Below, one piece after another: positions 1 to 64,000 of a stretch of 64,000 bases of DNA. Source of the DNA: an uncultured Flavobacteriaceae bacterium (GTDB lineage Bacteria; Bacteroidota; Bacteroidia; Flavobacteriales; Flavobacteriaceae). Position 1 is the first letter of the stretch. Each line of letters begins with the position of its first letter. The notes under the pieces were generated by a model. The model saw only the letters and a program-made list of their open reading frames with translations, had not been told where the DNA came from and ran no database searches. The position numbers and the translations under genes were made by a program. Location of the stretch: the NCBI GenBank assembly GCA_938017825.1, contig CALIJE010000011.1, forward strand, positions 1-64,000, written 5' to 3'.

Positions 1-926
1 AAGGAGCTAAGATCTACCTGATTGTTTGCAGTTGCAGGAGTAGTCAAAGTAAGTATGTTGGTATTGGTATCGAAGATCAAATCCTGCAATTCATCTGTTG
101 GATTGCCACCCCCGCCCGCGAATGATTCAAGGTCAATGATATTATCCCCATTTACAGGATCTGAAAGGGTCAAAATATTACCGGTCAATGATAGGTTCTG
201 CAACTCATTTTCGGGGTCTGTATCCAGATCATTAGCAATGGCATTGGTGTTTTCTGCAATTGCATCGACTATAGGTTGCTGATCATAAAAAGCGCCTCCG
301 TCAGTACCGATAAGGATGTCGTTATCTAAATCAGTACTTACGGTAGTCACGTCACCACCTGTTAGAAAGGGTACGTCATTAATGAAAAAACTAAGCGGTA
401 AACTATCTCTATCTATTGCAAAAGGGCCAACAGCATTTTCACTCAATTTGAATTTGCCAACCGAATTGTTCGCTAATTTATTGGCTCCTATTGAGTTGTC
501 GTTAATATCATCCCCGAAAATACTTCCGTCTAAAATCTGAGCACCGCGAATACTTTCCGGGGCCACTTCGATATTATTGCCATTGGCCGTCTGTGTAAGT
601 ACTATGGTGCTAAATTGATTTACAACGGGGTCGGTAGTGACGTTGATATTAGCTGTACCACCAGAACAAAGATTAACCCAATCGGTACCGTTGTAATAAT
701 GTACACATTGGGTATCGGTATTATAGACCAGTGCACCTGCGCCGGGTACTATGGCTTGCATTTGTTCCGTGGTAACCCTAGTGATGATCAAGGCGGTAGT
801 GGAACTCTCCAATTCCAACACGGCAGCAGGGTCTATTACCTGGGGATTGTCCCCAATCTTTACCTGCCCCAAAACTTGGGTAATCCCTAAAATGAAAAAC
901 GCAAGGAAAAGTATCAGTGTTCTCAT
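1..926 (-). CDS. Partial repeat-containing surface/tail-fibre-like protein (3' end off the window)
   Basis: The minus strand stays open from an ATG at 926 to base 1 (about 308 codons), with no stop, so the ORF track omitted it and listed plus-strand shadows instead. It begins with a signal peptide (MRTLILFLAFF...VLGQ). A Bacteroidota adhesin-type N-terminus follows (VKIGDNP, then AAVLELES, then VYNTDTQCVHYYNGTDWV). Further on are two degenerate repeats of the form DELQxL...NILTL..P...N..DL.S, the second cut by the window edge. This architecture is common in long secreted flavobacterial proteins that end in a sorting domain. Function is probably a cell-surface structural or adhesive role, inferred only. 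A TATTTTTG -7 element lies upstream at 961-968. Confidence 0.82.
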   Translation of the reverse strand, partial: MRTLILFLAFFILGITQVLGQVKIGDNPQVIDPAAVLELESSTTALIITRVTTEQMQAIVPGAGALVYNTDTQCVHYYNGTDWVNLCSGGTANINVTTDPVVNQFSTIVLTQTANGNNIEVAPESIRGAQILDGSIFGDDINDNSIGANKLANNSVGKFKLSENAVGPFAIDRDSLPLSFFINDVPFLTGGDVTTVSTDLDNDILIGTDGGAFYDQQPIVDAIAENTNAIANDLDTDPENELQNLSLTGNILTLSDPVNGDNIIDLESFAGGGGNPTDELQDLIFDTNTNILTLTTPATANNQVDLSS

Positions 927-960
927 AAATGGTGTCTCGCTATTACGATATTGGGACTTA

Positions 961-968
961 CAAAAATA
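961..968 (-). promoter_or_regulatory. Putative -7 element of the left-edge surface-protein gene
   Basis: On the minus strand this reads TATTTTTG, an exact match to the Bacteroidota -7 consensus TAnnTTTG, about 35 nt upstream of the ATG at 926. I did not find a convincing -33 TTTG at the usual spacing. Confidence 0.45.
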
Positions 969-1189
969 GAACTATATGCATACATACCTATTTAAAACCG
1001 CTAATTTGATGGGCTTATCGGATAAAAGGCCTTAATTACCGGTTGAAAAGATCTATTTTTTATATCTACGACTATAAATTAACAAAAGTTTAGTGGGCAT
1101 CTTTTTTTTATTGACTCAACAAGTATTTTCTTTATCAATAACAATTATCAAGCCATAAACCCTATGGTTCTGAGGCGAAAAAAACGCGG

Positions 1190-1951
1190 ATGAAAAATAA
1201 TTTACTGAAACTGCTTTTATCACTTTTTGTAGTACTGACCACAATAAATCTTGAGGCCCAAGAGACAAATCGAAGTATATTACGAGGACAAGTGCTCTAT
1301 AGAAATGTAAATGTACCCAATGAAACCGTTATCAATATTACAACCGAAGATGCTACAATTACGGATGAAAACGGACAATTTGCCATTGCTGTTAAAGTTG
1401 GGGACGAATTGGCTTTTACAGCCGTTAACTACCAACTGGAAGTTGTTAAAGTAAGTGAGGAACTATTGAAAAAGGGGCGCTTGGTGGTTGAAGTTAACGA
1501 GAAGGTTACCGAATTGGATGAGGTCATCGTTACACCTGAACAGCAGGAAAAGTTTCTAGAAATGCAGAGTGAGGAGTTCAAGGCATACGAATATGAAACC
1601 GATCGGTCTAGTGAGGTAAGAAATATTGCCCTATCCCAGACCGAACGAGGTCGCCAAGATGATATAAATTTTGTGAACATCTTTAAGGCCTTGTTAAAGT
1701 CTGCGAGTAAAAAGAATAAGGAAGAGCGAAAAATTATAAAGCCCAGTGAAGTATTGCGATTGGTTTATGATGATGAGTTTTTCGTAATCGACCTAAAACT
1801 ACCGCAGGATCAAATTGATGCTTTTTTGCTGTATTTAGATACTAAAAATCCAACCCAATCACTATTGAAGAAAGACAATGAGTTTCAATTGATAGATTTC
1901 TTGGTAACTCATAGTAAAACGTATCTCGAGGAGATCAATGCCAAAGACTAA
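1190..1951 (+). CDS. Secreted CarboxypepD_reg-like protein, first of a tandem pair
   Basis: 253 residues. Residues 1-24 are a signal peptide (cleavage after LEAQ). Residues about 30-105 form a carboxypeptidase-D regulatory-like beta-sandwich, with the ATITDENGQFAI and GDELAFTAVNY segments typical of the N-terminal extension of TonB-dependent transporters. This is followed by TELDEVIV at 107-114, which resembles a TonB box, but no plug or barrel follows. Instead there is a charged helical C-terminus. The stop overlaps the start of the next gene by 14 bp, so the two are probably co-translated. The function is unknown; a periplasmic or outer-membrane accessory role is an inference from the domain. 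Confidence 0.85.
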   Translation: MKNNLLKLLLSLFVVLTTINLEAQETNRSILRGQVLYRNVNVPNETVINITTEDATITDENGQFAIAVKVGDELAFTAVNYQLEVVKVSEELLKKGRLVVEVNEKVTELDEVIVTPEQQEKFLEMQSEEFKAYEYETDRSSEVRNIALSQTERGRQDDINFVNIFKALLKSASKKNKEERKIIKPSEVLRLVYDDEFFVIDLKLPQDQIDAFLLYLDTKNPTQSLLKKDNEFQLIDFLVTHSKTYLEEINAKD

Positions 1952-2720
1952 CATTTTACTGATTCTCGCAGTATTGGGGTCCTTTTTGACACGGGCGCAG
2001 TCTTACAATGAAAAGGAAATTGAAGGCAAGGTAACTAGCGATGATGGCGACGTTGCCGCAACACATGTCTTGAATACCAGTACAGAACGTGCGGCAATAA
2101 CTGATATTAAGGGTTATTTTAAAATTGCTGCGAAACTCAATGATACCATTGTATTTTCAGCCGTTCAGTATAAGCGCAAAGAAATTGTTGTTACCCAAGC
2201 ACTTTTGGAAAGCAAATTCATTAACGTGCCATTGGAGGATGCACTGACCGAACTTGATGAGGTCGTGGTTATGCCCTATAATCTTACAGGTGATATGTCG
2301 CGTGACGCGGATCGCATTAGCATTGAACCCGTTATCACTTCATCAACTCTTGGTTTGCCCAATGCTTATGTAAAAAACCCAACGAAGGCCGAACGGGTGC
2401 TGTACGAGGCTACCAGCGGAGGTGGGTTGTTACCCCTGAATCCTATTATTAACGGAATCTCAGGACGCACAAAGTATTTGAAAAATCAGGTAAAACTTCA
2501 AAAAACATACGCACGAACCGAACGGGTACGCGCTTTTTATGTCGATTCCTTAATCGTGGCCGACTTGCACATTCCTGAGGACAAAATAGATGATTTCATG
2601 TACTTCTGCGAAATCGATTCTACTTTTCAGGCTACGGTTGATACCCATGACCGCTTGCAGATTTGGGAGGTCATGAAGGGTCGAAGCAAACTATACCGAA
2701 AAAATAATGAATTGGACTAA
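1938..2720 (+). CDS. Secreted CarboxypepD_reg-like protein, second of a tandem pair
   Basis: 260 residues, with a signal peptide ending near residue 21 (FLTRAQ). The domain order is the same as in the upstream gene: a beta-sandwich (GKVTSDDG, AAITDIKGYFKI, DTIVFSAVQYK), then TELDEVVV at 104-111, then an unrelated C-terminal region. Alignment by eye shows clear paralogy with the neighbour over the first 115 residues and almost none afterwards. The ATG lies inside the last codons of the upstream gene. The function is unknown. A shared operon with the DUF6702 and M1 peptidase genes is plausible, because all four run in the same direction with gaps under 65 bp. Confidence 0.85.
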   Translation: MPKTNILLILAVLGSFLTRAQSYNEKEIEGKVTSDDGDVAATHVLNTSTERAAITDIKGYFKIAAKLNDTIVFSAVQYKRKEIVVTQALLESKFINVPLEDALTELDEVVVMPYNLTGDMSRDADRISIEPVITSSTLGLPNAYVKNPTKAERVLYEATSGGGLLPLNPIINGISGRTKYLKNQVKLQKTYARTERVRAFYVDSLIVADLHIPEDKIDDFMYFCEIDSTFQATVDTHDRLQIWEVMKGRSKLYRKNNELD

Positions 2721-2771
2721 GTTGCTATTTTTGGCATGTGATTTGTTTATTTTTGATAGAATTTCTTGCTT

Positions 2772-3278
2772 ATGAATTTTTTTAAAAAGGGCCTAGTACT
2801 ACTTCTCTTGCCATTATTCGCTTTTACGGCTGCACATAAATTTTATTTGAGTGTAACCAACGTGGGCTATTCCGAAAAGGATGACGCCCTTCAAATCACG
2901 ACACGCATTTTTATTGATGATTTGGAGGCTGTTTTATTGGAACGTTATGATTTCAAAGCAAACCTAGCAACGGATAAGGAGTCACCATTGGCCAAGGAAT
3001 ACATACAAAAGTATTTTGATGCCAAATTTGCTCTTCAGATCAACGGGACAGCTTCTGATTTTGATTTTTTAGGAAGTAGATATGAAGATGATTTGATCAT
3101 CTGTTATATTGAAGTTCCCAAGGTGAATTTACCTGAATGCCGGTCTATAGAAATTCGAAATGATATTTTGACCGATATGTTCGACGACCAGCAGAATGTG
3201 GTTCATATAAAGATCAAGGATAAAAAAAAGAGCTTTGTTCTGATTAGAGAGAATAATAAAGGAATGTTAAACTTGTGA
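2772..3278 (+). CDS. DUF6702 family secreted protein
   Basis: The ATG at 2772 is preferred over the TTG at 2766 used by the track. This gives 168 residues beginning MNFFKKGLVLLLLPLFAFTAA, a signal peptide. The mature part starts HKFYLSVTNVGYSEKD and continues with ITTRIFIDDLEAVL, the pattern I recognise from DUF6702, a small Bacteroidota family of unknown function that is often encoded beside an M1-type peptidase. It lies 51 bp after the CarboxypepD pair and 62 bp before the peptidase. The protein is probably periplasmic. The role is not known. Confidence 0.75.
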   Translation: MNFFKKGLVLLLLPLFAFTAAHKFYLSVTNVGYSEKDDALQITTRIFIDDLEAVLLERYDFKANLATDKESPLAKEYIQKYFDAKFALQINGTASDFDFLGSRYEDDLIICYIEVPKVNLPECRSIEIRNDILTDMFDDQQNVVHIKIKDKKKSFVLIRENNKGMLNL

Positions 3279-3340
3279 CATTTCTTAACAAACTCTTAAA
3301 AAAATTCTATTTTTCTAAGATTAAACATTTAACTCAAAAG

Positions 3341-5647
3341 ATGATAAAATTAAAGTATTGTTTCGCGTCGTTATTGTTCTTGTTTGGAGCAGTTGCGATT
3401 GCACAGGAAGAGGCACCGGAAGAAAGAGAAGGTGGTCATACCAACCAAAGTAAGTTCAAGCAACTGTATGAGGAGTTCGCAACTCCCAATACCTACCGTT
3501 CCGCATCGGGAGCCCCAGGCCCGGACTATTATCAACAGCAGGCCAATTATGTGATGAACATCGAATTAGACGATAAGAATCACAGGTTATATGGTGATGA
3601 GACCATTACCTATATCAACAATTCTCCGGAGGATTTAGAATTTCTTTGGGTACAGTTAGACCAGAATATTAGGACAAAAGATTCTAAGGCGGCCCTTAAG
3701 AATGGCGATGGTGTACCCCTAGCGTATTTAGCATCTACTTTTAACGGCAAGTTTTTAGGTGAGCCTTTTGATGGTGGTTTTGTTATAGAGCATGTTAAGG
3801 ATGCCGCAGGTAAGCCCCTGCCGTACACCATCAATTTTACGATGATGCGAATAGATTTGCCCAAACCCTTAAAAAGTAAAGAGCAGGTTAGCTTTTCCAT
3901 AAAATGGAATTACAATATTCCAGACCATACGGTTGATCGTGCAAGATCTGGTTATGAAGAATTCGCAGATGGCCATCGTGCGTATGTTATTGCCCAGTTT
4001 TTTCCAAGAATGGCCGTATTCAATGATGTAGAAGGATGGCAAAATCACCAGTTTTGGGGTAATGGCGAGTTTGCGTTGACATTCGGGGATTATGACGTAA
4101 GTATTACGGTACCTGCAGATCATATATTGGATGCAACGGGAGAACTTCAAAACCGAAAAGAAGTGTTTTCGAAAACGATGATGAAACGCTATGAGCAGGC
4201 GAAGAAATCGTATGATAAACCAGTTCTAATTGTGACCGAGGAGGAGGCTATTGAAGCCTCGAAAGGATTTTCTGAAAAGAAAAAGACCTGGAAGTTTAAG
4301 GCAAAAAATGTGCGCGATTACGGCTTTGCGACCTCAAGAAGATTTATTTGGGATATGCAGGCAGTAAAAATGGCCAACAAAGATGTTATGGCAGTCTCTA
4401 TGTATCCAAAAGAAGGCAATCCGCTATGGGAAGAGTATTCGACCAAGGCGGTAGCACATACCTTAAAGTCCTTTTCAGCACATACGTTTGATTACCCGTA
4501 TCCAAAGGCAATTTCCGTTCATGCGAAAAATCAAGGTATGGAATACCCCATGATTTGCTGGAATTATGGTAGACCAAATGAAGATGGTACGTATTCCGAT
4601 AGGGTCAAATATGGAATGATTAGCGTGATTATTCACGAGATAGGTCACAATTATTTCCCGATGATCGTTAATTCTGATGAACGGCAATGGGGCTGGATGG
4701 ATGAAGGTTTGGATACCTTTATGCAATATGTTGCCGAACAAGAGTTTGGTGAGGCGTTTCCAGACGCAATTGCTCCAAACAAGGCCTACCCATCGAGAAG
4801 GGGAGCTGCTGCGAAAATAGTGCCTTATATGGCAGGAGATCAAAGTACGATTTCCCCGATCATGTCGAATCCTGAAAATGTGTATCAATTAGGCCCAAAT
4901 GCCTATGGCAAGCCGGCGACTGCCTTGAATATTTTAAGGGAAACAGTGATGGGAAGAGAATTGTTCGATCATGCATTCAAAACGTATTCGAAGCGTTGGA
5001 TGTTCAAGCACCCGACTCCTGAAGATTTTTTCAGGACTATGGAAGATGCATCGGCCGTTGATTTAGATTACTATTGGAGAGGCTGGTTCTATACCACCGA
5101 TTATGTAGACATAGGCGTTAAGGATATTAAGAAGTATTATGTTTCAGATAAGCCTTCCGAAAAACTAAAGCAAGCCGTAGCGGCTAGCGGTCAGTCATTG
5201 GAAGATTTGCCACCCTTGGTATTCTTGGCCGAAGAAGGTTCCGAGGATTTTGATGCCAGTTTAAAAGGGAAATCCCCAACCGAAAGCTCTGCTACGCTTA
5301 AGGAGTTCATGATGGATAATATGACCGAAGAAGAGCGCAAACAGGTAAAAGAACCAAAGTACTTTTACGAAATCACATATGATAAGCCAGGTGGAATTCC
5401 CATGCCTTTGATTGTAGAATACACCTATGCTGATGGCAGTACTGAGAATATTACCTATCCTGCTGAAATTTGGAGAAAGAACGACAAGGAAGTGAGTGTG
5501 GTTATTTCTTCCCAGCAAGAGTTAAAGGGTGTAATCGTGGATCCAAAGGCTGAGACTGCGGATATTGATACGACCAACAATGTGTGGCCTAAGAAGACAG
5601 GGGAGACCGACTTTGACAAAATGAAAAAGACGATAAAAGGAAAATAG
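3341..5647 (+). CDS. M1 family zinc metallopeptidase (aminopeptidase N-like)
   Basis: The start was moved to the ATG at 3341, where a signal peptide begins (MIKLKYCFASLLFLFGAVAIAQ). The 22 upstream residues in the track include the gap after DUF6702. The protein has 768 residues. The zinc site is HEIGH at about 432-436 with the third ligand in MDEGLD 19 residues after the second histidine, matching the M1 pattern HEXXH-X18-E. The exopeptidase GAMEN motif is replaced by GMEYP, as is common in Bacteroidota members. An N-terminal beta-saddle domain precedes the catalytic domain. It is expected to trim peptides in the periplasm or at the cell surface. A strong terminator follows. Confidence 0.92.
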   Translation: MIKLKYCFASLLFLFGAVAIAQEEAPEEREGGHTNQSKFKQLYEEFATPNTYRSASGAPGPDYYQQQANYVMNIELDDKNHRLYGDETITYINNSPEDLEFLWVQLDQNIRTKDSKAALKNGDGVPLAYLASTFNGKFLGEPFDGGFVIEHVKDAAGKPLPYTINFTMMRIDLPKPLKSKEQVSFSIKWNYNIPDHTVDRARSGYEEFADGHRAYVIAQFFPRMAVFNDVEGWQNHQFWGNGEFALTFGDYDVSITVPADHILDATGELQNRKEVFSKTMMKRYEQAKKSYDKPVLIVTEEEAIEASKGFSEKKKTWKFKAKNVRDYGFATSRRFIWDMQAVKMANKDVMAVSMYPKEGNPLWEEYSTKAVAHTLKSFSAHTFDYPYPKAISVHAKNQGMEYPMICWNYGRPNEDGTYSDRVKYGMISVIIHEIGHNYFPMIVNSDERQWGWMDEGLDTFMQYVAEQEFGEAFPDAIAPNKAYPSRRGAAAKIVPYMAGDQSTISPIMSNPENVYQLGPNAYGKPATALNILRETVMGRELFDHAFKTYSKRWMFKHPTPEDFFRTMEDASAVDLDYYWRGWFYTTDYVDIGVKDIKKYYVSDKPSEKLKQAVAASGQSLEDLPPLVFLAEEGSEDFDASLKGKSPTESSATLKEFMMDNMTEEERKQVKEPKYFYEITYDKPGGIPMPLIVEYTYADGSTENITYPAEIWRKNDKEVSVVISSQQELKGVIVDPKAETADIDTTNNVWPKKTGETDFDKMKKTIKGK

Positions 5648-5665
5648 TCAAATTTTGATGTTTTG

Positions 5666-5692
5666 AAAAGCCTTGCATACTGCAGGGCTTTT
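5666..5692 (+). terminator. Intrinsic terminator after the M1 peptidase gene
   Basis: A 12-bp stem AAAAGCCTTGCA / TGCAGGGCTTTT (one G-U pair) with a 3-nt loop is followed by TTTCTTTT on the plus strand. The longer TatA ORF of the track starts inside this hairpin, which argues for the later start. Confidence 0.85.
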
Positions 5693-5701
5693 TCTTTTAA
5701 T

Positions 5702-5709
5702 TATATTTG
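5702..5709 (+). promoter_or_regulatory. Putative -7 element of the tatA gene
   Basis: TATATTTG matches TAnnTTTG exactly and lies only 4 nt before the tatA ATG at 5714, implying a leaderless or nearly leaderless mRNA, or a slightly later start. No good -33 box is visible because the terminator occupies that region. Confidence 0.4.
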
Positions 5710-5713
5710 TAGC

Positions 5714-6040
5714 ATGTTATCAGCGCACTTTTTGTTTATTAGCGGAGCAGAGATTTTCTTCATCATGTTCATTGTGGTCATGGTTTTTGGTGCGGATAAG
5801 ATTCCTGGAATCGCCAAAGGCCTTGGCAAAGGTATGCGCCAATTAAAAGATGCTACCGAAGATATTAAACAAGAGATTCAAAAGAGTGCCGACAAGCAAG
5901 GCATTGATACAAGTTTTGTCAGCGATATCAAAAAAGATATCGATGATGTAAAAAAGAATGTTTCTTCTGGTATCACTAAAGAACTAGGAGGTGTCAAAGA
6001 CAGTGTTGATGACATTACGGGAGCTATTAAAAGAAAGTAA
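5714..6040 (+). CDS. tatA: TatA/E family twin-arginine translocase subunit
   Basis: 108 residues from the ATG at 5714. An N-terminal membrane helix (about residues 6-25, FLFISGAEIFFIMFIVVMVF) is followed by the FGADKIP hinge. An amphipathic helix comes next (GIAKGLGKGMRQLKDATEDI), then a charged, lysine-rich tail. This is the TatA arrangement; TatA forms the pore for folded proteins with twin-arginine signals. The glutamate in the TM helix and the FG hinge are present. No tatC lies nearby, so the Tat genes are dispersed here. The stop is 1 bp from the PAP2 start, so the two genes are probably one operon. TatA rather than TatB is favoured by the short tail, but the distinction is not certain. 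Confidence 0.88.
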   Translation: MLSAHFLFISGAEIFFIMFIVVMVFGADKIPGIAKGLGKGMRQLKDATEDIKQEIQKSADKQGIDTSFVSDIKKDIDDVKKNVSSGITKELGGVKDSVDDITGAIKRK

Positions 6041-6041
6041 T

Positions 6042-6602
6042 ATGCTCGAAAGGTTGTTGGAATGGGATCGGGAAACGCTCATTTATTTGAACAACTTAGG
6101 TACAGAGACTTTTGACGATTTTTGGTTGACCCTTACCAAGTTTACGACTTGGATTCCTCTTTTTCTTTTTCTAATTGCCCTTATCCTCTTTAAGCATCCG
6201 ATTAAAAGGGCCGTGAAAATGTTGCTTTTTTATGCTTTTATGGTACTGTCGGCCGCAAAAATAATTTTTTCTACCAAGGATGTTTTTGCGCGGTTGCGAC
6301 CCAATAATGATGAGACTATCAATGACCTAATTCGCGTTTTGCTGACCCCAAGCGATTACAGTTTTTTTTCTGGCCATGCCGCAGCCTCATTTTGTATTGC
6401 TGCCCTGGGCGTGTTCTTTTTAAGGAAGAATTCTAAATGGATGTACCTCCTTTTTTTATGGCCGCTACTCTTCTCTTACAGTCGCATCTATTTAGGGGTT
6501 CATTACCCTTTGGATATTCTTGTAGGTGCACTTTTTGGATGTATGTGGGCAATTCTGTTTTGGTGGGCGTTTCGTAAAATTAGATTACCCTACTTAGGGT
6601 AA
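6042..6602 (+). CDS. PAP2 family membrane phosphatase
   Basis: 186 residues from the ATG at 6042, one base after the tatA stop. The three phosphatase signatures are present in order: KDVFARLRP (motif 1), SGHAAA (motif 2, with catalytic histidine) and SRIYLGVHYPLD (motif 3). They are interleaved with about five hydrophobic helices. Family members dephosphorylate lipid phosphates such as phosphatidate, phosphatidylglycerophosphate, undecaprenyl diphosphate or lipid A. The substrate cannot be deduced. The 3' end overlaps the convergent O-methyltransferase gene by 23 bp. Confidence 0.9.
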   Translation: MLERLLEWDRETLIYLNNLGTETFDDFWLTLTKFTTWIPLFLFLIALILFKHPIKRAVKMLLFYAFMVLSAAKIIFSTKDVFARLRPNNDETINDLIRVLLTPSDYSFFSGHAAASFCIAALGVFFLRKNSKWMYLLFLWPLLFSYSRIYLGVHYPLDILVGALFGCMWAILFWWAFRKIRLPYLG

Positions 6603-7221
6603 GTCCGTCTCGGATAGGAAGTAATACCGTTTCAACCCTCGAATCTTCTTTGAGTTTTTTGTTATAATCCAACAAAATTTGAGTCACCTTGTCCTTTGGG
6701 TCAAGCGGTTCAACTACCTTCCCTGTCCAAAGTACATTGTCGGACAAAATGATACTTCCCCGCTTAGTTTTTTGTAAGGCAGCTTCGAAAAAATCTGGAT
6801 ATTCCTTTTTACCAGCATCAATAAATACCAAATCAAAAACATGGTCGAGGTTGGGAATGATAGTAAGGGCGTCTCCTGTATGTTGTGTTATCTGTTGCCC
6901 ATAACCACTTTTGTCAAAATAAGTGCGCTGCAGCTCATGAAGTTCTTCGTTCACCTCAATCGTGTGAAGTTCTCCCTCCGTTTTCAACCCTTCAGCAAGA
7001 CATAAAGCGGAATAACCGGTATAGGTGCCAATTTCCAAAATTTTCGTTGGTTGAATTATTTTGGATAACATGCTAAGTATCCTCCCCTGAAAATGTCCGG
7101 TTAGCATTCTTGGCTGTATGACTTTTAGATGGGTTTCCCGAGTGAGCTCCTGTAGTAATAAGGGCTCCTCTTCGGAGCTGTTCTTTATATATTCTTCCAA
7201 AATCGGAGAAAGGAAATGCAT
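6580..7221 (-). CDS. O-methyltransferase (SAM-dependent, family 3)
   Basis: The start was set at the ATG at 7221 (213 residues, MHFLSPILEEYIKN). The longer track ORF runs through the divergent GNAT start. The SAM-binding loop is ILEIGTYTGYSAL, the acidic ribose-binding residue follows in HTIEVN, and the metal/substrate region reads FIDAGKKEYPDF and DNVLWTGKV. All are typical of catechol-O-methyltransferase-like enzymes of about 215 residues. The substrate is unknown. The gene is divergent from the GNAT gene and shares a convergent 23-bp overlap with the PAP2 phosphatase. Confidence 0.9.
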   Translation of the reverse strand: MHFLSPILEEYIKNSSEEEPLLLQELTRETHLKVIQPRMLTGHFQGRILSMLSKIIQPTKILEIGTYTGYSALCLAEGLKTEGELHTIEVNEELHELQRTYFDKSGYGQQITQHTGDALTIIPNLDHVFDLVFIDAGKKEYPDFFEAALQKTKRGSIILSDNVLWTGKVVEPLDPKDKVTQILLDYNKKLKEDSRVETVLLPIRDGLTLSRVI

Positions 7222-7234
7222 GAAATATTTTTGA

Positions 7235-7242
7235 CAAAAATA
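7235..7242 (-). promoter_or_regulatory. Putative -7 element of the O-methyltransferase gene
   Basis: The minus strand reads TATTTTTG (TAnnTTTG), 13 nt before the ATG at 7221. Such a short leader is usual in this phylum, and the position supports the start chosen. Confidence 0.5.
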
Positions 7243-7285
7243 GCTATTTAAATGACTAACTTGAGGATCAAATTTTGATTGTACC

Positions 7286-7753
7286 ATGATTAGAGAAGCT
7301 ACCTTTAAAGACCTCCCAAAATTGCTTGAATTTGAGCAAGGGGTCATTGAAGCCGAACGACCATTCGACCCTACGATACGCCCAAGCCCTGTTCTGTACT
7401 ATGATTTAGAGGAGTTGTTAACCTCTAAAGATGCGAAGGTAGTCGTCGAAGAGGAGGACAACAAAATCATTGCCTGTGGCTACGCCAAGGTGAAAATGGC
7501 CAGACCTTATTTAGATCATCAAAAATATGCCTACTTAGGTTTTATGTTTACACATCCCGATCATCGTGGTAAAGGGGTCAATGGAAAAATTTTGGATGCC
7601 TTAAAGGCTTGGTCCTTTGAAAATGGGCTTACTGAAATCAGATTGTCGGTATATGAGGACAATCTTCCTGCTGTTCATGCCTATGAAAAATACGGATTCA
7701 AAAAGCATCTTGTTGAAATGCGCCTGCCAAGAAATACAGATGAAAATCAGTAG
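7286..7753 (+). CDS. GNAT family N-acetyltransferase
   Basis: 155 residues. The acetyl-CoA pyrophosphate-binding loop is HRGKGVNGKIL. It is preceded by strand beta-4 (YAYLGFMFTHPDH) and followed by the C-terminal NLPAVHAYEKYGFKKH motif B region. These are diagnostic of the GNAT fold. The acceptor is unknown; families of this size acetylate small amines or protein termini. The gene is divergent from the O-methyltransferase and lies 30 bp upstream of kynU, possibly in the same transcript, although kynU has its own -7 element. Confidence 0.88.
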   Translation: MIREATFKDLPKLLEFEQGVIEAERPFDPTIRPSPVLYYDLEELLTSKDAKVVVEEEDNKIIACGYAKVKMARPYLDHQKYAYLGFMFTHPDHRGKGVNGKILDALKAWSFENGLTEIRLSVYEDNLPAVHAYEKYGFKKHLVEMRLPRNTDENQ

Positions 7754-7761
7754 CGATATCG

Positions 7762-7769
7762 TATTTTTG
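7762..7769 (+). promoter_or_regulatory. Putative -7 element of kynU
   Basis: TATTTTTG matches TAnnTTTG and lies 14 nt upstream of the kynU ATG. No clear -33 box at 17-23 nt spacing was found. Confidence 0.4.
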
Positions 7770-7783
7770 AACAAAACCTGAAC

Positions 7784-9055
7784 ATGCAGTTTGAAAATAC
7801 CTTGGAATTTGCGCAGCGCTTAGACGCTAACGACCCTTTGCGTCACTACCGCGAAGACTTCCATTTCCCCAAGGTAAATGGGGAGCAAGTAATTTACTTT
7901 ACGGGTAATTCATTGGGCTTGCAGCCAAAACGGACCAAAAAGTACGTTGATGAAATCATGACGGACTGGGCAGAACTGGCTGTCGAAGGACACTTTCATG
8001 CCGATAAACCATGGTGGGATTATCATGAACATTTGGCTAGCCCACTTGCTAAAGTAGTAGGAGCAAAGCCGGAGGAGATTACAGTTATGAATACCTTGAC
8101 GGTAAACCTTCATTTGCTAATGGTATCTTTTTATAGACCTACGGCCAAACGCTTTAAAATTATTTGTGAGGAAAAGGCATTTCCCTCTGATCAATACATG
8201 TTCGACAGCCAACTGCGATTTCATAATATCGACCCTCAAGAGGCCTTGGTGACCGTCAAAAAGAGAACAGGTGAACATTTTTGGCGAACAGACGATATAC
8301 TCGATAAAATCGAAGAAATTGGTGATGAGCTGGCATTGGTTCTTATTGGCGGTGTAAACTACTATTCAGGTCAAGTTTTCGATATGAAGGCGATTACCGA
8401 AAAAGGCAAGGCGGTCGGTGCAATGGTCGGTTGGGACCTTGCGCACGCCGTAGGTAATGTCGCCTTAGAATTACACGATTGGAATGTTGATTTTGCAGCA
8501 TGGTGCAGTTATAAATATATGAATAGCGGTCCCGGCAATGCCTCAGGGATTTTTGTGAATAAAAAGCACTTGAACAAAAAAGGTATACAACGATTTGAAG
8601 GCTGGTGGGGCACCAAAAAAGAAACCCGCTTTTTGATGAAACCCGAGTTCGAACCTATGGAAAATGCCGATGCTTGGCAAATTAGCAATGTACCGGTGCT
8701 ATCTGTTGCCCCGTATTTGGCGTCCTTGGAAATGTTCGAAGAAGTAGGGATGGAGAAATTAATTGAAAAACGGAAAAAAATAGTTGCCTTTTTGGAGTTC
8801 GTATTGCGGGAGGTTGACAAAGAAGTTGCGGGTACTTTTGAAATAATTACCCCTAGTGACAGAGGTTGTCAACTTTCGGTATTCTTACACGGGCACGGTA
8901 AGTGGCTCTTCGATTACCTAATGAAGAAAGGGGTGGTGACCGATTGGCGTGAACCTAATGTGATTCGTTTGGCGCCTGCCCCTTTCTATTGCTCTTTTGA
9001 GGATATGTACCGTTTTGGGCAAGTCCTAAAGGAAGGAATACTTCAAAATGCTTAA
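7784..9055 (+). CDS. kynU: Kynureninase
   Basis: 423 residues, the usual length. This PLP enzyme cleaves kynurenine or 3-hydroxykynurenine to anthranilate or 3-hydroxyanthranilate plus alanine. Recognised segments are YFTGNSLGLQP near the N-terminus, WDLAHAVGN with the PLP-pairing aspartate, and WCSYKYMNSGPG with the Schiff-base lysine at about K244. The C-terminal part includes DWREPNVIRLAPAPFY. Kynurenine 3-monooxygenase is encoded about 6 kb downstream on the same strand, so both late-pathway enzymes are present in the window. No tryptophan dioxygenase, formamidase or 3-hydroxyanthranilate dioxygenase was seen. Confidence 0.96.
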   Translation: MQFENTLEFAQRLDANDPLRHYREDFHFPKVNGEQVIYFTGNSLGLQPKRTKKYVDEIMTDWAELAVEGHFHADKPWWDYHEHLASPLAKVVGAKPEEITVMNTLTVNLHLLMVSFYRPTAKRFKIICEEKAFPSDQYMFDSQLRFHNIDPQEALVTVKKRTGEHFWRTDDILDKIEEIGDELALVLIGGVNYYSGQVFDMKAITEKGKAVGAMVGWDLAHAVGNVALELHDWNVDFAAWCSYKYMNSGPGNASGIFVNKKHLNKKGIQRFEGWWGTKKETRFLMKPEFEPMENADAWQISNVPVLSVAPYLASLEMFEEVGMEKLIEKRKKIVAFLEFVLREVDKEVAGTFEIITPSDRGCQLSVFLHGHGKWLFDYLMKKGVVTDWREPNVIRLAPAPFYCSFEDMYRFGQVLKEGILQNA

Positions 9056-9076
9056 ATCTAATTTATCATTCTGTAA

Positions 9077-9727
9077 TCAGTTCACTTCCAAACCTGTAAA
9101 ATAAAGTTTGAAAGTACCTCCGGGCATGGTATGCATTTTTGAAAGTTTAAGGCCTTTTATTTCTTCGTAATCCTCAAAAGTTGTCATCATGGATGGGCTT
9201 GGGGAATTACCTTTTCGAAATACCCACTCCTGAACAATCAAATCATCCTCAAAATAAAAGTCATAGGCATCGCCTGGTGTATAGCCACCTTCAGACCCAT
9301 ATACAATCGTAAGCTTTTGCATGTTTTTTTTGCCAATCGGAGACTCGGCCTTAAGGCTATGTTCATGGGAAATATTATCGCCATCCCATACTAATTGATA
9401 TGGAGCAAGCAACCAATATTTATCGTTGATGAAACTTGCATTGGTTTTGTACGCGAGACTATCCATATCGGCCCAATTGTACTCCAAAGTACCCTCATCG
9501 GTAATAGCAGTGATGTCATTGGATTTGGGTTTCCAAATCCAGCTGCGTTCAAAATGGGTTGTATCGCGATCTACATTGAAAGTAAACCTGATTTCTTCCA
9601 CCGATTCCCAATTTGCAAAGCCATTGGCCAGCGCTACTTTTTTCAGTATCGTTTCCTCCTGTGCAAGGCTGGTAAACCCCATTAATAGTGCAACTCCTAC
9701 GGCAATGTTGATGATATGCTTTTTCAT
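9077..9727 (-). CDS. Secreted protein of unknown function next to kynU
   Basis: The start was moved to the ATG at 9727, giving 216 residues with a clear signal peptide (MKKHIINIAVGVALLMGFTSLAQ). The mature protein is rich in beta-strand patterns, tryptophan and tyrosine (RSWIWKPKSN, KYWLLAPYQLVWDG, GDAYDFYFEDD). This resembles the LolA/LppX-like half-barrel seen in several Bacteroidota periplasmic families, but I cannot assign one by reading. It is convergent with kynU (21-bp gap) and divergent from clpP. A TATCTTTG -7 element precedes it. Confidence 0.72.
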   Translation of the reverse strand: MKKHIINIAVGVALLMGFTSLAQEETILKKVALANGFANWESVEEIRFTFNVDRDTTHFERSWIWKPKSNDITAITDEGTLEYNWADMDSLAYKTNASFINDKYWLLAPYQLVWDGDNISHEHSLKAESPIGKKNMQKLTIVYGSEGGYTPGDAYDFYFEDDLIVQEWVFRKGNSPSPSMMTTFEDYEEIKGLKLSKMHTMPGGTFKLYFTGLEVN

Positions 9728-9742
9728 AAAATGTGTTTGGTT

Positions 9743-9750
9743 CAAAGATA
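9743..9750 (-). promoter_or_regulatory. Putative -7 element of the secreted hypothetical gene
   Basis: The minus strand reads TATCTTTG, an exact TAnnTTTG match 15 nt before the ATG at 9727. This supports the later start over the track's TTG. Confidence 0.5.
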
Positions 9751-9816
9751 ATCGCTTTTCAATGCAAATTTGAAATCCCCTAATTTATTTGCTGTAGTTT
9801 TTCCCGATAAATTGAG

Positions 9817-9824
9817 TATTTTTG
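9817..9824 (+). promoter_or_regulatory. Putative -7 element of the clpP-like gene
   Basis: TATTTTTG matches TAnnTTTG 20 nt before the ATG at 9845. A TTTG at 9788-9791 lies 25 nt upstream, slightly longer than the usual -33 spacing. Confidence 0.45.
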
Positions 9825-9844
9825 AATTTGATAAAGCATAAAAA

Positions 9845-10393
9845 ATGAGTTCTAAAAAAGGAAAAATACAAGAGGCTATTGACGAAAAAATGTTGGATGA
9901 ACGCAAAGTGTTCCTATGGGGCATGGTCGATGATGATTCGGCGAAACATGTGATTGATCGTTTATTGTATCTTGATTTACAGAATGATAAAGAAATTCAA
10001 TTGTACATTAATAGCCCTGGGGGTTATGTCACCTCCGGTTTTGCAATGTACGACACGATCAAATTATTGAAAAGTCCGGTGTCAACCATTTGTACCGGTC
10101 TAGCAGCTTCCATGGGTTCAATTTTGTTGTCTGTTGGGAAAAAAGGCAGACGTTTTATTCAACCCCATGCCCAAGTTATGATTCACCAGCCAAGTGGTGG
10201 TGCTCGAGGGCAAGCCTCGAATATTGAAATTCAGGCTCGAGAAATTATTAAAACCAAAGAGCTTAGCGCGAAGCTTTTGGCCGATAACTGTGGTCAAAAA
10301 TATGATAAGGTCTTAAAAGACTTTGATCGTGATTACTGGATGAGCGCGGAAGAATCTGTCGAATATGGAATTGTTGATGGTATCTTGAAGTAG
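9845..10393 (+). CDS. clpP: ClpP-family serine protease
   Basis: 182 residues. The catalytic triad is visible: Ser89 in GLAASMG, His114 in VMIHQPSGG and Asp163 in FDRDYWMS. The INSPGG oxyanion segment lies at 55-60. It is shorter than classical ClpP at the N-terminus. Flavobacteria often carry a canonical clpP next to clpX plus a second copy; this gene has no clpX beside it, so it may be the second copy. It would form tetradecameric rings with a Clp ATPase for cytosolic proteolysis. It is monocistronic, with its own promoter element and a strong terminator. Confidence 0.9.
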   Translation: MSSKKGKIQEAIDEKMLDERKVFLWGMVDDDSAKHVIDRLLYLDLQNDKEIQLYINSPGGYVTSGFAMYDTIKLLKSPVSTICTGLAASMGSILLSVGKKGRRFIQPHAQVMIHQPSGGARGQASNIEIQAREIIKTKELSAKLLADNCGQKYDKVLKDFDRDYWMSAEESVEYGIVDGILK

Positions 10394-10415
10394 GTAGGAT
10401 ACTGCCCTAGTACAT

Positions 10416-10448
10416 AAAAGTCTCTCAGTGTTAAGTTGAGGGACTTTT
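10416..10448 (+). terminator. Intrinsic terminator after clpP
   Basis: A 12-bp stem AAAAGTCTCTCA / TGAGGGACTTTT with a 9-nt loop continues into TTT on the plus strand. It lies between the convergent clpP and PorP/SprF genes. Confidence 0.85.
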
Positions 10449-10469
10449 TTTATGGTAGAAGTTGATAGC

Positions 10470-11375
10470 TTAAAAGAAACGAGGCGACTTAATACCGCCT
10501 AAACGTTTAATTGGCATTTCATAAATCAAGATAATTTCATGTGTGCCGCCGGTATATGGTTTTATTGCACTTGTCGGCAAATCATAGGCATAGCCTACCC
10601 GAAAAGAATTCGATAATTGATAATCTACCATCGCTCCAAAATTATCGGCATCATTAAAGCGGTACGACGCACCTACCCATAGTTTGTCAAAGAACAACAA
10701 GTTAGCAGTCACATCATAGGTTGCCGGAGCCCCATTGGTGAATTTGGCAATGGCGGTCGTTTTGAATTTGGTTGCTCCCCCTATATCGAATACCTTTCCG
10801 CCAATGACGTAGTAACTGTTTCGTTCAATGGCCGCAAATTCCCCCTGGTTCAAATCTGTATTCAATAAGCGCGGTGAAGAAAGACCTATGTACCACATTC
10901 TGCTGCTTACATAGATACCCGCACCTAAATTCGGATTCCATTTTGTAAACCCATCTGTGAAAAAAGGGTCTAAAGGGTCGGGATTTTCTAAACTGTAATT
11001 GGTTACCCCGGCGTTTAGTCCAAAAGCCATATTTACTTTTTGACTAAGAGGAACTGTATAGGAAAAGTTACCGTAAATATAGTTGGTGCCTTCATCTCCC
11101 AATTGATCGTTTATATAGGTTAGTCCCAGGCCCACACGGCTGAATTTAACCGGTGCATGAACCGAAAGGGTGCTCGTGGTCGGGTTTCCTTCGATGCCGG
11201 CCCATTGATTTCTATGTAGGGCAGTGGCACTAAACGTTTCTCTGCTACCCGCGTAGGCAGGGTTCACCGACATTGTATTGTACACATATTGTGTAAACTG
11301 TGGCAACTGCTGCGCACATACCAAACTGGTGGTCAAGAAAATAGCGCAAATGATAATTTGTTTCAATTTGAACAT
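10470..11375 (-). CDS. PorP/SprF family type IX secretion membrane protein
   Basis: 301 residues with a signal peptide (MFKLKQIIICAIFLTTSLVCAQ). The PorP/SprF signature follows: QLPQFTQYVYNTMSVNPAYAGSR, then ALHRNQWAGIEGNP. The rest has alternating beta-strand patterns of a 14-stranded outer-membrane barrel. Such proteins act in type IX secretion; SprF paralogues are needed for secretion or surface attachment of a specific partner, often a cargo with a type B C-terminal domain encoded next door. That arrangement occurs here: the gene starts 8 bp after the stop of the CHU_C-domain protein gene on the same strand. Confidence 0.92.
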   Translation of the reverse strand: MFKLKQIIICAIFLTTSLVCAQQLPQFTQYVYNTMSVNPAYAGSRETFSATALHRNQWAGIEGNPTTSTLSVHAPVKFSRVGLGLTYINDQLGDEGTNYIYGNFSYTVPLSQKVNMAFGLNAGVTNYSLENPDPLDPFFTDGFTKWNPNLGAGIYVSSRMWYIGLSSPRLLNTDLNQGEFAAIERNSYYVIGGKVFDIGGATKFKTTAIAKFTNGAPATYDVTANLLFFDKLWVGASYRFNDADNFGAMVDYQLSNSFRVGYAYDLPTSAIKPYTGGTHEIILIYEMPIKRLGGIKSPRFF

Positions 11376-11383
11376 AATTGATG

Positions 11384-14300
11384 CTATTGGTTAGACGATC
11401 CAATATAGATATACCCATTGATAGGTTTTGTATTTGTACTTGGTACCGATACGATATAATAGTACGTACCGGAAGGCAATATTCCTGACTGACCAATAGA
11501 ACTATCGGGAGCATAACCTCCCCAATCATTTTGGTAATCTTTTGATGTATAAACCATTGTTCCCCAACGGTTAAATATTTGAACTTCGTATATGAAACCA
11601 CAGTTTTCTAGGCCCAATAGCTCAAAATAGTCGTTTATACCATCACCATTTACTGTAATTGTCTTAGAAACAATCAAGTTTTCTAGATTACAATCAACGC
11701 AGTCATTGTTTACGTTTATGGTAAAATCAGCATAGTATTTACAATCTCCCTCAGTAGAGGCATATTCAATAGTATATGAACCAAGCTCTAGGCCTTGAGG
11801 ATCAAACATGCTGCCATCGACCATTGCGTTTCCAGTCGTCACGGTGAAAGTTCCATTCATATCAAAATCTGCCGGCAATGAATTCAATAAGTCGATTGGT
11901 GCATCGTCTACACATATGTCTAGTGCTACGACGGCTCTTTCTTGTTGCATTACAAAAATGATTTGCTCAAAAGTGGCCGTGTTTCCACAGATATCAGAAA
12001 CATTCCAGGTTCTGATAATCATATAATCTTCAGTTCCTGTAGGATAATCTTCAGTTTCGGTAAAGTCAACCGTATAATTTCCACACCCTCCTGTAAAGGT
12101 TAGGCTTGGCACGTCTGGAACATCTTCACCGCACATAATGGTGTATTCGGCTGTATAGTCACTTACCATAATATCGCCCATATCATCGTCGTTGATCGTA
12201 CCGTTGGCGGTGTTGGTGGCGTTGCCATCAACGAAACCTATACCGATGTTCGACTGAACGTTCGAAAGTTCAATGGTGAAGGCCTCTTGTGGCTCGATCA
12301 CGTTATCGTCCGTAATGGGCACCTGGATCTCCAATGAGCTCACGGTCGGTGTAAAGGTCAACGTACCGGTAGTGGTCACGAAGTCGTTCGGGTTCAGTGC
12401 CGATCCTTCGATGGTGGTATAGTCGACGGTCACGTTTTCGGAAATGTTCCCAGTCAAGGTCACGGTGTATATCGCAAAGGCGTCGGTACCCTCTGTCACG
12501 ATGACATTGGTATTGGCGAAGGCGATACCGTCCCCTGGGTTGTTGTCATTATCCAATATAGTACCTCTAGCAGTATTGTCTAGTATTGTTATCTCAGAAG
12601 TAGAGGTCAATGTAATGTCGAATGTCTCATCAATTTCAATTATAGCATCGTCTACCGTTGGCAGGTTCATAGTTGTATTACCGGTTCCTGAGGGAATAGT
12701 ATAGGTAGCGAAGGCATTGTAATCACCATCTACGGTTGTAATATTCGTATAGCTTACATCAACAACGGCATCTCGTGCCAAAAGGTGTGAAGAACGTATT
12801 CCAAATGGAATGTCGGTACCTTCAATTGCTGAGGCGTCGTCAAACGAGATTACAGGAATAACCCTTAAATATGTTGGGTCGTGATTTCCTATACCACAGG
12901 CATCTACGGTGCCAGAACTTAAGGTCGAAACCATATTTGGGTTAGTCACCCCTGTGAACGTAGCCATAGCCTGCAATCCAATATCGGCACTGCAGGTTAC
13001 ACATTCGTGGTTAATAAAAAGATTGAAATCCAGTTCATATTCCGGGTCATTTATATCGGTATACCCATCCTCTACGAAGAAGCGCAGTTCTCGAGATGAG
13101 TTGTCAAAATTATAAGTAACCCCGGGAGGTAAAGGCTCTGTATTGGTAAATTCTACTTGTGGGGGTAAAATTAGACTGATTTCCAGATTTTGAATATCGT
13201 CATTACCAACATTCTTAACTCTAATCTCAACCGGCGCATTATCACCGGGATTAAAGGTTGAACCTATGACGTTGGTGGTAAAACTAAGAGCACCGAGACT
13301 TGGTTCAAAGACTTCGACACTTAGCCCCATTAAATAGAGGCCATAGGTTTCCTGATTAGAGGTTAGTCTAAAAGTTGCCGAAGTTTGGTCATTATCTATT
13401 AATATTCTGGCATTGTTTTCTAACTCGAATAAAGATGCGTCAAAACCCAATGTATTGGTACTTGCAGGGTTTCTGTCTAAAAATGGGGATTCATTGATTG
13501 TTATCTTACTATTAAAAAAGTTGTTGACATCACGTTCGCTTGTTGTAAGAGACGTCCAGTTTCCTGTTGTGTCAAAAATTTGAAGTTGATCACCCTGTAT
13601 TCCTCTATCGCCCTCTGTTGAACCAATTACGACATTGGCATTTACAGGACCGTTGGGAACAGTTTGAAAACCATCGAATAAAATATCAAAGGAGTTGTCG
13701 GTTTGGGTTACATTGGCATACCCATCAAAAAGGGTAATGTTTCTGTTTCTCAATTCTGGACTTTCATATACAAATACAATTTGCCACCCGCCAGAGGTAC
13801 CCGTATTTCGATCATCAGTATCTATATGCTCGAAAAGGCTACCTACCGTTGCCTTTACATTGGCCACTTGAAACCTTCCATAAGGATCGGATAGCCCTTG
13901 TACTTCAGATGTAATATCCTTAACGCAAACATAAGGGTCGTTTACAAAGTGCTCTGCGCGACCATTGAAAATAACGTCGTCTGCAGTAATCGTATTATAT
14001 GTATTAGACCCTGGCAACATCAATTTGACTTGGTCAAAGGGCCAGTTCACCTCAGGTTGACCGTTTCCGGTCATATTACCATTGTTATCGGGTCCATTTT
14101 CCTTGTTTGCAGCAGCCCAGTACAGATAGGCACGCGTAAAAGTTAAACAGGCACTTCCCGGTGAAGGGTTGACCAGATTTGCACTACTCGAATTAAAAGT
14201 CGTTGCATCAGAATCAATATCTACGAAAGAGGTAAAAATGCTGTTATTATCGCTACTACCGTTATAGGCATTCGTAGGATGCTCTGAAAGTACATTATTA

Positions 14301-14455
14301 GCAATAATCGTCACATCACCGTTTACCGTTTCGGAAAACCGCGGAGTAAAATTGGTCTTAACCTGAGCCCATGTTCCAAATGAACACAACATGGTTCCCA
14401 AGAGGAAAACGAATTTTAGTATGTTCGATCTAAAAGTAATTTTACGCATACGCAA
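11384..14455 (-). CDS. Large secreted T9SS cargo with Calx-beta domains and gliding-motility C-terminal domain
   Basis: 1023 residues. There is a signal peptide ending near residue 30 (LCSFGTWAQ). A long N-terminal beta-rich region contains CLTFTRAYLYWA and VFVYESPELRNRNITLFDGY. A DUF11-like segment follows at about 385-510. Two Calx-beta domains lie at about 535-640 (AIEGTDIPFGI... ILDNDN) and 641-758 (VTEGTDAFAIY... INDDD). The C-terminal gliding-motility-associated (CHU_C, type B) sorting domain is at about 930-1023, with TVNGDGINDYFEL, IFNRWGTMVY and LPSGTYYYIV. The protein should be exported by the type IX system and anchored at or released from the surface. It is followed at 8 bp by its likely SprF-type partner. 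The DNA encoding the second Calx-beta domain has markedly higher GC than its flanks. Confidence 0.92.
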   Translation of the reverse strand: MRMRKITFRSNILKFVFLLGTMLCSFGTWAQVKTNFTPRFSETVNGDVTIIANNVLSEHPTNAYNGSSDNNSIFTSFVDIDSDATTFNSSSANLVNPSPGSACLTFTRAYLYWAAANKENGPDNNGNMTGNGQPEVNWPFDQVKLMLPGSNTYNTITADDVIFNGRAEHFVNDPYVCVKDITSEVQGLSDPYGRFQVANVKATVGSLFEHIDTDDRNTGTSGGWQIVFVYESPELRNRNITLFDGYANVTQTDNSFDILFDGFQTVPNGPVNANVVIGSTEGDRGIQGDQLQIFDTTGNWTSLTTSERDVNNFFNSKITINESPFLDRNPASTNTLGFDASLFELENNARILIDNDQTSATFRLTSNQETYGLYLMGLSVEVFEPSLGALSFTTNVIGSTFNPGDNAPVEIRVKNVGNDDIQNLEISLILPPQVEFTNTEPLPPGVTYNFDNSSRELRFFVEDGYTDINDPEYELDFNLFINHECVTCSADIGLQAMATFTGVTNPNMVSTLSSGTVDACGIGNHDPTYLRVIPVISFDDASAIEGTDIPFGIRSSHLLARDAVVDVSYTNITTVDGDYNAFATYTIPSGTGNTTMNLPTVDDAIIEIDETFDITLTSTSEITILDNTARGTILDNDNNPGDGIAFANTNVIVTEGTDAFAIYTVTLTGNISENVTVDYTTIEGSALNPNDFVTTTGTLTFTPTVSSLEIQVPITDDNVIEPQEAFTIELSNVQSNIGIGFVDGNATNTANGTINDDDMGDIMVSDYTAEYTIMCGEDVPDVPSLTFTGGCGNYTVDFTETEDYPTGTEDYMIIRTWNVSDICGNTATFEQIIFVMQQERAVVALDICVDDAPIDLLNSLPADFDMNGTFTVTTGNAMVDGSMFDPQGLELGSYTIEYASTEGDCKYYADFTINVNNDCVDCNLENLIVSKTITVNGDGINDYFELLGLENCGFIYEVQIFNRWGTMVYTSKDYQNDWGGYAPDSSIGQSGILPSGTYYYIVSVPSTNTKPINGYIYIGSSNQ
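12181..12540 (-). other. GC-rich segment coincident with the second Calx-beta domain
   Basis: My hand count gives about 190 G+C in 360 bases (about 53%). The next 120 bases (12541-12660) have about 35%, and the 120 bases on the other side (12061-12180) have about 44%. The block codes for residues about 639-758 of the T9SS cargo, which is one complete Calx-beta domain ending in INDDD. Codons inside it are C/G-ending far more often than in the adjacent domain. This looks like a transferred or recombined domain cassette; direct sequence bias is seen, the origin is inferred. Confidence 0.6.
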
Positions 14456-14544
14456 AATAGTTTTGATCGGTTTACAGTGAACGTGGAAAACTAAAGCTAC
14501 TCTTTAGAGATGTAGAAGAAAATTTGCCACCATAGCATTGCAAA

Positions 14545-14556
14545 CAAATCGATTTG
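14545..14556. promoter_or_regulatory. 12-bp perfect palindrome, possible operator
   Basis: CAAATCGATTTG is self-complementary over all 12 bases and lies about 90 bp upstream of the T9SS cargo start in the divergent region. It could be a regulator-binding site; this is a speculation from symmetry alone. Confidence 0.25.
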
Positions 14557-14810
14557 GGTTAAATAAGTTTACGGTATAAAGAACGGGAGCATAATCGATT
14601 GCGTCATAAAAAAGCTTCCAAGTGCCTTAATTCTCGCTTATCGGCGACAATTTCGATAAAGGGTTCAGTAAAAAGGATTAAAGACTTTTGGCAATTGAGA
14701 ACTAGTGTCGGTAAAGTGCGCTTTTACTGCTGTTAAAAAGCACGTTAATGCCGCTGGGTAGAGCACAAAATTGACGTATATTCAAGATGAAGTGAAATTC
14801 TAGGGTAATT

Positions 14811-14848
14811 AAAAAAGTCCTTCGCATTGCTGTGAAGGACTTTTTTTT
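14811..14848. terminator. Strong bidirectional intrinsic terminator with no annotated upstream gene
   Basis: A 13-bp stem AAAAAAGTCCTTC / GAAGGACTTTTTT with a 10-nt loop, T8 on the plus side and T6 on the minus side. It lies between two divergently transcribed genes, so neither needs it. It may end an unannotated small transcript or insulate the two promoters. Confidence 0.85.
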
Positions 14849-14956
14849 GGATATATATAGACGCTCTCGCGGAATGTTCATCTTATTTACGGAAAAACAG
14901 TCCTATTTGGTCGTTTACGCTATGTTAAAAAAAGGCTAACTTTAGCATTATTTCAA

Positions 14957-14972
14957 CATAAGGCCCCTTATG
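14957..14972 (+). promoter_or_regulatory. Inverted repeat in the kmo leader
   Basis: CATAAGG CC CCTTATG, perfect 7-bp arms, ends 14 nt before the kmo ATG. A near-consensus -7 (TAACTTTA, 14937-14944) is immediately upstream, so the repeat falls at or just after the expected transcription start. It could be an operator or a leader hairpin. Confidence 0.35.
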
Positions 14973-14986
14973 GGTGCATTATCCCC

Positions 14987-16342
14987 ATGAACACAATGAA
15001 TATTGAACAGAATACCAAAAACATTGCTATAATCGGCTCTGGCCTTGTTGGGTCGCTATTGGCTATATATTTAAAACGTTTAGGGCATTCGGTAACCGTT
15101 TTCGATCGGCGGCCAGATATTAGAAATATTGAATTTTCAGGACGATCTATCAACTTGGCCATGAGTAACCGTGGCTGGTTGGCATTGCGTGAAGTTGGTA
15201 TTGAGGAAGAAATTAAAAAAATTGCCATTCCTTTAGATAAGAGGGCTATGCATATTATTGGGAAACCCCAATATTATCAGTACTATGGCAAATCTGGGGA
15301 GGCAATTTGGTCTATTTCTAGAGGGGTTTTGAATAGAAGAATGATTGATCTTGCGGAAAAATCGGGCGCCACTTTCCGATTTGAGGAAAAAGTATGGGAT
15401 ATCGACCTCCCCAAAGCGAAAATATATACCGGTGAAAGTGAAAAGGGACATTGGGAGGAATATCAATTTGATATGGTTTTTGGCTGTGATGGCGCATTTT
15501 CAAGGGTGCGTCATAAAATGCAACGTCGCAGTCGATTCGACTATTCCCAAGATTTCATAGATGTCGGTTACAAAGAACTTACCATTCCTGCCAACGAGGA
15601 CGGTACCCATAAACTAGATAAAAACTCATTTCATATATGGCCTCGGGGCAAATTTATGCTTATTGCAATGCCCAATCTCGATGGAAGCTTTACCTGCACG
15701 CTTTTCATGCCCTTTGAAGGGGAGGTCTCTTTCGAAAATATTACAAGCAAAGAGGCGGCGAAACACTTTTTCAATACATATTTTCCCAATGTAATGCAGG
15801 TAATAGAAGATTTGTTGGAGGATTTCTTTAAGAATCCAACGAGTGCCATGGTGACCATGAAATGCTATCCTTGGACCTATTGGGACAAGGTTGCCCTAGT
15901 AGGTGATTCGGCACATGCCGTAGTACCGTTTTATGGGCAAGGTATGAATGCCGGTTTTGAAGATATATTCAAGTTGAACGAAATCATCAAAAAAAACAAG
16001 GATGATTGGGAGGCTATTTTCAAGGAATACCAACAAACCAGGAAACCAAATGCCGATGCAATTGCCGAACTCAGTTATAGAAACTTTATCGAAATGAGTA
16101 GTAAAACTGCTGACCCTATCTTTTTGTTGCAAAAGAAGATTGAAAAGCATTTTGCCGCCAAATACCCGGATAAGTGGATACCGGCATATTCTAGGGTTAC
16201 CTTTTCTGCAAGACCTTATAGTGAGGCGTTAGCTATTGGTGATGCTCAAGAAAAGATTATGCAAGAGGTCATGAAAATGCCCAATATTGCCGAAGAATGG
16301 GATAGCAGGGTAGTGGAGGAGAAGATTTTGAGCCTGTTGTAA
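14987..16342 (+). CDS. kmo: Kynurenine 3-monooxygenase (FAD-dependent)
   Basis: 451 residues. It hydroxylates kynurenine to 3-hydroxykynurenine with NADPH and O2. The N-terminal dinucleotide fold is IAIIGSGLVGSLLAIYLKRLG, and the substrate-site segment is SGRSINLAMSNRGWLALREVG. The second FAD motif is VALVGDSAHAVVPFYGQGMNAGFED. These, and the RxY-type residues around FEEKVWD, match KMO rather than a general aromatic hydroxylase. The C-terminus is partly hydrophobic, as in membrane-associated KMO, but no clear TM helix is seen. A second ATG at 14996 is an alternative start. It works with kynU, about 6 kb upstream. Confidence 0.95.
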   Translation: MNTMNIEQNTKNIAIIGSGLVGSLLAIYLKRLGHSVTVFDRRPDIRNIEFSGRSINLAMSNRGWLALREVGIEEEIKKIAIPLDKRAMHIIGKPQYYQYYGKSGEAIWSISRGVLNRRMIDLAEKSGATFRFEEKVWDIDLPKAKIYTGESEKGHWEEYQFDMVFGCDGAFSRVRHKMQRRSRFDYSQDFIDVGYKELTIPANEDGTHKLDKNSFHIWPRGKFMLIAMPNLDGSFTCTLFMPFEGEVSFENITSKEAAKHFFNTYFPNVMQVIEDLLEDFFKNPTSAMVTMKCYPWTYWDKVALVGDSAHAVVPFYGQGMNAGFEDIFKLNEIIKKNKDDWEAIFKEYQQTRKPNADAIAELSYRNFIEMSSKTADPIFLLQKKIEKHFAAKYPDKWIPAYSRVTFSARPYSEALAIGDAQEKIMQEVMKMPNIAEEWDSRVVEEKILSLL

Positions 16343-16361
16343 TAGATAAGTACGCTATCAT

Positions 16362-16398
16362 AAAAAAGCCATCTTGATTCGATCAAGATGGCTTTTTT
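16362..16398. terminator. Bidirectional terminator between kmo and the zinc-ribbon homologue
   Basis: A perfect 17-bp stem AAAAAAGCCATCTTGAT / ATCAAGATGGCTTTTTT with a 3-nt loop. T-tracts exist on both strands, and it serves the two convergent genes. Confidence 0.92.
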
Positions 16399-16417
16399 AT
16401 CTAGTATTGGATAAACG

Positions 16418-17200
16418 CTAAATTTTAGCGAACATCTTATGCATCTTTGCTTGCTCCTCTTCGGCCAGAACAGGATCTATTAAGATGCGTCCACTATGCT
16501 CATCTGTGATGATTTTTTTTCGGGCTGCTATTTCAACCTGAACCTGAGGCGGAATAGTAAAAAATGAGCCGCCAGAGGCTCCTCTTTCTATAGCCACAAC
16601 CGCTAAACCATTCTTAACATTGCCTCTAATTCGAGTATAGGCCTTTACTAAACGCTCATCAATAGCTTTTTGATACTTTTCAGACTGTGATAAAAGGGCT
16701 TTTTCTTCCTTTTCGGTTTCGGCCAAAATATCATTCAACTCACTTTTCTTGTGCTTCAAATGCTTTTCACGTTCACTTAAACGTTCTTTGGTCTCTGAAA
16801 TCACTTCCTTCTTTTGTTCTATCTGAGCCTTGAACTCTTTGATATTCTTTTCGGCCAATTGAATTTCCAATTCCTGAAATTCCAATTCCTTGCTGATAGA
16901 ATTGAATTCACGGCTATTGCGAACGTTCTTTTGTTGTTCTGTATATTTTTTAATCAATGCCTTGGCCTCGTCGATAAGGTTCTTTTTGGCTCCTATTTCG
17001 AAGTTGATGGTTTCAACATCGGTTTTTAGCTTGTCCATTCGCGTTTTAAGGCCGGATACTTCATCTTCTAAATCTTCAACCTCCAACGGAAGCTCACCAC
17101 GAACATTGCGAATTTCGTCAACCCTAGAATCGATTAGTTGTAAATCGTACAATGCCCTTAACTTATCTTCTACCGTTGCTTCTGCTTTCTTTTTAGCCAT
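16418..17200 (-). CDS. Coiled-coil protein of the C4 zinc-ribbon family, cysteine-less
   Basis: 260 residues. Residues about 10-185 are a long charged coiled coil (LRALYDLQLIDSRVDEI..., repeated EK-rich heptads). The C-terminus keeps the family's ribbon scaffold (VAIERGASGGSFFTIPPQVQVEI... SGRILIDP). In related proteins the ribbon has two CxxC-type pairs. Here the corresponding positions read SGGS and DEHS, and the protein contains no cysteine at all, so zinc binding by the usual ligands is impossible. The gene begins 2 bp after the Nif3 stop, a pairing common in bacteria. The role is unknown. Confidence 0.88.
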   Translation of the reverse strand: MAKKKAEATVEDKLRALYDLQLIDSRVDEIRNVRGELPLEVEDLEDEVSGLKTRMDKLKTDVETINFEIGAKKNLIDEAKALIKKYTEQQKNVRNSREFNSISKELEFQELEIQLAEKNIKEFKAQIEQKKEVISETKERLSEREKHLKHKKSELNDILAETEKEEKALLSQSEKYQKAIDERLVKAYTRIRGNVKNGLAVVAIERGASGGSFFTIPPQVQVEIAARKKIITDEHSGRILIDPVLAEEEQAKMHKMFAKI

Positions 17201-17202
17201 GC

Positions 17203-18297
17203 TTATAAATAATTGATTGTATTGGTTTTACATTCCGATAAATGGATTGCAAAATTAGGGATTTTTTTGGTAAGATAATCAACTAATAGATTTTTTGTAA
17301 ACTGCTCAGTTTCATAGTGTCCGATATCGGCAATGACCATCTCGTCTTCAGCTTCATAGAATTGATGGTATTTTATGTCTGCACTGATGAAAACATCGGC
17401 CCCTGCTGCCTTGGCGGCACCAATTGCAAAAGATCCACTACCCCCGAGCACCGCAATTTTTTGGATTTTTCTATGCATCAACTTTGAATGTCGAATTCCG
17501 TTAGCGTTCATTTTCTTTTTGACATGCTGAAGAAACTCAATATCGGATACGGGTTTTTTGAGCGTTCCTATCATTCCCATACCCACATGAACATTATCAT
17601 TTTCAAGTGTCAATACTTCATAGGCGACCTCTTCATACGGGTGGTTTTCGAACAGCGCCTTTACAATTTTGCGCTCATCGGCATGCGAAAAAACCATATT
17701 GATGCGTATTTCCTTTTCGTAATGTGTTGTACCCACTTCGCCTTTTGTGGGCTTCGCGTTTTCTTCGGGCCTATAACTCCCTATGCCTTCGGTTTCGAAG
17801 CTGCAGTGGCTATAGTCTCCAATATGGCCCGCACCCGCTTCGAATAAGGCCTTGGTTAATTGTTCCACTGCATCTTTGGGTACATAAGTCGTTATTTTTT
17901 TGAGATTTCCTTTTTTGGGAATGAGTACTTTTGGACGTTCAATACCCAGAACCTCACAGATCTTGGCGTTCACTCCATGTGGTGAGTTGTCAAGTGCGGT
18001 ATGCATGCTGTAAATCGAAATATCGTTCTTTATAGCTTTAAGGACCACGCGCTCCACATAGGTCTTCCCAGTTATTTTTTTAAGTCCCTCGAAGATAATG
18101 GGGTGAAAACTGACTATTAGATTGCAATCTTTGGCAATGGCTTCATCAACGACCCCTTCTAAGGTGTCTAACGTGACCAGAATCCCAGTAACTCTGGCTG
18201 AATTACTTCCAATCAAGAGGCCAACATTGTCAAAATCTTCCGCTTGGGCCAAAGGGGCCAATTCTTCTAGAATAGTGGTTATTTCTTTTACGGTCAT
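17203..18297 (-). CDS. Nif3-like dinuclear metal centre protein (YqfO/YbgI family)
   Basis: The start was placed at the ATG at 18297 (364 residues, MTVKEITTILEELAPL). The track's longer version runs antisense through lpxK. Conserved metal-site segments are FDNVGLLIG, VSFHPIIFEGLKK, IYSMHTALDNSPHGVN and, near the C-terminus, IGHYETEQF. The middle contains a PII-like insertion (about residues 125-235), as in the longer YqfO subgroup. These proteins form hexameric toroids; a GTP cyclohydrolase I type activity has been proposed for some members, but the cellular role is unsettled. It is operonic with the downstream coiled-coil gene and divergent from lpxK. Confidence 0.93.
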   Translation of the reverse strand: MTVKEITTILEELAPLAQAEDFDNVGLLIGSNSARVTGILVTLDTLEGVVDEAIAKDCNLIVSFHPIIFEGLKKITGKTYVERVVLKAIKNDISIYSMHTALDNSPHGVNAKICEVLGIERPKVLIPKKGNLKKITTYVPKDAVEQLTKALFEAGAGHIGDYSHCSFETEGIGSYRPEENAKPTKGEVGTTHYEKEIRINMVFSHADERKIVKALFENHPYEEVAYEVLTLENDNVHVGMGMIGTLKKPVSDIEFLQHVKKKMNANGIRHSKLMHRKIQKIAVLGGSGSFAIGAAKAAGADVFISADIKYHQFYEAEDEMVIADIGHYETEQFTKNLLVDYLTKKIPNFAIHLSECKTNTINYL

Positions 18298-18345
18298 GAT
18301 ATACAGGTGAGAATTCCAAAGATAAAATATATATTCGTTGTCGTG

Positions 18346-19350
18346 ATGTTGCTCCGAAAAATACTGTTTCCGTTTTCCCTGTTGTATGCCTTGGTGGTCC
18401 GGTATCGGAATTATCTGTATGATGCGGGAATTAAAAAATCTACAGTATTCAGGACAAAGACCATTTGTATTGGGAACCTTAGCGTAGGGGGTACCGGTAA
18501 AACACCAATGACCGAGTATCTTATAGGTCAATTGAAAAATGATCATAAAGTTGCTGTGCTAAGTCGCGGATATAAGCGAAAAAGTACCGGATTTCTTCTG
18601 GCGGATGAGCAATCTTCGGTTGAGTCTCTTGGCGATGAGCCCTATCAAATACATAATAAATTCCCAAAGATAGCGGTTGCCGTCGATGCCGATCGACGAA
18701 ACGGAATTGCACTGCTGGAAAAACAAATAAAGCCCGATGTCATTTTGTTGGATGATGCCTTTCAACATCGAAAAGTTAAGGCTGGTCTGAATATTTTGCT
18801 TACGGCTTACGGAAAATTGTATTGCGACGATTGGTATTTGCCAACAGGAAATCTTCGTGATAGCAAAAGGGAGGCCAAGCGTGCAGATGTAATCGTGGTT
18901 ACCAAATGCCCCTCTAACATCTCAAACGAGCAGCAAAAGCAATTACGGGATAAAATTAGGCCAAACGCTAACCAACAATTGCTATTTAGCTGCTTAGTCA
19001 ATGACGCTGGCTTTCACAGTAGAAAGGAAGTGGTCGACATTTCGGCATTTAAAGGAAAAAAGGTAAGCTTGGTTACCGGTATTGCTGATTCACAGCCTCT
19101 TAAAACGTATTTAGAGGGGCGTGGACTAGCTTTTGAGCATTTATCCTATACAGACCATCATTTTTTTACAACCAAGGAATTAGTGTACTTAAATTCGAAA
19201 GAGGTGGTTATTACAACTGAGAAGGATTTTATGCGCCTGAAAGAACATATTGGTGCATTATACTATATTCCAGTAAGACATGAATTTGTCGGCGATGATG
19301 GGGCACAGTTGGCCAACGTGGTAACGACTTTTATGAAGCAGGGTATTTGA
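18346..19350 (+). CDS. lpxK: Tetraacyldisaccharide 4'-kinase
   Basis: 334 residues from the ATG at 18346. The track used an upstream GTG that lies in the divergent promoter region. LpxK phosphorylates the 4' position of the lipid A precursor at the inner membrane. Visible are the N-terminal membrane-associated helix (MLLRKILFPFSLLYALVV), the Walker A loop GNLSVGGTGKTP, and VAVLSRGYKRKS. LGDEPYQIHNKFP and VILLDDAFQHRKV (Walker B with the catalytic Asp-His) follow. The 3' end overlaps the convergent hybrid kinase gene by 20 bp. Confidence 0.95.
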   Translation: MLLRKILFPFSLLYALVVRYRNYLYDAGIKKSTVFRTKTICIGNLSVGGTGKTPMTEYLIGQLKNDHKVAVLSRGYKRKSTGFLLADEQSSVESLGDEPYQIHNKFPKIAVAVDADRRNGIALLEKQIKPDVILLDDAFQHRKVKAGLNILLTAYGKLYCDDWYLPTGNLRDSKREAKRADVIVVTKCPSNISNEQQKQLRDKIRPNANQQLLFSCLVNDAGFHSRKEVVDISAFKGKKVSLVTGIADSQPLKTYLEGRGLAFEHLSYTDHHFFTTKELVYLNSKEVVITTEKDFMRLKEHIGALYYIPVRHEFVGDDGAQLANVVTTFMKQGI

Positions 19351-21553
19351 CCCTCTTTTTGTCAAAGATGTTCTCGCCGATTTTTTGGTAGAAAACCTCA
19401 GGTTTAAACGGTTTGGTAACCACATCGTTACAACCGGCGGCATAGAATGCCTCTAAGCTATCATCCAAAGATATAGCAGTAAGCGCAACAATTGGGGTGC
19501 TTTTGTCAAATTTTCTTATCTCAATCGTAGCTTGGTCGCCGCTGATGCCCGGCATGTGAATGTCCATTAATATGGCGTCGTACGAATTTTTCTTCGCCAG
19601 GTTGATCGCCTCGTTGCCGTTGTTTGCAATATCACTGGTTATTTGTTTTTTCGACAACATTTTTTTGGTAATCACCTGATTGATCTTGTTATCCTCTACA
19701 ATAAGAATATGAAGGCCATCAAAGTCATAATCGGTTGTCGAAATCTCGAAAGGAATATCATCGACCACACTGTCTTTGCTTTTTAACTTCAATTCAAAAA
19801 AGAAAGAACTACCCTTGCCGAGTTCACTTTCTAATTGAATCTCGCTTTCGAATAGTCCAAGTAAACTTTTTACGATAGTTAGTCCAAGACCAGTACCTCC
19901 GTACTCCCTGTTAATTTGAATAGAACCCTGCTCAAAGCCTTCGAAAATGCTCTCTTGCTGGTCTTTTGAAATGCCAATACCATTATCTTCAACTTCAAAA
20001 TAAACGGTCACCTCATCATCCATTGCCTTCATTAGTTTGGCGACAACCCTTACTTTACCATCCTTGGTAAATTTGAGGGAGTTGCCCACTAGGTTCATAA
20101 AGACTTGGGATAATTTCAAAGGGTCGCTCATTAAATTGGTCGGAATGGCATCATCGTATTCCAATACAATTTCCGTATTGTTCTCTTTGGCACTCTGTTG
20201 TAACGAATCGATAACCTCTTGAAGCATTTTCTTTAGATTGAAATCGATATTAAGAGGTTCTAGTTTATCGGCATCTATTTTATTGATTTGCAGAATATCA
20301 TTGATAAAGTTCAGAAGGTAGTCCCCTGAAAATTTCAAAGATTTTAAATGTTCTTCCTGATTTTTGGTAGGATTTTCCTCAAGCAACAAATGGGTAAGGC
20401 CTGTTACTGCATACAATGGCGTTCTCAATTCATGGCTTACCGTAGAAAGAAAGTTTGTTTTGGCTTCCATAGCCTGTACCGCCGCATCGCGGGCCGCCTG
20501 CAACTCACTGTTCTTTATTTGCAACAGATCGTTGGTTTTGAGCTTAATCTGATTATTGCGATAGAGGGAAATTGCCAAAAGCGAAATGATGGTCAGGAAG
20601 GCAGAGGTTAATATGGCCGTAAGTTCAGATCGGTTTGCCGATTGGCTCAATTCTTCGTTTTCAGACTCTAACCTAATAATTTCATTGTCCTTGGTGTTGT
20701 TCAATATTTTGTCGGCTGTTTTCGAAGCTGTTTTTAGTTTGGCCACCGTAAAAATAGAATCTTTGATATTGAGCAGATTTTGTTTGTTATTTAAGGCCAA
20801 ATCGTATCGTTTACTTTTCTGGTACAATTCAGACAGTAACTCATTTACTTCAACAACTTCATTAAAAAATTTGTTGTCCCTCGACAGCGCCAATGCTTTC
20901 TCGGCATTAACTATGCTCTCTTCCAAATTGTCAGTGGCGAGGTTCATTTTTGACAAACCGATATAGGCATTTGTGGTCAAATATTCTTGCTCGTAAGGGT
21001 CCGTATTTATTACAAGTGAATTGAAATTCTTGGAGGCTATATCATATTTTTCGAGTCCTAAGTAAATATTCCCTTCTATAAGTAATACATTGTTGATTAA
21101 ATTTCTATCGTTGCTTAATTGCCTTGTTTCTTCAAGATCTTCCAAGGCTTGGTAGTTGTTACCGTCTTCGAACTTTCCTACCGCCGCAATGAATTTATGC
21201 GTTGCCTTGCCATAGGGGTATTCAAGATCGGCTAATTTGCCTTTGGCCCTGTCCCAGTAGAAGTCTGCGTCTTTTCGTTTATCAAGCTTCATGTAGATTA
21301 AGGCGAACTTATGATAGCTGTCGATCAAAGCTTTAAAGTCCTCATCTTTCTCTGCAACGATGGCTGCGTTCTCAATAGCTTTTAAGGCTTTTTCTGTTTG
21401 ACTTTGATTAGAGAGGCTGCGAGCTTCATTAAAGTATTCTATGGTGCTTCTTGAGGGGATGGAGTCTTGCGCCGAGAGCGTAGAAAATCCGGCTACAAGG
21501 ACAAGTAGTAGGCAACAATTGGAGATTATACGATGTAGCTTTTGAGTTTTCAA
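19331..21553 (-). CDS. TPR-containing hybrid sensor histidine kinase/response regulator
   Basis: 740 residues. Signal peptide 1-29; periplasmic TPR-like helical repeats at about 35-265; a coiled coil; one membrane helix at about 310-331 (LTAILTSAFLTIISLLAISLY). HisKA follows with His374 in STVSHELRTPL, then HATPase (NLVGNSLKFT, DNGIGI, GGTGLGL). The C-terminal receiver domain at about 616-740 has its phosphoacceptor in LMDIHMPG and its lysine in TKPF. The start is TTG, chosen because it gives an intact signal peptide and no upstream ATG exists. It overlaps the GAPDH stop (TTGA), so it is probably translated with gapA. The signal is unknown. Confidence 0.9.
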   Translation of the reverse strand: MKTQKLHRIISNCCLLLVLVAGFSTLSAQDSIPSRSTIEYFNEARSLSNQSQTEKALKAIENAAIVAEKDEDFKALIDSYHKFALIYMKLDKRKDADFYWDRAKGKLADLEYPYGKATHKFIAAVGKFEDGNNYQALEDLEETRQLSNDRNLINNVLLIEGNIYLGLEKYDIASKNFNSLVINTDPYEQEYLTTNAYIGLSKMNLATDNLEESIVNAEKALALSRDNKFFNEVVEVNELLSELYQKSKRYDLALNNKQNLLNIKDSIFTVAKLKTASKTADKILNNTKDNEIIRLESENEELSQSANRSELTAILTSAFLTIISLLAISLYRNNQIKLKTNDLLQIKNSELQAARDAAVQAMEAKTNFLSTVSHELRTPLYAVTGLTHLLLEENPTKNQEEHLKSLKFSGDYLLNFINDILQINKIDADKLEPLNIDFNLKKMLQEVIDSLQQSAKENNTEIVLEYDDAIPTNLMSDPLKLSQVFMNLVGNSLKFTKDGKVRVVAKLMKAMDDEVTVYFEVEDNGIGISKDQQESIFEGFEQGSIQINREYGGTGLGLTIVKSLLGLFESEIQLESELGKGSSFFFELKLKSKDSVVDDIPFEISTTDYDFDGLHILIVEDNKINQVITKKMLSKKQITSDIANNGNEAINLAKKNSYDAILMDIHMPGISGDQATIEIRKFDKSTPIVALTAISLDDSLEAFYAAGCNDVVTKPFKPEVFYQKIGENIFDKKRVKYPAS

Positions 21554-22560
21554 ACGTATTTTTTATCGATCAGCAAGTCTATAAGGTCGATGATCCGGCT
21601 ACTGTAGCCAGATTCATTATCATACCAGCCTATTATTTTTACCATTTTGCCGATAACCGAAGTCATCTGTGAATCAAACGTACAAGAATAGCAACTATTG
21701 TTTATGTCGATGGAAACAATAGGGTCCTCTGTGTATAAAAGTATGTTTTTCAGCTCTTTGAGAGAAATTTTCTTGAAATTTTCATTGATTTCCTCAATGC
21801 TTGTTGGTCGTTTTACGTTGAACGTAATGTCTGTCAAGGATCCGTTTGGTACGGGAACGCGAATACCGCAACCCCCGATGACCTCTGAAAGATGCGGAAA
21901 TATCTTGGTCAGTGCTTTTGCAGCACCAGTAGTTGTCGGTACTATTGATTGGCTTGCAGCACGAGCACGTCTCAAATCATGATGTGGCTGGTCATGTAGA
22001 CTTTGATCAGTGGTGTAGGAGTGTATAGTGGTGATATAGGCCTGCTCAATACCGCAAAGATCATCAATGACCTTTATCATGGGCGCCGCATTGTTCGTGG
22101 TACAAGAGGCATTTGAAAGAATATGATCAGTATCGCCCACCTTATCTTCGTTAATTCCGAAAATGACCATTTTGATGAGGTCGTCTACCGGCGGAACGGA
22201 TAGGATTACTTTTTTTGCACCATTAGCAAGGTGGTGTTGAAGACTGGCGGTATCCTTAAATTTGCCCGAAGACTCGATTACAATATCTACCTGGTGCGCC
22301 TTCCAATCAATCTTCTTGGGATGATCTCCGTTGAGAAGAGCGATTTTTTGCCCATTTACAATGATATGGCTTTCGTCATGGTCCACTTCCCCTTGAAAGA
22401 TCCCATGAATACTATCGTATTTTAGCAAATGGGAGAGCGTTCTGGTATCCGAAAGATCATTGATTGCAGTTATTTGTGCATGTGGATGACCTTGCAACAA
22501 ACGAAATACTCTTCGTCCTATTCGTCCAAATCCATTAATTCCGATGTTTAGTGTATTCAT
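21550..22560 (-). CDS. gapA: Type I glyceraldehyde-3-phosphate dehydrogenase
   Basis: 336 residues from the ATG at 22560 (MNTLNIGINGFGRIGRRVFR). It converts glyceraldehyde 3-phosphate to 1,3-bisphosphoglycerate with NAD(P) and phosphate. The NAD-binding fold starts NIGINGFGRIG, and INDLSDTRTL holds an acidic residue after the second strand, favouring NAD. The catalytic cysteine is in SNASCTTNNAAP and the histidine in TIHSYTTDQ. GWYDNESGYSSR completes the active site. It lies 45 bp after lipA and overlaps the downstream kinase by 4 bp. Flavobacteria often have two GAPDH genes; which one this is cannot be told from the window. Confidence 0.94.
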   Translation of the reverse strand: MNTLNIGINGFGRIGRRVFRLLQGHPHAQITAINDLSDTRTLSHLLKYDSIHGIFQGEVDHDESHIIVNGQKIALLNGDHPKKIDWKAHQVDIVIESSGKFKDTASLQHHLANGAKKVILSVPPVDDLIKMVIFGINEDKVGDTDHILSNASCTTNNAAPMIKVIDDLCGIEQAYITTIHSYTTDQSLHDQPHHDLRRARAASQSIVPTTTGAAKALTKIFPHLSEVIGGCGIRVPVPNGSLTDITFNVKRPTSIEEINENFKKISLKELKNILLYTEDPIVSIDINNSCYSCTFDSQMTSVIGKMVKIIGWYDNESGYSSRIIDLIDLLIDKKYV

Positions 22561-22605
22561 AGGGGCAGCATGAACTATTTGAAACTCGTCGTGGTTCAAG
22601 GATTG

Positions 22606-23487
22606 TTAGTCAATATGCTTGTGCGCCTTGTAGGAAGATCTCACTAAGGCACCACTTTCAACGTGACGAAAACCCATTTTAAGGCCTATTTCCTCGTATT
22701 TTTTAAATTGCCCGGGCAATATGAATTCTTTTACCGGTAAATGCTTCTTAGAGGGCTGTAGATACTGACCTATGGTCACAACATCAACATTCGCAGCACG
22801 AAGGTCCTGCATGGTTTCGATTACTTCCTCTTCCAATTCCCCAAGTCCGAGCATAATACCAGACTTTGTGCGATTGATTCCATTGGCCCTTAAATACCGT
22901 AAAACTTCCAGACTGCGTTCGTATTTGGCCTGAATTCGAACTTCCCTTGTCAAGCGTTTTACAGTTTCCATATTATGGGAAACCACTTCAGGGGCCACAT
23001 CGATAATCCTGTTCAAATGTCTTTCAATGCCCTGAAAATCGGGTATCAGCGTTTCTAATGTGGTGCTTGGGTTCATTCTTCGAATGGCCTTAACGGTTTC
23101 GGCCCAAATAATAGAACCCATGTCTTTGAGGTCATCCCTGTCAACAGAAGTGATCACCGCATGTTTAATGCCCATTATTTTTATAGATCGCGCTACCTTT
23201 TCAGGTTCCGCCCAATCTACATCTTCCGGTCTGCCGGTCTTTACGCCACAGAAACCACAAGATCTTGTACAAATATTGCCTAAGATCATAAAGGTGGCCG
23301 TACCCTCTCCCCAGCATTCTCCCATATTAGGGCAGCTGCCAGAGGTGCAAATGGTGTGCAGATCGTATTTTTCGACCAAGCCACGAAGTTGGGTATATTT
23401 CTTCCCGGTAGGCAGTTTTACCCGTAACCATTTTGGTTTTCCCTTGGGGGGAAGTACACTTGTTTCGGCATTTTCGCCCATAGTCAT
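22606..23487 (-). CDS. lipA: Lipoyl synthase
   Basis: 293 residues from the ATG at 23487 (an ATG at 23481 is also possible; the track used a TTG). LipA inserts two sulfurs into protein-bound octanoyl groups. The auxiliary cluster motif is [12 protein letters not shown], the radical-SAM motif CTRSCGFC, and the C-terminal RSS motif VRSSYKA holds the serine ligand. [12 protein letters not shown] and [11 protein letters not shown] are also conserved. It lies downstream of an ECF sigma gene (59 bp) and upstream of gapA on the same strand. No lipB is in the window. Confidence 0.96.
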
Positions 23488-23546
23488 AATTTTAAGCAAA
23501 TATACGAAGTTATGGCCGTTCTGAAGGTAGGAATAAGGAGCTGCGA

Positions 23547-24104
23547 CTAGCGTTTTTTAATGATTTCTGCCAATAATTTTTTGGCCCGTAAAAGCTTCAC
23601 CTTTACATTGTTCATCGGCTCGTTGAGTTCAGCAGCGATATCAGCATAACTCATTTCATTAAAGAACCGCAGATTTATTACCTCTTGATAGTTGGGTTTT
23701 AGTTTTTTTATATCATTGAGCAAGTCTGCAAGATTTTGCTCGGTAATCAGGCGGTCCTCTACAGTAGGGGCATCATCTAGCACTTTTTTTACGGCATCAT
23801 TCGCGCCACGAGAATCCAATATGTCGCGTTTTCTTTTTCGAACAAGGTCGATATGTATGTTTTTCGAAATGGTCAGCAACCAGGTTTTAAACTCATACGA
23901 ATCGTCGTAGGTATCTATTTTGTCGAATGCCTTGGAAAAGGTTTGAATAGAAATATCCTCGGCATCGTTTTCGTTTTGGGTGCGTTTTAATTGAAAACCA
24001 TACACTTCGTTCCAACAAGCATCCAATAGGTTGCTAAAAGCGATTTGATTGCCTTCTTTTGCCTTTGAGATTATTTGATTTAGTTTGTCTTTGGGTGTAT
24101 CCAA
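23547..24104 (-). CDS. ECF-type RNA polymerase sigma factor
   Basis: 185 residues. Region 2 contains [24 protein letters not shown] and [20 protein letters not shown]. Region 4 is [44 protein letters not shown], a clear helix-turn-helix. No anti-sigma gene is adjacent; the neighbours are lipA downstream and a 67-residue membrane protein upstream. The sigma factor may act on a core set of genes or be controlled by a distant anti-sigma factor. Confidence 0.93.
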
Positions 24105-24145
24105 ACTACGGGGTTTAACGAATCAAGGTTCAGACTCGACTTCAA

Positions 24146-24349
24146 CTATTGCGTAATTTCGTCTATTTTACAATCCTGTTCGCTGGGCAATTTGCCGCAC
24201 ATGCCGCAGGCTTGCCCATCTTGATTCAGAAACGGACTTTGGCTTGCACAGGTCCCTGCGAATTCGCCATCCTTTTTTGTCCAAATTTTGATCGCGATTC
24301 CGGCGAATGCAATGGCTAAAAGTCCGACAGTGAGTAAGAAAAGTTTCAT
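24146..24349 (-). CDS. Small cysteine-containing membrane or secreted protein
   Basis: 67 residues. One N-terminal hydrophobic helix (MKLFLLTVGLLAIAFAGIAIKIW) is followed by a short tail with four cysteines (GTCASQSPFLN, ACGMCGKLP, DCK). The tail pattern CxxxxxFxNxDGxxCGxCG is one I have seen in short flavobacterial membrane proteins, but no function is known to me. It lies 41 bp upstream of the ECF sigma gene on the same strand, so it could be co-transcribed and conceivably influence it; that is inference. Confidence 0.7.
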   Translation of the reverse strand: MKLFLLTVGLLAIAFAGIAIKIWTKKDGEFAGTCASQSPFLNQDGQACGMCGKLPSEQDCKIDEITQ

Positions 24350-24381
24350 CTAAACAATTTTAGACAAAGTTACAAAAATAA

Positions 24382-24403
24382 AGCCCCGACCTAGGCCGGG
24401 GCT
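24382..24403 (-). terminator. Intrinsic terminator after the anti-sigma gene
   Basis: Stem AGCCCCG / CGGGGCT with an 8-nt loop. On the minus strand it is followed by TTTATTTTTG. It lies 23 bp after the anti-sigma stop and separates the two sigma-factor groups. Confidence 0.75.
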
Positions 24404-24425
24404 CTACAATATCTATGAGATTTAA

Positions 24426-25184
24426 TTAGTAGGCAATATTCGCCACTATATTTTCTACGGTAGGTGTTTCATTGCCTCCTTTAGGTTCTATGGTAATATA
24501 ACCAACAGCTTCTTCGGCATAAGGCAGTGCCATTAACTTTTCTTTGTCGGTGGCCTCTTGAATAACACCAAGATTAACCATCTTTCCATTAACTTCAGCC
24601 CACATCTGAAAACACTGATTTTCAGGTAGATTAGGCAGTTTGCTTACATTGATATACGAAAGTTTTTTAACTGGATTGATGTAAGCGATGGCCTTAAGTT
24701 CTTTTGCTTTTTTGTTTCCGTTGACATTATATTTCTTTGTCTTCGGATTATTCAAAACAATGAATTGGTTACGCACATCTTCCAAGCGCTCTTTCATATC
24801 TTCCTCCAATAATTGAATTTTGTTATTGACCATTTCATTCTCTTCTTGTAAGCTCTGATTCTGGTCGTAAAAGAAGTAAGACGCTCCTGCGAACAAAAGG
24901 GTTGCAAGACTGGCCGCCACGGCATATCTAAAGAAACGTTTTCTGCCTACATGTTCTGATTTGATTCGGGCTATAATTCTTTGCTTTAACCCTTCAGGGG
25001 TCTTGATAGCGTGTAGCTTTGCAAAAGCCTCAAGATTTTCCTGAAGCTCATCATAGGTCTCACGAACCTGAGGGTACATGGCAATGTATCGCTCTACTTG
25101 AAGATTTTCCTGTGCATTGGTAGTACCCAAAAGGTATTTTTCCAATAGGTCCGAATCTAGAAAAATTTTAATCTTATCTTTCAT
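24426..25184 (-). CDS. RskA-type anti-sigma factor
   Basis: 252 residues. A cytoplasmic N-terminal region (about 1-85, LEKYLLGTTNAQENLQVERYIAMYPQ) resembles the anti-sigma helix bundle but lacks the zinc-binding HxxxCxxC. A single TM helix follows at about 89-106 (YAVAASLATLLFAGASYFF), a short coiled coil, and then the RskA C-terminal domain (LPENQCFQMWAEVNGKMVNLGVI, VGYITIEPKGGNETPT). It starts 63 bp after the stop of the ECF sigma gene upstream on the same strand, the expected partner, which it would hold at the membrane until a signal triggers release. Confidence 0.9.
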   Translation of the reverse strand: MKDKIKIFLDSDLLEKYLLGTTNAQENLQVERYIAMYPQVRETYDELQENLEAFAKLHAIKTPEGLKQRIIARIKSEHVGRKRFFRYAVAASLATLLFAGASYFFYDQNQSLQEENEMVNNKIQLLEEDMKERLEDVRNQFIVLNNPKTKKYNVNGNKKAKELKAIAYINPVKKLSYINVSKLPNLPENQCFQMWAEVNGKMVNLGVIQEATDKEKLMALPYAEEAVGYITIEPKGGNETPTVENIVANIAY

Positions 25185-25247
25185 CTTAAGTTCATTTACC
25201 CAGAGGGGGGCGCAATCTGTCTAACAATTTAGAAAGATTACCTCTGA

Positions 25248-25817
25248 TTAAGTTTGTATTAGGTTGATCACGAGTATCCAAAGCATCGGTGATCCGTAAA
25301 TTTTTTTCAACTCCCGAAGGCCAATTTTAAGCCTTGATTTAATCGTTCCCAACGGAATATCCAGTTCATCACTGGCCTCTTGTTGGGTCATCCCTTGAAA
25401 AAATAGGGCTTCAAGCACTACTTGGTACTTGTCCTCTATCTTATCCAAGTTCTCACGAACATCCATGAGCTCGGGTTTGATGCTATCGACACCTAGATTA
25501 TATACGTCAGAAACATCCATTTGGATTTCTTTATCCGATTTAGTGTTTCTACTTCGTAACTTATCAATTGCCGTGTTGCGCGTAATTCTGAACAGCCAAG
25601 TAAAGAGCTTTGCCTTTGTTGGGTCGTATGAATCTGATTTTTTCCAGATTTTTACAAAACTTTCTTGTAATACGTCTTGTGCCAATTCCTCGTTTCGTAC
25701 CACCTTATTGGCAACTCCGTAAAGGGTATCGCCATAATGTTCGTACAAAAGTGAAATCGCTTTTTCATTTCGCTCTTGAAGCAATTCTACAATATGCTTT
25801 TCGAGAAGTGTGCTCAT
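25248..25817 (-). CDS. ECF-type sigma factor, partner of the RskA-type anti-sigma
   Basis: 189 residues. Region 2: NEKAISLLYEHYGDTLYGVA, then AQDVLQESFVKIWKKSDSYDP and LFTWLFRITRNTAIDKLRSR. Region 4: EDKYQVVLEALFFQGMTQQEASDELDIPLGTIKSRLKIGLRELKK. The arrangement sigma then RskA-like anti-sigma is the SigK/RskA type found widely in Bacteroidota. The C-terminus carries a short hydrophobic tail (MLWILVINLI), which is unusual for a sigma factor and may touch the membrane or the anti-sigma factor. Confidence 0.93.
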   Translation of the reverse strand: MSTLLEKHIVELLQERNEKAISLLYEHYGDTLYGVANKVVRNEELAQDVLQESFVKIWKKSDSYDPTKAKLFTWLFRITRNTAIDKLRSRNTKSDKEIQMDVSDVYNLGVDSIKPELMDVRENLDKIEDKYQVVLEALFFQGMTQQEASDELDIPLGTIKSRLKIGLRELKKIYGSPMLWILVINLIQT

Positions 25818-25844
25818 ATAGTGGGATAGAATACAAAATTTTTT

Positions 25845-25866
25845 GTGGTTGGGGCATCCAACCGCA
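25845..25866 (-). promoter_or_regulatory. Hairpin in the sigma-factor leader
   Basis: On the plus strand GGTTGG-GGCAT-CCAACC, a 6-bp stem with possible extension, 28-49 bases upstream of the sigma ATG. It would lie in the 5' leader of the minus-strand transcript; no function can be assigned. Confidence 0.25.
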
Positions 25867-25995
25867 CAAGTTGTACCGTATATAGTGAAACGCTAATTTA
25901 TAAAATTGATTGTAAAGCAGCGTGTTCTCAAAATTTTAATTACTAAATGTGCGACTGGTAATCGAACATTTAATTTTTGGTTAGTTTGGTTTGGT

Positions 25996-26029
25996 ATAAC
26001 CCCTGGATGATTTTTCATTCAGGGGTTAT
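25996..26029 (+). terminator. Strong terminator with U-tract on the plus strand, no plus-strand gene upstream
   Basis: A 15-bp stem ATAACCCCTGGATGA / TCATTCAGGGGTTAT (one G-U pair), loop TTTT, followed by TTTATTT on the plus strand. On the minus strand the hairpin is followed by ACCAAACC, not a U-tract. Both flanking genes are on the minus strand, so the orientation does not fit the murB operon well. It may still end murB transcripts without a U-tract, or close an unannotated plus-strand RNA. Confidence 0.8.
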
Positions 26030-26066
26030 TTTATTTGAAGAAAATCAAATATGCTGATTCAGGTCG

Positions 26067-27083
26067 TTATTCAATAATGTTTACTTCTGGGGAAATGGTA
26101 ATTCCGAACTTGTCCTTTACCGATAACATAATGCGATGTGCGAGGTCTAAAATCTCTTTTCCACTGGCATTCCCATGATTGACCAATACCAACGCCTGAT
26201 GCTTATGTACCCCGGCATCGCCAAAGCGTTTTCCCTTGTAGCCACATTGTTCAATAAGCCAGGCAGCCGGAACTTTGATCAAGTCATCCGATACCTTGTA
26301 AAAAGGTGCCTCAGGATGCTTAGCGGAAAATTCCTCGAATTCGGCCCTGCCAATAACCGGATTCTTAAAAAAACTGCCACTGTTTCCCAACACCTTTGGG
26401 TCTGGGAGTTTTCGTTGACGAATGTTGATTACGGCATCCGAAACATCCTTGATTGTCGGATTTTGTATACCCATATTCTTAAGTTCGGTCTCTATTGCCC
26501 CATAGGAGGTATTCAGTCTATGATTCTTTTTACGCAATTTAAAATTGACCGAGACAATTATGTATTTTCCTTTTCCAGCGTTCTTAAAAAAGGAATCTCG
26601 ATATCCGAATTTGCATTCTTCTTTGTTGAAGGTCTTAAGTTTTAAAGTTGCTACCTCAAGCGCCTCACAACTTACAAAGGTGTCTTTGAGCTCTACTCCA
26701 TATGCCCCGATATTTTGAATAGGAGCAGTACCTGTATTCCCGGGAATGAGCGACATATTTTCGAGGCCACCATAATTTTGTTCCAAGGTCCATAAGACCA
26801 TTTGGTGCCAATTTTCACCTCCCATTACCTTTAGGATAACGAATTCATCATCCTCGGAAACAATTTCTTTGCCTTTTATATTTAGATGCAGTACAAGTGA
26901 ATCAATATTGCTGGTCAGCAACATATTGCTTCCTCCGCTTAGAATAAACTTTTTTGGGTACTCGCTCCAAGAAAGCGCCTGTTTCAAATCGGCGATCGAG
27001 TTGATTTCGCAAAAATGCTTGGCCTTGGCGTCAATGCCAAAGGTATTATAGTTTTTAAGGGATCGATCGTGCTGTATGTCCAT
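26067..27083 (-). CDS. murB: UDP-N-acetylmuramate dehydrogenase
   Basis: 338 residues from the ATG at 27083 (the track's TTG is one codon upstream). MurB reduces UDP-GlcNAc-enolpyruvate with NADPH and FAD in peptidoglycan synthesis. Motifs: NTFGIDAKA at the N-terminus, ILSGGSNMLL and SLIPGNTGTAPIQNIGAYG for FAD binding, and LGNSGSFFKNP with the catalytic serine. AAWLIEQCGYKGKRFGDAGVH holds the late substrate residues. The length is that of the E. coli-type (type I) enzyme. The ATG overlaps the stop of the upstream aminotransferase (TGATG), so they are translationally coupled. Confidence 0.95.
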   Translation of the reverse strand: MDIQHDRSLKNYNTFGIDAKAKHFCEINSIADLKQALSWSEYPKKFILSGGSNMLLTSNIDSLVLHLNIKGKEIVSEDDEFVILKVMGGENWHQMVLWTLEQNYGGLENMSLIPGNTGTAPIQNIGAYGVELKDTFVSCEALEVATLKLKTFNKEECKFGYRDSFFKNAGKGKYIIVSVNFKLRKKNHRLNTSYGAIETELKNMGIQNPTIKDVSDAVINIRQRKLPDPKVLGNSGSFFKNPVIGRAEFEEFSAKHPEAPFYKVSDDLIKVPAAWLIEQCGYKGKRFGDAGVHKHQALVLVNHGNASGKEILDLAHRIMLSVKDKFGITISPEVNIIE

Positions 27084-28273
27084 CAACCTATATAACTTCT
27101 TAGGGCTTCTTTTAGTATGTTCACTGCACGTTTTAGACGCTCCTTATCGAGAACATAAGCTATCCTGATCTGGTTCTTACCAAGTTCTGGGGTAGCGTAG
27201 AAACCACCGGCCGGTGCAACCATGACCGTTTCGTTGTTGACCCTAAAGTCCTCTAGCAGCCATTGGGCAAAATCATCGGCATCTTTAATAGGCAATTCGG
27301 CAATACAATAGAAAGCCCCTTGAGGTCTGGCGACCTTAACACCTTCAATTTTTTCGAGTTCGGCGAGCAAGAGGTTTCTTCTGCCTACGTACTCCTCTTT
27401 TACTTCGGTAAAATACTCCTCTGGGGTGTCTAGGGCCGCTTCACTTGCAATTTGTGCATAGGTGGGCGGCGACAAGCGTGCCTGGGCAAATTTTAAGGCC
27501 GTCGCGATGACCGCCTTGTTCTTTGTGGCCAAACACCCGATACGGGCGCCACACATGCTATAACGTTTTGAAACAGAGTCAATGATGATGGCATGTTCTT
27601 CAAGTCCTTTCTCTTGAAGCACAGAATAGTGTTCCTTACCGTCATATGTAAATTCTCGATACACTTCGTCTGCGATCAAGAACAGATCGTGTTTCTTTAC
27701 GATTTCGGCTAATTTTTGAATTTCTTCCTTACTGTAGAGATAGCCAGTAGGATTACCAGGATTGCATATTAAAATGGCTTTCGTCTTGGGGCCTATCAAA
27801 TTTTCGAAATCGGCGATGGGGGGTAGTGCAAAATTGTTTTCAATAGACGAAACAACAGGTACTACCCTTACGCCAGCCGCTTTTGCAAAACCATTGTAAT
27901 TCGCATAGAAAGGCTCCGGAATGATAACTTCATCGGCTGTATCGGCTATGCTTCCCAAAACAAAGTTCAAGGCTTCAGAACCACCTGTGGTTACAATGAT
28001 ATCGCTGGCAGCGAGATGAATATCGTTTTGAGCGTAATACCGCGCCAATTTTTCCCGGTACTGCTCAGAACCTTCGGTGCGGCTATAGGCCAATACCTCT
28101 AGATTGTTATTGCGCACTGCATCAAGCGCCACCCTGGGCGTTTTTATATCGGGTTGTCCGATGTTGAGGTGAATGACCTTGGCACCCTTCTTTTTGGCTT
28201 CCTCGGCGAATGGAACAAGTTTCCTGATTGGTGATTCGGGCATTGAAAGCCCCTTTTGGGATACGTTTGGCAT
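27083..28273 (-). CDS. Class I/II pyridoxal-phosphate aminotransferase
   Basis: 396 residues, fold type I. Motifs: HLNIGQPDIKTP, YSRTEGSEQYREKLA, ICNPGNPTGYLYS, LIADEVYREFTYDG, and SVSKRYSMCGARIG with the PLP lysine. GKNQIRIAYVLD holds the substrate-carboxylate arginine. This resembles the AspC/PatA subgroup (aspartate or aromatic aminotransferase), but the substrate cannot be fixed. It is coupled to murB by a one-base stop/start overlap. No terminator separates the two. Confidence 0.9.
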   Translation of the reverse strand: MPNVSQKGLSMPESPIRKLVPFAEEAKKKGAKVIHLNIGQPDIKTPRVALDAVRNNNLEVLAYSRTEGSEQYREKLARYYAQNDIHLAASDIIVTTGGSEALNFVLGSIADTADEVIIPEPFYANYNGFAKAAGVRVVPVVSSIENNFALPPIADFENLIGPKTKAILICNPGNPTGYLYSKEEIQKLAEIVKKHDLFLIADEVYREFTYDGKEHYSVLQEKGLEEHAIIIDSVSKRYSMCGARIGCLATKNKAVIATALKFAQARLSPPTYAQIASEAALDTPEEYFTEVKEEYVGRRNLLLAELEKIEGVKVARPQGAFYCIAELPIKDADDFAQWLLEDFRVNNETVMVAPAGGFYATPELGKNQIRIAYVLDKERLKRAVNILKEALRSYIG

Positions 28274-28424
28274 AGGCTGGCGGGTTTGTACAAAAATGGT
28301 AAATCATTGGTAACAAAGCAACCGCTGAGCCTGTAATTTACTAATGAAAGCCCTGTTAAAGTTTAAATTGGTACCGTTATTTTCCTTAACTTGAAGGGTA
28401 GTTCATGTAAAAATCGATTTCTCG

Positions 28425-29756
28425 ATGCGGGCGTTGATACTTTTTTTCGCAGTTCTTATGCTTCCTTTTTCAGGGGTGGCACAGCAATATGAATTGCCGA
28501 AACATAAGAACTATGAAAAAGTAAAGTTTCAGTTGATCAATAACCTCATTATTATTCCCTTGGAGGTGAATGGAAGCAAGCTATCGTTCATCTTGGATTC
28601 TGGTGTAAGCAAGCCAATACTCTTCAATTTGGCCGAACAAGACTCCATTCAGATCAACAAAGTATCGGAAATTACCATTAATGGTTTGGGTTCTGGGGAA
28701 CCCATAAAAGCGTTGAGCTCTAAGGAAAATCGATTTCGTTTGGGTGCTGCTCAAAATAACGCCCAGAGGCTTTATGTAGTGCTAGATCGTGATAAGAACT
28801 TTTCACCTAATCTTGGTATCCCCATACATGGTATTATCGGTTACGATATTTTCAGGGATTTTATTGTTGACATTAATTATTCGAAGAAGGTATTGCGATT
28901 ATACCGCCCTGGCTCGTATGAGCACAAGCCAGACAAAAAGAAAGAGGTTATTCCACTGCATGTTATAAATAAGAAGGCCTATGTTGACGGATTCGTATTT
29001 CTTGAGAATAAGAAAAAAGTGCCCTTGAAACTGCTTGTGGATTCTGGGAGCAGTGACGCGCTTTGGTTGTTCGAAAGCGATTCAATTGCCGTACCCAACA
29101 AGCACTATGATGACTTCTTAGGCAGCGGTCTTAATGGCTCTGTTTTTGGCAAGCGTAGTATGGTCAAAGGAATACAAATTGGTAATTTTTTCCTCAAGGA
29201 TGCCAAAACCTCCTTTCCGGATATGGTGCATTTCGATCAGATTATGAATTTAGGAGGTCGAAATGGCAGTTTGGGTGGTGAGGTTTTAAAGCGTTTCAAT
29301 ATGGTCTTTGATTATCGCGGGGGTACGATTACCCTCAAAAAGAATTCCAATTTTAACAAGGCCTATCAATACAACATGAGCGGTATTGAAATACAACATG
29401 ACGGCTTGCGCTATATTTCGGAACGAATTACAAACAGAAAAAGGCAAGAGGAGGAAGATTCAGAGTCTTTTGGTAATGTACAATTACTCTTCGAAACACA
29501 AACGCGTTTGAGTTTGGTGCCAGAGATAATCGTTTCCGGAATTAGGGCCGGGAGTCCGGCTAAGGATGCCGGTTTGCAAGAGGGCGACGTAATTTTAGCG
29601 GTAAATGGTAAAAAAGTGCACAGTTACAAACTACAGGAAATCATGTTTATGCTCAATGAACGCGAGGGTAAAAGGGTGCGCTTGCTGATCGAACGTGCCA
29701 ATAGTGACATGACAATTACCTACGAACTAAAAAACATGTTTAAAGAAAAACCCTGA
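28425..29756 (+). CDS. Secreted retropepsin-like aspartyl protease with PDZ domain
   Basis: 443 residues. Signal peptide 1-20 (FSGVAQQ). There are two aspartyl-protease half-sites, FILDSGVSKPILF at about 62-74 and LLVDSGSSDALWLF at about 203-216, each with the D-S-G catalytic triplet. IHGIIGYDIFRDFIVDINY follows the first half-site and LGGEVLKRFNMVFDYRGG the second. A C-terminal PDZ domain at about 360-430 has GIRAGSPAKDAGLQEGDVILAVNGKKV. The order protease-protease-PDZ is typical of a Bacteroidota secreted family. It probably acts in the periplasm; substrates are unknown. The terminator overlaps the stop codon. Confidence 0.9.
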   Translation: MRALILFFAVLMLPFSGVAQQYELPKHKNYEKVKFQLINNLIIIPLEVNGSKLSFILDSGVSKPILFNLAEQDSIQINKVSEITINGLGSGEPIKALSSKENRFRLGAAQNNAQRLYVVLDRDKNFSPNLGIPIHGIIGYDIFRDFIVDINYSKKVLRLYRPGSYEHKPDKKKEVIPLHVINKKAYVDGFVFLENKKKVPLKLLVDSGSSDALWLFESDSIAVPNKHYDDFLGSGLNGSVFGKRSMVKGIQIGNFFLKDAKTSFPDMVHFDQIMNLGGRNGSLGGEVLKRFNMVFDYRGGTITLKKNSNFNKAYQYNMSGIEIQHDGLRYISERITNRKRQEEEDSESFGNVQLLFETQTRLSLVPEIIVSGIRAGSPAKDAGLQEGDVILAVNGKKVHSYKLQEIMFMLNEREGKRVRLLIERANSDMTITYELKNMFKEKP

Positions 29757-29774
29757 TAACAGCAGTTACCAGGG
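29751..29774 (+). terminator. Terminator overlapping the stop codon of the aspartyl protease gene
   Basis: Stem CCCTGATAAC / GTTACCAGGG (one mismatch) with a 4-nt loop, followed by TTCTTT. The TGA stop (29754-29756) is inside the left arm. It also lies 26 bp beyond the DUF1573 stop on the other strand and could serve both genes. Confidence 0.65.
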
Positions 29775-29799
29775 TTCTTTATGAATTATGTTTTGATAT

Positions 29800-30186
29800 T
29801 TATTTACCGTCAGGGTTTACAACCTCTCCAGTTATTTTCAAAACAACGGTAGGGGTATCCGCATTAGAAATCACCGTAATGGCCTTTCTGATAGGATTTA
29901 CCCTATTGGTATCATATTTAACCTGAATCTCACCAGTTTCACCTGGCATGATCGGTGCATCCGGTTTTTTCGGAATCGTACAACCACAGCTAGATTTTAC
30001 ATCGCTAACAATCAACGGGGCATCGCCAGTATTCGTAAATTCGAATACACGAACACCGTCACTACCTTTTTCGATAGTTCCGTAGTCGATAGTTTCAGAC
30101 TTAAATTCAATTTTTGCTGCTTTATCCTGAGCTGTCATGGTAAAACCTAACAACCCTACGAATAATACAAGTACTAGTTTTTTCAT
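29800..30186 (-). CDS. DUF1573 family secreted protein
   Basis: 128 residues. Signal peptide 1-20 (LGFTMTAQ). The remainder is a single ASH/MSP-like immunoglobulin domain with the family signature FEFTNTGDAPLIVSDVKSSCGCTIP and VKYDTNRVNPIRKAITVISNAD. The CGC pair is conserved in the family. Function is unknown; it is a small periplasmic protein common in Bacteroidota. It has a clear promoter (30210-30240), nearly abutting the divergent valS promoter. Confidence 0.92.
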   Translation of the reverse strand: MKKLVLVLFVGLLGFTMTAQDKAAKIEFKSETIDYGTIEKGSDGVRVFEFTNTGDAPLIVSDVKSSCGCTIPKKPDAPIMPGETGEIQVKYDTNRVNPIRKAITVISNADTPTVVLKITGEVVNPDGK

Positions 30187-30209
30187 AATGTTTTAAATTT
30201 AGGGAATTT

Positions 30210-30240
30210 CAAATGTAAATCTTTTCAGATGAACCTCCAA
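30210..30240 (-). promoter_or_regulatory. Promoter of the DUF1573 gene
   Basis: The minus strand reads TTG (30240-30238), 20 nt, then TACATTTG (30217-30210). Both boxes match the Bacteroidota consensus, and the -7 box lies 23 nt before the ATG at 30186. Confidence 0.7.
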
Positions 30241-30245
30241 AATCC

Positions 30246-30276
30246 TTTTGTTATCCTTTAACGTTACTTATTTTTG
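30246..30276 (+). promoter_or_regulatory. Promoter of valS
   Basis: TTTTG (30246-30250), 18 nt, TATTTTTG (30269-30276). Both boxes match the consensus. Transcription would start near 30283, leaving a leader of about 100 nt that contains a strong hairpin. Its -33 box is about 6 bp from that of the divergent DUF1573 promoter. Confidence 0.72.
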
Positions 30277-30328
30277 TTTCGTATTCAACATCGCCTTAAA
30301 AAGCGAATAGTTATCAACATTTAACATA

Positions 30329-30353
30329 CGGTTTCGGGGTTTTCCCGAAACCG
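30329..30353 (+). promoter_or_regulatory. Perfect 10-bp hairpin in the valS 5' leader
   Basis: CGGTTTCGGG / CCCGAAACCG with loop GTTTT, ending 30 nt before the valS ATG. There is no U-tract after it, so it is not an ordinary terminator. It sits inside the mRNA predicted from the promoter at 30246-30276 and may control valS translation or mRNA stability. Confidence 0.5.
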
Positions 30354-30383
30354 CTTAGCATTAGACAAATACTGTACCAAAAT

Positions 30384-33014
30384 ATGCAGATTCCATCAAA
30401 ATACGATTCCCAAAAGGTAGAAAAACAATGGTATGATTACTGGATGAAACATGACTATTTTCATTCTACCCCCGATGAGCGAGAGCCTTATACCATTGTT
30501 ATTCCGCCACCAAACGTCACCGGCGTACTGCATATGGGGCATATGCTGAACAATACCATACAAGACGTTTTGACCCGTAGGGCCCGTTTAATGGGCAAAA
30601 ATGCCTGTTGGGTACCTGGTATGGACCATGCCTCGATAGCGACAGAGGCCAAAGTCGTAAAAAAGCTAAAAGATGAAGGAATTCATAAAAATGACCTCAC
30701 ACGTGAAGAATTTCTAAAGCACGCTTGGGATTGGACGGACGAATATGGAGGAGTTATCCTCGAACAACTAAAGAAACTAGGATGTTCCTGTGACTGGGCA
30801 CGTACCAAATTCACCATGGATGACGATATGTATGCCTCTGTTATCAAGGTTTTCGTCGATTTATACAACAAAGGCCTTATTTATAGAGGTTTTCGCATGG
30901 TAAATTGGGACCCGGAAGCCCTTACAACACTTTCCGATGAAGAGGTAATCTACGAGGAAAAACAGGGACTTTTGTACTATTTGGCCTATCAAATCGAAGG
31001 TTCTGATGAAAAAGTGACTATTGCAACCACGCGACCGGAAACCATATTGGGTGATACCGCTATTTGTATCAACCCAAACGACCCGCGCTATAGACATTTA
31101 AAAGGGAAAAAGGCAATTGTGCCCATCTGCAATCGGGCAATACCCATCATTGAGGATGAGTATGTTGATATGGAGTTTGGTACCGGATGCCTAAAGGTTA
31201 CGCCTGCACATGACCTAAATGACAAGGCTTTAGGTGAAAAACACCAATTAGAGGTTATCGATATCTTTAATCCAAATGCTACGCTTAATTCTTATGGTCT
31301 GCATTACAGTGGGCAAGATCGTTTTGTTGTTCGCAAAGCCATTTCGAAAGAACTGGAGGAAAATGGTTTTTTGATCAAAACAGAGCAATATCTCAATAAA
31401 GTAGGCACATCTGAGCGTACCAAGGCCGTAATTGAACCCCGACTGAGTGATCAGTGGTTCTTGAACATGACCGATTTGGTAAAACCGGCAATCAATGGCG
31501 TTTTAAAGTCGGATGATATTAAATTCTTCCCTAAAAAATTTGAAAATACCTATCGTCATTGGATGGAGAACATTCGCGATTGGAATATTAGCAGGCAGTT
31601 ATGGTGGGGCCAGCAAATACCTGCCTACTATTATGGTGATGGCAAAGATGATTTCGTCGTGGCCGAAAGTAAGGAGGCAGCACTCGAGTTAGCCAAATCC
31701 AAATCAAAAAATCCTGAGCTCGGTCTTGGGGAATTAAGACAAGATGAAGATGTTCTCGATACTTGGTTTTCTTCATGGTTATGGCCAATAAGTGTTTTTG
31801 ATGGCATATTGGATTCCGATAACAAAGAGGTGAATTACTATTACCCGACCAATGATTTGGTTACGGGCCCAGATATCCTCTTTTTCTGGGTTGCCCGTAT
31901 GATTATTTCGGGCTACGAATATCGAGGTAAGCGACCCTTTGAAAATGTTTATTTTACAGGTTTGGTGCGCGACAAGCAACGCCGTAAGATGTCTAAGTCA
32001 TTGGGGAATTCGCCAGATGCTTTGAAACTGATAGAAACCTACGGTGCAGATGGTGTTCGTGTAGGTTTGTTGTTGAGCTCGGCAGCTGGTAATGATTTAA
32101 TGTTTGATGAAGACCTTTGCCAACAGGGGAAAAATTTTGCCAATAAAATATGGAATGCCTTTCGCTTGGTCAAAGGTTGGGAGGTAAAAGACCTGCCACA
32201 ACCAGAATCGGCCAAGCTCGGAGTCGAATGGTATGCGGCCAAGTTCAACAAGACTTTGGTTGAAATTGAAGATCATTTTAGTAAATACCGCATTTCTGAT
32301 GCCTTGATGGCCATTTATAAGTTGGTTTGGGACGATTTCTGTTCTTGGTTGCTAGAAATCGTAAAACCGGCCTATCAACAGCCGATCGATCAAAAGACCT
32401 TGGATGAGGTCGTGCGCTTATTTGAAGATAACCTAAAGCTGTTACACCCTTTTATGCCCTTTTTGAGCGAAGAGGTATGGCAGCATATGGCAAAACGTAC
32501 TCCTGAGCAGGCTTTGATTGTATCGGAGTGGCCAACTACCGCAGCTCTAAATCCAGAATTGATCAGCGATTTTGAGTTTGCCACAGAGGTTATAGCTGGT
32601 GTGCGAACCATTCGTAAAGACAAAAATATTCCCATGCGCGATGCTTTGGAGCTTTTGGTATTAAATGAGGGTAATCAAGCGGCGACATGGGATACCGTAA
32701 TTTCGAAGCTCACAAATGTTTCGGCACTTTCATATGTCGAAAATTCAGTTGATGGTGCATTGAGCTTTCGGGTGAAGAGCAATGAATACTTTGTCCCTAT
32801 GGGCGGAACAATAGATGTAGAGGCCGAAATAGTAAAAATCAAGGCCGAGCTCGATTATACCAAAGGCTTTTTGAACTCAGTGCTAATAAAATTGAGCAAT
32901 GAACGTTTTGTAACTAACGCTCCAGAACAAGTAGTGGCCATGGAACGTAAAAAACAAGCTGATGCCGAGGCCAAAATTGAGACCTTGGAAAAGAGTTTGG
33001 CAAGTTTGTCCTGA
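30384..33014 (+). CDS. valS: Valyl-tRNA synthetase
   Basis: 876 residues, the usual length. Class I signatures: the HIGH box as [16 protein letters not shown] and the KMSKS box as [12 protein letters not shown]. The editing (CP1) domain contains [14 protein letters not shown] and ALNDKALG-type segments. The ATP-site aspartate segment is [13 protein letters not shown]. The C-terminal coiled-coil arm is at about 810-876 ([31 protein letters not shown]). It charges tRNA-Val. It is transcribed from its own promoter with a structured leader. Confidence 0.97.
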
Positions 33015-33079
33015 TTTATGTCTAGATCATCTGGTTTTGAAAATTGTATCACATTACCTTTAATTACAAAAATCGAATT

Positions 33080-33691
33080 ATGATAAGAACTTTGGTCGTA
33101 TTTACCTTATTCGCACTTTTTGCTACCGAATCTCATGCCCAAGATTATATGGATGACATCACCAATAAGGCCTGCGCTTGTATAGATGAATTGGGAGATG
33201 AGTCAGGGCGAATCCTTGAAATGAAACTAGGTCTATGCATCTTAAATGCCGCAGAACCATACCGAAGCGAGTTGTTGAAAGAACACGAACTCGATATTGC
33301 AAGTCCGGAGCAAGATGGACAAGAAATAGGCAGGATTATTGGTATGCGCATGGCAGGTGTGTGCCCCAACAAGTTAATAGCACTTACCGAAGGTAGTATA
33401 GAAGAAGAGCTAACGGATGTACCAATTTCAATTAAGGTTGAAGGAGAAGTTGTCGATGTATCTACTAATTTTATGATTCATTTTTCGATTAAGAATGAAA
33501 ACGGCAGAACAGAGAAGTACTATTGGTTTTCATTTATTTCTACAGGAATTGACCTTATTAAGGAGTATGAAAGTCTTAAAGGAAAAAATGTGGTCTTGGA
33601 CTATCACAAAGAAGAGTTTTTTGATCCAAAAATAAAGGAGTACCGTCCTTTGAACATTATCGATGCAATTCAGATCCGAACTGATGACTAA
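33080..33691 (+). CDS. Secreted protein of unknown function
   Basis: 203 residues from the ATG at 33080 (the track began at an upstream TTG). Signal peptide MIRTLVVFTLFALFATESHAQ. The N-terminal half has four cysteines in a pattern (KACACIDELG... GLCIL... GVCPNK), suggesting two disulfides. The C-terminal half has an OB-like strand pattern (ISIKVEGEVVDVST, FHPKIKEYRPLNIIDAIQI-type ending). I do not recognise a named domain. It lies 65 bp after valS and 18 bp before a DUF1684 gene on the same strand. Confidence 0.75.
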   Translation: MIRTLVVFTLFALFATESHAQDYMDDITNKACACIDELGDESGRILEMKLGLCILNAAEPYRSELLKEHELDIASPEQDGQEIGRIIGMRMAGVCPNKLIALTEGSIEEELTDVPISIKVEGEVVDVSTNFMIHFSIKNENGRTEKYYWFSFISTGIDLIKEYESLKGKNVVLDYHKEEFFDPKIKEYRPLNIIDAIQIRTDD

Positions 33692-33709
33692 GTAACTGAT
33701 TTAAACATA

Positions 33710-34309
33710 ATGACCAAAGCTATTTACATTTTTATTGTACTATTTTCTTTTAGTATTTGTTCGTTTGGTCAAGATGCTGAACAGTCGGCCAAAGCATTTC
33801 AAGAAGAATTGAATGAATTCTATAGGAATCCTGAAGAATCCCCACTTAAGGAGAAGGCCAAGAATTTCAAAGGGCATCCTTTTTTTGAAATTGATAGCCT
33901 CTTTAGAGTCGAGGCTAAATTTGTAAGAACGCTACATGCGCTGCCTTTTCATATGAAAACGACGACAAGCCGCCTGCCTGTCTATGAGAAATATGGTGAA
34001 GCTACCTTTCAAATAGATGGTAGAGAATTTAGATTGACATTGTATCAAAGTCATTCCTCTAGGGAATCGGAAGAGTATAAAGACTATCTTTTTCTTCCGT
34101 TTACAGATTTGACCAATGGGCATGAAACCTATGGAGGAGGAAGATTCATAGATCTAAAAATTCCTGATGGGGATACTATAGTCATTGACTTTAATAAGTC
34201 CTATAATCCTTATTGCGCCTATAATAAAGATTACTCTTGTCCGATCCCACCCAAAGAAAATGATTTGGATATCCGAATAAGCGCCGGTGTTAAGTATGGC
34301 AAAAATTAA
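33710..34309 (+). CDS. DUF1684 family secreted protein
   Basis: 199 residues. Signal peptide MTKAIYIFIVLFSFSICSFGQ. The mature part shows the DUF1684 signatures: EELNEFYRNPEESPL, FKGHPFFEID, LFLPFTDLTNGHETYGGGRFIDL and, most diagnostic, DFNKSYNPYCAYNKDYSCPIPP. Family function is not established. It follows the secreted hypothetical gene at 18 bp, so the two may be one operon. Confidence 0.88.
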   Translation: MTKAIYIFIVLFSFSICSFGQDAEQSAKAFQEELNEFYRNPEESPLKEKAKNFKGHPFFEIDSLFRVEAKFVRTLHALPFHMKTTTSRLPVYEKYGEATFQIDGREFRLTLYQSHSSRESEEYKDYLFLPFTDLTNGHETYGGGRFIDLKIPDGDTIVIDFNKSYNPYCAYNKDYSCPIPPKENDLDIRISAGVKYGKN

Positions 34310-34379
34310 AAATGGCGTATCTATATAATGTGGTGGTTTGTGAGATAGGGTAGGTTCGGTCAACAATTGATACGTAGGT

Positions 34380-34763
34380 ATGTTCAAGAATACAACTCCA
34401 AAACAATTTTTATTGATCGATGGTATCGGTGCCCTGGTGACCATCTTTTTTTTAGGCATCGTTTTAGTACACTACGAACCTTATTTCGGAATGCCAAAGA
34501 CTATACTCTACGGTCTGGTAGTGGCACCCGGTATTTTTGCCTTGTATTCGTTTAGTGGATACTTTTTCTTGAAGTCAACCTGGGCAAAATATCTAAGGGT
34601 GGTAGCCTTGGGCAATTTGGCATATTGCGTTGCAACGTCGTACTTGATATTTTGTTATTACGCGAACCTTACTAGTTTGGGCCTGCTCTATTTTATTGGC
34701 GAGATTTTGGTTATTTTGATTTTGGTGTGGTTCGAATGGCGAAGTACAACGTCTAAAAGTTGA
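34380..34763 (+). CDS. Small four-helix membrane protein of unknown function
   Basis: 127 residues with four predicted membrane helices at about 11-30, 41-62, 72-92 and 99-119. There are no charged residues inside the helices. No motif points to a function. It is preceded by a 70-bp gap after the DUF1684 gene and followed by another small membrane protein. Confidence 0.65.
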   Translation: MFKNTTPKQFLLIDGIGALVTIFFLGIVLVHYEPYFGMPKTILYGLVVAPGIFALYSFSGYFFLKSTWAKYLRVVALGNLAYCVATSYLIFCYYANLTSLGLLYFIGEILVILILVWFEWRSTTSKS

Positions 34764-34816
34764 CTGGCACAATTTCCGGTTTATGCTAAACCAAAAAAAT
34801 GTGTATTTTTAGTCCT

Positions 34817-35002
34817 ATGGATATCAAAAAAATACTCGGTTTAGTACTTACCTTTTTGGGTATAGGCGGTTTAATATATGCAGCTGTTTTGTACGTTAAC
34901 GGCACAGGTGAATTTAAAGTTTTGGCCGTTTACGGAATACTCGGGGCCATTTTCTTCTTTTCGGGCATGAGTCTTATTCGGCGAATTGGTAGTCCGAAAT
35001 AA
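34817..35002 (+). CDS. Very small two-helix membrane protein
   Basis: 61 residues from the ATG at 34817 (MDIKKILGLVLTFLGIGGL). Two hydrophobic helices, about 6-25 and 36-55, are linked by YVNGTGEFKVL, and the C-terminus is RRIGSPK. This pattern is widespread among short flavobacterial membrane proteins without known function. A near-consensus -7 element (TATTTTTA, 34804-34811) lies just upstream. Confidence 0.7.
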   Translation: MDIKKILGLVLTFLGIGGLIYAAVLYVNGTGEFKVLAVYGILGAIFFFSGMSLIRRIGSPK

Positions 35003-35040
35003 TAATCTACCGCTTCCGTCCTAAGGTAAAGAGTGTTATC

Positions 35041-35754
35041 TTGGTTGCAGACCACAACACAACTATTTCTAGACCATTGTTTAAGAAGACACTTAAGTTT
35101 TTCGGGAAGACCCTACTATACTTTCTCGGTTTTGTTGCACTGTACTTGCTTATAGGTTTCTGTTTGTCTAAAATCACGGTGCATAACGAACCAAATGCAC
35201 CAGATGAAATGGCAATTTATATATTGACCAATGGCGTACATACTGATATTGTGATGCCGGTCAAAACACCCTATGTAGACTGGAGCGAACGACTTCCATT
35301 TCAAAATACTGTATCGGCGAATAAGGCGTATACGTATATTGCCATGGGCTGGGGTGATAAAGGTTTTTACTTGCAGACCCCAACCTGGGGCGACTTAAAG
35401 TTTTCTATTGCTTTTAAGGCTGCAACAGGATTGAGTTCTACTGCAATGCACACTACCTATTATCGCTCGATGCGTGTTGGTGACAGTTGTAAAAAAATAA
35501 TGATCAGTCATGAACAATACCAAAAATTAGTTGCGCATATTTCAGGGAGTTTTCGAAAAGATAGCAATGGTAATTTTATAAACATCGAAACTGATGCACA
35601 GTATGGCAATGCAGATGCTTTTTATGAGGCAAATGGGAGTTACAGTATGCTGACAACATGCAATACTTGGGCAAATACAAGTCTTAAGGTAATCGGGGAA
35701 AAAGCTTGTTTATGGACAGCTTTTGATTCTGGTATTTTTGAAAAGCATCAGTGA
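35041..35754 (+). CDS. TIGR02117/DUF2459 family membrane-anchored protein
   Basis: Up to 237 residues. One N-terminal TM helix (LLYFLGFVALYLLIGFC) is followed by a soluble domain with YILTNGVHTDIVMPVKT, IAMGWGDKGFYLQTPTW and LLTTCNTWANTSLKVIGEKACLWTAF, the signature of TIGR02117 (DUF2459). The conserved His, Asp and Cys resemble a papain-like set, but activity is unproven. No ATG precedes the TM helix: the start is TTG at 35041, or possibly TTG at 35077, which places the TM nearer the N-terminus. Confidence 0.85.
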   Translation: MVADHNTTISRPLFKKTLKFFGKTLLYFLGFVALYLLIGFCLSKITVHNEPNAPDEMAIYILTNGVHTDIVMPVKTPYVDWSERLPFQNTVSANKAYTYIAMGWGDKGFYLQTPTWGDLKFSIAFKAATGLSSTAMHTTYYRSMRVGDSCKKIMISHEQYQKLVAHISGSFRKDSNGNFINIETDAQYGNADAFYEANGSYSMLTTCNTWANTSLKVIGEKACLWTAFDSGIFEKHQ

Positions 35755-35813
35755 AATCTTGCCATCTTTTAAGGATAGGTGGAGAATTACAGGTATTTCT
35801 ATGTGCTAGAATG

Positions 35814-35821
35814 TAGTTTTG
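35814..35821 (+). promoter_or_regulatory. Putative -7 element of the Crp/Fnr gene
   Basis: TAGTTTTG matches TAnnTTTG and lies 24 nt before the ATG at 35846. No -33 box at the standard spacing is evident. Confidence 0.4.
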
Positions 35822-35845
35822 AATCATTAAATCCAAAGACTAATT

Positions 35846-36421
35846 ATGGATGAAATAATACATTCGATTATTTCGCAATATACTCCACTTTCGGCCGAGA
35901 CCATAGTTGATTTTAAAAAGTATAGCGAAATTCGAAAAGTCAATAAGGGTGATATTTTGGTCAAAGAAGGCGAGTACTCTCATGAACTTTACTATGTGGC
36001 CAAAGGTGGCGCCAGGGCATATTATTTAAAGGATGGCAAGACCATTACCGATTGGTTTGCTTTTGACAACGATTTTATTTCGGCTATTGTCAGCTTCTTC
36101 TTGGGAATACCGAGTCAGCACTATATTGAAATTTTGGAAGATACTACCCTGTTGGTTTTGCAAAGACAGGATATCGATACCTTATGCAATAAACATCACG
36201 ACTTTGAACGACTCGGACGTTTAAGCACCACCAAGACCATGCTTCAGTTGCAACAACGAATTGTTTCCTTGCAATTTAAATCATCAAGGGAACGCTATGA
36301 GAGCTTGCTCGAGAACTACCCTCATATCGAATTAAGGGCACCATTGGGTGATATTGCATCGTACCTAGGAATTACTCAAGAGACCCTAAGTCGTATTCGC
36401 AACCCAAATAATGGAATTTGA
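35846..36421 (+). CDS. Crp/Fnr family transcriptional regulator
   Basis: 191 residues. An N-terminal cyclic-nucleotide-binding-like beta-roll (VNKGDILVKEGEYSHELYYVAKGGARAYYLKDGKTITDWFAFDNDFI) is followed by a dimerisation helix. The C-terminal helix-turn-helix is APLGDIASYLGITQETLSRIR. There is no Fe-S cysteine set and no complete cAMP-contact motif, so the effector is unknown. It is followed at 52 bp by a membrane protein and then a flavodoxin-fold oxidoreductase, possibly its targets. Confidence 0.92.
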   Translation: MDEIIHSIISQYTPLSAETIVDFKKYSEIRKVNKGDILVKEGEYSHELYYVAKGGARAYYLKDGKTITDWFAFDNDFISAIVSFFLGIPSQHYIEILEDTTLLVLQRQDIDTLCNKHHDFERLGRLSTTKTMLQLQQRIVSLQFKSSRERYESLLENYPHIELRAPLGDIASYLGITQETLSRIRNPNNGI

Positions 36422-36473
36422 TTTATGTCAAAGGATAAGGCCCTGAGCCACATTACCTTTGACGAAAAAGAAG

Positions 36474-36869
36474 ATGAATACACCTCTTATTATTGCCAAT
36501 TTTCTTGCATTTTTCACCTTTTTGATACATACTTTCGCTGGAGACAGGGAGTATAGAAAAATTGAGCCCGAAATTGGAAGTCCTGAGCGCTTGCGTATTT
36601 TTTGGACAATGGGAAGGGGTGCGTTTCACATCGTATCGGCCGATTTTTTATTGGCAACCATCGGATTGGCTCTCATAAATTTCACCTCATATTTTGAGGA
36701 AAGTGGCCTATTGCTCAACCTGCTTGCACTATATTTCTTTGGATACGGTCTTGCTTTTTTGATTAGTTTGATTATTTCAAAAAAGTTTCCTAATATCTAT
36801 CTTAAGATGTGGCAATGGCTGTTACTGATGATAACGGCAGCGTTTATTTATTGGGGAAAAGTATACTGA
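36474..36869 (+). CDS. Conserved membrane protein between Crp/Fnr and oxidoreductase genes
   Basis: 131 residues from the ATG at 36474. Four hydrophobic segments (about 4-22, 50-68, 76-99, 110-128) with FLIHTFAGDREYRKIEP after the first and RIFWTMGRGAFHI before the second. The HxxxGDRE-type loop recurs in small Bacteroidota membrane proteins. The role is unknown. The neighbours suggest a small regulator-controlled operon. Confidence 0.72.
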   Translation: MNTPLIIANFLAFFTFLIHTFAGDREYRKIEPEIGSPERLRIFWTMGRGAFHIVSADFLLATIGLALINFTSYFEESGLLLNLLALYFFGYGLAFLISLIISKKFPNIYLKMWQWLLLMITAAFIYWGKVY

Positions 36870-36888
36870 AAGCCAAAATTTTACTGCT

Positions 36889-37464
36889 ATGAACATTCTC
36901 ATTATTAATGGTCACCCAGATGCGGAAAGCTACAATTGGGCCTTGGCCGATGCCTATAAAAAAGGGGCGGTCAAGGCCGGAGCGGAAGTTCAAGAAATAC
37001 GAATTGCCGAACTTGATTTTAATGTGAATCTTGAATTTGGTTACCGAAAACGTACAGAATTAGAACCTGATTTACTGGCCGCACAAGAACAAATAAAATG
37101 GGCAGATCATATTGTCTGGGTCTATCCGGTATGGTGGGGATCGGTACCTGCAATCCTAAAAGGGTTTTTAGACCGGGTCTTGCTTCCAGGCTTTGCATTT
37201 AAAAAGCGGGAAGGTTCCGTTTGGTGGGATAAGTATTTAACGGGTAAAACATCGCGAATTATATGTACCATGGATCAACCAACATGGTACTATCGTTGGA
37301 TGAATGGCCGACCAAGCCATACAGCGATGAAAAAGTTGACCATGAATTTCATCGGCATCAAAAAAGTGCGCATCACCGCGATTGGTCCCTTGCGTTTATC
37401 AAAATCCGATTTTAGACAAAAATGGCTTAGAAGGGTAGAAACTTTGGGTGAACGCATGAAATAG
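36889..37464 (+). CDS. NAD(P)H-dependent oxidoreductase, flavodoxin-like fold
   Basis: 191 residues. This quinone-reductase/KefF-type flavoprotein family starts MNILIINGHPDAESYNWALADAY (FMN/FAD phosphate-binding loop). It continues WADHIVWVYPVWWGSVPAILKGFLDRVLLPGFAF, the hallmark of the NQO1-like group. It would reduce quinones or other electrophiles. It lies 19 bp downstream of the membrane protein gene and follows the Crp/Fnr regulator, consistent with a redox-responsive unit; that is inference. Confidence 0.92.
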   Translation: MNILIINGHPDAESYNWALADAYKKGAVKAGAEVQEIRIAELDFNVNLEFGYRKRTELEPDLLAAQEQIKWADHIVWVYPVWWGSVPAILKGFLDRVLLPGFAFKKREGSVWWDKYLTGKTSRIICTMDQPTWYYRWMNGRPSHTAMKKLTMNFIGIKKVRITAIGPLRLSKSDFRQKWLRRVETLGERMK

Positions 37465-37473
37465 TTATCTTTA
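37443..37473 (+). promoter_or_regulatory. Promoter of the serine hydrolase gene
   Basis: TTTG (37443-37446), 19 nt, TATCTTTA (37466-37473); the last base differs from TAnnTTTG. It lies 24 nt before the ATG at 37498 and overlaps the 3' end of the oxidoreductase gene. Confidence 0.5.
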
Positions 37474-37497
37474 AGTTGCTTGAAAACTTAAAGTATC

Positions 37498-38613
37498 ATG
37501 AATAAATTCCTTTTGCTATTTCTGCTAATCTTCGTCGGCGCTCGAGGTGTTGCCCAAGATGAAATCGCTTTTAATGCACAGACGCCAAATGAGTTTGGCA
37601 TCACTAGTGTTCAGGCCGATTCTATTTATGACAAGGTCAAGAAGCTTCCAGATGAGTCGCAGCTATCTTTTGCGCTTATAAAAAATGGAAAGGTCCACTT
37701 TTACGGCATTCGAAGAAAAAATGATTCTATTTTCAGTATTGAAAATCACCAAAGTGTATTCGAAATAGGTTCTATTTCCAAGGTTTTTACTTCGACTTTG
37801 TTAGCTGCTTTTGTAGGTGATGGTAAGGTGAAGCTTAAAGATAACATCAACGACTACTTGGATATTCCGTTTAAGGAGGATCAAAAAATCAGCTTTCAGA
37901 ACTTATCCAATCATACATCCGGACTTCCGCGACTTCCGACCAACTTAGAACTTGATTTTATTCATCGTAACAACCCCTATGCGCGATATGATGAGGCAAG
38001 GCTGCACCTATATCTTAAAGATACCATGGCTTTGGGTGTAGATACCAAAATAGGTGAGTTTGGCTACTCTAACCTAGGTGCTGGTTTATTGGGTTATACC
38101 TTGGAAAAGCTTTCGAATAGCGATTATCAATCGCTATTGAAAGAAAGAATTACCAGTAAATTCGGAATGAACCGCACCACAACCGATAGATCTGAGATAA
38201 GCTCGTTTTTGGTTCCTGGCAGAAATGGTGGCACTATTGTACCAAATTGGGATTTGGCGATTTTAGTAGGTGCTGGGGGTATTGTCTCAACAACGGAAGA
38301 TCTTTCTAAATTCGCTCTGGCCCAATATGATAAGGCCAATAAGGAAATGGCCCTGACTAGATTAAAAACAAAGGAAGTGAATGAGCGAACTGGCATTGGC
38401 CTTGGTTGGTTTATTTATAAAGCCAATAAGAACACCCTCTATACCCATGACGGGGGAACAGGAGGTTATACCTCCTCCATGATTATTGATTGCAAGAACA
38501 AGAACGGGGTAGTGGTATTGTCCAATATTTCGGCCCTCGGGAGAGGAACCGACAAGGTAAATGCGGTTTCTAAATCGTTGCTGCTTACGCTTGGGGATTA
38601 TAAAGAAAAATAG
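37498..38613 (+). CDS. Beta-lactamase-family serine hydrolase (class C/penicillin-binding fold)
   Basis: 371 residues. Signal peptide MNKFLLLFLLIFVGARGVAQ. The three active-site elements are SISKVFTS (SxxK), FGYSNLGAGLLGY (YxN) and HDGGTGGYTS (HxG). This is the AmpC/DD-peptidase/esterase superfamily. Whether it hydrolyses beta-lactams, D-Ala peptides or esters cannot be told. It is periplasmic. It has its own promoter and is followed directly by a GNAT gene. Confidence 0.92.
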   Translation: MNKFLLLFLLIFVGARGVAQDEIAFNAQTPNEFGITSVQADSIYDKVKKLPDESQLSFALIKNGKVHFYGIRRKNDSIFSIENHQSVFEIGSISKVFTSTLLAAFVGDGKVKLKDNINDYLDIPFKEDQKISFQNLSNHTSGLPRLPTNLELDFIHRNNPYARYDEARLHLYLKDTMALGVDTKIGEFGYSNLGAGLLGYTLEKLSNSDYQSLLKERITSKFGMNRTTTDRSEISSFLVPGRNGGTIVPNWDLAILVGAGGIVSTTEDLSKFALAQYDKANKEMALTRLKTKEVNERTGIGLGWFIYKANKNTLYTHDGGTGGYTSSMIIDCKNKNGVVVLSNISALGRGTDKVNAVSKSLLLTLGDYKEK

Positions 38614-38614
38614 C

Positions 38615-39127
38615 TTGAACATTCAAAATAGCCTACCGCAAGATATTCGCTCGATATTCAGACTGTACCGCATCGCATCTGACTACCAACGAAGTAAGTT
38701 CGTAGACAATGTGTGGCCCGATTTTAGTCCTGAACTTGTCGCAAAGGAAATACAGGAAAAACGACAGTTTAAGTTGACTATTGACGGTAAAATAGCCTGT
38801 GTTTGGGCCATAACATTTAGTGACCCTGAAATTTGGGGCGATAAGGATATGGATGCTGCCGTTTATATTCATCGCATTGCTACCGACCCAGATTGTAGGG
38901 GAAACAATATGGTAGAACAAATTGTACGGTGGGCCAAACCGTATGCGCGGTCATGTAATAAAGATTTTATTCGTTTAGATACTTGCGGTCACAATGAAGG
39001 ACTGATCAAACACTATACCAGGAACGGATTTGATTTTTTGGGCATAAGTAAAATGACAGATCCAGGAGAATTACCTAGTCACTACCACGATGCTGAAGTC
39101 TGTTATTTTGAAATGAAATTAGTATAA
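38615..39127 (+). CDS. GNAT family N-acetyltransferase
   Basis: 170 residues if started at the TTG at 38615, one base after the hydrolase stop. The track's ATG at 38561 lies inside the hydrolase gene and would overlap it by 53 bp. The CoA-binding region is VYIHRIATDPDCRGNNMVEQIVRWAK and the C-terminal motif GLIKHYTRNGFDFLG. The acceptor is unknown. The reading frame is well conserved in composition from about residue 5 onward, so only the start is uncertain. Confidence 0.85.
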   Translation: MNIQNSLPQDIRSIFRLYRIASDYQRSKFVDNVWPDFSPELVAKEIQEKRQFKLTIDGKIACVWAITFSDPEIWGDKDMDAAVYIHRIATDPDCRGNNMVEQIVRWAKPYARSCNKDFIRLDTCGHNEGLIKHYTRNGFDFLGISKMTDPGELPSHYHDAEVCYFEMKLV

Positions 39128-39196
39128 ATCTTTTATTTTGAAGGTTTTATGAATAAGATATAGCCAAAAAGCACGTTTATAGTTAAAATAGCAACT

Positions 39197-40306
39197 ATGG
39201 TTTGTAAAACGTATCTCCGAGCGTTGTTTGTAACTTCTTCATTGCTCTTCTTGTCCTGTAATAACGACGATAGTGCGCAAGGTTCCAATCCCGATATTGT
39301 TGGCGAATCATTGAGCAAAATCACCGAAATTGGTGCCGATAAATCATTCAGAAATGCTAAGGGAGAGCAGTTTTTTCCATGGGGATTTAATTACACCAAC
39401 GTCGAAAAGATAGGGTTAATTGAAGACAAATGGGACCAAGAAAGTACCTGGGCGGTAATTGAGGAAGACTTTTCCGAGATGAAGAATTACAAGGCCAATG
39501 TGGTACGTATACATTTGCAATACCATCAGTTCATGTTAGATGCTACCACTCCGAATCTGATTGCCTTGGAGCGCTTACAAAGGTTGGTTAAAATTGCGGA
39601 AGATACCCGTCTTTATCTCGATATTACCGGTTTGGCAGCGTATAGAAAAAGTGACTCACCCGAATGGTATTCGAGTTTGAGCGACAGCGAACGTTGGGCG
39701 ACCCATGCGCTATTTTGGAAGAATATCGCTGCGACCGTTGGGGAAAGTAAGGCCGTATTTGCCTATAATCTTATGAACGAACCCGTAGTGGCGGTAGGGT
39801 GTGACGGTGTTGTACCATGTGATTGGCTGCCCGGCGAAAGTTTTGGGGAGTTTCATTTTGTGCAAAACATAGCTAGAAATCCAGAGCTTACCTTTAGCGT
39901 CGCCATCAAAGATTGGATTTCTGTGCTAAGCAATGCCATTCGGTCAGAAGATGCGCATACGATGATAACGGTTGGTTTTCTGGGTTTAGGACCTGTTACC
40001 AGATTTGAGGAAGACTTAGATTATTTGAGCATTCATATTTATCCAAAATCGGGAGCATTGCAAGAATCGGTTGATAAGGTAATTAACAATCAAAGTGGGG
40101 CACCCTTGGTCATTGAAGAAACTGCTAACTTATATTGCAGTATCGAGGAGTTGGAGTCTTTTTTGACGCAAATCGATGGCAACTATGAGGGTCTAATGGG
40201 CCACTATTTTGGCAAGACTTTGGAAGAAATGCAGAATTCAGACACTGTTTCAGACGCTTTGCGGAGAAATTTCATGAATTTCTTTATTGCCAACAATCCC
40301 AACTAA
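39197..40306 (+). CDS. Glycoside hydrolase family 5-like lipoprotein
   Basis: 369 residues. Lipoprotein signal with cysteine at about 21 (LLFLSCNNDDS). The acidic NNDD after the cysteine resembles the flavobacterial surface-export signal, so surface display is possible. The TIM barrel shows FPWGFNYTNV, VVRIHLQYHQFM, YLDITGL, then AYNLMNEPVV with the acid/base glutamate and LVIEETANLYC with the nucleophile, the GH5 pattern. The substrate is probably a beta-glycan or beta-mannan, but it cannot be fixed. No SusCD pair is adjacent, so it is not in a visible polysaccharide locus. Confidence 0.85.
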   Translation: MVCKTYLRALFVTSSLLFLSCNNDDSAQGSNPDIVGESLSKITEIGADKSFRNAKGEQFFPWGFNYTNVEKIGLIEDKWDQESTWAVIEEDFSEMKNYKANVVRIHLQYHQFMLDATTPNLIALERLQRLVKIAEDTRLYLDITGLAAYRKSDSPEWYSSLSDSERWATHALFWKNIAATVGESKAVFAYNLMNEPVVAVGCDGVVPCDWLPGESFGEFHFVQNIARNPELTFSVAIKDWISVLSNAIRSEDAHTMITVGFLGLGPVTRFEEDLDYLSIHIYPKSGALQESVDKVINNQSGAPLVIEETANLYCSIEELESFLTQIDGNYEGLMGHYFGKTLEEMQNSDTVSDALRRNFMNFFIANNPN

Positions 40307-40337
40307 TTTGGTCTCAGTACCATTTTGTTTACATTTG
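40307..40337 (+). promoter_or_regulatory. Promoter of the sterol-desaturase-family gene
   Basis: TTTG (40307-40310), 19 nt, TACATTTG (40330-40337), matching both boxes of the consensus. It begins directly after the GH5 stop codon and lies 20 nt before the ATG at 40357. Confidence 0.7.
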
Positions 40338-40356
40338 TTCGAATTGAACTTTTAAT

Positions 40357-41625
40357 ATGGAAACCTACGCAAAGGCGCTTCTATACGCAATTCCCTTTTT
40401 TATTCTGCTGTTGGCAATTGAAATTGCCTATGGATACTTTGTGAAAAATCAAAAGCATAAAGTCTTTGATAGTGTTTCGAGCATCAGTTCGGGATTTACC
40501 AATATTATCAAAGATTCTTTAGGATTGGGATTCGTTTTGATTTCTTATCCTTATTTGCATGAGCATTTGGCCTTAATGGAAATCAAAGCTACTTGGCTGG
40601 TTTGGTTAATTGCCTTTTTTGTAATTGATTTTGCAGGTTACTGGAACCATCGCCTTAATCATAAAGTAAATTTTTTTTGGAATCAACATGTGATTCATCA
40701 TAGCTCTGAGGAATTTAATTTGGCATGCGCGCTTCGGCAGTCGATTTCAAATTTAATAGGATATTTTCCCTTGTTTTTGATTCCTGCAGCCATTGCAGGT
40801 GTTCCTTTTGAGGTTATTGCGATTCTTGGTCCGATTCATTTATTCGGACAATTTTGGTACCATACACAGCATATTGGTAAGATGGGGTGGTTAGAATATG
40901 TGATTATTACCCCCTCCCAGCATCGGGTTCATCATGCCATTAACCCAGAATATATTGATAAGAATTTAGGTCAGATTTTATGTATTTGGGATCGTTGGTT
41001 CGGCACTTTTCAGGAAGAACTCGATGAGGTGCCACCGCAATATGGGGTGCTCAAACCAGCTGCTACTTGGAACCCGGTTTTAATAAATTTTCAGCATCTA
41101 TGGCGTCTGTTCAAAGATGCTTGGCGCACCAAGAGCTATTGGGACAAGCTACGAATTTGGTTCATGCCAACTGGTTGGCGCCCTGCCGATGTTAAAGAAA
41201 AGTATCCCATTCCGATTATTGAAGACGTTTACGAATTCGAACGGTACCAAACCCCGGCCAGTAATTTGCTGAAAGGGTATTCAATTTTTCAAATGCTTTT
41301 TAGTTTGGTGCTACTGCTCTTTATGTTCTTTAACTATTCGAATATTGGGATTAACGGACTACTTCTTAGTGGAGCGTTCATATTTATTGGAATATATGGT
41401 TATACCACGCTTATGGATAGGAGTAGGTTCGCTGTTTGGATAGAGGTATTTCGAGGCTTGGCGGGTTTAGGTTTTATAATATATACCAAAGATTGGTTCG
41501 GAGTTGATAGTTACGTCGCAATAGGCAGTATTATCGTATCCTTTTACTTTTTGATCACAATATTGGGCGGAATTTATTTTACCTTTTCCAAAAAGCAGAA
41601 TATGATCTTGGAAGGCGCTGTTTAG
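40357..41625 (+). CDS. Sterol desaturase/fatty acid hydroxylase family membrane protein
   Basis: 422 residues. The histidine motifs of the diiron hydroxylase superfamily are present in order: HRLNH, HVIHHSSEEFN and HRVHHAIN. Several TM helices lie before and between them, and four more C-terminal helices (about 305-410) extend the protein past the common length of about 300. Reactions include hydroxylation or desaturation of lipids and carotenoids. The substrate is unknown. It has its own consensus promoter. Confidence 0.9.
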   Translation: METYAKALLYAIPFFILLLAIEIAYGYFVKNQKHKVFDSVSSISSGFTNIIKDSLGLGFVLISYPYLHEHLALMEIKATWLVWLIAFFVIDFAGYWNHRLNHKVNFFWNQHVIHHSSEEFNLACALRQSISNLIGYFPLFLIPAAIAGVPFEVIAILGPIHLFGQFWYHTQHIGKMGWLEYVIITPSQHRVHHAINPEYIDKNLGQILCIWDRWFGTFQEELDEVPPQYGVLKPAATWNPVLINFQHLWRLFKDAWRTKSYWDKLRIWFMPTGWRPADVKEKYPIPIIEDVYEFERYQTPASNLLKGYSIFQMLFSLVLLLFMFFNYSNIGINGLLLSGAFIFIGIYGYTTLMDRSRFAVWIEVFRGLAGLGFIIYTKDWFGVDSYVAIGSIIVSFYFLITILGGIYFTFSKKQNMILEGAV

Positions 41626-41743
41626 CTGCTTGGTCTTTGATATAATTGTGTCAACTATTCTTGAATGCTTTGCACTTTGTCGAAAATTTTGACTGCAAGC
41701 TGTATTTTGTTCGTTCTCTATATCACAACCATTAGCCGAACCA

Positions 41744-42340
41744 ATGACCAGACAAGAGCAACTGAAATGGTGCAAAAGATGTGAGCATCGAAAAAACGAT
41801 TTAAATCAGGGTATAATTTGTGGTCTAACCAATCGCATTGCCGATTTCGAAGATCAATGCAATACCTTTGATGAAAACCCCATTTTAAAGGAACGATTAG
41901 AACTTAAAGAGGCCGCTAGAACAATTGATAGTAGAATTGCGAGCCAAGGTCAGCGGTTTGCGAACTATATCATTGACCAGTTTTTTATTTTTGGTCTTGG
42001 AGCATTGATCGGTGCAGGATTGGTACTACTTGGAGAATTTCTTAATCCAGGATTTTTCGTATTTCTCGATGAAGAGAATCGCCTTGTAGATTGGTTATTG
42101 GGTAGCATCCTGTCCATTATCTACTATTCCTTTTTCGAAGGTTTTACTGGCCGTTCGTTGGGCAAATTTTTTACTAAGACCGAAGTAGTAACCGAAGAGG
42201 GCGATCGCCCTGGGTTTCTCGTGATTTTCACCCGATCCATTTGTCGTTGTATTCCATTTAACGCATTGTCTTTTCTAGCCAACAATGGGGTGGGGTGGCA
42301 TGATACGCTGTCAAAGACACGTGTGGTTGAAATTGACTAA
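41744..42340 (+). CDS. RDD family membrane protein with N-terminal cysteine module
   Basis: 198 residues. Residues 9-39 carry four cysteines (WCKRCEHRKND, IICGLT, DQCNTF), a probable metal-binding or redox module. It is followed by an RDD domain at about 65-195: QRFANYIIDQFFIFGLGALIG, SIIYYSFFEGFTGRSLGKFFTKTEVV and NGVGWHDTLSKTRVV. The RDD domain has three TM helices. The module recurs, as far as I recall, at termini of Bacteroidota membrane proteins. The function is unknown; some RDD proteins take part in ion or osmolyte transport. Confidence 0.88.
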   Translation: MTRQEQLKWCKRCEHRKNDLNQGIICGLTNRIADFEDQCNTFDENPILKERLELKEAARTIDSRIASQGQRFANYIIDQFFIFGLGALIGAGLVLLGEFLNPGFFVFLDEENRLVDWLLGSILSIIYYSFFEGFTGRSLGKFFTKTEVVTEEGDRPGFLVIFTRSICRCIPFNALSFLANNGVGWHDTLSKTRVVEID

Positions 42341-42361
42341 CTTCATTCCATATTTTGGCCT

Positions 42362-42784
42362 ATGATAAAATCAGTCCTTGCTTTTTGTTTTCTGACGATG
42401 GCTATGTTTACAACAAGTGCCCAACAAAAGCTTGCCGAATCGCTTATAGGAAATCACCAATTTGGTGTGCAGTTCATTTGGGATGGTTATGGTAATTCAA
42501 CAATAGTAGAGAAGAATGGCATACTGCACTTCAAGGGAGCACAATATTCGAATGACAAGGAAGAATACCTCTTAATGGAAGGGACGATAACGATTATAGA
42601 CGAACGAAACTTTACCTTTAGTGGAAGCCTAAAGTTATTTACAAAAGGCTGTTGCGGCCTATTGGATAGAGACGTAAACTATACCTTTAGAAAAACGGGT
42701 AAGCGCGCGTATTGGCGTTTAAAAGAAAGAGAAGATCTTTGTAGTCAATATCAATGTGCCTATTATCTCGATATATTCGATTAG
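42362..42784 (+). CDS. Small secreted protein of unknown function
   Basis: 140 residues with signal peptide MIKSVLAFCFLTMAMFTTSAQ. The mature part is beta-rich (FGVQFIWDGYGNSTIVEKNG, GTITIIDERNFTFSGSL) and has four cysteines (GCCGL, LCSQYQCAY), likely disulfide-bonded. I recognise no named family. It lies 22 bp after the RDD gene, suggesting co-transcription. Confidence 0.7.
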   Translation: MIKSVLAFCFLTMAMFTTSAQQKLAESLIGNHQFGVQFIWDGYGNSTIVEKNGILHFKGAQYSNDKEEYLLMEGTITIIDERNFTFSGSLKLFTKGCCGLLDRDVNYTFRKTGKRAYWRLKEREDLCSQYQCAYYLDIFD

Positions 42785-42834
42785 ATTCTTATACGACCAT
42801 TCGCTGCATTGGCATATCAAATAAACCAAATACT

Positions 42835-43596
42835 ATGCGACCATATATACTAGCTGAGACCAATTGGAATACAATTAAAGATGCCAATTTCGATTTGGCC
42901 GTCTTGCCATGGGGCGCTACTGAAGCACACAATTATCATCTCCCTTATGCTACAGATAATATTCAGGCAGACCATATGGTGGCCGAATCTGCAAAGGTGG
43001 CCTGGGATAAGGGCGGGAAGCTTATCGTTTTGCCAACGATACCTTTTGGCGTAAATACTGGACAATCGGATATTTATTTAGACATTAATCTCAATCCCAG
43101 TACCCAGCTTGCCATGTTGACCGATATTGTAACAGTGTTGAACCGTCAGGGTATTCACAAACTGTTGATTCATAACGGTCATGGTGGAAATAATTTTAAG
43201 CCTTTGATACGGGAGTTGGGTTTGAAATTTCCAAAGATGTTCATTAGTCTATCTTTTTTTCCCAACACTTTAGACAAGTACGCCTATTTTGAAGAGCGGG
43301 GCGATCATGCAGATGAGATGGAAACCAGTCTTATGCTTTTTCTAAGACCTGATTTGGTTTTGCCTAGAGAAACCTGGGGAGATGGTAATCACAAGAAGTA
43401 CAAAATAGGTGCTTTTTCGGAGGGCTGGATGTGGGCCGAGCGCAAATGGTCTGCAATTAGTTCGGATACCGGGGTTGGAAATCCCCACAAGGCCACGGCC
43501 GAAAAAGGAGAGCGTTTCTTCAAAGATTTGACCAAAAAAATGGGAGCATTATTTTATGAACTCTGCATTTCAGATGTAAATGATCTTTATGAGTAA
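42835..43596 (+). CDS. Creatininase family protein
   Basis: 253 residues from the ATG at 42835 (the track start lies in the preceding gene). The metal site motifs of creatininase/MftE-type amidohydrolases are visible: LPWGATEAHNYHLPYATD (Glu and His ligands), HNGHGGNNFK and GDHADEMETSLML. It hydrolyses a cyclic amide or related bond; the substrate is unknown. It is convergent with the ACBP gene (10-bp gap). Confidence 0.93.
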   Translation: MRPYILAETNWNTIKDANFDLAVLPWGATEAHNYHLPYATDNIQADHMVAESAKVAWDKGGKLIVLPTIPFGVNTGQSDIYLDINLNPSTQLAMLTDIVTVLNRQGIHKLLIHNGHGGNNFKPLIRELGLKFPKMFISLSFFPNTLDKYAYFEERGDHADEMETSLMLFLRPDLVLPRETWGDGNHKKYKIGAFSEGWMWAERKWSAISSDTGVGNPHKATAEKGERFFKDLTKKMGALFYELCISDVNDLYE

Positions 43597-43606
43597 CTAA
43601 CCCCTA

Positions 43607-43867
43607 CTACTTCTTATCGATCTGCTTCACAAGTTTTATATAGGCCGACATGGCGTCTTTACGGGAAAGTTTTTGTGCTTGAATCAAGGCGTTGGCTTTG
43701 AACGCATTGATTAACGGAGTTTTGCTTCCGGGATGATTTTTATTGGCGCTGGCTATTTTGTAGAAAGCATAGAGTTTTAACATGACATCGGCAGGCAGTT
43801 GGCCTTCGTAGTCGTTGACAATATCGACAGCCCTTGCAAACTTCTTATGTAATTTCTCGTTCTTCAT
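43607..43867 (-). CDS. Acyl-CoA-binding protein
   Basis: 86 residues, a four-helix bundle. Signature positions include MLKLYAFYKIASANKN, KTPLINAFKANALIQAQKLS and SRKDAMSAYIKLVKQI. ACBP binds long-chain acyl-CoA esters in the cytosol. Eukaryotic-type ACBP is patchy in bacteria but regular in Bacteroidota. Its start overlaps the psd stop by 23 bp, placing it in the phospholipid operon, where it could deliver or buffer acyl-CoA. Confidence 0.9.
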   Translation of the reverse strand: MKNEKLHKKFARAVDIVNDYEGQLPADVMLKLYAFYKIASANKNHPGSKTPLINAFKANALIQAQKLSRKDAMSAYIKLVKQIDKK

Positions 43868-44525
43868 TTTTATCCAAGACCGCAGCGATACAGGTCTTTG
43901 CGCCTTTCACGGTCTGATTTAGCTCTACGGCGATGCCGCAATTCAAAGGTAGGAAAAGATCTACTCGCGAACCGAATTTTATAAAGCCTGCATCATCACC
44001 CTGTTGAACACTGTCTCCTACCTCAGCATAGTTGACAATGCGCCTAGCCATTGCCCCGGCAATCTGACGATAGAGAATGTCTCCAAATTTAGGGGTACGG
44101 ATTACTACGGAATTACGTTCATTTTCTGTACTCGATTTCGGATGCCAAGCTACCAAGTACTTGCCAGGATGGTACTTCGAATATTTTATTTCGCCACTTG
44201 CGGCATAACGCGTTACATGTACATTGAGCGGGGACATGAATATTGATACCTGCATGCGTTTGTCATTGAAGTACTCGGTTTCTAGAACTTCCTCGATGAC
44301 TACAACTTTACCATCTGCAGGTGCCAGAATCTCGTCAAAGTTTTTTGGAGCGACCCGTTTTGGGTTTCTAAAAAACTGCAAAATGAGTACAAGAATCAAT
44401 AGTCCGCCTCCCTGGATTACATATCTAATCCAATCGGTTGTCACAAAATAATGCGAAAGCAAAAGTGCCAGTACAACCAAGACAAATGTGATAATAATTA
44501 TACGTTGCCCTTCTTTATGAAACAT
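43845..44525 (-). CDS. psd: Phosphatidylserine decarboxylase, short type
   Basis: 226 residues. Two N-terminal TM helices (IIIITFVLVVLALLLSHYF and IRYVIQGGGLLILVLILQFF) are followed by the catalytic domain: LQFFRNPKR, ILAPADGKVV, SIFMSPLNVHVTRYAASG and IKFGSRVDLFLP. The serine of the GS motif is the self-processing site giving the pyruvoyl group. It forms phosphatidylethanolamine from phosphatidylserine at the inner membrane. It overlaps cdsA by 11 bp and ACBP by 23 bp. No pssA is in the window. Confidence 0.94.
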   Translation of the reverse strand: MFHKEGQRIIIITFVLVVLALLLSHYFVTTDWIRYVIQGGGLLILVLILQFFRNPKRVAPKNFDEILAPADGKVVVIEEVLETEYFNDKRMQVSIFMSPLNVHVTRYAASGEIKYSKYHPGKYLVAWHPKSSTENERNSVVIRTPKFGDILYRQIAGAMARRIVNYAEVGDSVQQGDDAGFIKFGSRVDLFLPLNCGIAVELNQTVKGAKTCIAAVLDKNEEREIT

Positions 44526-45324
44526 TACTAAATATATTTAAGGTTAGGTATGCGAACGGTGCCGCGAATACCAAGCTGTCTAAACGATCTAACATTCCGC
44601 CGTGACCAGGAAGCAGGGCCCCACTGTCTTTCACACCGGCTACTCTTTTTAATTTTGATTCCACCAAATCACCCAAATTGCCCGTAAAAACTATTACTGC
44701 AGCTAGGGTCATCCATTGCGAAACATTTACAATTGGTTCATATTTGGCCATAAAATAGGCAGCACCAAGTGTAAACACAAGGCCGCCTACTGCACCTTCA
44801 ACTGTTTTTTTTGGGGATACTGTAGGATACAGCTTGGTCTTGCCAATGCTTCGACCTACCAGGTATGCAAAGGAGTCGTTGACCCAAATCAGGATAAAAA
44901 TACCCATAATCAAGAACTTGGCAAACTCATTGTTCTTATAAGGTATCATAGTTAGGAAAATGCACCCTCCTCCTATGTAAAAAAGTCCAGCCACGAATTT
45001 TTTGAAGGTATTGAATTCCCTCCCGTTTTTGTTAAATAGGAAGTAGAGAAGTGCTGCGTCTGTTATAATGGTCACACCCATTAAAATATTTATGGGTACG
45101 ATATCGTTTTCTTTGATCAAATAGATGAAAATCCACCAGAGTATGAGGTAGGCGATAAAAATATAATAGCCTCTTAGTCCAACCATGCGTTTGTACTCAT
45201 AAATACAGGCAAGCCCAAAAATCATCAACAAGAAATCGAAGGCGTCTGAATTTAGGAAAATGGCAGAAAGTAAGAGTGTAATGAATACTGCCCCGGTTAG
45301 GGCACGCCTTAAAATTTCCTTCAT
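44515..45324 (-). CDS. cdsA: Phosphatidate cytidylyltransferase
   Basis: 269 residues with about eight TM helices. The family signature is near the C-terminus: KDSGALLPGHGGMLDRLDSLVFAAP. WVNDSFAYLVGRSIGKTKLYPTVSPKKTVEGAVGG is also typical. It makes CDP-diacylglycerol from phosphatidate and CTP, the branch point for phosphatidylserine (then Psd) and other lipids. It starts 2 bp after the LUD gene's stop and overlaps psd. Confidence 0.96.
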   Translation of the reverse strand: MKEILRRALTGAVFITLLLSAIFLNSDAFDFLLMIFGLACIYEYKRMVGLRGYYIFIAYLILWWIFIYLIKENDIVPINILMGVTIITDAALLYFLFNKNGREFNTFKKFVAGLFYIGGGCIFLTMIPYKNNEFAKFLIMGIFILIWVNDSFAYLVGRSIGKTKLYPTVSPKKTVEGAVGGLVFTLGAAYFMAKYEPIVNVSQWMTLAAVIVFTGNLGDLVESKLKRVAGVKDSGALLPGHGGMLDRLDSLVFAAPFAYLTLNIFSNVS

Positions 45325-45326
45325 AC

Positions 45327-45938
45327 TTATAAATCTTCCAAAAGTAAAAGATACAAATTTTTGGAACTGCTACCATAGGTAAGAAAATCATCTGAATTTT
45401 CCTCGTTGGCCTGAAAATGTTTGAGAGTCGTAATATTGGCAGGAATACTATGGCCGTATTTTTTCTTTATTTTCTTAAGTCCCTCACCAATGGTTTCAAC
45501 CAATTGGCTGGTAGTGGCAAAAACGATTACGTTGCTTGGAAGTTCATGAAGTTTACGTTCCATGAGTTGGTTAGAGCAAACTAAAATAGAACCATTTTGG
45601 GCAATAAGATGCTCACAAGTGGTGAAAAACACCTCACTTTGATTGTGTTTATTCGTAAAAGTTACATTTTCTTTAGCGAACTTTTTTTCGAGTTGGGGAT
45701 TCATTATGAAAAACGGACTTTCTTGCCAGCTATTTTCTTCGATAATGTTCTGAAGTGCCTCGGAAATCTCCTGATTAGAATCACAGTACAGAAATTTCCC
45801 GCCGTTTTTGCTGAAGTGAATTGTAAATTTTTCGTCTACTGGAATATTAAGATCAGGCATATGTTGACCGCGCGTTTCCGCGGTTTCTTTCGAAACCTTT
45901 TTTTTGCCACCCCCGAATATTTTATCCAATAGCCCCAT
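45327..45938 (-). CDS. LUD-domain protein
   Basis: 203 residues. This resembles LutC-type LUD proteins in its C-terminal half: FFTTCEHLIAQNGSILVCSNQ, LPSNVIVFATTSQLVETIGEGLKKIKKKYG. It lacks Fe-S cysteine motifs. The N-terminus (MGLLDKIFGGGKKK) is a short basic amphipathic stretch that could touch membrane. Biochemical role unknown. It sits between ftsH (52-bp gap) and cdsA (2-bp gap), an arrangement I remember from other flavobacteria. Confidence 0.85.
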   Translation of the reverse strand: MGLLDKIFGGGKKKVSKETAETRGQHMPDLNIPVDEKFTIHFSKNGGKFLYCDSNQEISEALQNIIEENSWQESPFFIMNPQLEKKFAKENVTFTNKHNQSEVFFTTCEHLIAQNGSILVCSNQLMERKLHELPSNVIVFATTSQLVETIGEGLKKIKKKYGHSIPANITTLKHFQANEENSDDFLTYGSSSKNLYLLLLEDL

Positions 45939-45990
45939 TAAGAATACTACGTATCGCTAATTTATTATGACTAAAAAACGTCAATTCCCG

Positions 45991-47976
45991 TTATTTATTT
46001 TCCGTATCTGTTTCGACCTCAGGAACTTCGGTCTCCGCTACCGTTTCTGCTACTTCAGCTTCCTCAACTTCAAACGGACGTTTCCCGAAAATCTTCTCGA
46101 GATCTTCCTTAAAAATAACCTCTTTTTCCAAAAGTCGTTCCGCCAAAACGGTCAACTTATCCTTATTATCCTCTAAAACCTGAATTGCACGTTTGTACTG
46201 CTCTTCGATTAGTTTTGATATTTCCTTGTCTATCGTCTGTGCAGTGTCCTCCGAGTAGGGCTTAGAGAAGCCATAGTCTGTTTGGCCAGACGAATCATAA
46301 TAGGTTAGGTTTCCTATTTCATCATTGAGTCCGTATACGGTTACCATGGCCCGGGCCTGCTTGGTTACCTTTTCCAAATCGCTTAGCGCGCCCGTTGAAA
46401 TCTTATTAAAAATAACTTTTTCGGCTGCTCGGCCTCCCAGGGTGGCACACATTTCATCTTTCATTTGTTCTGGTCGAACAATAAGTCGTTCCTCAGGGAG
46501 ATACCACGCTGCGCCCAATGATTGACCACGCGGAACAATGGTTACTTTTACCAAAGGAGCCGCATGTTCTAGCATCCAACTTACTGTCGCATGCCCTGCC
46601 TCATGATATGCGATGGTCTTTTTCTCGCCTGGGGTAATAATTTTGTTCTTTTTCTCCAAGCCACCAACAATACGATCTACAGCATCTAGGAAATCTTGTT
46701 TGTTTACGGCCTTCTTTTCCTTACGGGCAGCTATTAGTGCGGCTTCGTTGCAAACGTTGGCGATATCGGCCCCAGAGAAGCCTGGCGTTTGTCTTGCCAA
46801 GAAATCAAGGTCAAGTGTTTCAGATGTTTTTATAGGCCTAAGGTGAACTTCAAAAATCTCTTTTCGCTCTCTAATATCGGGCAAGTCGACATAAATTTGT
46901 CTATCGAATCTACCGGCACGCATCAGGGCTTTATCGAGTACATCTGCACGGTTTGTTGCCGCAAGTACGATTACATTGGTGTTGGTGCCAAAGCCATCCA
47001 TTTCAGTTAGCAATTGATTTAGAGTGTTTTCGCGCTCATCATTTGAACCTGTAAAGTTGTTTTTCCCCCTAGCTCGCCCAATAGCATCAATTTCATCAAT
47101 AAAAATAATCGCTGGTGATTTGTCTTTTGCCTGTTTAAAAAGGTCACGTACCCTTGAGGCACCTACGCCGACGAACATCTCAACAAAATCTGATCCAGAT
47201 AAGGAGAAGAAAGGTACCTTGGCTTCACCTGCAACGGCTTTTGCCAATAAGGTTTTACCTGTTCCAGGGGGTCCGACCAATAAGGCTCCTTTGGGAATCT
47301 TCCCTCCTAAGGACGTATACTTGTCGGGATGCTTCAAGAATTCGACGATTTCCTCCACTTCTTCCTTGGCACCTTCCAAACCTGCAACATCTTTGAAAGA
47401 AGTTCTCGTGTCGGTCTTTTCATCAAAGAGCTTTGCTTTGGATTTTCCAATGTTGAAGATTTGACCTCCTGCTCCTCCGCCACCGCCGCCAGACATTCTT
47501 CTCATCAAATAGATCCAAATTCCTATAATGAGTACAAAGGGTAAAATGGTCATGATCAAACTGCCGATGACATCAGATTCTTGATCGTTATCGACTATTG
47601 TATCGAGATTATTCTCTTTTTTAATAGTTTTTATCTCGTTCTCAAAGTTTTGCAGGTCACCATAGTTTACCAAATACTGAGGCACTTTTGCCGAATTGAT
47701 GGAAAATGGTTTTTCAGAAACATCTTTGTGTACATCTTTCGCTAGCGCCTCATCGGTAAGGAATACTTTTGCCTGCCTGGCATTGGTAATGATCAGGATT
47801 TCCTTGATATCCCCATTGCGCAAATACTCTTGTAACTCAGAAGTGGTTGTCTTCTTGGTGTTGGTAAAATTATCACTGTTCAAAAACTGGAAACCCAGAA
47901 TCAAAACAATGACCAGGCCATAAATCCACCAGGAACTAAACTTCGGTTTTTTACTACTATTATTGTCTTTCGCCAT
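45991..47976 (-). CDS. ftsH: ATP-dependent zinc metalloprotease FtsH
   Basis: 661 residues. TM helices at about 16-32 and 136-158 flank a periplasmic domain. The AAA+ domain has Walker A GPPGTGKT (235-242), Walker B IIFIDEID (290-297) and the SRH region ([21 protein letters not shown]). The peptidase site is HEAGH (458-462). It degrades misfolded and regulatory membrane and cytosolic proteins. A glycine-rich linker (GGGGGGAGG) follows the second TM. It is preceded by rsfS and followed by the LUD-cdsA-psd string. Confidence 0.97.
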
Positions 47977-48010
47977 TTTATTTTTTTTAACCTAGAAAGT
48001 GCTCTAGATT

Positions 48011-48385
48011 TTAATTTACGCTACTTTCTACAACTGTGACTTTGGCATCTCCCCAAAGCCCTTCGATGTCATAGAAATCCCTTATTTGTTTTTGGAAAAT
48101 ATGAACTACAACGTTAACATAGTCCATTAAAACCCATTCTGCATTGTCCTCGCCTTCTACATGCCAAGGTTTGTCTTTAATGGCTTTGCTCACCGTTTTC
48201 TGAACAGACCCCGTTATTGCTTTCACATGTGTATTTGAGGTTCCGTTACAAATGATAAAGTACTCACATACAGTATTTTCTATTTCTCGTAAATCGAGCA
48301 GATTAATGTTATGCCCTTTTACTTCTTCTATGCCCTCTAAAATCAATGCAATTAACTCATCAGCGCTCGCTTTCTTTTTTTGCAT
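48011..48385 (-). CDS. rsfS: Ribosome silencing factor
   Basis: 124 residues. The RsfS/Iojap fold shows NLLDLREIENTVCEYFIICNGTSNTHVKAI, then KDKPWHVEGEDNAEWVLMDYVNVVVHIF. It binds uL14 and blocks subunit joining in stationary phase. It is divergent from birA and upstream of ftsH (34 bp) on the same strand. A -7 element TAACTTTG lies 20 nt upstream. Confidence 0.95.
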   Translation of the reverse strand: MQKKKASADELIALILEGIEEVKGHNINLLDLREIENTVCEYFIICNGTSNTHVKAITGSVQKTVSKAIKDKPWHVEGEDNAEWVLMDYVNVVVHIFQKQIRDFYDIEGLWGDAKVTVVESSVN

Positions 48386-48404
48386 CCAAAGAATTTAATT
48401 TTTA

Positions 48405-48412
48405 CAAAGTTA
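48405..48412 (-). promoter_or_regulatory. Putative -7 element of the rsfS-ftsH operon
   Basis: The minus strand reads TAACTTTG, an exact TAnnTTTG match 20 nt before the rsfS ATG. No matching -33 box was found. It is the only promoter-like element I see for the rsfS-to-ACBP string. Confidence 0.5.
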
Positions 48413-48479
48413 TTATTTTTTTGTTCTTTTAGTGTACGTTTTGCATAATACATTGCCAAAGCCTTACTATCTCATTTAC

Positions 48480-49205
48480 ATGCGAATAGTCAAACTTGAT
48501 GCCATAGATTCTACCAACGCATATATAAAACGAAAGTTGCGCGATGGTAGTATAAATTCGAATACGGTTATTGTTGCCAATGACCAGTATGAGGGTAGGG
48601 GCCAAATGGGGACAACATGGAATTCGGAGCCAGGTAAGAACCTAACTTTTAGTGTTTTAAGTGCATTGCACAACTATAACGTATCAGATCAGTTTTGTTT
48701 GAATATGCTGGTATGTGATGTTATTCATACGTCGCTCGAGCAACTGGGTATCCCTAATTTGCGAATTAAATGGCCTAACGACATTCTGTCAGGTAACAAC
48801 AAGCTATGTGGCGTACTTATCGAGACAGTAGTAGCAGGAGAACTAATCAAGAACATCATAATAGGAATAGGATTGAACGTAAACCAAACTGAGTTTCATG
48901 ATCTATCACGTGTAAGTTCCTTAAAATTGCTCGCCGCACGTTCTTTTGATCACGACCAAGTACTGCAACTTATTCTTAAAAATCTAAAGCATGGTTTAGA
49001 GACAGTAGAGCAAGCTGATTTTGAAGATTTGCATGATGTATATGAGAGCAAACTCTTTATGAAAGACACTTCGGCCACTTTCAAACTTCAGGATGGTAGA
49101 ATTAGGGAAGGGGTAATAAAAGGAGTAACCAAGGAGGGGAAACTTCGTATTGGTTTCGAAACCCCTAAAGAATTTGGTTTTAAAGAAATACGACTGCTGT
49201 ATTGA
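48480..49205 (+). CDS. birA: Biotin--[acetyl-CoA-carboxylase] ligase
   Basis: 241 residues from the ATG at 48480 (the track began at a GTG). The catalytic domain shows LDAIDSTNAYIKRKL, the biotinyl-AMP loop GRGQMGTTWNSEPGKNLTFSV, and IKWPNDILSGNNKLCGVLIE, followed by IIIGIGLNVNQ. There is no N-terminal DNA-binding domain, so it acts only as the ligase, not as the bifunctional repressor of E. coli. It is convergent with the SRPBCC gene with no gap. Confidence 0.95.
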   Translation: MRIVKLDAIDSTNAYIKRKLRDGSINSNTVIVANDQYEGRGQMGTTWNSEPGKNLTFSVLSALHNYNVSDQFCLNMLVCDVIHTSLEQLGIPNLRIKWPNDILSGNNKLCGVLIETVVAGELIKNIIIGIGLNVNQTEFHDLSRVSSLKLLAARSFDHDQVLQLILKNLKHGLETVEQADFEDLHDVYESKLFMKDTSATFKLQDGRIREGVIKGVTKEGKLRIGFETPKEFGFKEIRLLY

Positions 49206-49598
49206 TCAGACTTTTGCCAAGTTTTCTGAAAGTGTACCCATAAAATTGGTAATGGGGTTTTTGATCATCATCGCCATCATGGCATTAAATTCACCGGAAA
49301 AGTTCAGTTGAACTTCACTTTTGTGCGCTTCTATAGCCGCAATATCTGCGGTAAGGGTAAACGGCAGTTTTTCGCTAGCCGCTCCTAGCACTATTTGTTT
49401 ATAGGGTTCCTGAGTTTTCCTTTCCAAAACTATTTCAGGCATTCCCTTCAATTGAAACAAAAAGCGATTTTCGTTGATTACCTCAAACTTGGCGATCGAA
49501 TCGGGCATTAATTGTTCAAAGTTTTTCAAATCGCTAAGAAACTCGAAGACTTCTTTTTGATTTTTACCGATTATTTTTTTTGGAGTTTCTATGTACAT
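49206..49598 (-). CDS. SRPBCC (START-like) family protein
   Basis: 130 residues. A START/Bet v 1-like fold is suggested by MYIETPKKIIGKNQKEVFEFLSDLKNFEQLMPDSI at the N-terminus, central beta-strands and a C-terminal helix (FMGTLSENLAKV). These bind hydrophobic ligands or act as cofactors of quinone enzymes; here the ligand is unknown. It starts 7 bp after the pyrE stop on the same strand, so it is co-transcribed with pyrE. Confidence 0.88.
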   Translation of the reverse strand: MYIETPKKIIGKNQKEVFEFLSDLKNFEQLMPDSIAKFEVINENRFLFQLKGMPEIVLERKTQEPYKQIVLGAASEKLPFTLTADIAAIEAHKSEVQLNFSGEFNAMMAMMIKNPITNFMGTLSENLAKV

Positions 49599-49605
49599 AG
49601 CTCTT

Positions 49606-50247
49606 TTATTGGTTCCATTGTGAAGGATTGTTACGCCATTCCATCAAGGTATTCAATTGTGTTTCCCGAATATATTCACGATGTGAAGCTTGATTGATTA
49701 GATGTTCATAATCGCACAAGGTATGTAAATCAATACCTTCCTCGTCGAAATTTTGTTCTGCAATATCAAAACCGTACGAAAATACAGCTAGCATACCTTT
49801 CACATTTGCCTCTGCATCTTTCAACGCCCGTACTGCATTGAGACTACTTTTTCCTGTACTAATTAAATCTTCGATTACGACCACGGTTTGGTTTTCGTCC
49901 AATTTACCTTCGATTTGGTTCTGACGCCCGTGCGATTTAGGCTCTGGTCGCACGTATATGAAAGGTAACCCCAGGTAATCCGCAACCAAGGCGCCTATTC
50001 CAATTGCGCCCGTTGCTACTCCGGCAATAACATCGGGTTTACCGTAGATGGCTTCTAGATGCTTTGCCATTTCCTCCCTAACGTAATTTCGAATTACAGG
50101 GTACGAAAGTATGATGCGATTGTCACAATATATTGGGGATTTCCATCCAGAAGCCCATGTAAAGGGATTTTCCGGTTTCAATTTTATTGCATTAATTTGC
50201 AGCAGGAGTTCCGCTGTTTTTTTAGCCGTATTCTTGTCTAAAATCAT
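49606..50247 (-). CDS. pyrE: Orotate phosphoribosyltransferase
   Basis: 213 residues from the ATG at 50247 (the track's longer ORF runs antisense into the NUDIX gene). Motifs: FTWASGWKSPIYCDNR for orotate binding, VIAGVATGAIGIGALVADYLGLPFIYVRPEPKSHGRQN, and the PRPP loop VVVIEDLISTGKSSLNAV. It adds ribose-5-phosphate to orotate in pyrimidine synthesis. It is divergent from the NUDIX gene, only 7 bp between the two start codons. Confidence 0.96.
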   Translation of the reverse strand: MILDKNTAKKTAELLLQINAIKLKPENPFTWASGWKSPIYCDNRIILSYPVIRNYVREEMAKHLEAIYGKPDVIAGVATGAIGIGALVADYLGLPFIYVRPEPKSHGRQNQIEGKLDENQTVVVIEDLISTGKSSLNAVRALKDAEANVKGMLAVFSYGFDIAEQNFDEEGIDLHTLCDYEHLINQASHREYIRETQLNTLMEWRNNPSQWNQ

Positions 50248-50254
50248 TCCACAA

Positions 50255-50845
50255 ATGTATAAAGTTTTTGTCAATGAACGTCCGTTGATTTTAACAAATA
50301 ATATCACTGAGACCAAGGCTGATAATTGCTTTCTACTAAATGAAAATGCCATCCTTGAGGCCATTGACGCCTTGGTGAAGAAAAAACTCAAAAAGGCCTA
50401 TATCTACCATCCCAATACTGAAGAAATCTTAAAGAAATTTACCAAGAAAATAGAGCTAGAGGTAGCTGCTGGCGGTGTAGTCACCAACAAAGAGGGTAAG
50501 GTGCTCTTTATATACAGAAATGACAAATGGGATATTCCGAAGGGGAAGCTTGATAAAGGGGAAACGATAAAACAATGTGCGCTAAGGGAGGTGGAAGAGG
50601 AAACTGGGGTTACTGGCCTCAAAATTGAAAATTTTCTTCGTACCACCTACCACGTTTTTAAGCGAAAAGGGAAGTACAAGCTTAAAGAAGTGCATTGGTA
50701 CGCTATGAAAACCAATTTCAAGGGCAAACTAAAAGGTCAAAAAAGTGAAGGTATCGAAAAGGTGAAATGGAAAGGTCCCGCCAAAATCAAAAAAGCACTC
50801 GAGAATTCCTATACCAACATAAAGCTACTATTTGAAGGTGATTAG
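50255..50845 (+). CDS. NUDIX hydrolase
   Basis: 196 residues from the ATG at 50255. The Nudix box is complete: GKLDKGETIKQCALREVEEETGV (GX5EX7REUXEEXGU). The first 65 residues (MYKVFVNERPLILTN..., IYHPNTEEILKKF) form an N-terminal extension often found in Bacteroidota NUDIX proteins next to pyrE. It hydrolyses a nucleoside diphosphate derivative of unknown identity. The start codon is 7 bp from that of pyrE, so the leader regions must overlap on opposite strands. Confidence 0.93.
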   Translation: MYKVFVNERPLILTNNITETKADNCFLLNENAILEAIDALVKKKLKKAYIYHPNTEEILKKFTKKIELEVAAGGVVTNKEGKVLFIYRNDKWDIPKGKLDKGETIKQCALREVEEETGVTGLKIENFLRTTYHVFKRKGKYKLKEVHWYAMKTNFKGKLKGQKSEGIEKVKWKGPAKIKKALENSYTNIKLLFEGD

Positions 50846-50854
50846 GACGTCACC

Positions 50855-52594
50855 TTACTTAAGAACACGAAATACGGGGTAGCTCATGTGGGCCTTTTCG
50901 TAATGATCGCTTTGCCGATATAACCAGCTCAACTGCGCATACCAATTGGCCTCGAATTTTGGATCCGTTGCTTTTTTCGTCAGGAATGAATCGCGCAAAA
51001 CAGAATCTTGTTTGAGCAATGTGGCTGCTTCATCTTCGAAAACGTATGGCGAAAACCCTTCTTTTTGCTGTAGGATAGTGTCGAAGAAGTTCCAATTGAA
51101 AAATGAATCGGTAGCTTCTGGTTCGAGAGTTTCCATCAAATACCGTATGCCTTCTTGCCGAACGGGAACAACGAAGTCGCCTTCGGTAAATGTGATCTTT
51201 TCCTGATTCCGACTAACCTTGGTATCGTAATGAAGGTAATGACCTTCATATGGGGAATTTCGGGTTTTATACTCCTCTATACGATAGGATTCGACGGTTA
51301 ACAAGGTATCTTTTTCCAATACTTCGAATTCAATATTGTTCAATTGCATTAATTCCATAATGCCGGTGTATCCTTTTTTTATCACATAGTATTCTGGCAC
51401 ACGAACGGAATCTTTCGGAATCATAAAATCTTTATAAACGACTTCCTTGGTAAAGGGTCTTGAACGATCATACCTTAAGCGTGGTTTTCCCGTGACCTCA
51501 CTTACTAGGCTGTCTGCTTCATACCCTTTGAAATTCAAAATACTATTTCTAGTGCTATCTATTTCCCATTGGGTAGGATAGTGGGTAAGGGTTTTTGAAA
51601 AGTCGAATGCTTTTTTACGAAATTTCTTTATGTTTTCGGTCTCATTCTCCGCGATACGTATCATATTTTGCATCAGGGCATAGGTGCCTTCAACACGTTT
51701 TTTATAAGGCTTTAGCATATGGGTTTCTACCATCATGCCCAAGGTGTTCCATAAGGTGGTATAGCCTGTCGAATATCTAGGATAATCCATAAACTGTGAA
51801 AAACCCGTTTCAGGTACTGCATTATAAACATTTACATAAGGCGTAATTTCCCAGTTGTCTTCTAGCAAAGCAGCTTCTAATGCAGGTCTTATCCGGGTAT
51901 TTAGATACTCCCCCAGATGACCTCCTAACTTATCATGTTGAGTGAATAAATGAGTAAGTGTATACTGATAATCCGCTCCATTGCTGACATGATTATCGAT
52001 AAAAATATCGGGTTTCACCAGATGAAAAATCTCTGCAAAAGTGCGAGCGTTTTTAGTGTCCGATTTTATAAAATCCCTGTTCAGGTCATAGTTTTTTGCA
52101 TTGCCTCGAAAACCATATGCTTTTGGACCGTTTTGGTTTGCCCTAGTTGCCGTGTTTCGATTTAGTGCCCCACCGACATTATAAACCGGTATGGCTACAA
52201 GAACTGTATTTTTGGGTGGTGCAAGAGTACCTGCTGCTAAATCCCTAAAAAGCATCATCGTTGCATCTATTCCATCGCTCTCCCCAGGATGGATGCCATT
52301 GTTTATGAGCAGTATCGTTTTGTTTTGACCTATTTTGTTGAAATTGAAATCCCCATCGGGGTTATACGTTGCTATGTGAAGCGGTTGCCCGCTATCGGTC
52401 TCACCAACAGTTTGTACATTGATTTCGGGAAACTCTTTTGCTAATCGAATGTAGAAATCCACTACTTGCAAATAGGTCGCGGTTTCGGTACCCTCTGTTG
52501 TTTCGAAATGTGTTGGAAATTCAGCTACCTTCTCCTCCGGTTTGTGTTCACAGGCAACTAGGCAAAAAAGCAATAAAAACGAAAAATAACGCAT
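50855..52594 (-). CDS. M14 family zinc carboxypeptidase lipoprotein
   Basis: 579 residues. Lipobox LVAC with Cys15. The M14 zinc ligands appear as GIHPGESDG (His, Glu) and FIDNHVSNGADYQ (His). Arginine-containing substrate segments (NTATRANQNG, NYDLNRDFIKSD) and the catalytic glutamate candidate in MMVETHMLKPY are present. A long C-terminal region (about 330-579) is beta-rich without a recognised domain. It trims peptides in the periplasm or at the outer membrane. It is convergent with the NUDIX gene. Confidence 0.9.
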   Translation of the reverse strand: MRYFSFLLLFCLVACEHKPEEKVAEFPTHFETTEGTETATYLQVVDFYIRLAKEFPEINVQTVGETDSGQPLHIATYNPDGDFNFNKIGQNKTILLINNGIHPGESDGIDATMMLFRDLAAGTLAPPKNTVLVAIPVYNVGGALNRNTATRANQNGPKAYGFRGNAKNYDLNRDFIKSDTKNARTFAEIFHLVKPDIFIDNHVSNGADYQYTLTHLFTQHDKLGGHLGEYLNTRIRPALEAALLEDNWEITPYVNVYNAVPETGFSQFMDYPRYSTGYTTLWNTLGMMVETHMLKPYKKRVEGTYALMQNMIRIAENETENIKKFRKKAFDFSKTLTHYPTQWEIDSTRNSILNFKGYEADSLVSEVTGKPRLRYDRSRPFTKEVVYKDFMIPKDSVRVPEYYVIKKGYTGIMELMQLNNIEFEVLEKDTLLTVESYRIEEYKTRNSPYEGHYLHYDTKVSRNQEKITFTEGDFVVPVRQEGIRYLMETLEPEATDSFFNWNFFDTILQQKEGFSPYVFEDEAATLLKQDSVLRDSFLTKKATDPKFEANWYAQLSWLYRQSDHYEKAHMSYPVFRVLK

Positions 52595-52687
52595 GAGGCC
52601 GTTTTTTGAGGAATGAAAATCTATGAAGTTTCTCCGTAGAAACCTATAAGGTCTAGATTTATCAAAATTACTAAAAAACGCCTTCGC

Positions 52688-53092
52688 TTAGGCCACCTTT
52701 GTGATTTGCCCTATTTCATCTTTTTTTATAGGCTTATTGTTGAAGGTTATCATATGGTGGGATTGTGTTTTGTAGAACTCCCAGCGCTCTTTGTCGGCAA
52801 CATCAATAGAGGAAGTAATAATGTTTATGCGCACTTTTTCTTTGATAGGCAGTTTTATAAATTCGGCCAAAAATTGCCATCCATCCATAACGGGCATGTT
52901 GATATCTAAGAAAATAACTTGCGGTACTTGACCTGCCTTTTCAATATTGAATCTAATATCATCTATGGCCAATTTTCCATTGCCATAGGTGCTCACGGTT
53001 TGGCACACCACCACATTGCTCAATATTTTTTTTATACCAAAAACAGTAATTGGATCGTCGTCTATGATGCAAATTGAATTAAGAATTCTCAT
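52688..53092 (-). CDS. Single-domain response regulator
   Basis: 134 residues, only a receiver domain: the acidic pocket IIDDDP, phosphoacceptor aspartate in IFLDINMPVMDGWQF, IITSS for the Thr/Ser switch, and NKPI for the lysine. There is no output domain. It overlaps the upstream PAS kinase by 14 bp, so the kinase is its likely partner. Single-domain regulators of this type usually act by protein-protein contact or as phosphate sinks. Confidence 0.93.
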   Translation of the reverse strand: MRILNSICIIDDDPITVFGIKKILSNVVVCQTVSTYGNGKLAIDDIRFNIEKAGQVPQVIFLDINMPVMDGWQFLAEFIKLPIKEKVRINIITSSIDVADKERWEFYKTQSHHMITFNNKPIKKDEIGQITKVA

Positions 53093-54929
53093 TAAAATAT
53101 ATGTTAAAGGTTGAACCCTTCCCGACTTCGCTGGTAACGCTGATCTTACCTTGCATAGCCTCTATTTGATTCTTTGTTATATATAAGCCGATACCACGTG
53201 CATCAGGATTGTTATGAAAAGTCTTGTACATCCCGAAGAGTTTATCGCCATATTTATCCATATCGATCCCGATGCCGTTATCACTTATAGATAAGACGGT
53301 ATTATCTTGAATTTTCATTGCACGCAATTCAATGACGGGATCTCTACTAGGGTCTTTGTATTTAATGCCATTGGTGAGAAGGTTCATTAGAATACTTTCC
53401 AAATAGGCTGGGATGACCGGTACGTTTATTTTATCTGAAATGCGATTAATGACTTTTGCATTATTATTCTGAAGGAAGGCAGACAGATTTTGCTTTACCT
53501 TAACAGCCGCTTCCCGAAGTACCACCGGTTTTTTCACCAAACTGGTATTGGTATTTATTTTGACCACCTCATTCAAGTTTTCCAAGGTCTCAAGCAAATT
53601 GTCTGAAGCCTCAACAAGCATGTTAATAATGTTCTCGCGTTCTTCTGCGTTTTTCTCATTGACTAAAAAATCGAGCAGCATTGAAAAATTCGCGGAATGT
53701 GAGCGCAAATTATGTGAAACGATATGTGCAAAATTGATTAGTTTTTTATTCTGTTCCGAGGTGACATTGATGAGGCTATTGAGATCCGCTTCTTTTTGTT
53801 TCAAATGCGTAATATCCATACGAATACCTACAATACCGAATGCTTCACCATCATCTCCTACCAAAGGAATCTTAGAGGTTAGAATGGAGGATTTTTTGTC
53901 ATTTACACAGATATTCAGATATTCTTTATCTATCGAAGGCTGTAAAGTTTTTATAATTTGTAGATCGTCCTCTCGTGCTTGTTCTGCCGTTTCTTTATCA
54001 AAAATTTCGAAATCCGATTTTCCAATAAGTTCCGATTCGTCTGAAAAACCACAAAATTCGACCTCCGCCTTATTGGCGAGTATTTTTTGCGACTGCAGAT
54101 TCTTTATGAATATGTGCTGTGGTAAATTGTCGATCAATGTGCGCAGGAGTTTTTCATTTTCAAGAGATTTGACCTGTTCCCTCACTTGAAAATCAATGTC
54201 TTGGCAGCTACCTGCCAAACCCACGAATTTGTCGTCTTTGAAAACCGGTTTACCAGTAGTAATGACCCATTTTTCATTGCCTTTATGAGTAATGAGTTTC
54301 AATTTTTCATTCCATGGGGTACCGGATTTAAGGGCATCTTCCAAAAGACGTGCCATGGTATTTCGATCATAACCCTGCTTAAAAAAATTTGTAGCGGCAT
54401 CAGGTTCTAGGGTAAAACCTTCAGGAACCTCATGTATCTGGGCCGTCATTTCGCACCATGTGAGTTTATCTTGTATTGCGCAATAGTGCCAGGTACCTAT
54501 TTTGGCAAGTTTAGATTGTTCTGCCAACAACATCTTTAAATTGTCGTAATGATGTTGCTGCGCAACTTGTTCTGTGACATTGGTTGTTTGTATGATGATG
54601 CCTTTGATATTCTCTTTTTCGTCGTACCAAGGTTTGAAGGTCCATTCGAACCACTTCTCAGACTTAGAATCATCGAATTGACGCTTAATGTGTCTTGGTT
54701 CAGGATTTCCTTGCAAGCATTGTTTTAATGCGTCGTCCCAATTTTTACCCTGTTTCCCAAAGAGCTGGAATATAGATTTGCCAAAGACATCGTGTCTTTC
54801 GAACTTAAAGTCCGAAATCCATTTGCTGGAGGCATATATCAATTTACGTTGCTTATTGAAGAATGCAATAGCCTGTGGTAGTTGATCAACCAAATAACCA
54901 AAATGTGCTTGGGATGCACTTTTTAACAT
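53079..54929 (-). CDS. Triple-PAS sensor histidine kinase
   Basis: 616 residues, no signal peptide or TM helix, so cytosolic. PAS domains at about 13-120, 140-250 and 262-378 (IGKSDFEIFDKETAEQA). HisKA at about 395-465 has the H-box NFAHIVSHNLRSHSANFS (His406). HATPase shows ILMNLLTNGIKYKDPS, ISDNGIGI and ARGIGLYITKNQIEAM. The H-box has His in place of the proline of HELRTP-type kinases, as I recall from other Bacteroidota PAS kinases. It probably phosphorylates the overlapping response regulator. Confidence 0.92.
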   Translation of the reverse strand: MLKSASQAHFGYLVDQLPQAIAFFNKQRKLIYASSKWISDFKFERHDVFGKSIFQLFGKQGKNWDDALKQCLQGNPEPRHIKRQFDDSKSEKWFEWTFKPWYDEKENIKGIIIQTTNVTEQVAQQHHYDNLKMLLAEQSKLAKIGTWHYCAIQDKLTWCEMTAQIHEVPEGFTLEPDAATNFFKQGYDRNTMARLLEDALKSGTPWNEKLKLITHKGNEKWVITTGKPVFKDDKFVGLAGSCQDIDFQVREQVKSLENEKLLRTLIDNLPQHIFIKNLQSQKILANKAEVEFCGFSDESELIGKSDFEIFDKETAEQAREDDLQIIKTLQPSIDKEYLNICVNDKKSSILTSKIPLVGDDGEAFGIVGIRMDITHLKQKEADLNSLINVTSEQNKKLINFAHIVSHNLRSHSANFSMLLDFLVNEKNAEERENIINMLVEASDNLLETLENLNEVVKINTNTSLVKKPVVLREAAVKVKQNLSAFLQNNNAKVINRISDKINVPVIPAYLESILMNLLTNGIKYKDPSRDPVIELRAMKIQDNTVLSISDNGIGIDMDKYGDKLFGMYKTFHNNPDARGIGLYITKNQIEAMQGKISVTSEVGKGSTFNIYFNENS

Positions 54930-55065
54930 AAGTAGTATTTTCCTACAAAATAAATAAGATTATACTTTAATGCTAAATTTTTGTTGTGAACTTGCAAAAA
55001 CGAGTGGTAAGCTGCTTTCTATTCGATGTATGACAACTTTTTCCATAAGAAAACGCCAAAAAAAA

Positions 55066-55080
55066 CCTAAGTATGTTAGG
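55066..55080 (-). terminator. Intrinsic terminator after coaD
   Basis: On the minus strand CCTAA-CATAC-TTAGG, a short 5-bp stem, is followed directly by TTTTTTTT. It lies 10 bp beyond the coaD stop. Confidence 0.6.
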
Positions 55081-55089
55081 GAAAAAATT

Positions 55090-55545
55090 CTATTGCATTC
55101 GCACAGTCTTGGGTACCAAACCTGAATAATCCCCGCCATTCCTAATAACATCCCTAACTATGGAAGAACTAATGAATGACTTGCCAGAAGAGGTGAGCAA
55201 GAATACGGTTTCTATCTCGGAAAGGCTTCTATTGGTATGTGCAATAGCTTTTTCAAATTCAAAATCGGCAGGATTACGCAGCCCTCTTAGAATAAAATCA
55301 GCATCGATTTCCTTACAGAAGTCGACCGTTAGTCCCTGATAAGTAGTAACTTTTATTTTTGGTTCATCTTTAAAAGCTTCTTCTATAAACTGTTGCCGTT
55401 CCTTTAGTGTGAACATATACTTCTTTTCGGCATTGATACCTATGGCGATAACAAGCTCGTCGAACAGCGTAATGCCTCTTTGTATAATGTCATAATGCCC
55501 CAATGTCAAGGGGTCGAAGGAACCTGGAAAAATGGCACGTTTCAT
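55090..55545 (-). CDS. coaD: Phosphopantetheine adenylyltransferase
   Basis: 151 residues. Nucleotidyltransferase motif FPGSFDPLTLGHYDIIQRG, then GLTVDFCKEIDADFILRGLRNPADFEFEKAI and FISSSIVRDVIRNGGDYSGLVP. It catalyses the penultimate step of CoA synthesis. It follows ddl at 38 bp on the same strand. Confidence 0.97.
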   Translation of the reverse strand: MKRAIFPGSFDPLTLGHYDIIQRGITLFDELVIAIGINAEKKYMFTLKERQQFIEEAFKDEPKIKVTTYQGLTVDFCKEIDADFILRGLRNPADFEFEKAIAHTNRSLSEIETVFLLTSSGKSFISSSIVRDVIRNGGDYSGLVPKTVRMQ

Positions 55546-55583
55546 AGTATCCCGATTAGTTTAGAGATTAAAAGTAAGTCTTT

Positions 55584-56561
55584 CTAGCGTAAAGCTTCAA
55601 TTATTGCACTTTCAAAAAGTTCCGACAGACCAATACCTGCCTCGTTTGCCTGCTGTGGCAAGATGCTTTCGGTGGTAAGTCCCGGGGTTGTATTCATTTC
55701 GAGCATATAGGGCTCATTGTCCACAAAAATAAACTCACTGCGCGAAAAGCCGGTCATTTTTAAAACGTCATACGCTTTTCTGGCCATTTCAACGACTTGC
55801 TTTTCTTGTTCAATGGAAATTCGTGCTGGGGTGATTTCTTTCGATTTGCCCTGATACTTTGCCTCGTAATCAAAAAAGTCGTTTTCACTTACTATTTCAG
55901 TAACCGGTAACACTTTGGTCTTACCATGGTACTTGATGACCCCTACCGAAACCTCGGTACCATTCAAATACGCTTCTATAATAATCTCATCATCCTCCTT
56001 ATAGGCATTTTCAATGGCCTTTCTTAGCTCGTCCTTTTTGTACACTTTCGATATGCCAAAACTACTTCCGGCTTTGTTGGCCTTTACGAAGCAGGGCAAG
56101 CCAACTTTCGAAATAATCGCCTCCTCATCAACCGGATCGCCGAAATTGAGGTAATAGGATGCCGCCGACTTTATTCCGTATGGCTTTAAAACACTCAACA
56201 AATCGCGTTTATTAAAAGTTAGGGCAGATTGGTAATAGCCACAGGATGTCTGCGGTATTTGTAACAACTGAAAATAAGACTGTAATAGTCCGTCCTCACC
56301 GGGAGTACCGTGAATAGCATTGAACACACAATCAAATGTTAACTTACCTTTTGCCGTTGTGATTGAAAAGTCATCTCGATTGATGCGATGCTCCCTATTA
56401 TCGGAATCGATATATACCCATTTATCTTTAGAAATGTGAACACGGTAGGCCGCGTACTTTTCCTTGTCCAAATGATCATAGACAACGTTACCGCTTTTAA
56501 GCGAAATTTGATACTCGCTAGAAAAACCGCCCATGATTATGGCAATATTTTTTTTCAACAT
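55584..56561 (-). CDS. ddl: D-alanine--D-alanine ligase
   Basis: 325 residues. ATP-grasp enzyme: IMGGFSSEYQISLKSGNVV at the N-terminus, AIHGTPGEDGLLQSYF, GLPCFVKANKAGSSFGISKV, then GFSRSEFIFVDNEPYMLEMNTTPGLT with the metal ligands. It makes the D-Ala-D-Ala dipeptide for peptidoglycan. It is divergent from the PASTA gene and operonic with coaD. Confidence 0.96.
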   Translation of the reverse strand: MLKKNIAIIMGGFSSEYQISLKSGNVVYDHLDKEKYAAYRVHISKDKWVYIDSDNREHRINRDDFSITTAKGKLTFDCVFNAIHGTPGEDGLLQSYFQLLQIPQTSCGYYQSALTFNKRDLLSVLKPYGIKSAASYYLNFGDPVDEEAIISKVGLPCFVKANKAGSSFGISKVYKKDELRKAIENAYKEDDEIIIEAYLNGTEVSVGVIKYHGKTKVLPVTEIVSENDFFDYEAKYQGKSKEITPARISIEQEKQVVEMARKAYDVLKMTGFSRSEFIFVDNEPYMLEMNTTPGLTTESILPQQANEAGIGLSELFESAIIEALR

Positions 56562-56654
56562 ACGCTACTAATATTAAGAACGGCTAAAAGTCTAAAGAAA
56601 AGAAAACTACCATCGTTCTGCATTTCAAAGTAAAGAAAAAAGCAATCGGTTTCC

Positions 56655-56662
56655 TATATTTG
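56655..56662 (+). promoter_or_regulatory. Putative -7 element of the PASTA-rluD operon
   Basis: TATATTTG, an exact TAnnTTTG match 10 nt before the ATG at 56673 (22 nt before the second ATG at 56682). No -33 box was found at the standard spacing. Confidence 0.45.
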
Positions 56663-56672
56663 TGCTAGTCAA

Positions 56673-57275
56673 ATGAATACCATGAAAGATTTTTTCGGTT
56701 TTATAAAGAGCAAAACATTTTTGATCCAGTTGGGGCTTGCTCTTTTGGCGCTAATTGTGATTATTTTCCTCACCTTACAATGGTTAAAAAGCACGACCAA
56801 TCATGGGGAATTTGTTGAAGTACCCGATTTTGCAAAGATGTCGGTCCCCGATATGCGCTCTGCAGTCAAAGAGGCGGGCCTTCGTTTTGAAGTGCTCGAT
56901 TCGGCAAATTACAATCCTGATTATCCTCGTTTTTCCATTATCGAACAGAATCCTATTGCCGGGAAAAGAGTAAAGGAAAATAGAAAAATCTATTTCACGG
57001 TCAACCCATCCGGTTACAAGAAAGTTAGTATTCCCGATATAATTCAAAATTCTTCTAGAAACGCCAAATCCAAACTAAGGGCCGTAGGTTTGGATGTACA
57101 GCGCATTACCTACATCGACCAAATTGGTAAGGATATGGTGTATTATGTAAAATATAAAGGCAAGAATATTTCTGCGGGCACTAAATTGCCGAAAACCTCA
57201 AAGGTAGAGCTGGTTTGTGGCAATGGTAGGAGAACGCAACAATCGGAAATCAAAGCTGATTCCGAAAACCAATGA
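56673..57275 (+). CDS. PASTA-domain membrane protein
   Basis: 200 residues. A cytoplasmic N-terminus of about 16 residues and one TM helix at about 16-37 (FLIQLGLALLALIVIIFLTLQWL). Two to three PASTA repeats follow: VEVPDFAKMSVPDMRSAVKEAGLRFEV with QNPIAGKRVKENRKIYFTV, and VSIPDIIQNSSRNAKSKLRAVGL with GTKLPKTSKVELV. PASTA domains bind peptidoglycan or muropeptides. Unlike Gram-positive kinases, no kinase domain is attached. It overlaps rluD by 4 bp (ATGA) and is divergent from ddl, a conserved pairing that suggests cell-wall work. Confidence 0.92.
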   Translation: MNTMKDFFGFIKSKTFLIQLGLALLALIVIIFLTLQWLKSTTNHGEFVEVPDFAKMSVPDMRSAVKEAGLRFEVLDSANYNPDYPRFSIIEQNPIAGKRVKENRKIYFTVNPSGYKKVSIPDIIQNSSRNAKSKLRAVGLDVQRITYIDQIGKDMVYYVKYKGKNISAGTKLPKTSKVELVCGNGRRTQQSEIKADSENQ

Positions 57276-58297
57276 ACACTTCAGAAGGCCCCCAAGCAAG
57301 CGAGGACGAGCTTTATGAGCACCATAAATTTATTGCGGCCAAGGGGCAAGAGCCTCTGCGAGTTGATAAGTTTTTGATGAACTTCATCGAATATGCCACC
57401 CGTAACAAGATTCAACAATCTGCGAAAAACGGCCACGTTTGGGTAAATGGTGCTGTAGTAAAACAGAACTACAAGGTAAAGGCAGGTGACGAAGTGAAAG
57501 TGCTGTTTGAACACCCTCCCCATGAATTTTTATTGATTCCCGAAGATATTCCTTTGAATATCGTTTATGAAGATGATGCCTTACTTGTGGTGAACAAGGC
57601 TGCAGGCATGGTGGTGCATCCCGGGCATGGAAATTATTCGGGTACCTTAATTAATGCCCTATTGCACCATATTAAAGATCTGCCGGTGAATAGCGATGAA
57701 CGACCAGGTTTGGTGCATCGAATTGATAAAGATACTTCAGGCCTATTGGTCGTGGCCAAAACCGAAAAGGCCATGACACATTTATCGAAACAGTTTTTCA
57801 AAAAGACCAGCGAAAGAGAATATGTCGCATTGGTTTGGGGAAATATGGAACATGACGCGGGTACCATTGAAGGTAATTTAGCACGTCATCCTAAGAACCG
57901 ATTACAAATGATGGTTTTTCCTGAAGGTGATGAGGGCAAGGAGGCGATTACCCACTACAAAGTGATAGAGCGTCTTGGGTATGTAACCTTGGTTTCCTGC
58001 AAACTGGAGACCGGCCGTACCCATCAGATTAGAGCCCATATGAAGTACATTGGTCATACCCTTTTCAATGATGAGCGCTATGGCGGGGATAGAATATTAA
58101 AGGGTACCACGTTTACGAAATACAAGCAGTTCGTAGAAAACGCTTTTAAAGTATTACCAAGACAGGCCTTACACGCTAAAACACTTGGCTTTGTGCACCC
58201 CGTCACAGGAGAAAAAATGCGTTTTGACTCTGAAATCCCAGAAGATATTGCAACCTGTATTGAAAAGTGGCGTCATTACGCAAAGCATAGTCAGTAA
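57272..58297 (+). CDS. rluD: RluD-family 23S rRNA pseudouridine synthase
   Basis: 341 residues. An N-terminal S4 domain (about 28-95, LRVDKFLMNFIEYATRNKIQQ...NGAVVKQNYKVKAGDEV) is followed by the catalytic domain with LVHRIDKDTSGLLVVAKT. The aspartate is the nucleophile. GRTHQIRAHMKYIGHTLFNDERYGG completes it. It modifies helix 69 of 23S rRNA in the RluD group. It is translated from an ATGA overlap with the PASTA gene. Confidence 0.94.
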   Translation: MNTSEGPQASEDELYEHHKFIAAKGQEPLRVDKFLMNFIEYATRNKIQQSAKNGHVWVNGAVVKQNYKVKAGDEVKVLFEHPPHEFLLIPEDIPLNIVYEDDALLVVNKAAGMVVHPGHGNYSGTLINALLHHIKDLPVNSDERPGLVHRIDKDTSGLLVVAKTEKAMTHLSKQFFKKTSEREYVALVWGNMEHDAGTIEGNLARHPKNRLQMMVFPEGDEGKEAITHYKVIERLGYVTLVSCKLETGRTHQIRAHMKYIGHTLFNDERYGGDRILKGTTFTKYKQFVENAFKVLPRQALHAKTLGFVHPVTGEKMRFDSEIPEDIATCIEKWRHYAKHSQ

Positions 58298-58396
58298 GCT
58301 ATAAACTTCTATAATAGTGGTATTGTAAACTACTTTAACAAGGGATAGGTTATCCCGAATATCATTGTTATTTTTATTGGTCTTAAAAGCTAGAAA

Positions 58397-59158
58397 ATGA
58401 AAATCGTAGTATCGCCGGCGAAGTCCCTTGATTTTGAACGAGAATATCCAAAACTTGCACACTCACAACCTCTGTTTGTTGAGGAATCTGCAAGACTAAA
58501 TAAGGTATTGGCCAAAAAAAAACCCAGGGCAATTGCCAAACTCATGGGTATCAGTGACAGCTTGGCCCAACTGAATTGGGAACGCAACCAAGAGTTTACC
58601 TTGCCCTTTACCTTGGATAATGCCCGGCCGGCCGTTTATGCGTTCAATGGCGATGTATACCAAGGACTCGACGCATATACCTTGCCGGTCAAAAAAATGG
58701 AAGCTATGCAAGATACATTGCGAATTCTTTCCGGCTTATATGGAATTCTAAAACCATTGGATTTGATACAGCCTTATCGTCTTGAAATGGGAACCAAACT
58801 AAAAGTGGGCCGCGCTAAGAACCTGTATGATTTTTGGAAAAAGAAAGTTACCGCACAGTTGAATTCGGAGTTGCAAGAAGACGAGCTTTTTTTGAATTTG
58901 GCCAGTAAGGAATATTTTGGGGCAGTTGATACCAAGTCGTTAAAAGTGCCGGTAATCACCCCAGTCTTTAAAGATTGGAAAGAAGATAAGCTTAAAGTTA
59001 TCAGCTTTTTTGCAAAAAAGGCAAGAGGTTCTATGGTGCGCTACATTATTGATTCAGATGCAAAAACCCTTGATGATGTTAAGGGGTTTGCTTTAGATGG
59101 CTATGAATTTAGCCCTAACCATACGGCCAAAGCCCACGAACCCGTATTTATTCGATAA
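58397..59158 (+). CDS. yaaA: Peroxide stress protein YaaA
   Basis: 253 residues, the usual length. Family signatures: MKIVVSPAKSLDFE at the start, PAVYAFNGDVYQGLDA, ILSGLYGILKPLDLIQPYRLEMG and VISFFAKKARGSMVRYII. YaaA lowers free intracellular iron under peroxide stress in E. coli and binds DNA. Nothing in the context shows regulation here. A GGGATA-GGT-TATCCC inverted repeat (58342-58356) lies in the upstream gap without a U-tract. Confidence 0.95.
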   Translation: MKIVVSPAKSLDFEREYPKLAHSQPLFVEESARLNKVLAKKKPRAIAKLMGISDSLAQLNWERNQEFTLPFTLDNARPAVYAFNGDVYQGLDAYTLPVKKMEAMQDTLRILSGLYGILKPLDLIQPYRLEMGTKLKVGRAKNLYDFWKKKVTAQLNSELQEDELFLNLASKEYFGAVDTKSLKVPVITPVFKDWKEDKLKVISFFAKKARGSMVRYIIDSDAKTLDDVKGFALDGYEFSPNHTAKAHEPVFIR

Positions 59159-59211
59159 TATTTTTCGTAAGCATACGTTTTTATAGTATCGTTTCTCTTA
59201 AAACCGATGCT

Positions 59212-59577
59212 ATGAAAAAATACTGCTATGGCTTACTATTCGTTCTCATTTTTTCGTTTGGGTGCACCGATAGGGATGATAATATTTCTGCCGTAAATAT
59301 TCGAGTAAAAAACAACAATGAATTTGCCTATGACAAGGTACAAGTAGGGGCAGAGGATAAATTTCACGAAAATGTCTCGGCTGGCAGTTTTACAGACTAT
59401 TTAGAATATGAAACGGCCTACACTTACGCCTACATAAAGATAGATACTACGGGCAATAGTCATGTACTACAACCTATTGATTTTGTAGGAGAGACGCCTT
59501 TAGGCCCTGGATTCTATACCTATGAACTGCAAATAGATTTGGAAGGCAATGTGGGTCTCAACTTTAGGAGAGACTAA
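59212..59577 (+). CDS. Small predicted lipoprotein of unknown function
   Basis: 121 residues. A signal with cysteine at 18 (FVLIFSFGC) is followed by TDRDDN, acidic as in flavobacterial surface lipoproteins. The rest is a small beta-sandwich-like domain (ISAVNIRVKNNNEFAYDKVQVG, YTYELQIDLEGNVGLNFRRD). No family recognised. It is convergent with the bTHX gene with a 3-bp gap. Confidence 0.7.
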   Translation: MKKYCYGLLFVLIFSFGCTDRDDNISAVNIRVKNNNEFAYDKVQVGAEDKFHENVSAGSFTDYLEYETAYTYAYIKIDTTGNSHVLQPIDFVGETPLGPGFYTYELQIDLEGNVGLNFRRD

Positions 59578-59580
59578 GAC

Positions 59581-59712
59581 TTACTTTTTTGCCTTTGCTT
59601 TTTTCTTGGTTTTAGAGCTAGCCACTACCTTTTTGCTTTTACGCTTTCTCCTGGCTCCATAAGTGCCACTTGCAATTTTGCCGCGTTTTGTTTTTTTGTC
59701 CCCTTTACCCAT
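59581..59712 (-). CDS. Ribosomal protein bTHX
   Basis: 43 residues from the ATG at 59712. The track's 99-residue ORF adds 56 residues read from its promoter and leader. The sequence MGKGDKKTKRGKIASGTYGARRKRKS, followed by a lysine tail, matches the 30S protein Thx of Thermus and Bacteroidota. It is very basic and binds the head of the 30S subunit. It has a good promoter and a hairpin leader. Confidence 0.9.
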   Translation of the reverse strand: MGKGDKKTKRGKIASGTYGARRKRKSKKVVASSKTKKKAKAKK

Positions 59713-59731
59713 AATTAAGCATTTTTGTATC

Positions 59732-59753
59732 AAACACGCATTGATGCGCGTTT
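59732..59753 (-). promoter_or_regulatory. Hairpin in the bTHX mRNA leader
   Basis: AAACACGCAT-TG-ATGCGCGTTT on the plus strand, a 10-bp stem with one wobble position, lying 20-41 nt upstream of the bTHX ATG. It occupies about half of the leader predicted from the promoter at 59766-59796. Ribosomal-protein leaders are often autoregulatory, so it is a candidate; nothing proves it. Confidence 0.45.
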
Positions 59754-59765
59754 TATCCTGAGAAT

Positions 59766-59796
59766 CCAAAGTACAAAATCGGGGGACAAATGTCAA
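59766..59796 (-). promoter_or_regulatory. Promoter of the bTHX gene
   Basis: The minus strand reads TTGACA (59796-59791), 17 nt, TACTTTGG (59773-59766). It resembles both the Bacteroidota consensus (one base short between TA and TTTG) and a classical -35 box. Transcription would begin near 59760. Confidence 0.5.
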
Positions 59797-59862
59797 CCGC
59801 CTATGAATTAGATACCGATCTAATTCGTATTTTTCCCTCCAACAAAAATCAATTTTGCCAAA

Positions 59863-60537
59863 TTGTTCGAACACACCCATCCATATGAGCCTTTTCTTTT
59901 CCCTGGTGTAACCAAGCTTATTGTAGGCACATTACCGCCACCACGCTTTACCCAAAAAAAGTTGAAAGAACGCGACGTAAACTTTTGTTACGGTAGTAGA
60001 GACGGACAACTATGGCCGATCCTTGATCGTATTTTCGACCTAGGTCTAAAATATGAGAATACCAAGATGGCCATTCAACAACGCAAAACTTTTTTAAAAA
60101 GCAGGAAAATTGGTGTTTGTGATATCGTTGCAAGTGCCAAAAGAGTTAAGATAGATGCTTCGGATCTTGGCATGCAAGAAATAAAATTGCGCGATATCGT
60201 TGGCTATCTAAAGCTATACCCAAAAGTTGATACCCTCTTGTTTACCGGGGGAAATAGTAAAAATGGTCCAGAATTTTTTTTTAGAAAACATTTAAAGGCC
60301 CATGGGTTGCAATTGACAGTGGTTAATGATAAGGTGCCACGAATGCATGAATTTAAGTTGCCGGTTAGCGGAAGGTCGAACCCTTCGAGAATCATCAAGA
60401 CTATTTCGCTTACAGCACCTTCAGGTGCCGCCAATAGGGCGGTCGGAAGTATGGATCTGTATAAAAGGATGAAGGATAAAAACCCGGAATTCAATACCTT
60501 TGATTTTAGGGTTATGCAGTATCAAGACTTTTTTTAA
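59863..60537 (+). CDS. Uracil-DNA glycosylase family protein
   Basis: 224 residues from a TTG at 59863; no in-frame ATG lies nearby, and HPYEPFLFPGVTKLIVGTLPPPRF follows directly. UDG-superfamily-like elements are the N-terminal GTLPPPRF loop, the glycine-rich LLFTGGNSKNGPEFFFRKHL and LPVSGRSNPSRI. NFCYGSRDGQLWPILDRIF is typical of a Bacteroidota subgroup. It probably removes uracil or a related base from DNA, but activity is not certain. Confidence 0.82.
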   Translation: MFEHTHPYEPFLFPGVTKLIVGTLPPPRFTQKKLKERDVNFCYGSRDGQLWPILDRIFDLGLKYENTKMAIQQRKTFLKSRKIGVCDIVASAKRVKIDASDLGMQEIKLRDIVGYLKLYPKVDTLLFTGGNSKNGPEFFFRKHLKAHGLQLTVVNDKVPRMHEFKLPVSGRSNPSRIIKTISLTAPSGAANRAVGSMDLYKRMKDKNPEFNTFDFRVMQYQDFF

Positions 60538-60543
60538 AATCTA

Positions 60544-60561
60544 AAAGCAGTCAGGTGCTTT
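60544..60561 (+). terminator. Weak terminator-like hairpin after the UDG-family gene
   Basis: Stem AAAGCA / TGCTTT, loop GTCAGG, followed by GTTGGTTTTTTG. The stem is short, so termination may be partial. Confidence 0.45.
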
Positions 60562-60700
60562 GTTGGTTTTTTGATTATGAGGTGCCGATTTTGTGATTTG
60601 CTACGCAATCACTTCTACAGTTTTGTATTTATCACGATATTTACCCCTTGCCCTTATCAAATTTCCATATGAAAATGGGAGCATCAAATAGGATATAAAA

Positions 60701-63247
60701 ATGCAACAATCAGAGCGCCTCAAAGAATTTAAAAAATCGGTCAATAACAAGTTCAATGTATACAACAGCTTGTTCTTGAACCTTCCGTATCGCAATATTG
60801 AAAATGTTGGAATGCTAATTCCACTTTTACTGGATCAGAGCAAAAAAGGATTACGTTCCGGGCAAAATCCACAAGAGATTTTGGATGCTTTTTTTCAGAA
60901 TTATGCTGAACTTCATACAGAGAAAGAGCGTATTGATTTTATGTTCAGGATCATTCAGTACGTAGAACGTCAAGTGGTTTTGTATGATAGCGTTGAGGAT
61001 GCAGCGTTTCCTAAACTTCACGAACATAGCAATGTACTCTCGATTCGTGATTATATTCAACTTGCCAAGAAAAACAAAAGCTGGGACAAGGTTGCCGATA
61101 AACTGTCCTCTTTTAGTGCACGAATTGTACTTACGGCACATCCGACGCAATTTTATACCCCGGCGGTTCTGGATATTATCGCGGAACTCAGATCTTTGAT
61201 CTTAGAGGATAAAATCGATGAAATAGATGTTAGCCTACAACAGCTAGGTCTTACTTCCTTGATCAATGCCAAAAAACCCACCCCATTAGACGAGGCAAAG
61301 AACATCATCTATATTCTTAGAAATGTATACTATAATGCCGTAGGGGATTTGTACGCTTATATCAAAGAGAATATCAAGGACGAGAACTTTGAGAACCACA
61401 ATATTATGAAACTCGGTTTTTGGCCTGGGGGAGATCGGGACGGGAATCCGTTTGTTACAGCCGCGATTACGAAAGATGTAGCCGACGAATTACGAGTTAC
61501 CCTTATGAAGTGCTACTATAATGACCTAAAGGTATTGTTGAAAAAACTAACCTTCAAGGCAGTGCAAGACCCCTTGAAGGAGTTACAGGCAAATCTGTAT
61601 AAGGCCATGTTCGATACTAAGAAAAGTATTGGCTATGCCGAAATTCTTGCGCCCTTACAAACAATTAGAAGGCTTTTGATCGAAAAGTACAATTCGCTAT
61701 ATCTCAAAGAATTAGATCATTTTATAGATAAGGTCAAGATTTTTAAAACCCACTTCGCTTCACTTGATATCCGTCAAGATCACAGCGTTCATTATCAAGT
61801 GGTGGAAACGATATTGAAGAAAAAGAAACTCATAAAGGAAAGTATCACTGAACTGAGTGCCGCAAAATTGAAAGATGCGTTGCTTAACAAAAATTTCAAA
61901 CTAGACCCTAAGGATTTTAAGGAAGATATTGTTAGCGATACCATCAAGAATATTCAACAGTTAAAGGACATTCAGTCGAAAAACGGAGAGGATGGTTGCA
62001 ATCGCTATATCATCAGCAATTCAGAGGATATTTACGCTGTTCTATTTGTATTTGGTCTTTTTAGATGGTGCGGATGGAAGGCCGAGGAGATTACCTTTGA
62101 CATAGTTCCGCTTTTTGAGACCATGAAAGGTATGGCCACATCGGAAAAGACGATGACGGCCTTGTTCAATTTAAAAGCATACCGTCAACACCTTGATCGC
62201 AGAAAGAATAAGCATACGATTATGCTTGGGTTCTCAGATGGTACAAAAGATGGTGGCTATGTGAAGGCCAATTGGTCGATTTTCAAAACAAAGGAAAGTT
62301 TGTCAAAAATCTGTAAGAAGAATGGTGTGCAAGCACTGTTTTTTGATGGTCGGGGGGGGCCACCGGCCCGTGGAGGAGGCAAGACCCATAGGTTTTATGC
62401 CGCCCAAACCAAGGATATTGCAAATCATGAAATTCAATTGACCATTCAAGGGCAGACGATAACCAGTACCTATGGCACCAAGGAACAATTTATGCACAAC
62501 AGTGAACAATTGCTCACTGCTGGTCTTTCAAACAACCTTTTTGGAAAGGAAAATGTGATTTCTGCGTCTTCGCGAAAATTGATGGAAGAACTGTCGGAAC
62601 TTAGTTTTGCGAAATATGATGCCCTAAAGCATCATAAGAAATTTATGCCCTATTTAGAGGACATGAGCACTTTGAAATACTACACGAAAGCAAATATTGG
62701 GAGCAGACCTGGAAAAAGAGGCAATAAAAAGAAACTTGAACTTACCGATTTAAGGGCAATTTCATTCGTAGGTTCTTGGAGCCAATTAAAGCAAAATGTA
62801 CCGGGTTATTTCGGTATTGGAACCGCAATTGAGACCATGAAGGGAAAAGGAAAGTTGAAAGACCTTAAAAAATTGTTCAAAGAGGTTCCTTTGTTCAAGG
62901 CCCTGATGCTGAATAGTATGATGTCGCTCTCTAAGTGTTATTTTGAATTGACAAGCTATATGAAAGAGAATGCCGAATATGGTGAATTCTGGAATATCCT
63001 TTATGAGGAGTATCAGCTATCAAAGAAAATGCTATTGTTAATTTCAGGATCTAAAATTTTGATGGAGAATGAGGCAGTATCAAGAGAGTCTATAAAAATA
63101 CGCGAGAATATCGTGCTTCCGCTCTTGGTAATTCAACAATATGCTCTACAACAAATTGGCAAGGGGTCTGACTATGTTGCCGAGTATGAGAAAATTGTGA
63201 CCAGATCGCTTTATGGAAACATCAACGCAAGTCGTAATTCTGCGTAA
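60701..63247 (+). CDS. ppc: Phosphoenolpyruvate carboxylase
   Basis: 848 residues. Catalytic segments: LTAHPTQFYTPA (histidine), LGFWPGGDRDGNPFVTA, DIRQDHSVHY, IMLGFSDGTKDGGYVKANW, and the mobile glycine-rich loop FDGRGGPPARGGGKTHRF. It forms oxaloacetate from PEP and bicarbonate, an anaplerotic step. The C-terminus reads NINASRNSA, where most bacterial PEPCs end in a form of NGIAAGxRNTG, so the terminal glycine and QNTG-type ending are altered. It begins 163 bp after the UDG-family gene. Confidence 0.94.
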   Translation: MQQSERLKEFKKSVNNKFNVYNSLFLNLPYRNIENVGMLIPLLLDQSKKGLRSGQNPQEILDAFFQNYAELHTEKERIDFMFRIIQYVERQVVLYDSVEDAAFPKLHEHSNVLSIRDYIQLAKKNKSWDKVADKLSSFSARIVLTAHPTQFYTPAVLDIIAELRSLILEDKIDEIDVSLQQLGLTSLINAKKPTPLDEAKNIIYILRNVYYNAVGDLYAYIKENIKDENFENHNIMKLGFWPGGDRDGNPFVTAAITKDVADELRVTLMKCYYNDLKVLLKKLTFKAVQDPLKELQANLYKAMFDTKKSIGYAEILAPLQTIRRLLIEKYNSLYLKELDHFIDKVKIFKTHFASLDIRQDHSVHYQVVETILKKKKLIKESITELSAAKLKDALLNKNFKLDPKDFKEDIVSDTIKNIQQLKDIQSKNGEDGCNRYIISNSEDIYAVLFVFGLFRWCGWKAEEITFDIVPLFETMKGMATSEKTMTALFNLKAYRQHLDRRKNKHTIMLGFSDGTKDGGYVKANWSIFKTKESLSKICKKNGVQALFFDGRGGPPARGGGKTHRFYAAQTKDIANHEIQLTIQGQTITSTYGTKEQFMHNSEQLLTAGLSNNLFGKENVISASSRKLMEELSELSFAKYDALKHHKKFMPYLEDMSTLKYYTKANIGSRPGKRGNKKKLELTDLRAISFVGSWSQLKQNVPGYFGIGTAIETMKGKGKLKDLKKLFKEVPLFKALMLNSMMSLSKCYFELTSYMKENAEYGEFWNILYEEYQLSKKMLLLISGSKILMENEAVSRESIKIRENIVLPLLVIQQYALQQIGKGSDYVAEYEKIVTRSLYGNINASRNSA

Positions 63248-63317
63248 TTCTAATATGGTTTATCGAATAAACGACTGCTTATAGGGTCCCATTGCTGGAA
63301 GTTTCTATTTTAGCTGT

Positions 63318-64000
63318 ATGTATTATTATCTTATTGTTGCCCTGCAAGGCTATTGCGTATATCATTGTTATACCAATCGTAATGCGTACTACTGGTTTTT
63401 GCTTATTATCTTTTTACCCATACTGGGATCACTAATTTATTTGTTCTATAACGTTATTAGTAAGAAGGATATTGATCGGGTACAAGATGGTCTTGTCACT
63501 GTTATAAATCCCTCTAAAAAAATTACCGACCTTGAAAAAAAGTTCAAGTTTGCCGATACCTTTGAAAATCAATCGGCCTTGGCCGATGCCTATCTAGAGG
63601 CGGAAATGTACGATAAGGCAATCGACAATTATGAGGCTTGTCTTTCAGGCACTTTTCAAAACGATTTTTATGTTAGTTCGAAATTACAGGAGGCATACTA
63701 CTTTTCGTCTCGTTTTGATGAATCGATTCAATGCGCTGAAACCATTAAGGACAAACCCAAGTTCGAAAAATCAAGGGCAGCTTTTTTATATGCATTGGCT
63801 TTGGAAAAAAGTGGCGACACTAAATTGGCACAACGCTATCTAGAGCAATTCGATGCACCTTATAGTAGGTATCTAGAACGTTTGGAGTTGGCCAAATTCT
63901 ATATTAGAAACTCAAAGAAAAACGAGGCCACGGCTTTACTTAAAGAAATTGTAAATGAGTCGGAGGGAATGTCAAAGGTCAGTTTTAGGGAGAATAGACT
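63318..64000 (+). CDS. Partial PLDc_N-like membrane protein with TPR-like tail (3' end off the window)
   Basis: The frame is open from the ATG at 63318 to the window end (about 227 codons), so the ORF track lists only a shadow. The first 46 residues give an N-terminal hydrophobic region ending YWFLLIIFLPILGSLIYLFYNV, which matches the PLDc_N motif (W-x4-FPxxG-xxxY). A linker of about 30 residues follows, then helical repeats with the TPR pattern (ALADAYLEAEMYDKAIDNYEACL, ALALEKSGDTKLAQRYL). It is likely an inner-membrane anchored scaffold; the function is unknown. Confidence 0.8.
   Translation, partial: MYYYLIVALQGYCVYHCYTNRNAYYWFLLIIFLPILGSLIYLFYNVISKKDIDRVQDGLVTVINPSKKITDLEKKFKFADTFENQSALADAYLEAEMYDKAIDNYEACLSGTFQNDFYVSSKLQEAYYFSSRFDESIQCAETIKDKPKFEKSRAAFLYALALEKSGDTKLAQRYLEQFDAPYSRYLERLELAKFYIRNSKKNEATALLKEIVNESEGMSKVSFRENR

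Follow-up and report, generated by a model that had tools for sequence, protein, structure and literature searches.

A GC-rich Calx-beta unit in a type IX cargo gene and raised silent-site GC in homogenised repeat arrays of Flavobacteriaceae

Introduction

Eukaryotic multigene families such as the histone genes and rDNA evolve in concert, and their homogenised copies become richer in GC than single copies. GC-biased gene conversion in bacteria is contested, being supported by Lassalle et al. 2015 (PMC4450053) and disputed by Ely 2021 (PMC8153448). A term search of PMC4450053 finds no mention of tandem repeats or paralogues, and a literature search of a limited collection yielded no study of GC-biased conversion in intragenic arrays of bacteria. 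Among cargo proteins of the type IX secretion system (T9SS), type B cargo binds a PorP-like partner, as in the SprB-SprF complex and its surface localisation (PMC9143113).

The window analysed here is a 64,000-nucleotide stretch (positions 1 to 64,000 of contig CALIJE010000011.1, assembly GCA_938017825.1) from an uncultured Flavobacteriaceae bacterium. It contains a T9SS cargo gene with a GC-rich block of 360 bp that covers a single Calx-beta domain. An initial annotation of the sequence proposed that this domain was acquired by recombination or gene conversion from another, GC-richer Calx-beta array.

Results

The GC step in the window

The block at 12181-12540 has a GC content of 0.528, compared with 0.350 at 12541-12660 and 0.442 at 12061-12180. 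These values bear out the earlier hand counts of about 53%, 35% and 44%. The block is the 360-bp stretch with the highest GC of the whole 64 kb (window mean 0.403, sd 0.031). Its excess is confined to third codon positions. GC1, GC2 and GC3 are 0.467, 0.417 and 0.700 in the block and average 0.456, 0.403 and 0.388 in the gene, and GC3 in the flanks is 0.30-0.40. With amino-acid composition held fixed, the block deviates from the 44 other window genes by z = +6.8. Amino-acid composition is rejected as the source of the excess, as z stays at 6.8 after correction. The runner-up 120-codon stretch in another window gene reaches z = +3.4; this second-highest GC3 deviation in the window lies in a hybrid sensor kinase-like gene (19331-21553).

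A change-point fit places the maximum-likelihood high-GC3 segment at residues 637-756, a length of 360 bp that is close to that of one array unit in the orthologues. The fitted start ranges over residues 633-641 and the end over residues 754-761. The log-likelihood ratio is 33.6, and the maximum in 300 permutations is 10.8. The Pfam match to Calx-beta (PF03160; 73.4 bits against a cut-off of 27, E 2e-20) spans residues 638-758, and the segment boundaries therefore coincide with the second Calx-beta domain, as had been suggested. The GC step is confirmed as real and sharp. The first Calx-beta domain, which had been described as AT-rich, is not unusually so; its GC3 of 0.32 is close to the gene norm.

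The host gene and its locus

The features of the locus are listed in Table 1. The cargo consists of an N-terminal module, two Calx-beta-like domains, an HYR-like domain and a CHU_C secretion signal. The unit tree places the first Calx-beta-like domain as an orthologue of the arrays' edge unit. Region 760-1021 of the cargo is conserved among orthologues, which share 50-69% amino acid identity across the N-terminal part. The adjacency of sprF and cargo is also kept in orthologues, and the PorP/SprF-like protein is likely the surface anchor partner of the cargo.

Table 1. Positions of the cargo gene, its domains and the neighbouring genes in the window
Feature	Position	Strand	Basis
T9SS cargo gene, 1023 aa	11384-14455	-	ORF list, Pfam, whole-gene orthologues
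GC-rich Calx-beta unit, residues 639-758, GC3 0.70	12182-12541	-	Pfam, GC3, unit tree
High-GC3 segment, maximum-likelihood extent	12188-12547	-	Change-point fit
First Calx-beta-like domain, diverged, with normal GC3, residues 532-637 approximately	12545-12862	-	Purpose-built HMM
Weakly matched HYR-like domain following the unit, residues 768-833	11957-12154	-	Pfam HYR_4C, E 0.0048, below cut-off
CHU_C type IX secretion signal domain, residues 928-1018	11402-11674	-	PF13585, E 1.7e-21, 76.6 bits
PorP/SprF-like outer-membrane protein gene, directly downstream of cargo	10470-11375	-	PF11751, E 7.6e-75, 252 bits (10473-11375)
Clp protease gene, syntenic marker	9845-10393	+	Pfam
Kynurenine 3-monooxygenase-like gene (kmo), syntenic marker	14987-16342	+	Pfam FAD_binding_3; name by sequence resemblance
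Coiled-coil protein gene znr, syntenic marker	16418-17200	-	Conservation beside kmo

The order znr-kmo-cargo-sprF-clpP is present, whole or to the limit of the fetched DNA, in L059-L065, L067, L069, G005, G401, L111 and L042. The Clp protease gene is conserved at the locus in L059-L062, L064, G005, G401 and others, and kmo is conserved upstream of the orthologues. The znr gene, for a putative zinc-ribbon-type coiled-coil protein, adjoins kmo at 83-90% identity in L063, L065, L069, G005, G401, L111 and L042. The locus is conserved within Flavobacteriaceae, and the kmo-cargo-sprF-clpP order extends across genera. In the window, kmo and a kynureninase-like gene (7784-9055) flank clpP, sprF and the cargo gene.

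In L042, L066 and L111, which have the same locus or the same C-terminal half with sprF, the N-terminal cargo module is swapped for unrelated ones. Because this module is replaced while the C-terminal part and sprF stay, the locus exchanges large domains.

Orthologous arrays

At the region of the block, the orthologues contain tandem Calx-beta domains, with eight in L059, seven in L060 and nine in Maribacter algarum (L061). The single-contig genome G401 contains 29 copies of a related 348-bp unit that are 99% identical and have a unit GC of 0.65. GC3 in G401 is approximately 0.94 in the units, 0.38-0.50 in the edge units and approximately 0.4 in the flanks. The M. algarum units have a GC3 of 0.44-0.56, where approximately 0.29 is expected. 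Unit GC3 is 0.78 in G005 and 0.81 in Ulvibacterium (L066). The composition of the arrays in L060, L062-L064 and L067 is near that of the host. The reading frame of the G401 array (6092-16177 of L120, G401:C1) is broken several times inside the array, either by long-read consensus errors or by real frameshifts.

The window gene contains no second near-identical unit, and homogenisation is therefore not seen directly there. Four strongly GC-rich units, from L113, L039, L066 and the window, have no visible near-identical sibling. Those of L113 and L039 lie at contig ends, inside arrays, and after that of L066 its own start is repeated. The lone window unit may be what remains after an array contracted or after assembly collapsed identical copies. 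Collapse of a long, identical array like that of G401 is a serious candidate, although somewhat doubtful; it is compatible with the preferred explanation of the block as part of a homogenising array and concerns only why one unit is visible. The orthologous arrays often end contigs (L062, L063, L064, L067, L069/L070, G005 C10/C12, G107 C17/C7), as do sibling-less GC-rich units elsewhere, which favours collapse. However, the window contig continues without a break, and no leftover unit contig is found in the genome.

Direction of the silent-site shift

Where the window unit and the clade consensus encode the same amino acid, the codons of the unit show 35 changes from A/T to G/C and three in reverse. 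The protein has not changed to a corresponding degree. The corresponding ratio is approximately 27 to 3 for the M. algarum units and approximately 1 to 1 for the GC-neutral arrays. A uniform G/C tilt of the background codon usage fits the block far better (lnL -118.9) than the background itself (-140.3) or ribosomal-protein usage (-141.3), and the shift is independent of codon optimality.

Selection at silent sites, for instance on translation, mRNA structure or array stability, could also prefer G/C-ending codons in the repeat units. That only silent sites are shifted and that T-to-C changes dominate (22 of the 35 changes to G/C in the window unit) are both consistent with it. However, the ribosomal protein genes of the same genome have a GC3 of only 0.36, and translational selection is rejected because their codon usage fits the block no better than background. 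Valine is encoded by GTG at a frequency of 0.64 in the block, despite 0.17 in ribosomal genes. The flanks of the same gene are unshifted, and unrelated domains show the effect. Selection is considered unlikely as the cause of the enrichment.

Relatives of the unit and the question of import

The closest relatives of the block are units of the orthologous gene, the best of which is from M. algarum (75% nucleotide and 84% amino acid identity). In the unit tree, the second window unit nests among the units of L059-L064 and L067 (aLRT 95), and the first groups with the first units of L059, L060, L061 and L063. As both domains are placed with their positional counterparts, the GC-rich unit occupies an ancestral place.

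If domain-level recombination had brought the GC-rich domain in from another gene or organism, sharp boundaries that fall on one domain would be accounted for. Composition-shifted units do occur in a different protein context (L066 and L116), and the N-terminal module at the locus varies between lineages. However, the unit's phylogenetic position is among, not away from, the orthologues of the host gene, and the high-GC3 state requires nine changes on the unit tree. Nucleotide searches find no second copy of the block in the same genome and no match in phages, and plasmids contain no protein-level match. Units from high-GC organisms share only 38-40% protein identity with the window unit. A near-identical cassette in another protein context, for which the initial annotation had proposed a search, was not found in the genome, plasmids, phages or relatives. 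Just one close relative that is GC-rich was found in a different context, in Ulvibacterium (L066); as it is 68% identical in DNA, it is not a shared recent cassette. A GC step is present at the array edges in the syntenic whole-gene orthologues of M. algarum, G005 and G401; with no nucleotide match elsewhere in the genome or in phages, this is largely the pattern that the initial annotation had set against its own proposal.

Import is rejected, or at least weakened, by the lack of a second copy in the genome, plasmids and phages and by the unit tree, and is considered quite improbable. Comparison with its relatives indicates that the block is not imported DNA but a unit of a tandem array in a vertically inherited gene. 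The part of the initial annotation that invoked recombination of single domains is retained. Such recombination was very probably involved, as homogenisation inside the gene's own tandem array; a source in another, GC-richer array is contradicted by the tree and unsupported by the searches of the genome, plasmids and phages.

GC3 excess and homogenisation across arrays

In a comparison of 319 units with their nearest siblings, GC3 excess rises with identity. It is approximately -0.02 below 80% identity, +0.07 at 80-90%, +0.10 at 90-97% and +0.38 at 97% or higher. The gene-level correlation of excess with identity is weaker (0.32, p = 0.04). When 100 loci (1.34 Mb) are scanned without regard to domain type, 52 tandem arrays built from several kinds of domain are recovered, in which GC3 excess also rises with homogeneity (Spearman 0.37, p = 0.006). 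The mean excess of the arrays is +0.07, or +0.11 at 92% identity or higher, where the null has an sd of 0.053. Counted by genome, the excess is positive in 20 of 26 (Wilcoxon p = 0.0007). In this test the G401 array was set by hand at +0.5, in agreement with its unit values, because frameshifts kept the scan from assigning an ORF. A test on loci that were fetched only once the hypothesis existed, with 12 arrays at 85% identity or higher, gives p = 0.026. The array p-values are approximate because the loci are a non-random sample and the genomes are related. Interior units have a higher GC3 than edge units (p = 0.013). Singleton mutations, used in a fixation-bias test of seven arrays, are too few and their counts heterogeneous, and a mutation bias may contribute to the excess.

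The excess is also present in arrays classed as non-Calx, to which HYR, fn3 and other repeats contribute; this classification is by keyword and misfiles a few arrays (e.g., L064). An effect specific to Calx-beta is rejected, since other array types carry the excess too. Seven near-identical fn3-type repeats at 7081-9023 of L223 (G088) have a GC3 of 0.62 where 0.41 is expected, an instance of the effect in a different domain. G088 had appeared to be a counter-example (units at -0.43) and was dismissed as such, as the reference used held its own GC-rich fn3 array. Among the strongest shifts are two arrays with periods of 201 and 255 bp (L170 10248-12001 and L161 12992-14001), with a GC3 of 0.76-0.77 where 0.33-0.40 is expected.

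Homogenised arrays in these bacteria tend to have raised GC3, with exceptions. Some homogeneous arrays have little or no excess (L064 at -0.04, L119 at +0.02, and L067 units at +0.06 at most), and two are negative (L190 at -0.13 and L073 at -0.07). The clearest opposite case is a 207-bp array at 9541-10083 of L190 (G065), which is 99% identical and has a GC3 0.13 under expectation.

Composition fluctuation, or the amplification of a chance GC-rich unit whose founder composition was copied because arrays descend from few units, is very unlikely, as matched non-array segments have an sd of 0.053 and a 99th percentile of +0.136, compared with +0.36 for the window unit and +0.43 to +0.55 for the G401 units, and 20 of 26 genomes show an upward shift.

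Discussion

The explanation favoured here, with moderate confidence, is that the T9SS surface-protein gene was inherited vertically and that the block is one Calx-beta unit of an array within it that homogenises. The most likely cause of its GC enrichment is GC-biased gene conversion. Unequal recombination and gene conversion would pass sequence between tandem units, and mismatch repair during conversion would favour G/C. Over repeated rounds, silent sites of the homogenised interior would move towards G/C, and the host composition would persist at the edges and in the flanks. Near-identical array copies tend to drift GC-rich, probably because G and C are favoured when one repeat is copied onto another. 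Whether homogenising surface-protein arrays of Flavobacteriaceae are natural recorders of strong bacterial GC-biased gene conversion, with silent sites up to 94% G/C in genes of about 40%, is finely balanced and tilts slightly towards doubt.

If arrays do record conversion, they offer a large-effect test of a contested process. An array beside unshifted flanks of the same gene provides an internal control that is absent from genome-wide correlations. An abrupt change of GC within a bacterial gene is not necessarily a sign of foreign DNA, and lone GC-rich repeat units may flag arrays that short-read assembly has lost.

Calx-beta arrays are a known kind of feature in T9SS cargo, and GC-biased conversion is likewise of a known kind. 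A strong, domain-sized conversion signature inside bacterial genes is apparently undescribed, as far as the searched literature shows. The window cargo resembles SprB/SprF (PMC9143113) in its CHU_C-type secretion domain and its adjacent PorP/SprF gene, and it may bind its PorP/SprF-like partner as type B cargo does. SprB carries SprB repeats, whereas the window cargo carries Calx-beta repeat domains. The Calx-beta domains of the Na/Ca exchanger (PDB 3us9, 8sgi and others) match the unit over approximately residues 18-98, with E down to 4.9e-15. In the exchanger they form a regulatory pair inside the cell; here they form a tandem secreted array with putative calcium binding. The array probably serves as a calcium-stabilised stalk for the secreted protein, which would be anchored via the adjacent SprF-like protein.

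Eukaryotic concerted evolution concerns multigene families, whereas the arrays described here are bacterial, lie inside a single coding sequence and have repeat periods of approximately 200-700 bp. The signal of PMC4450053 and that of the arrays have in common a raised GC3 tied to recombination and an effect on silent sites. PMC4450053 relates whole genes to recombination by correlation, whereas the arrays show a strong step the size of a domain, located inside genes whose repeats are homogenised.
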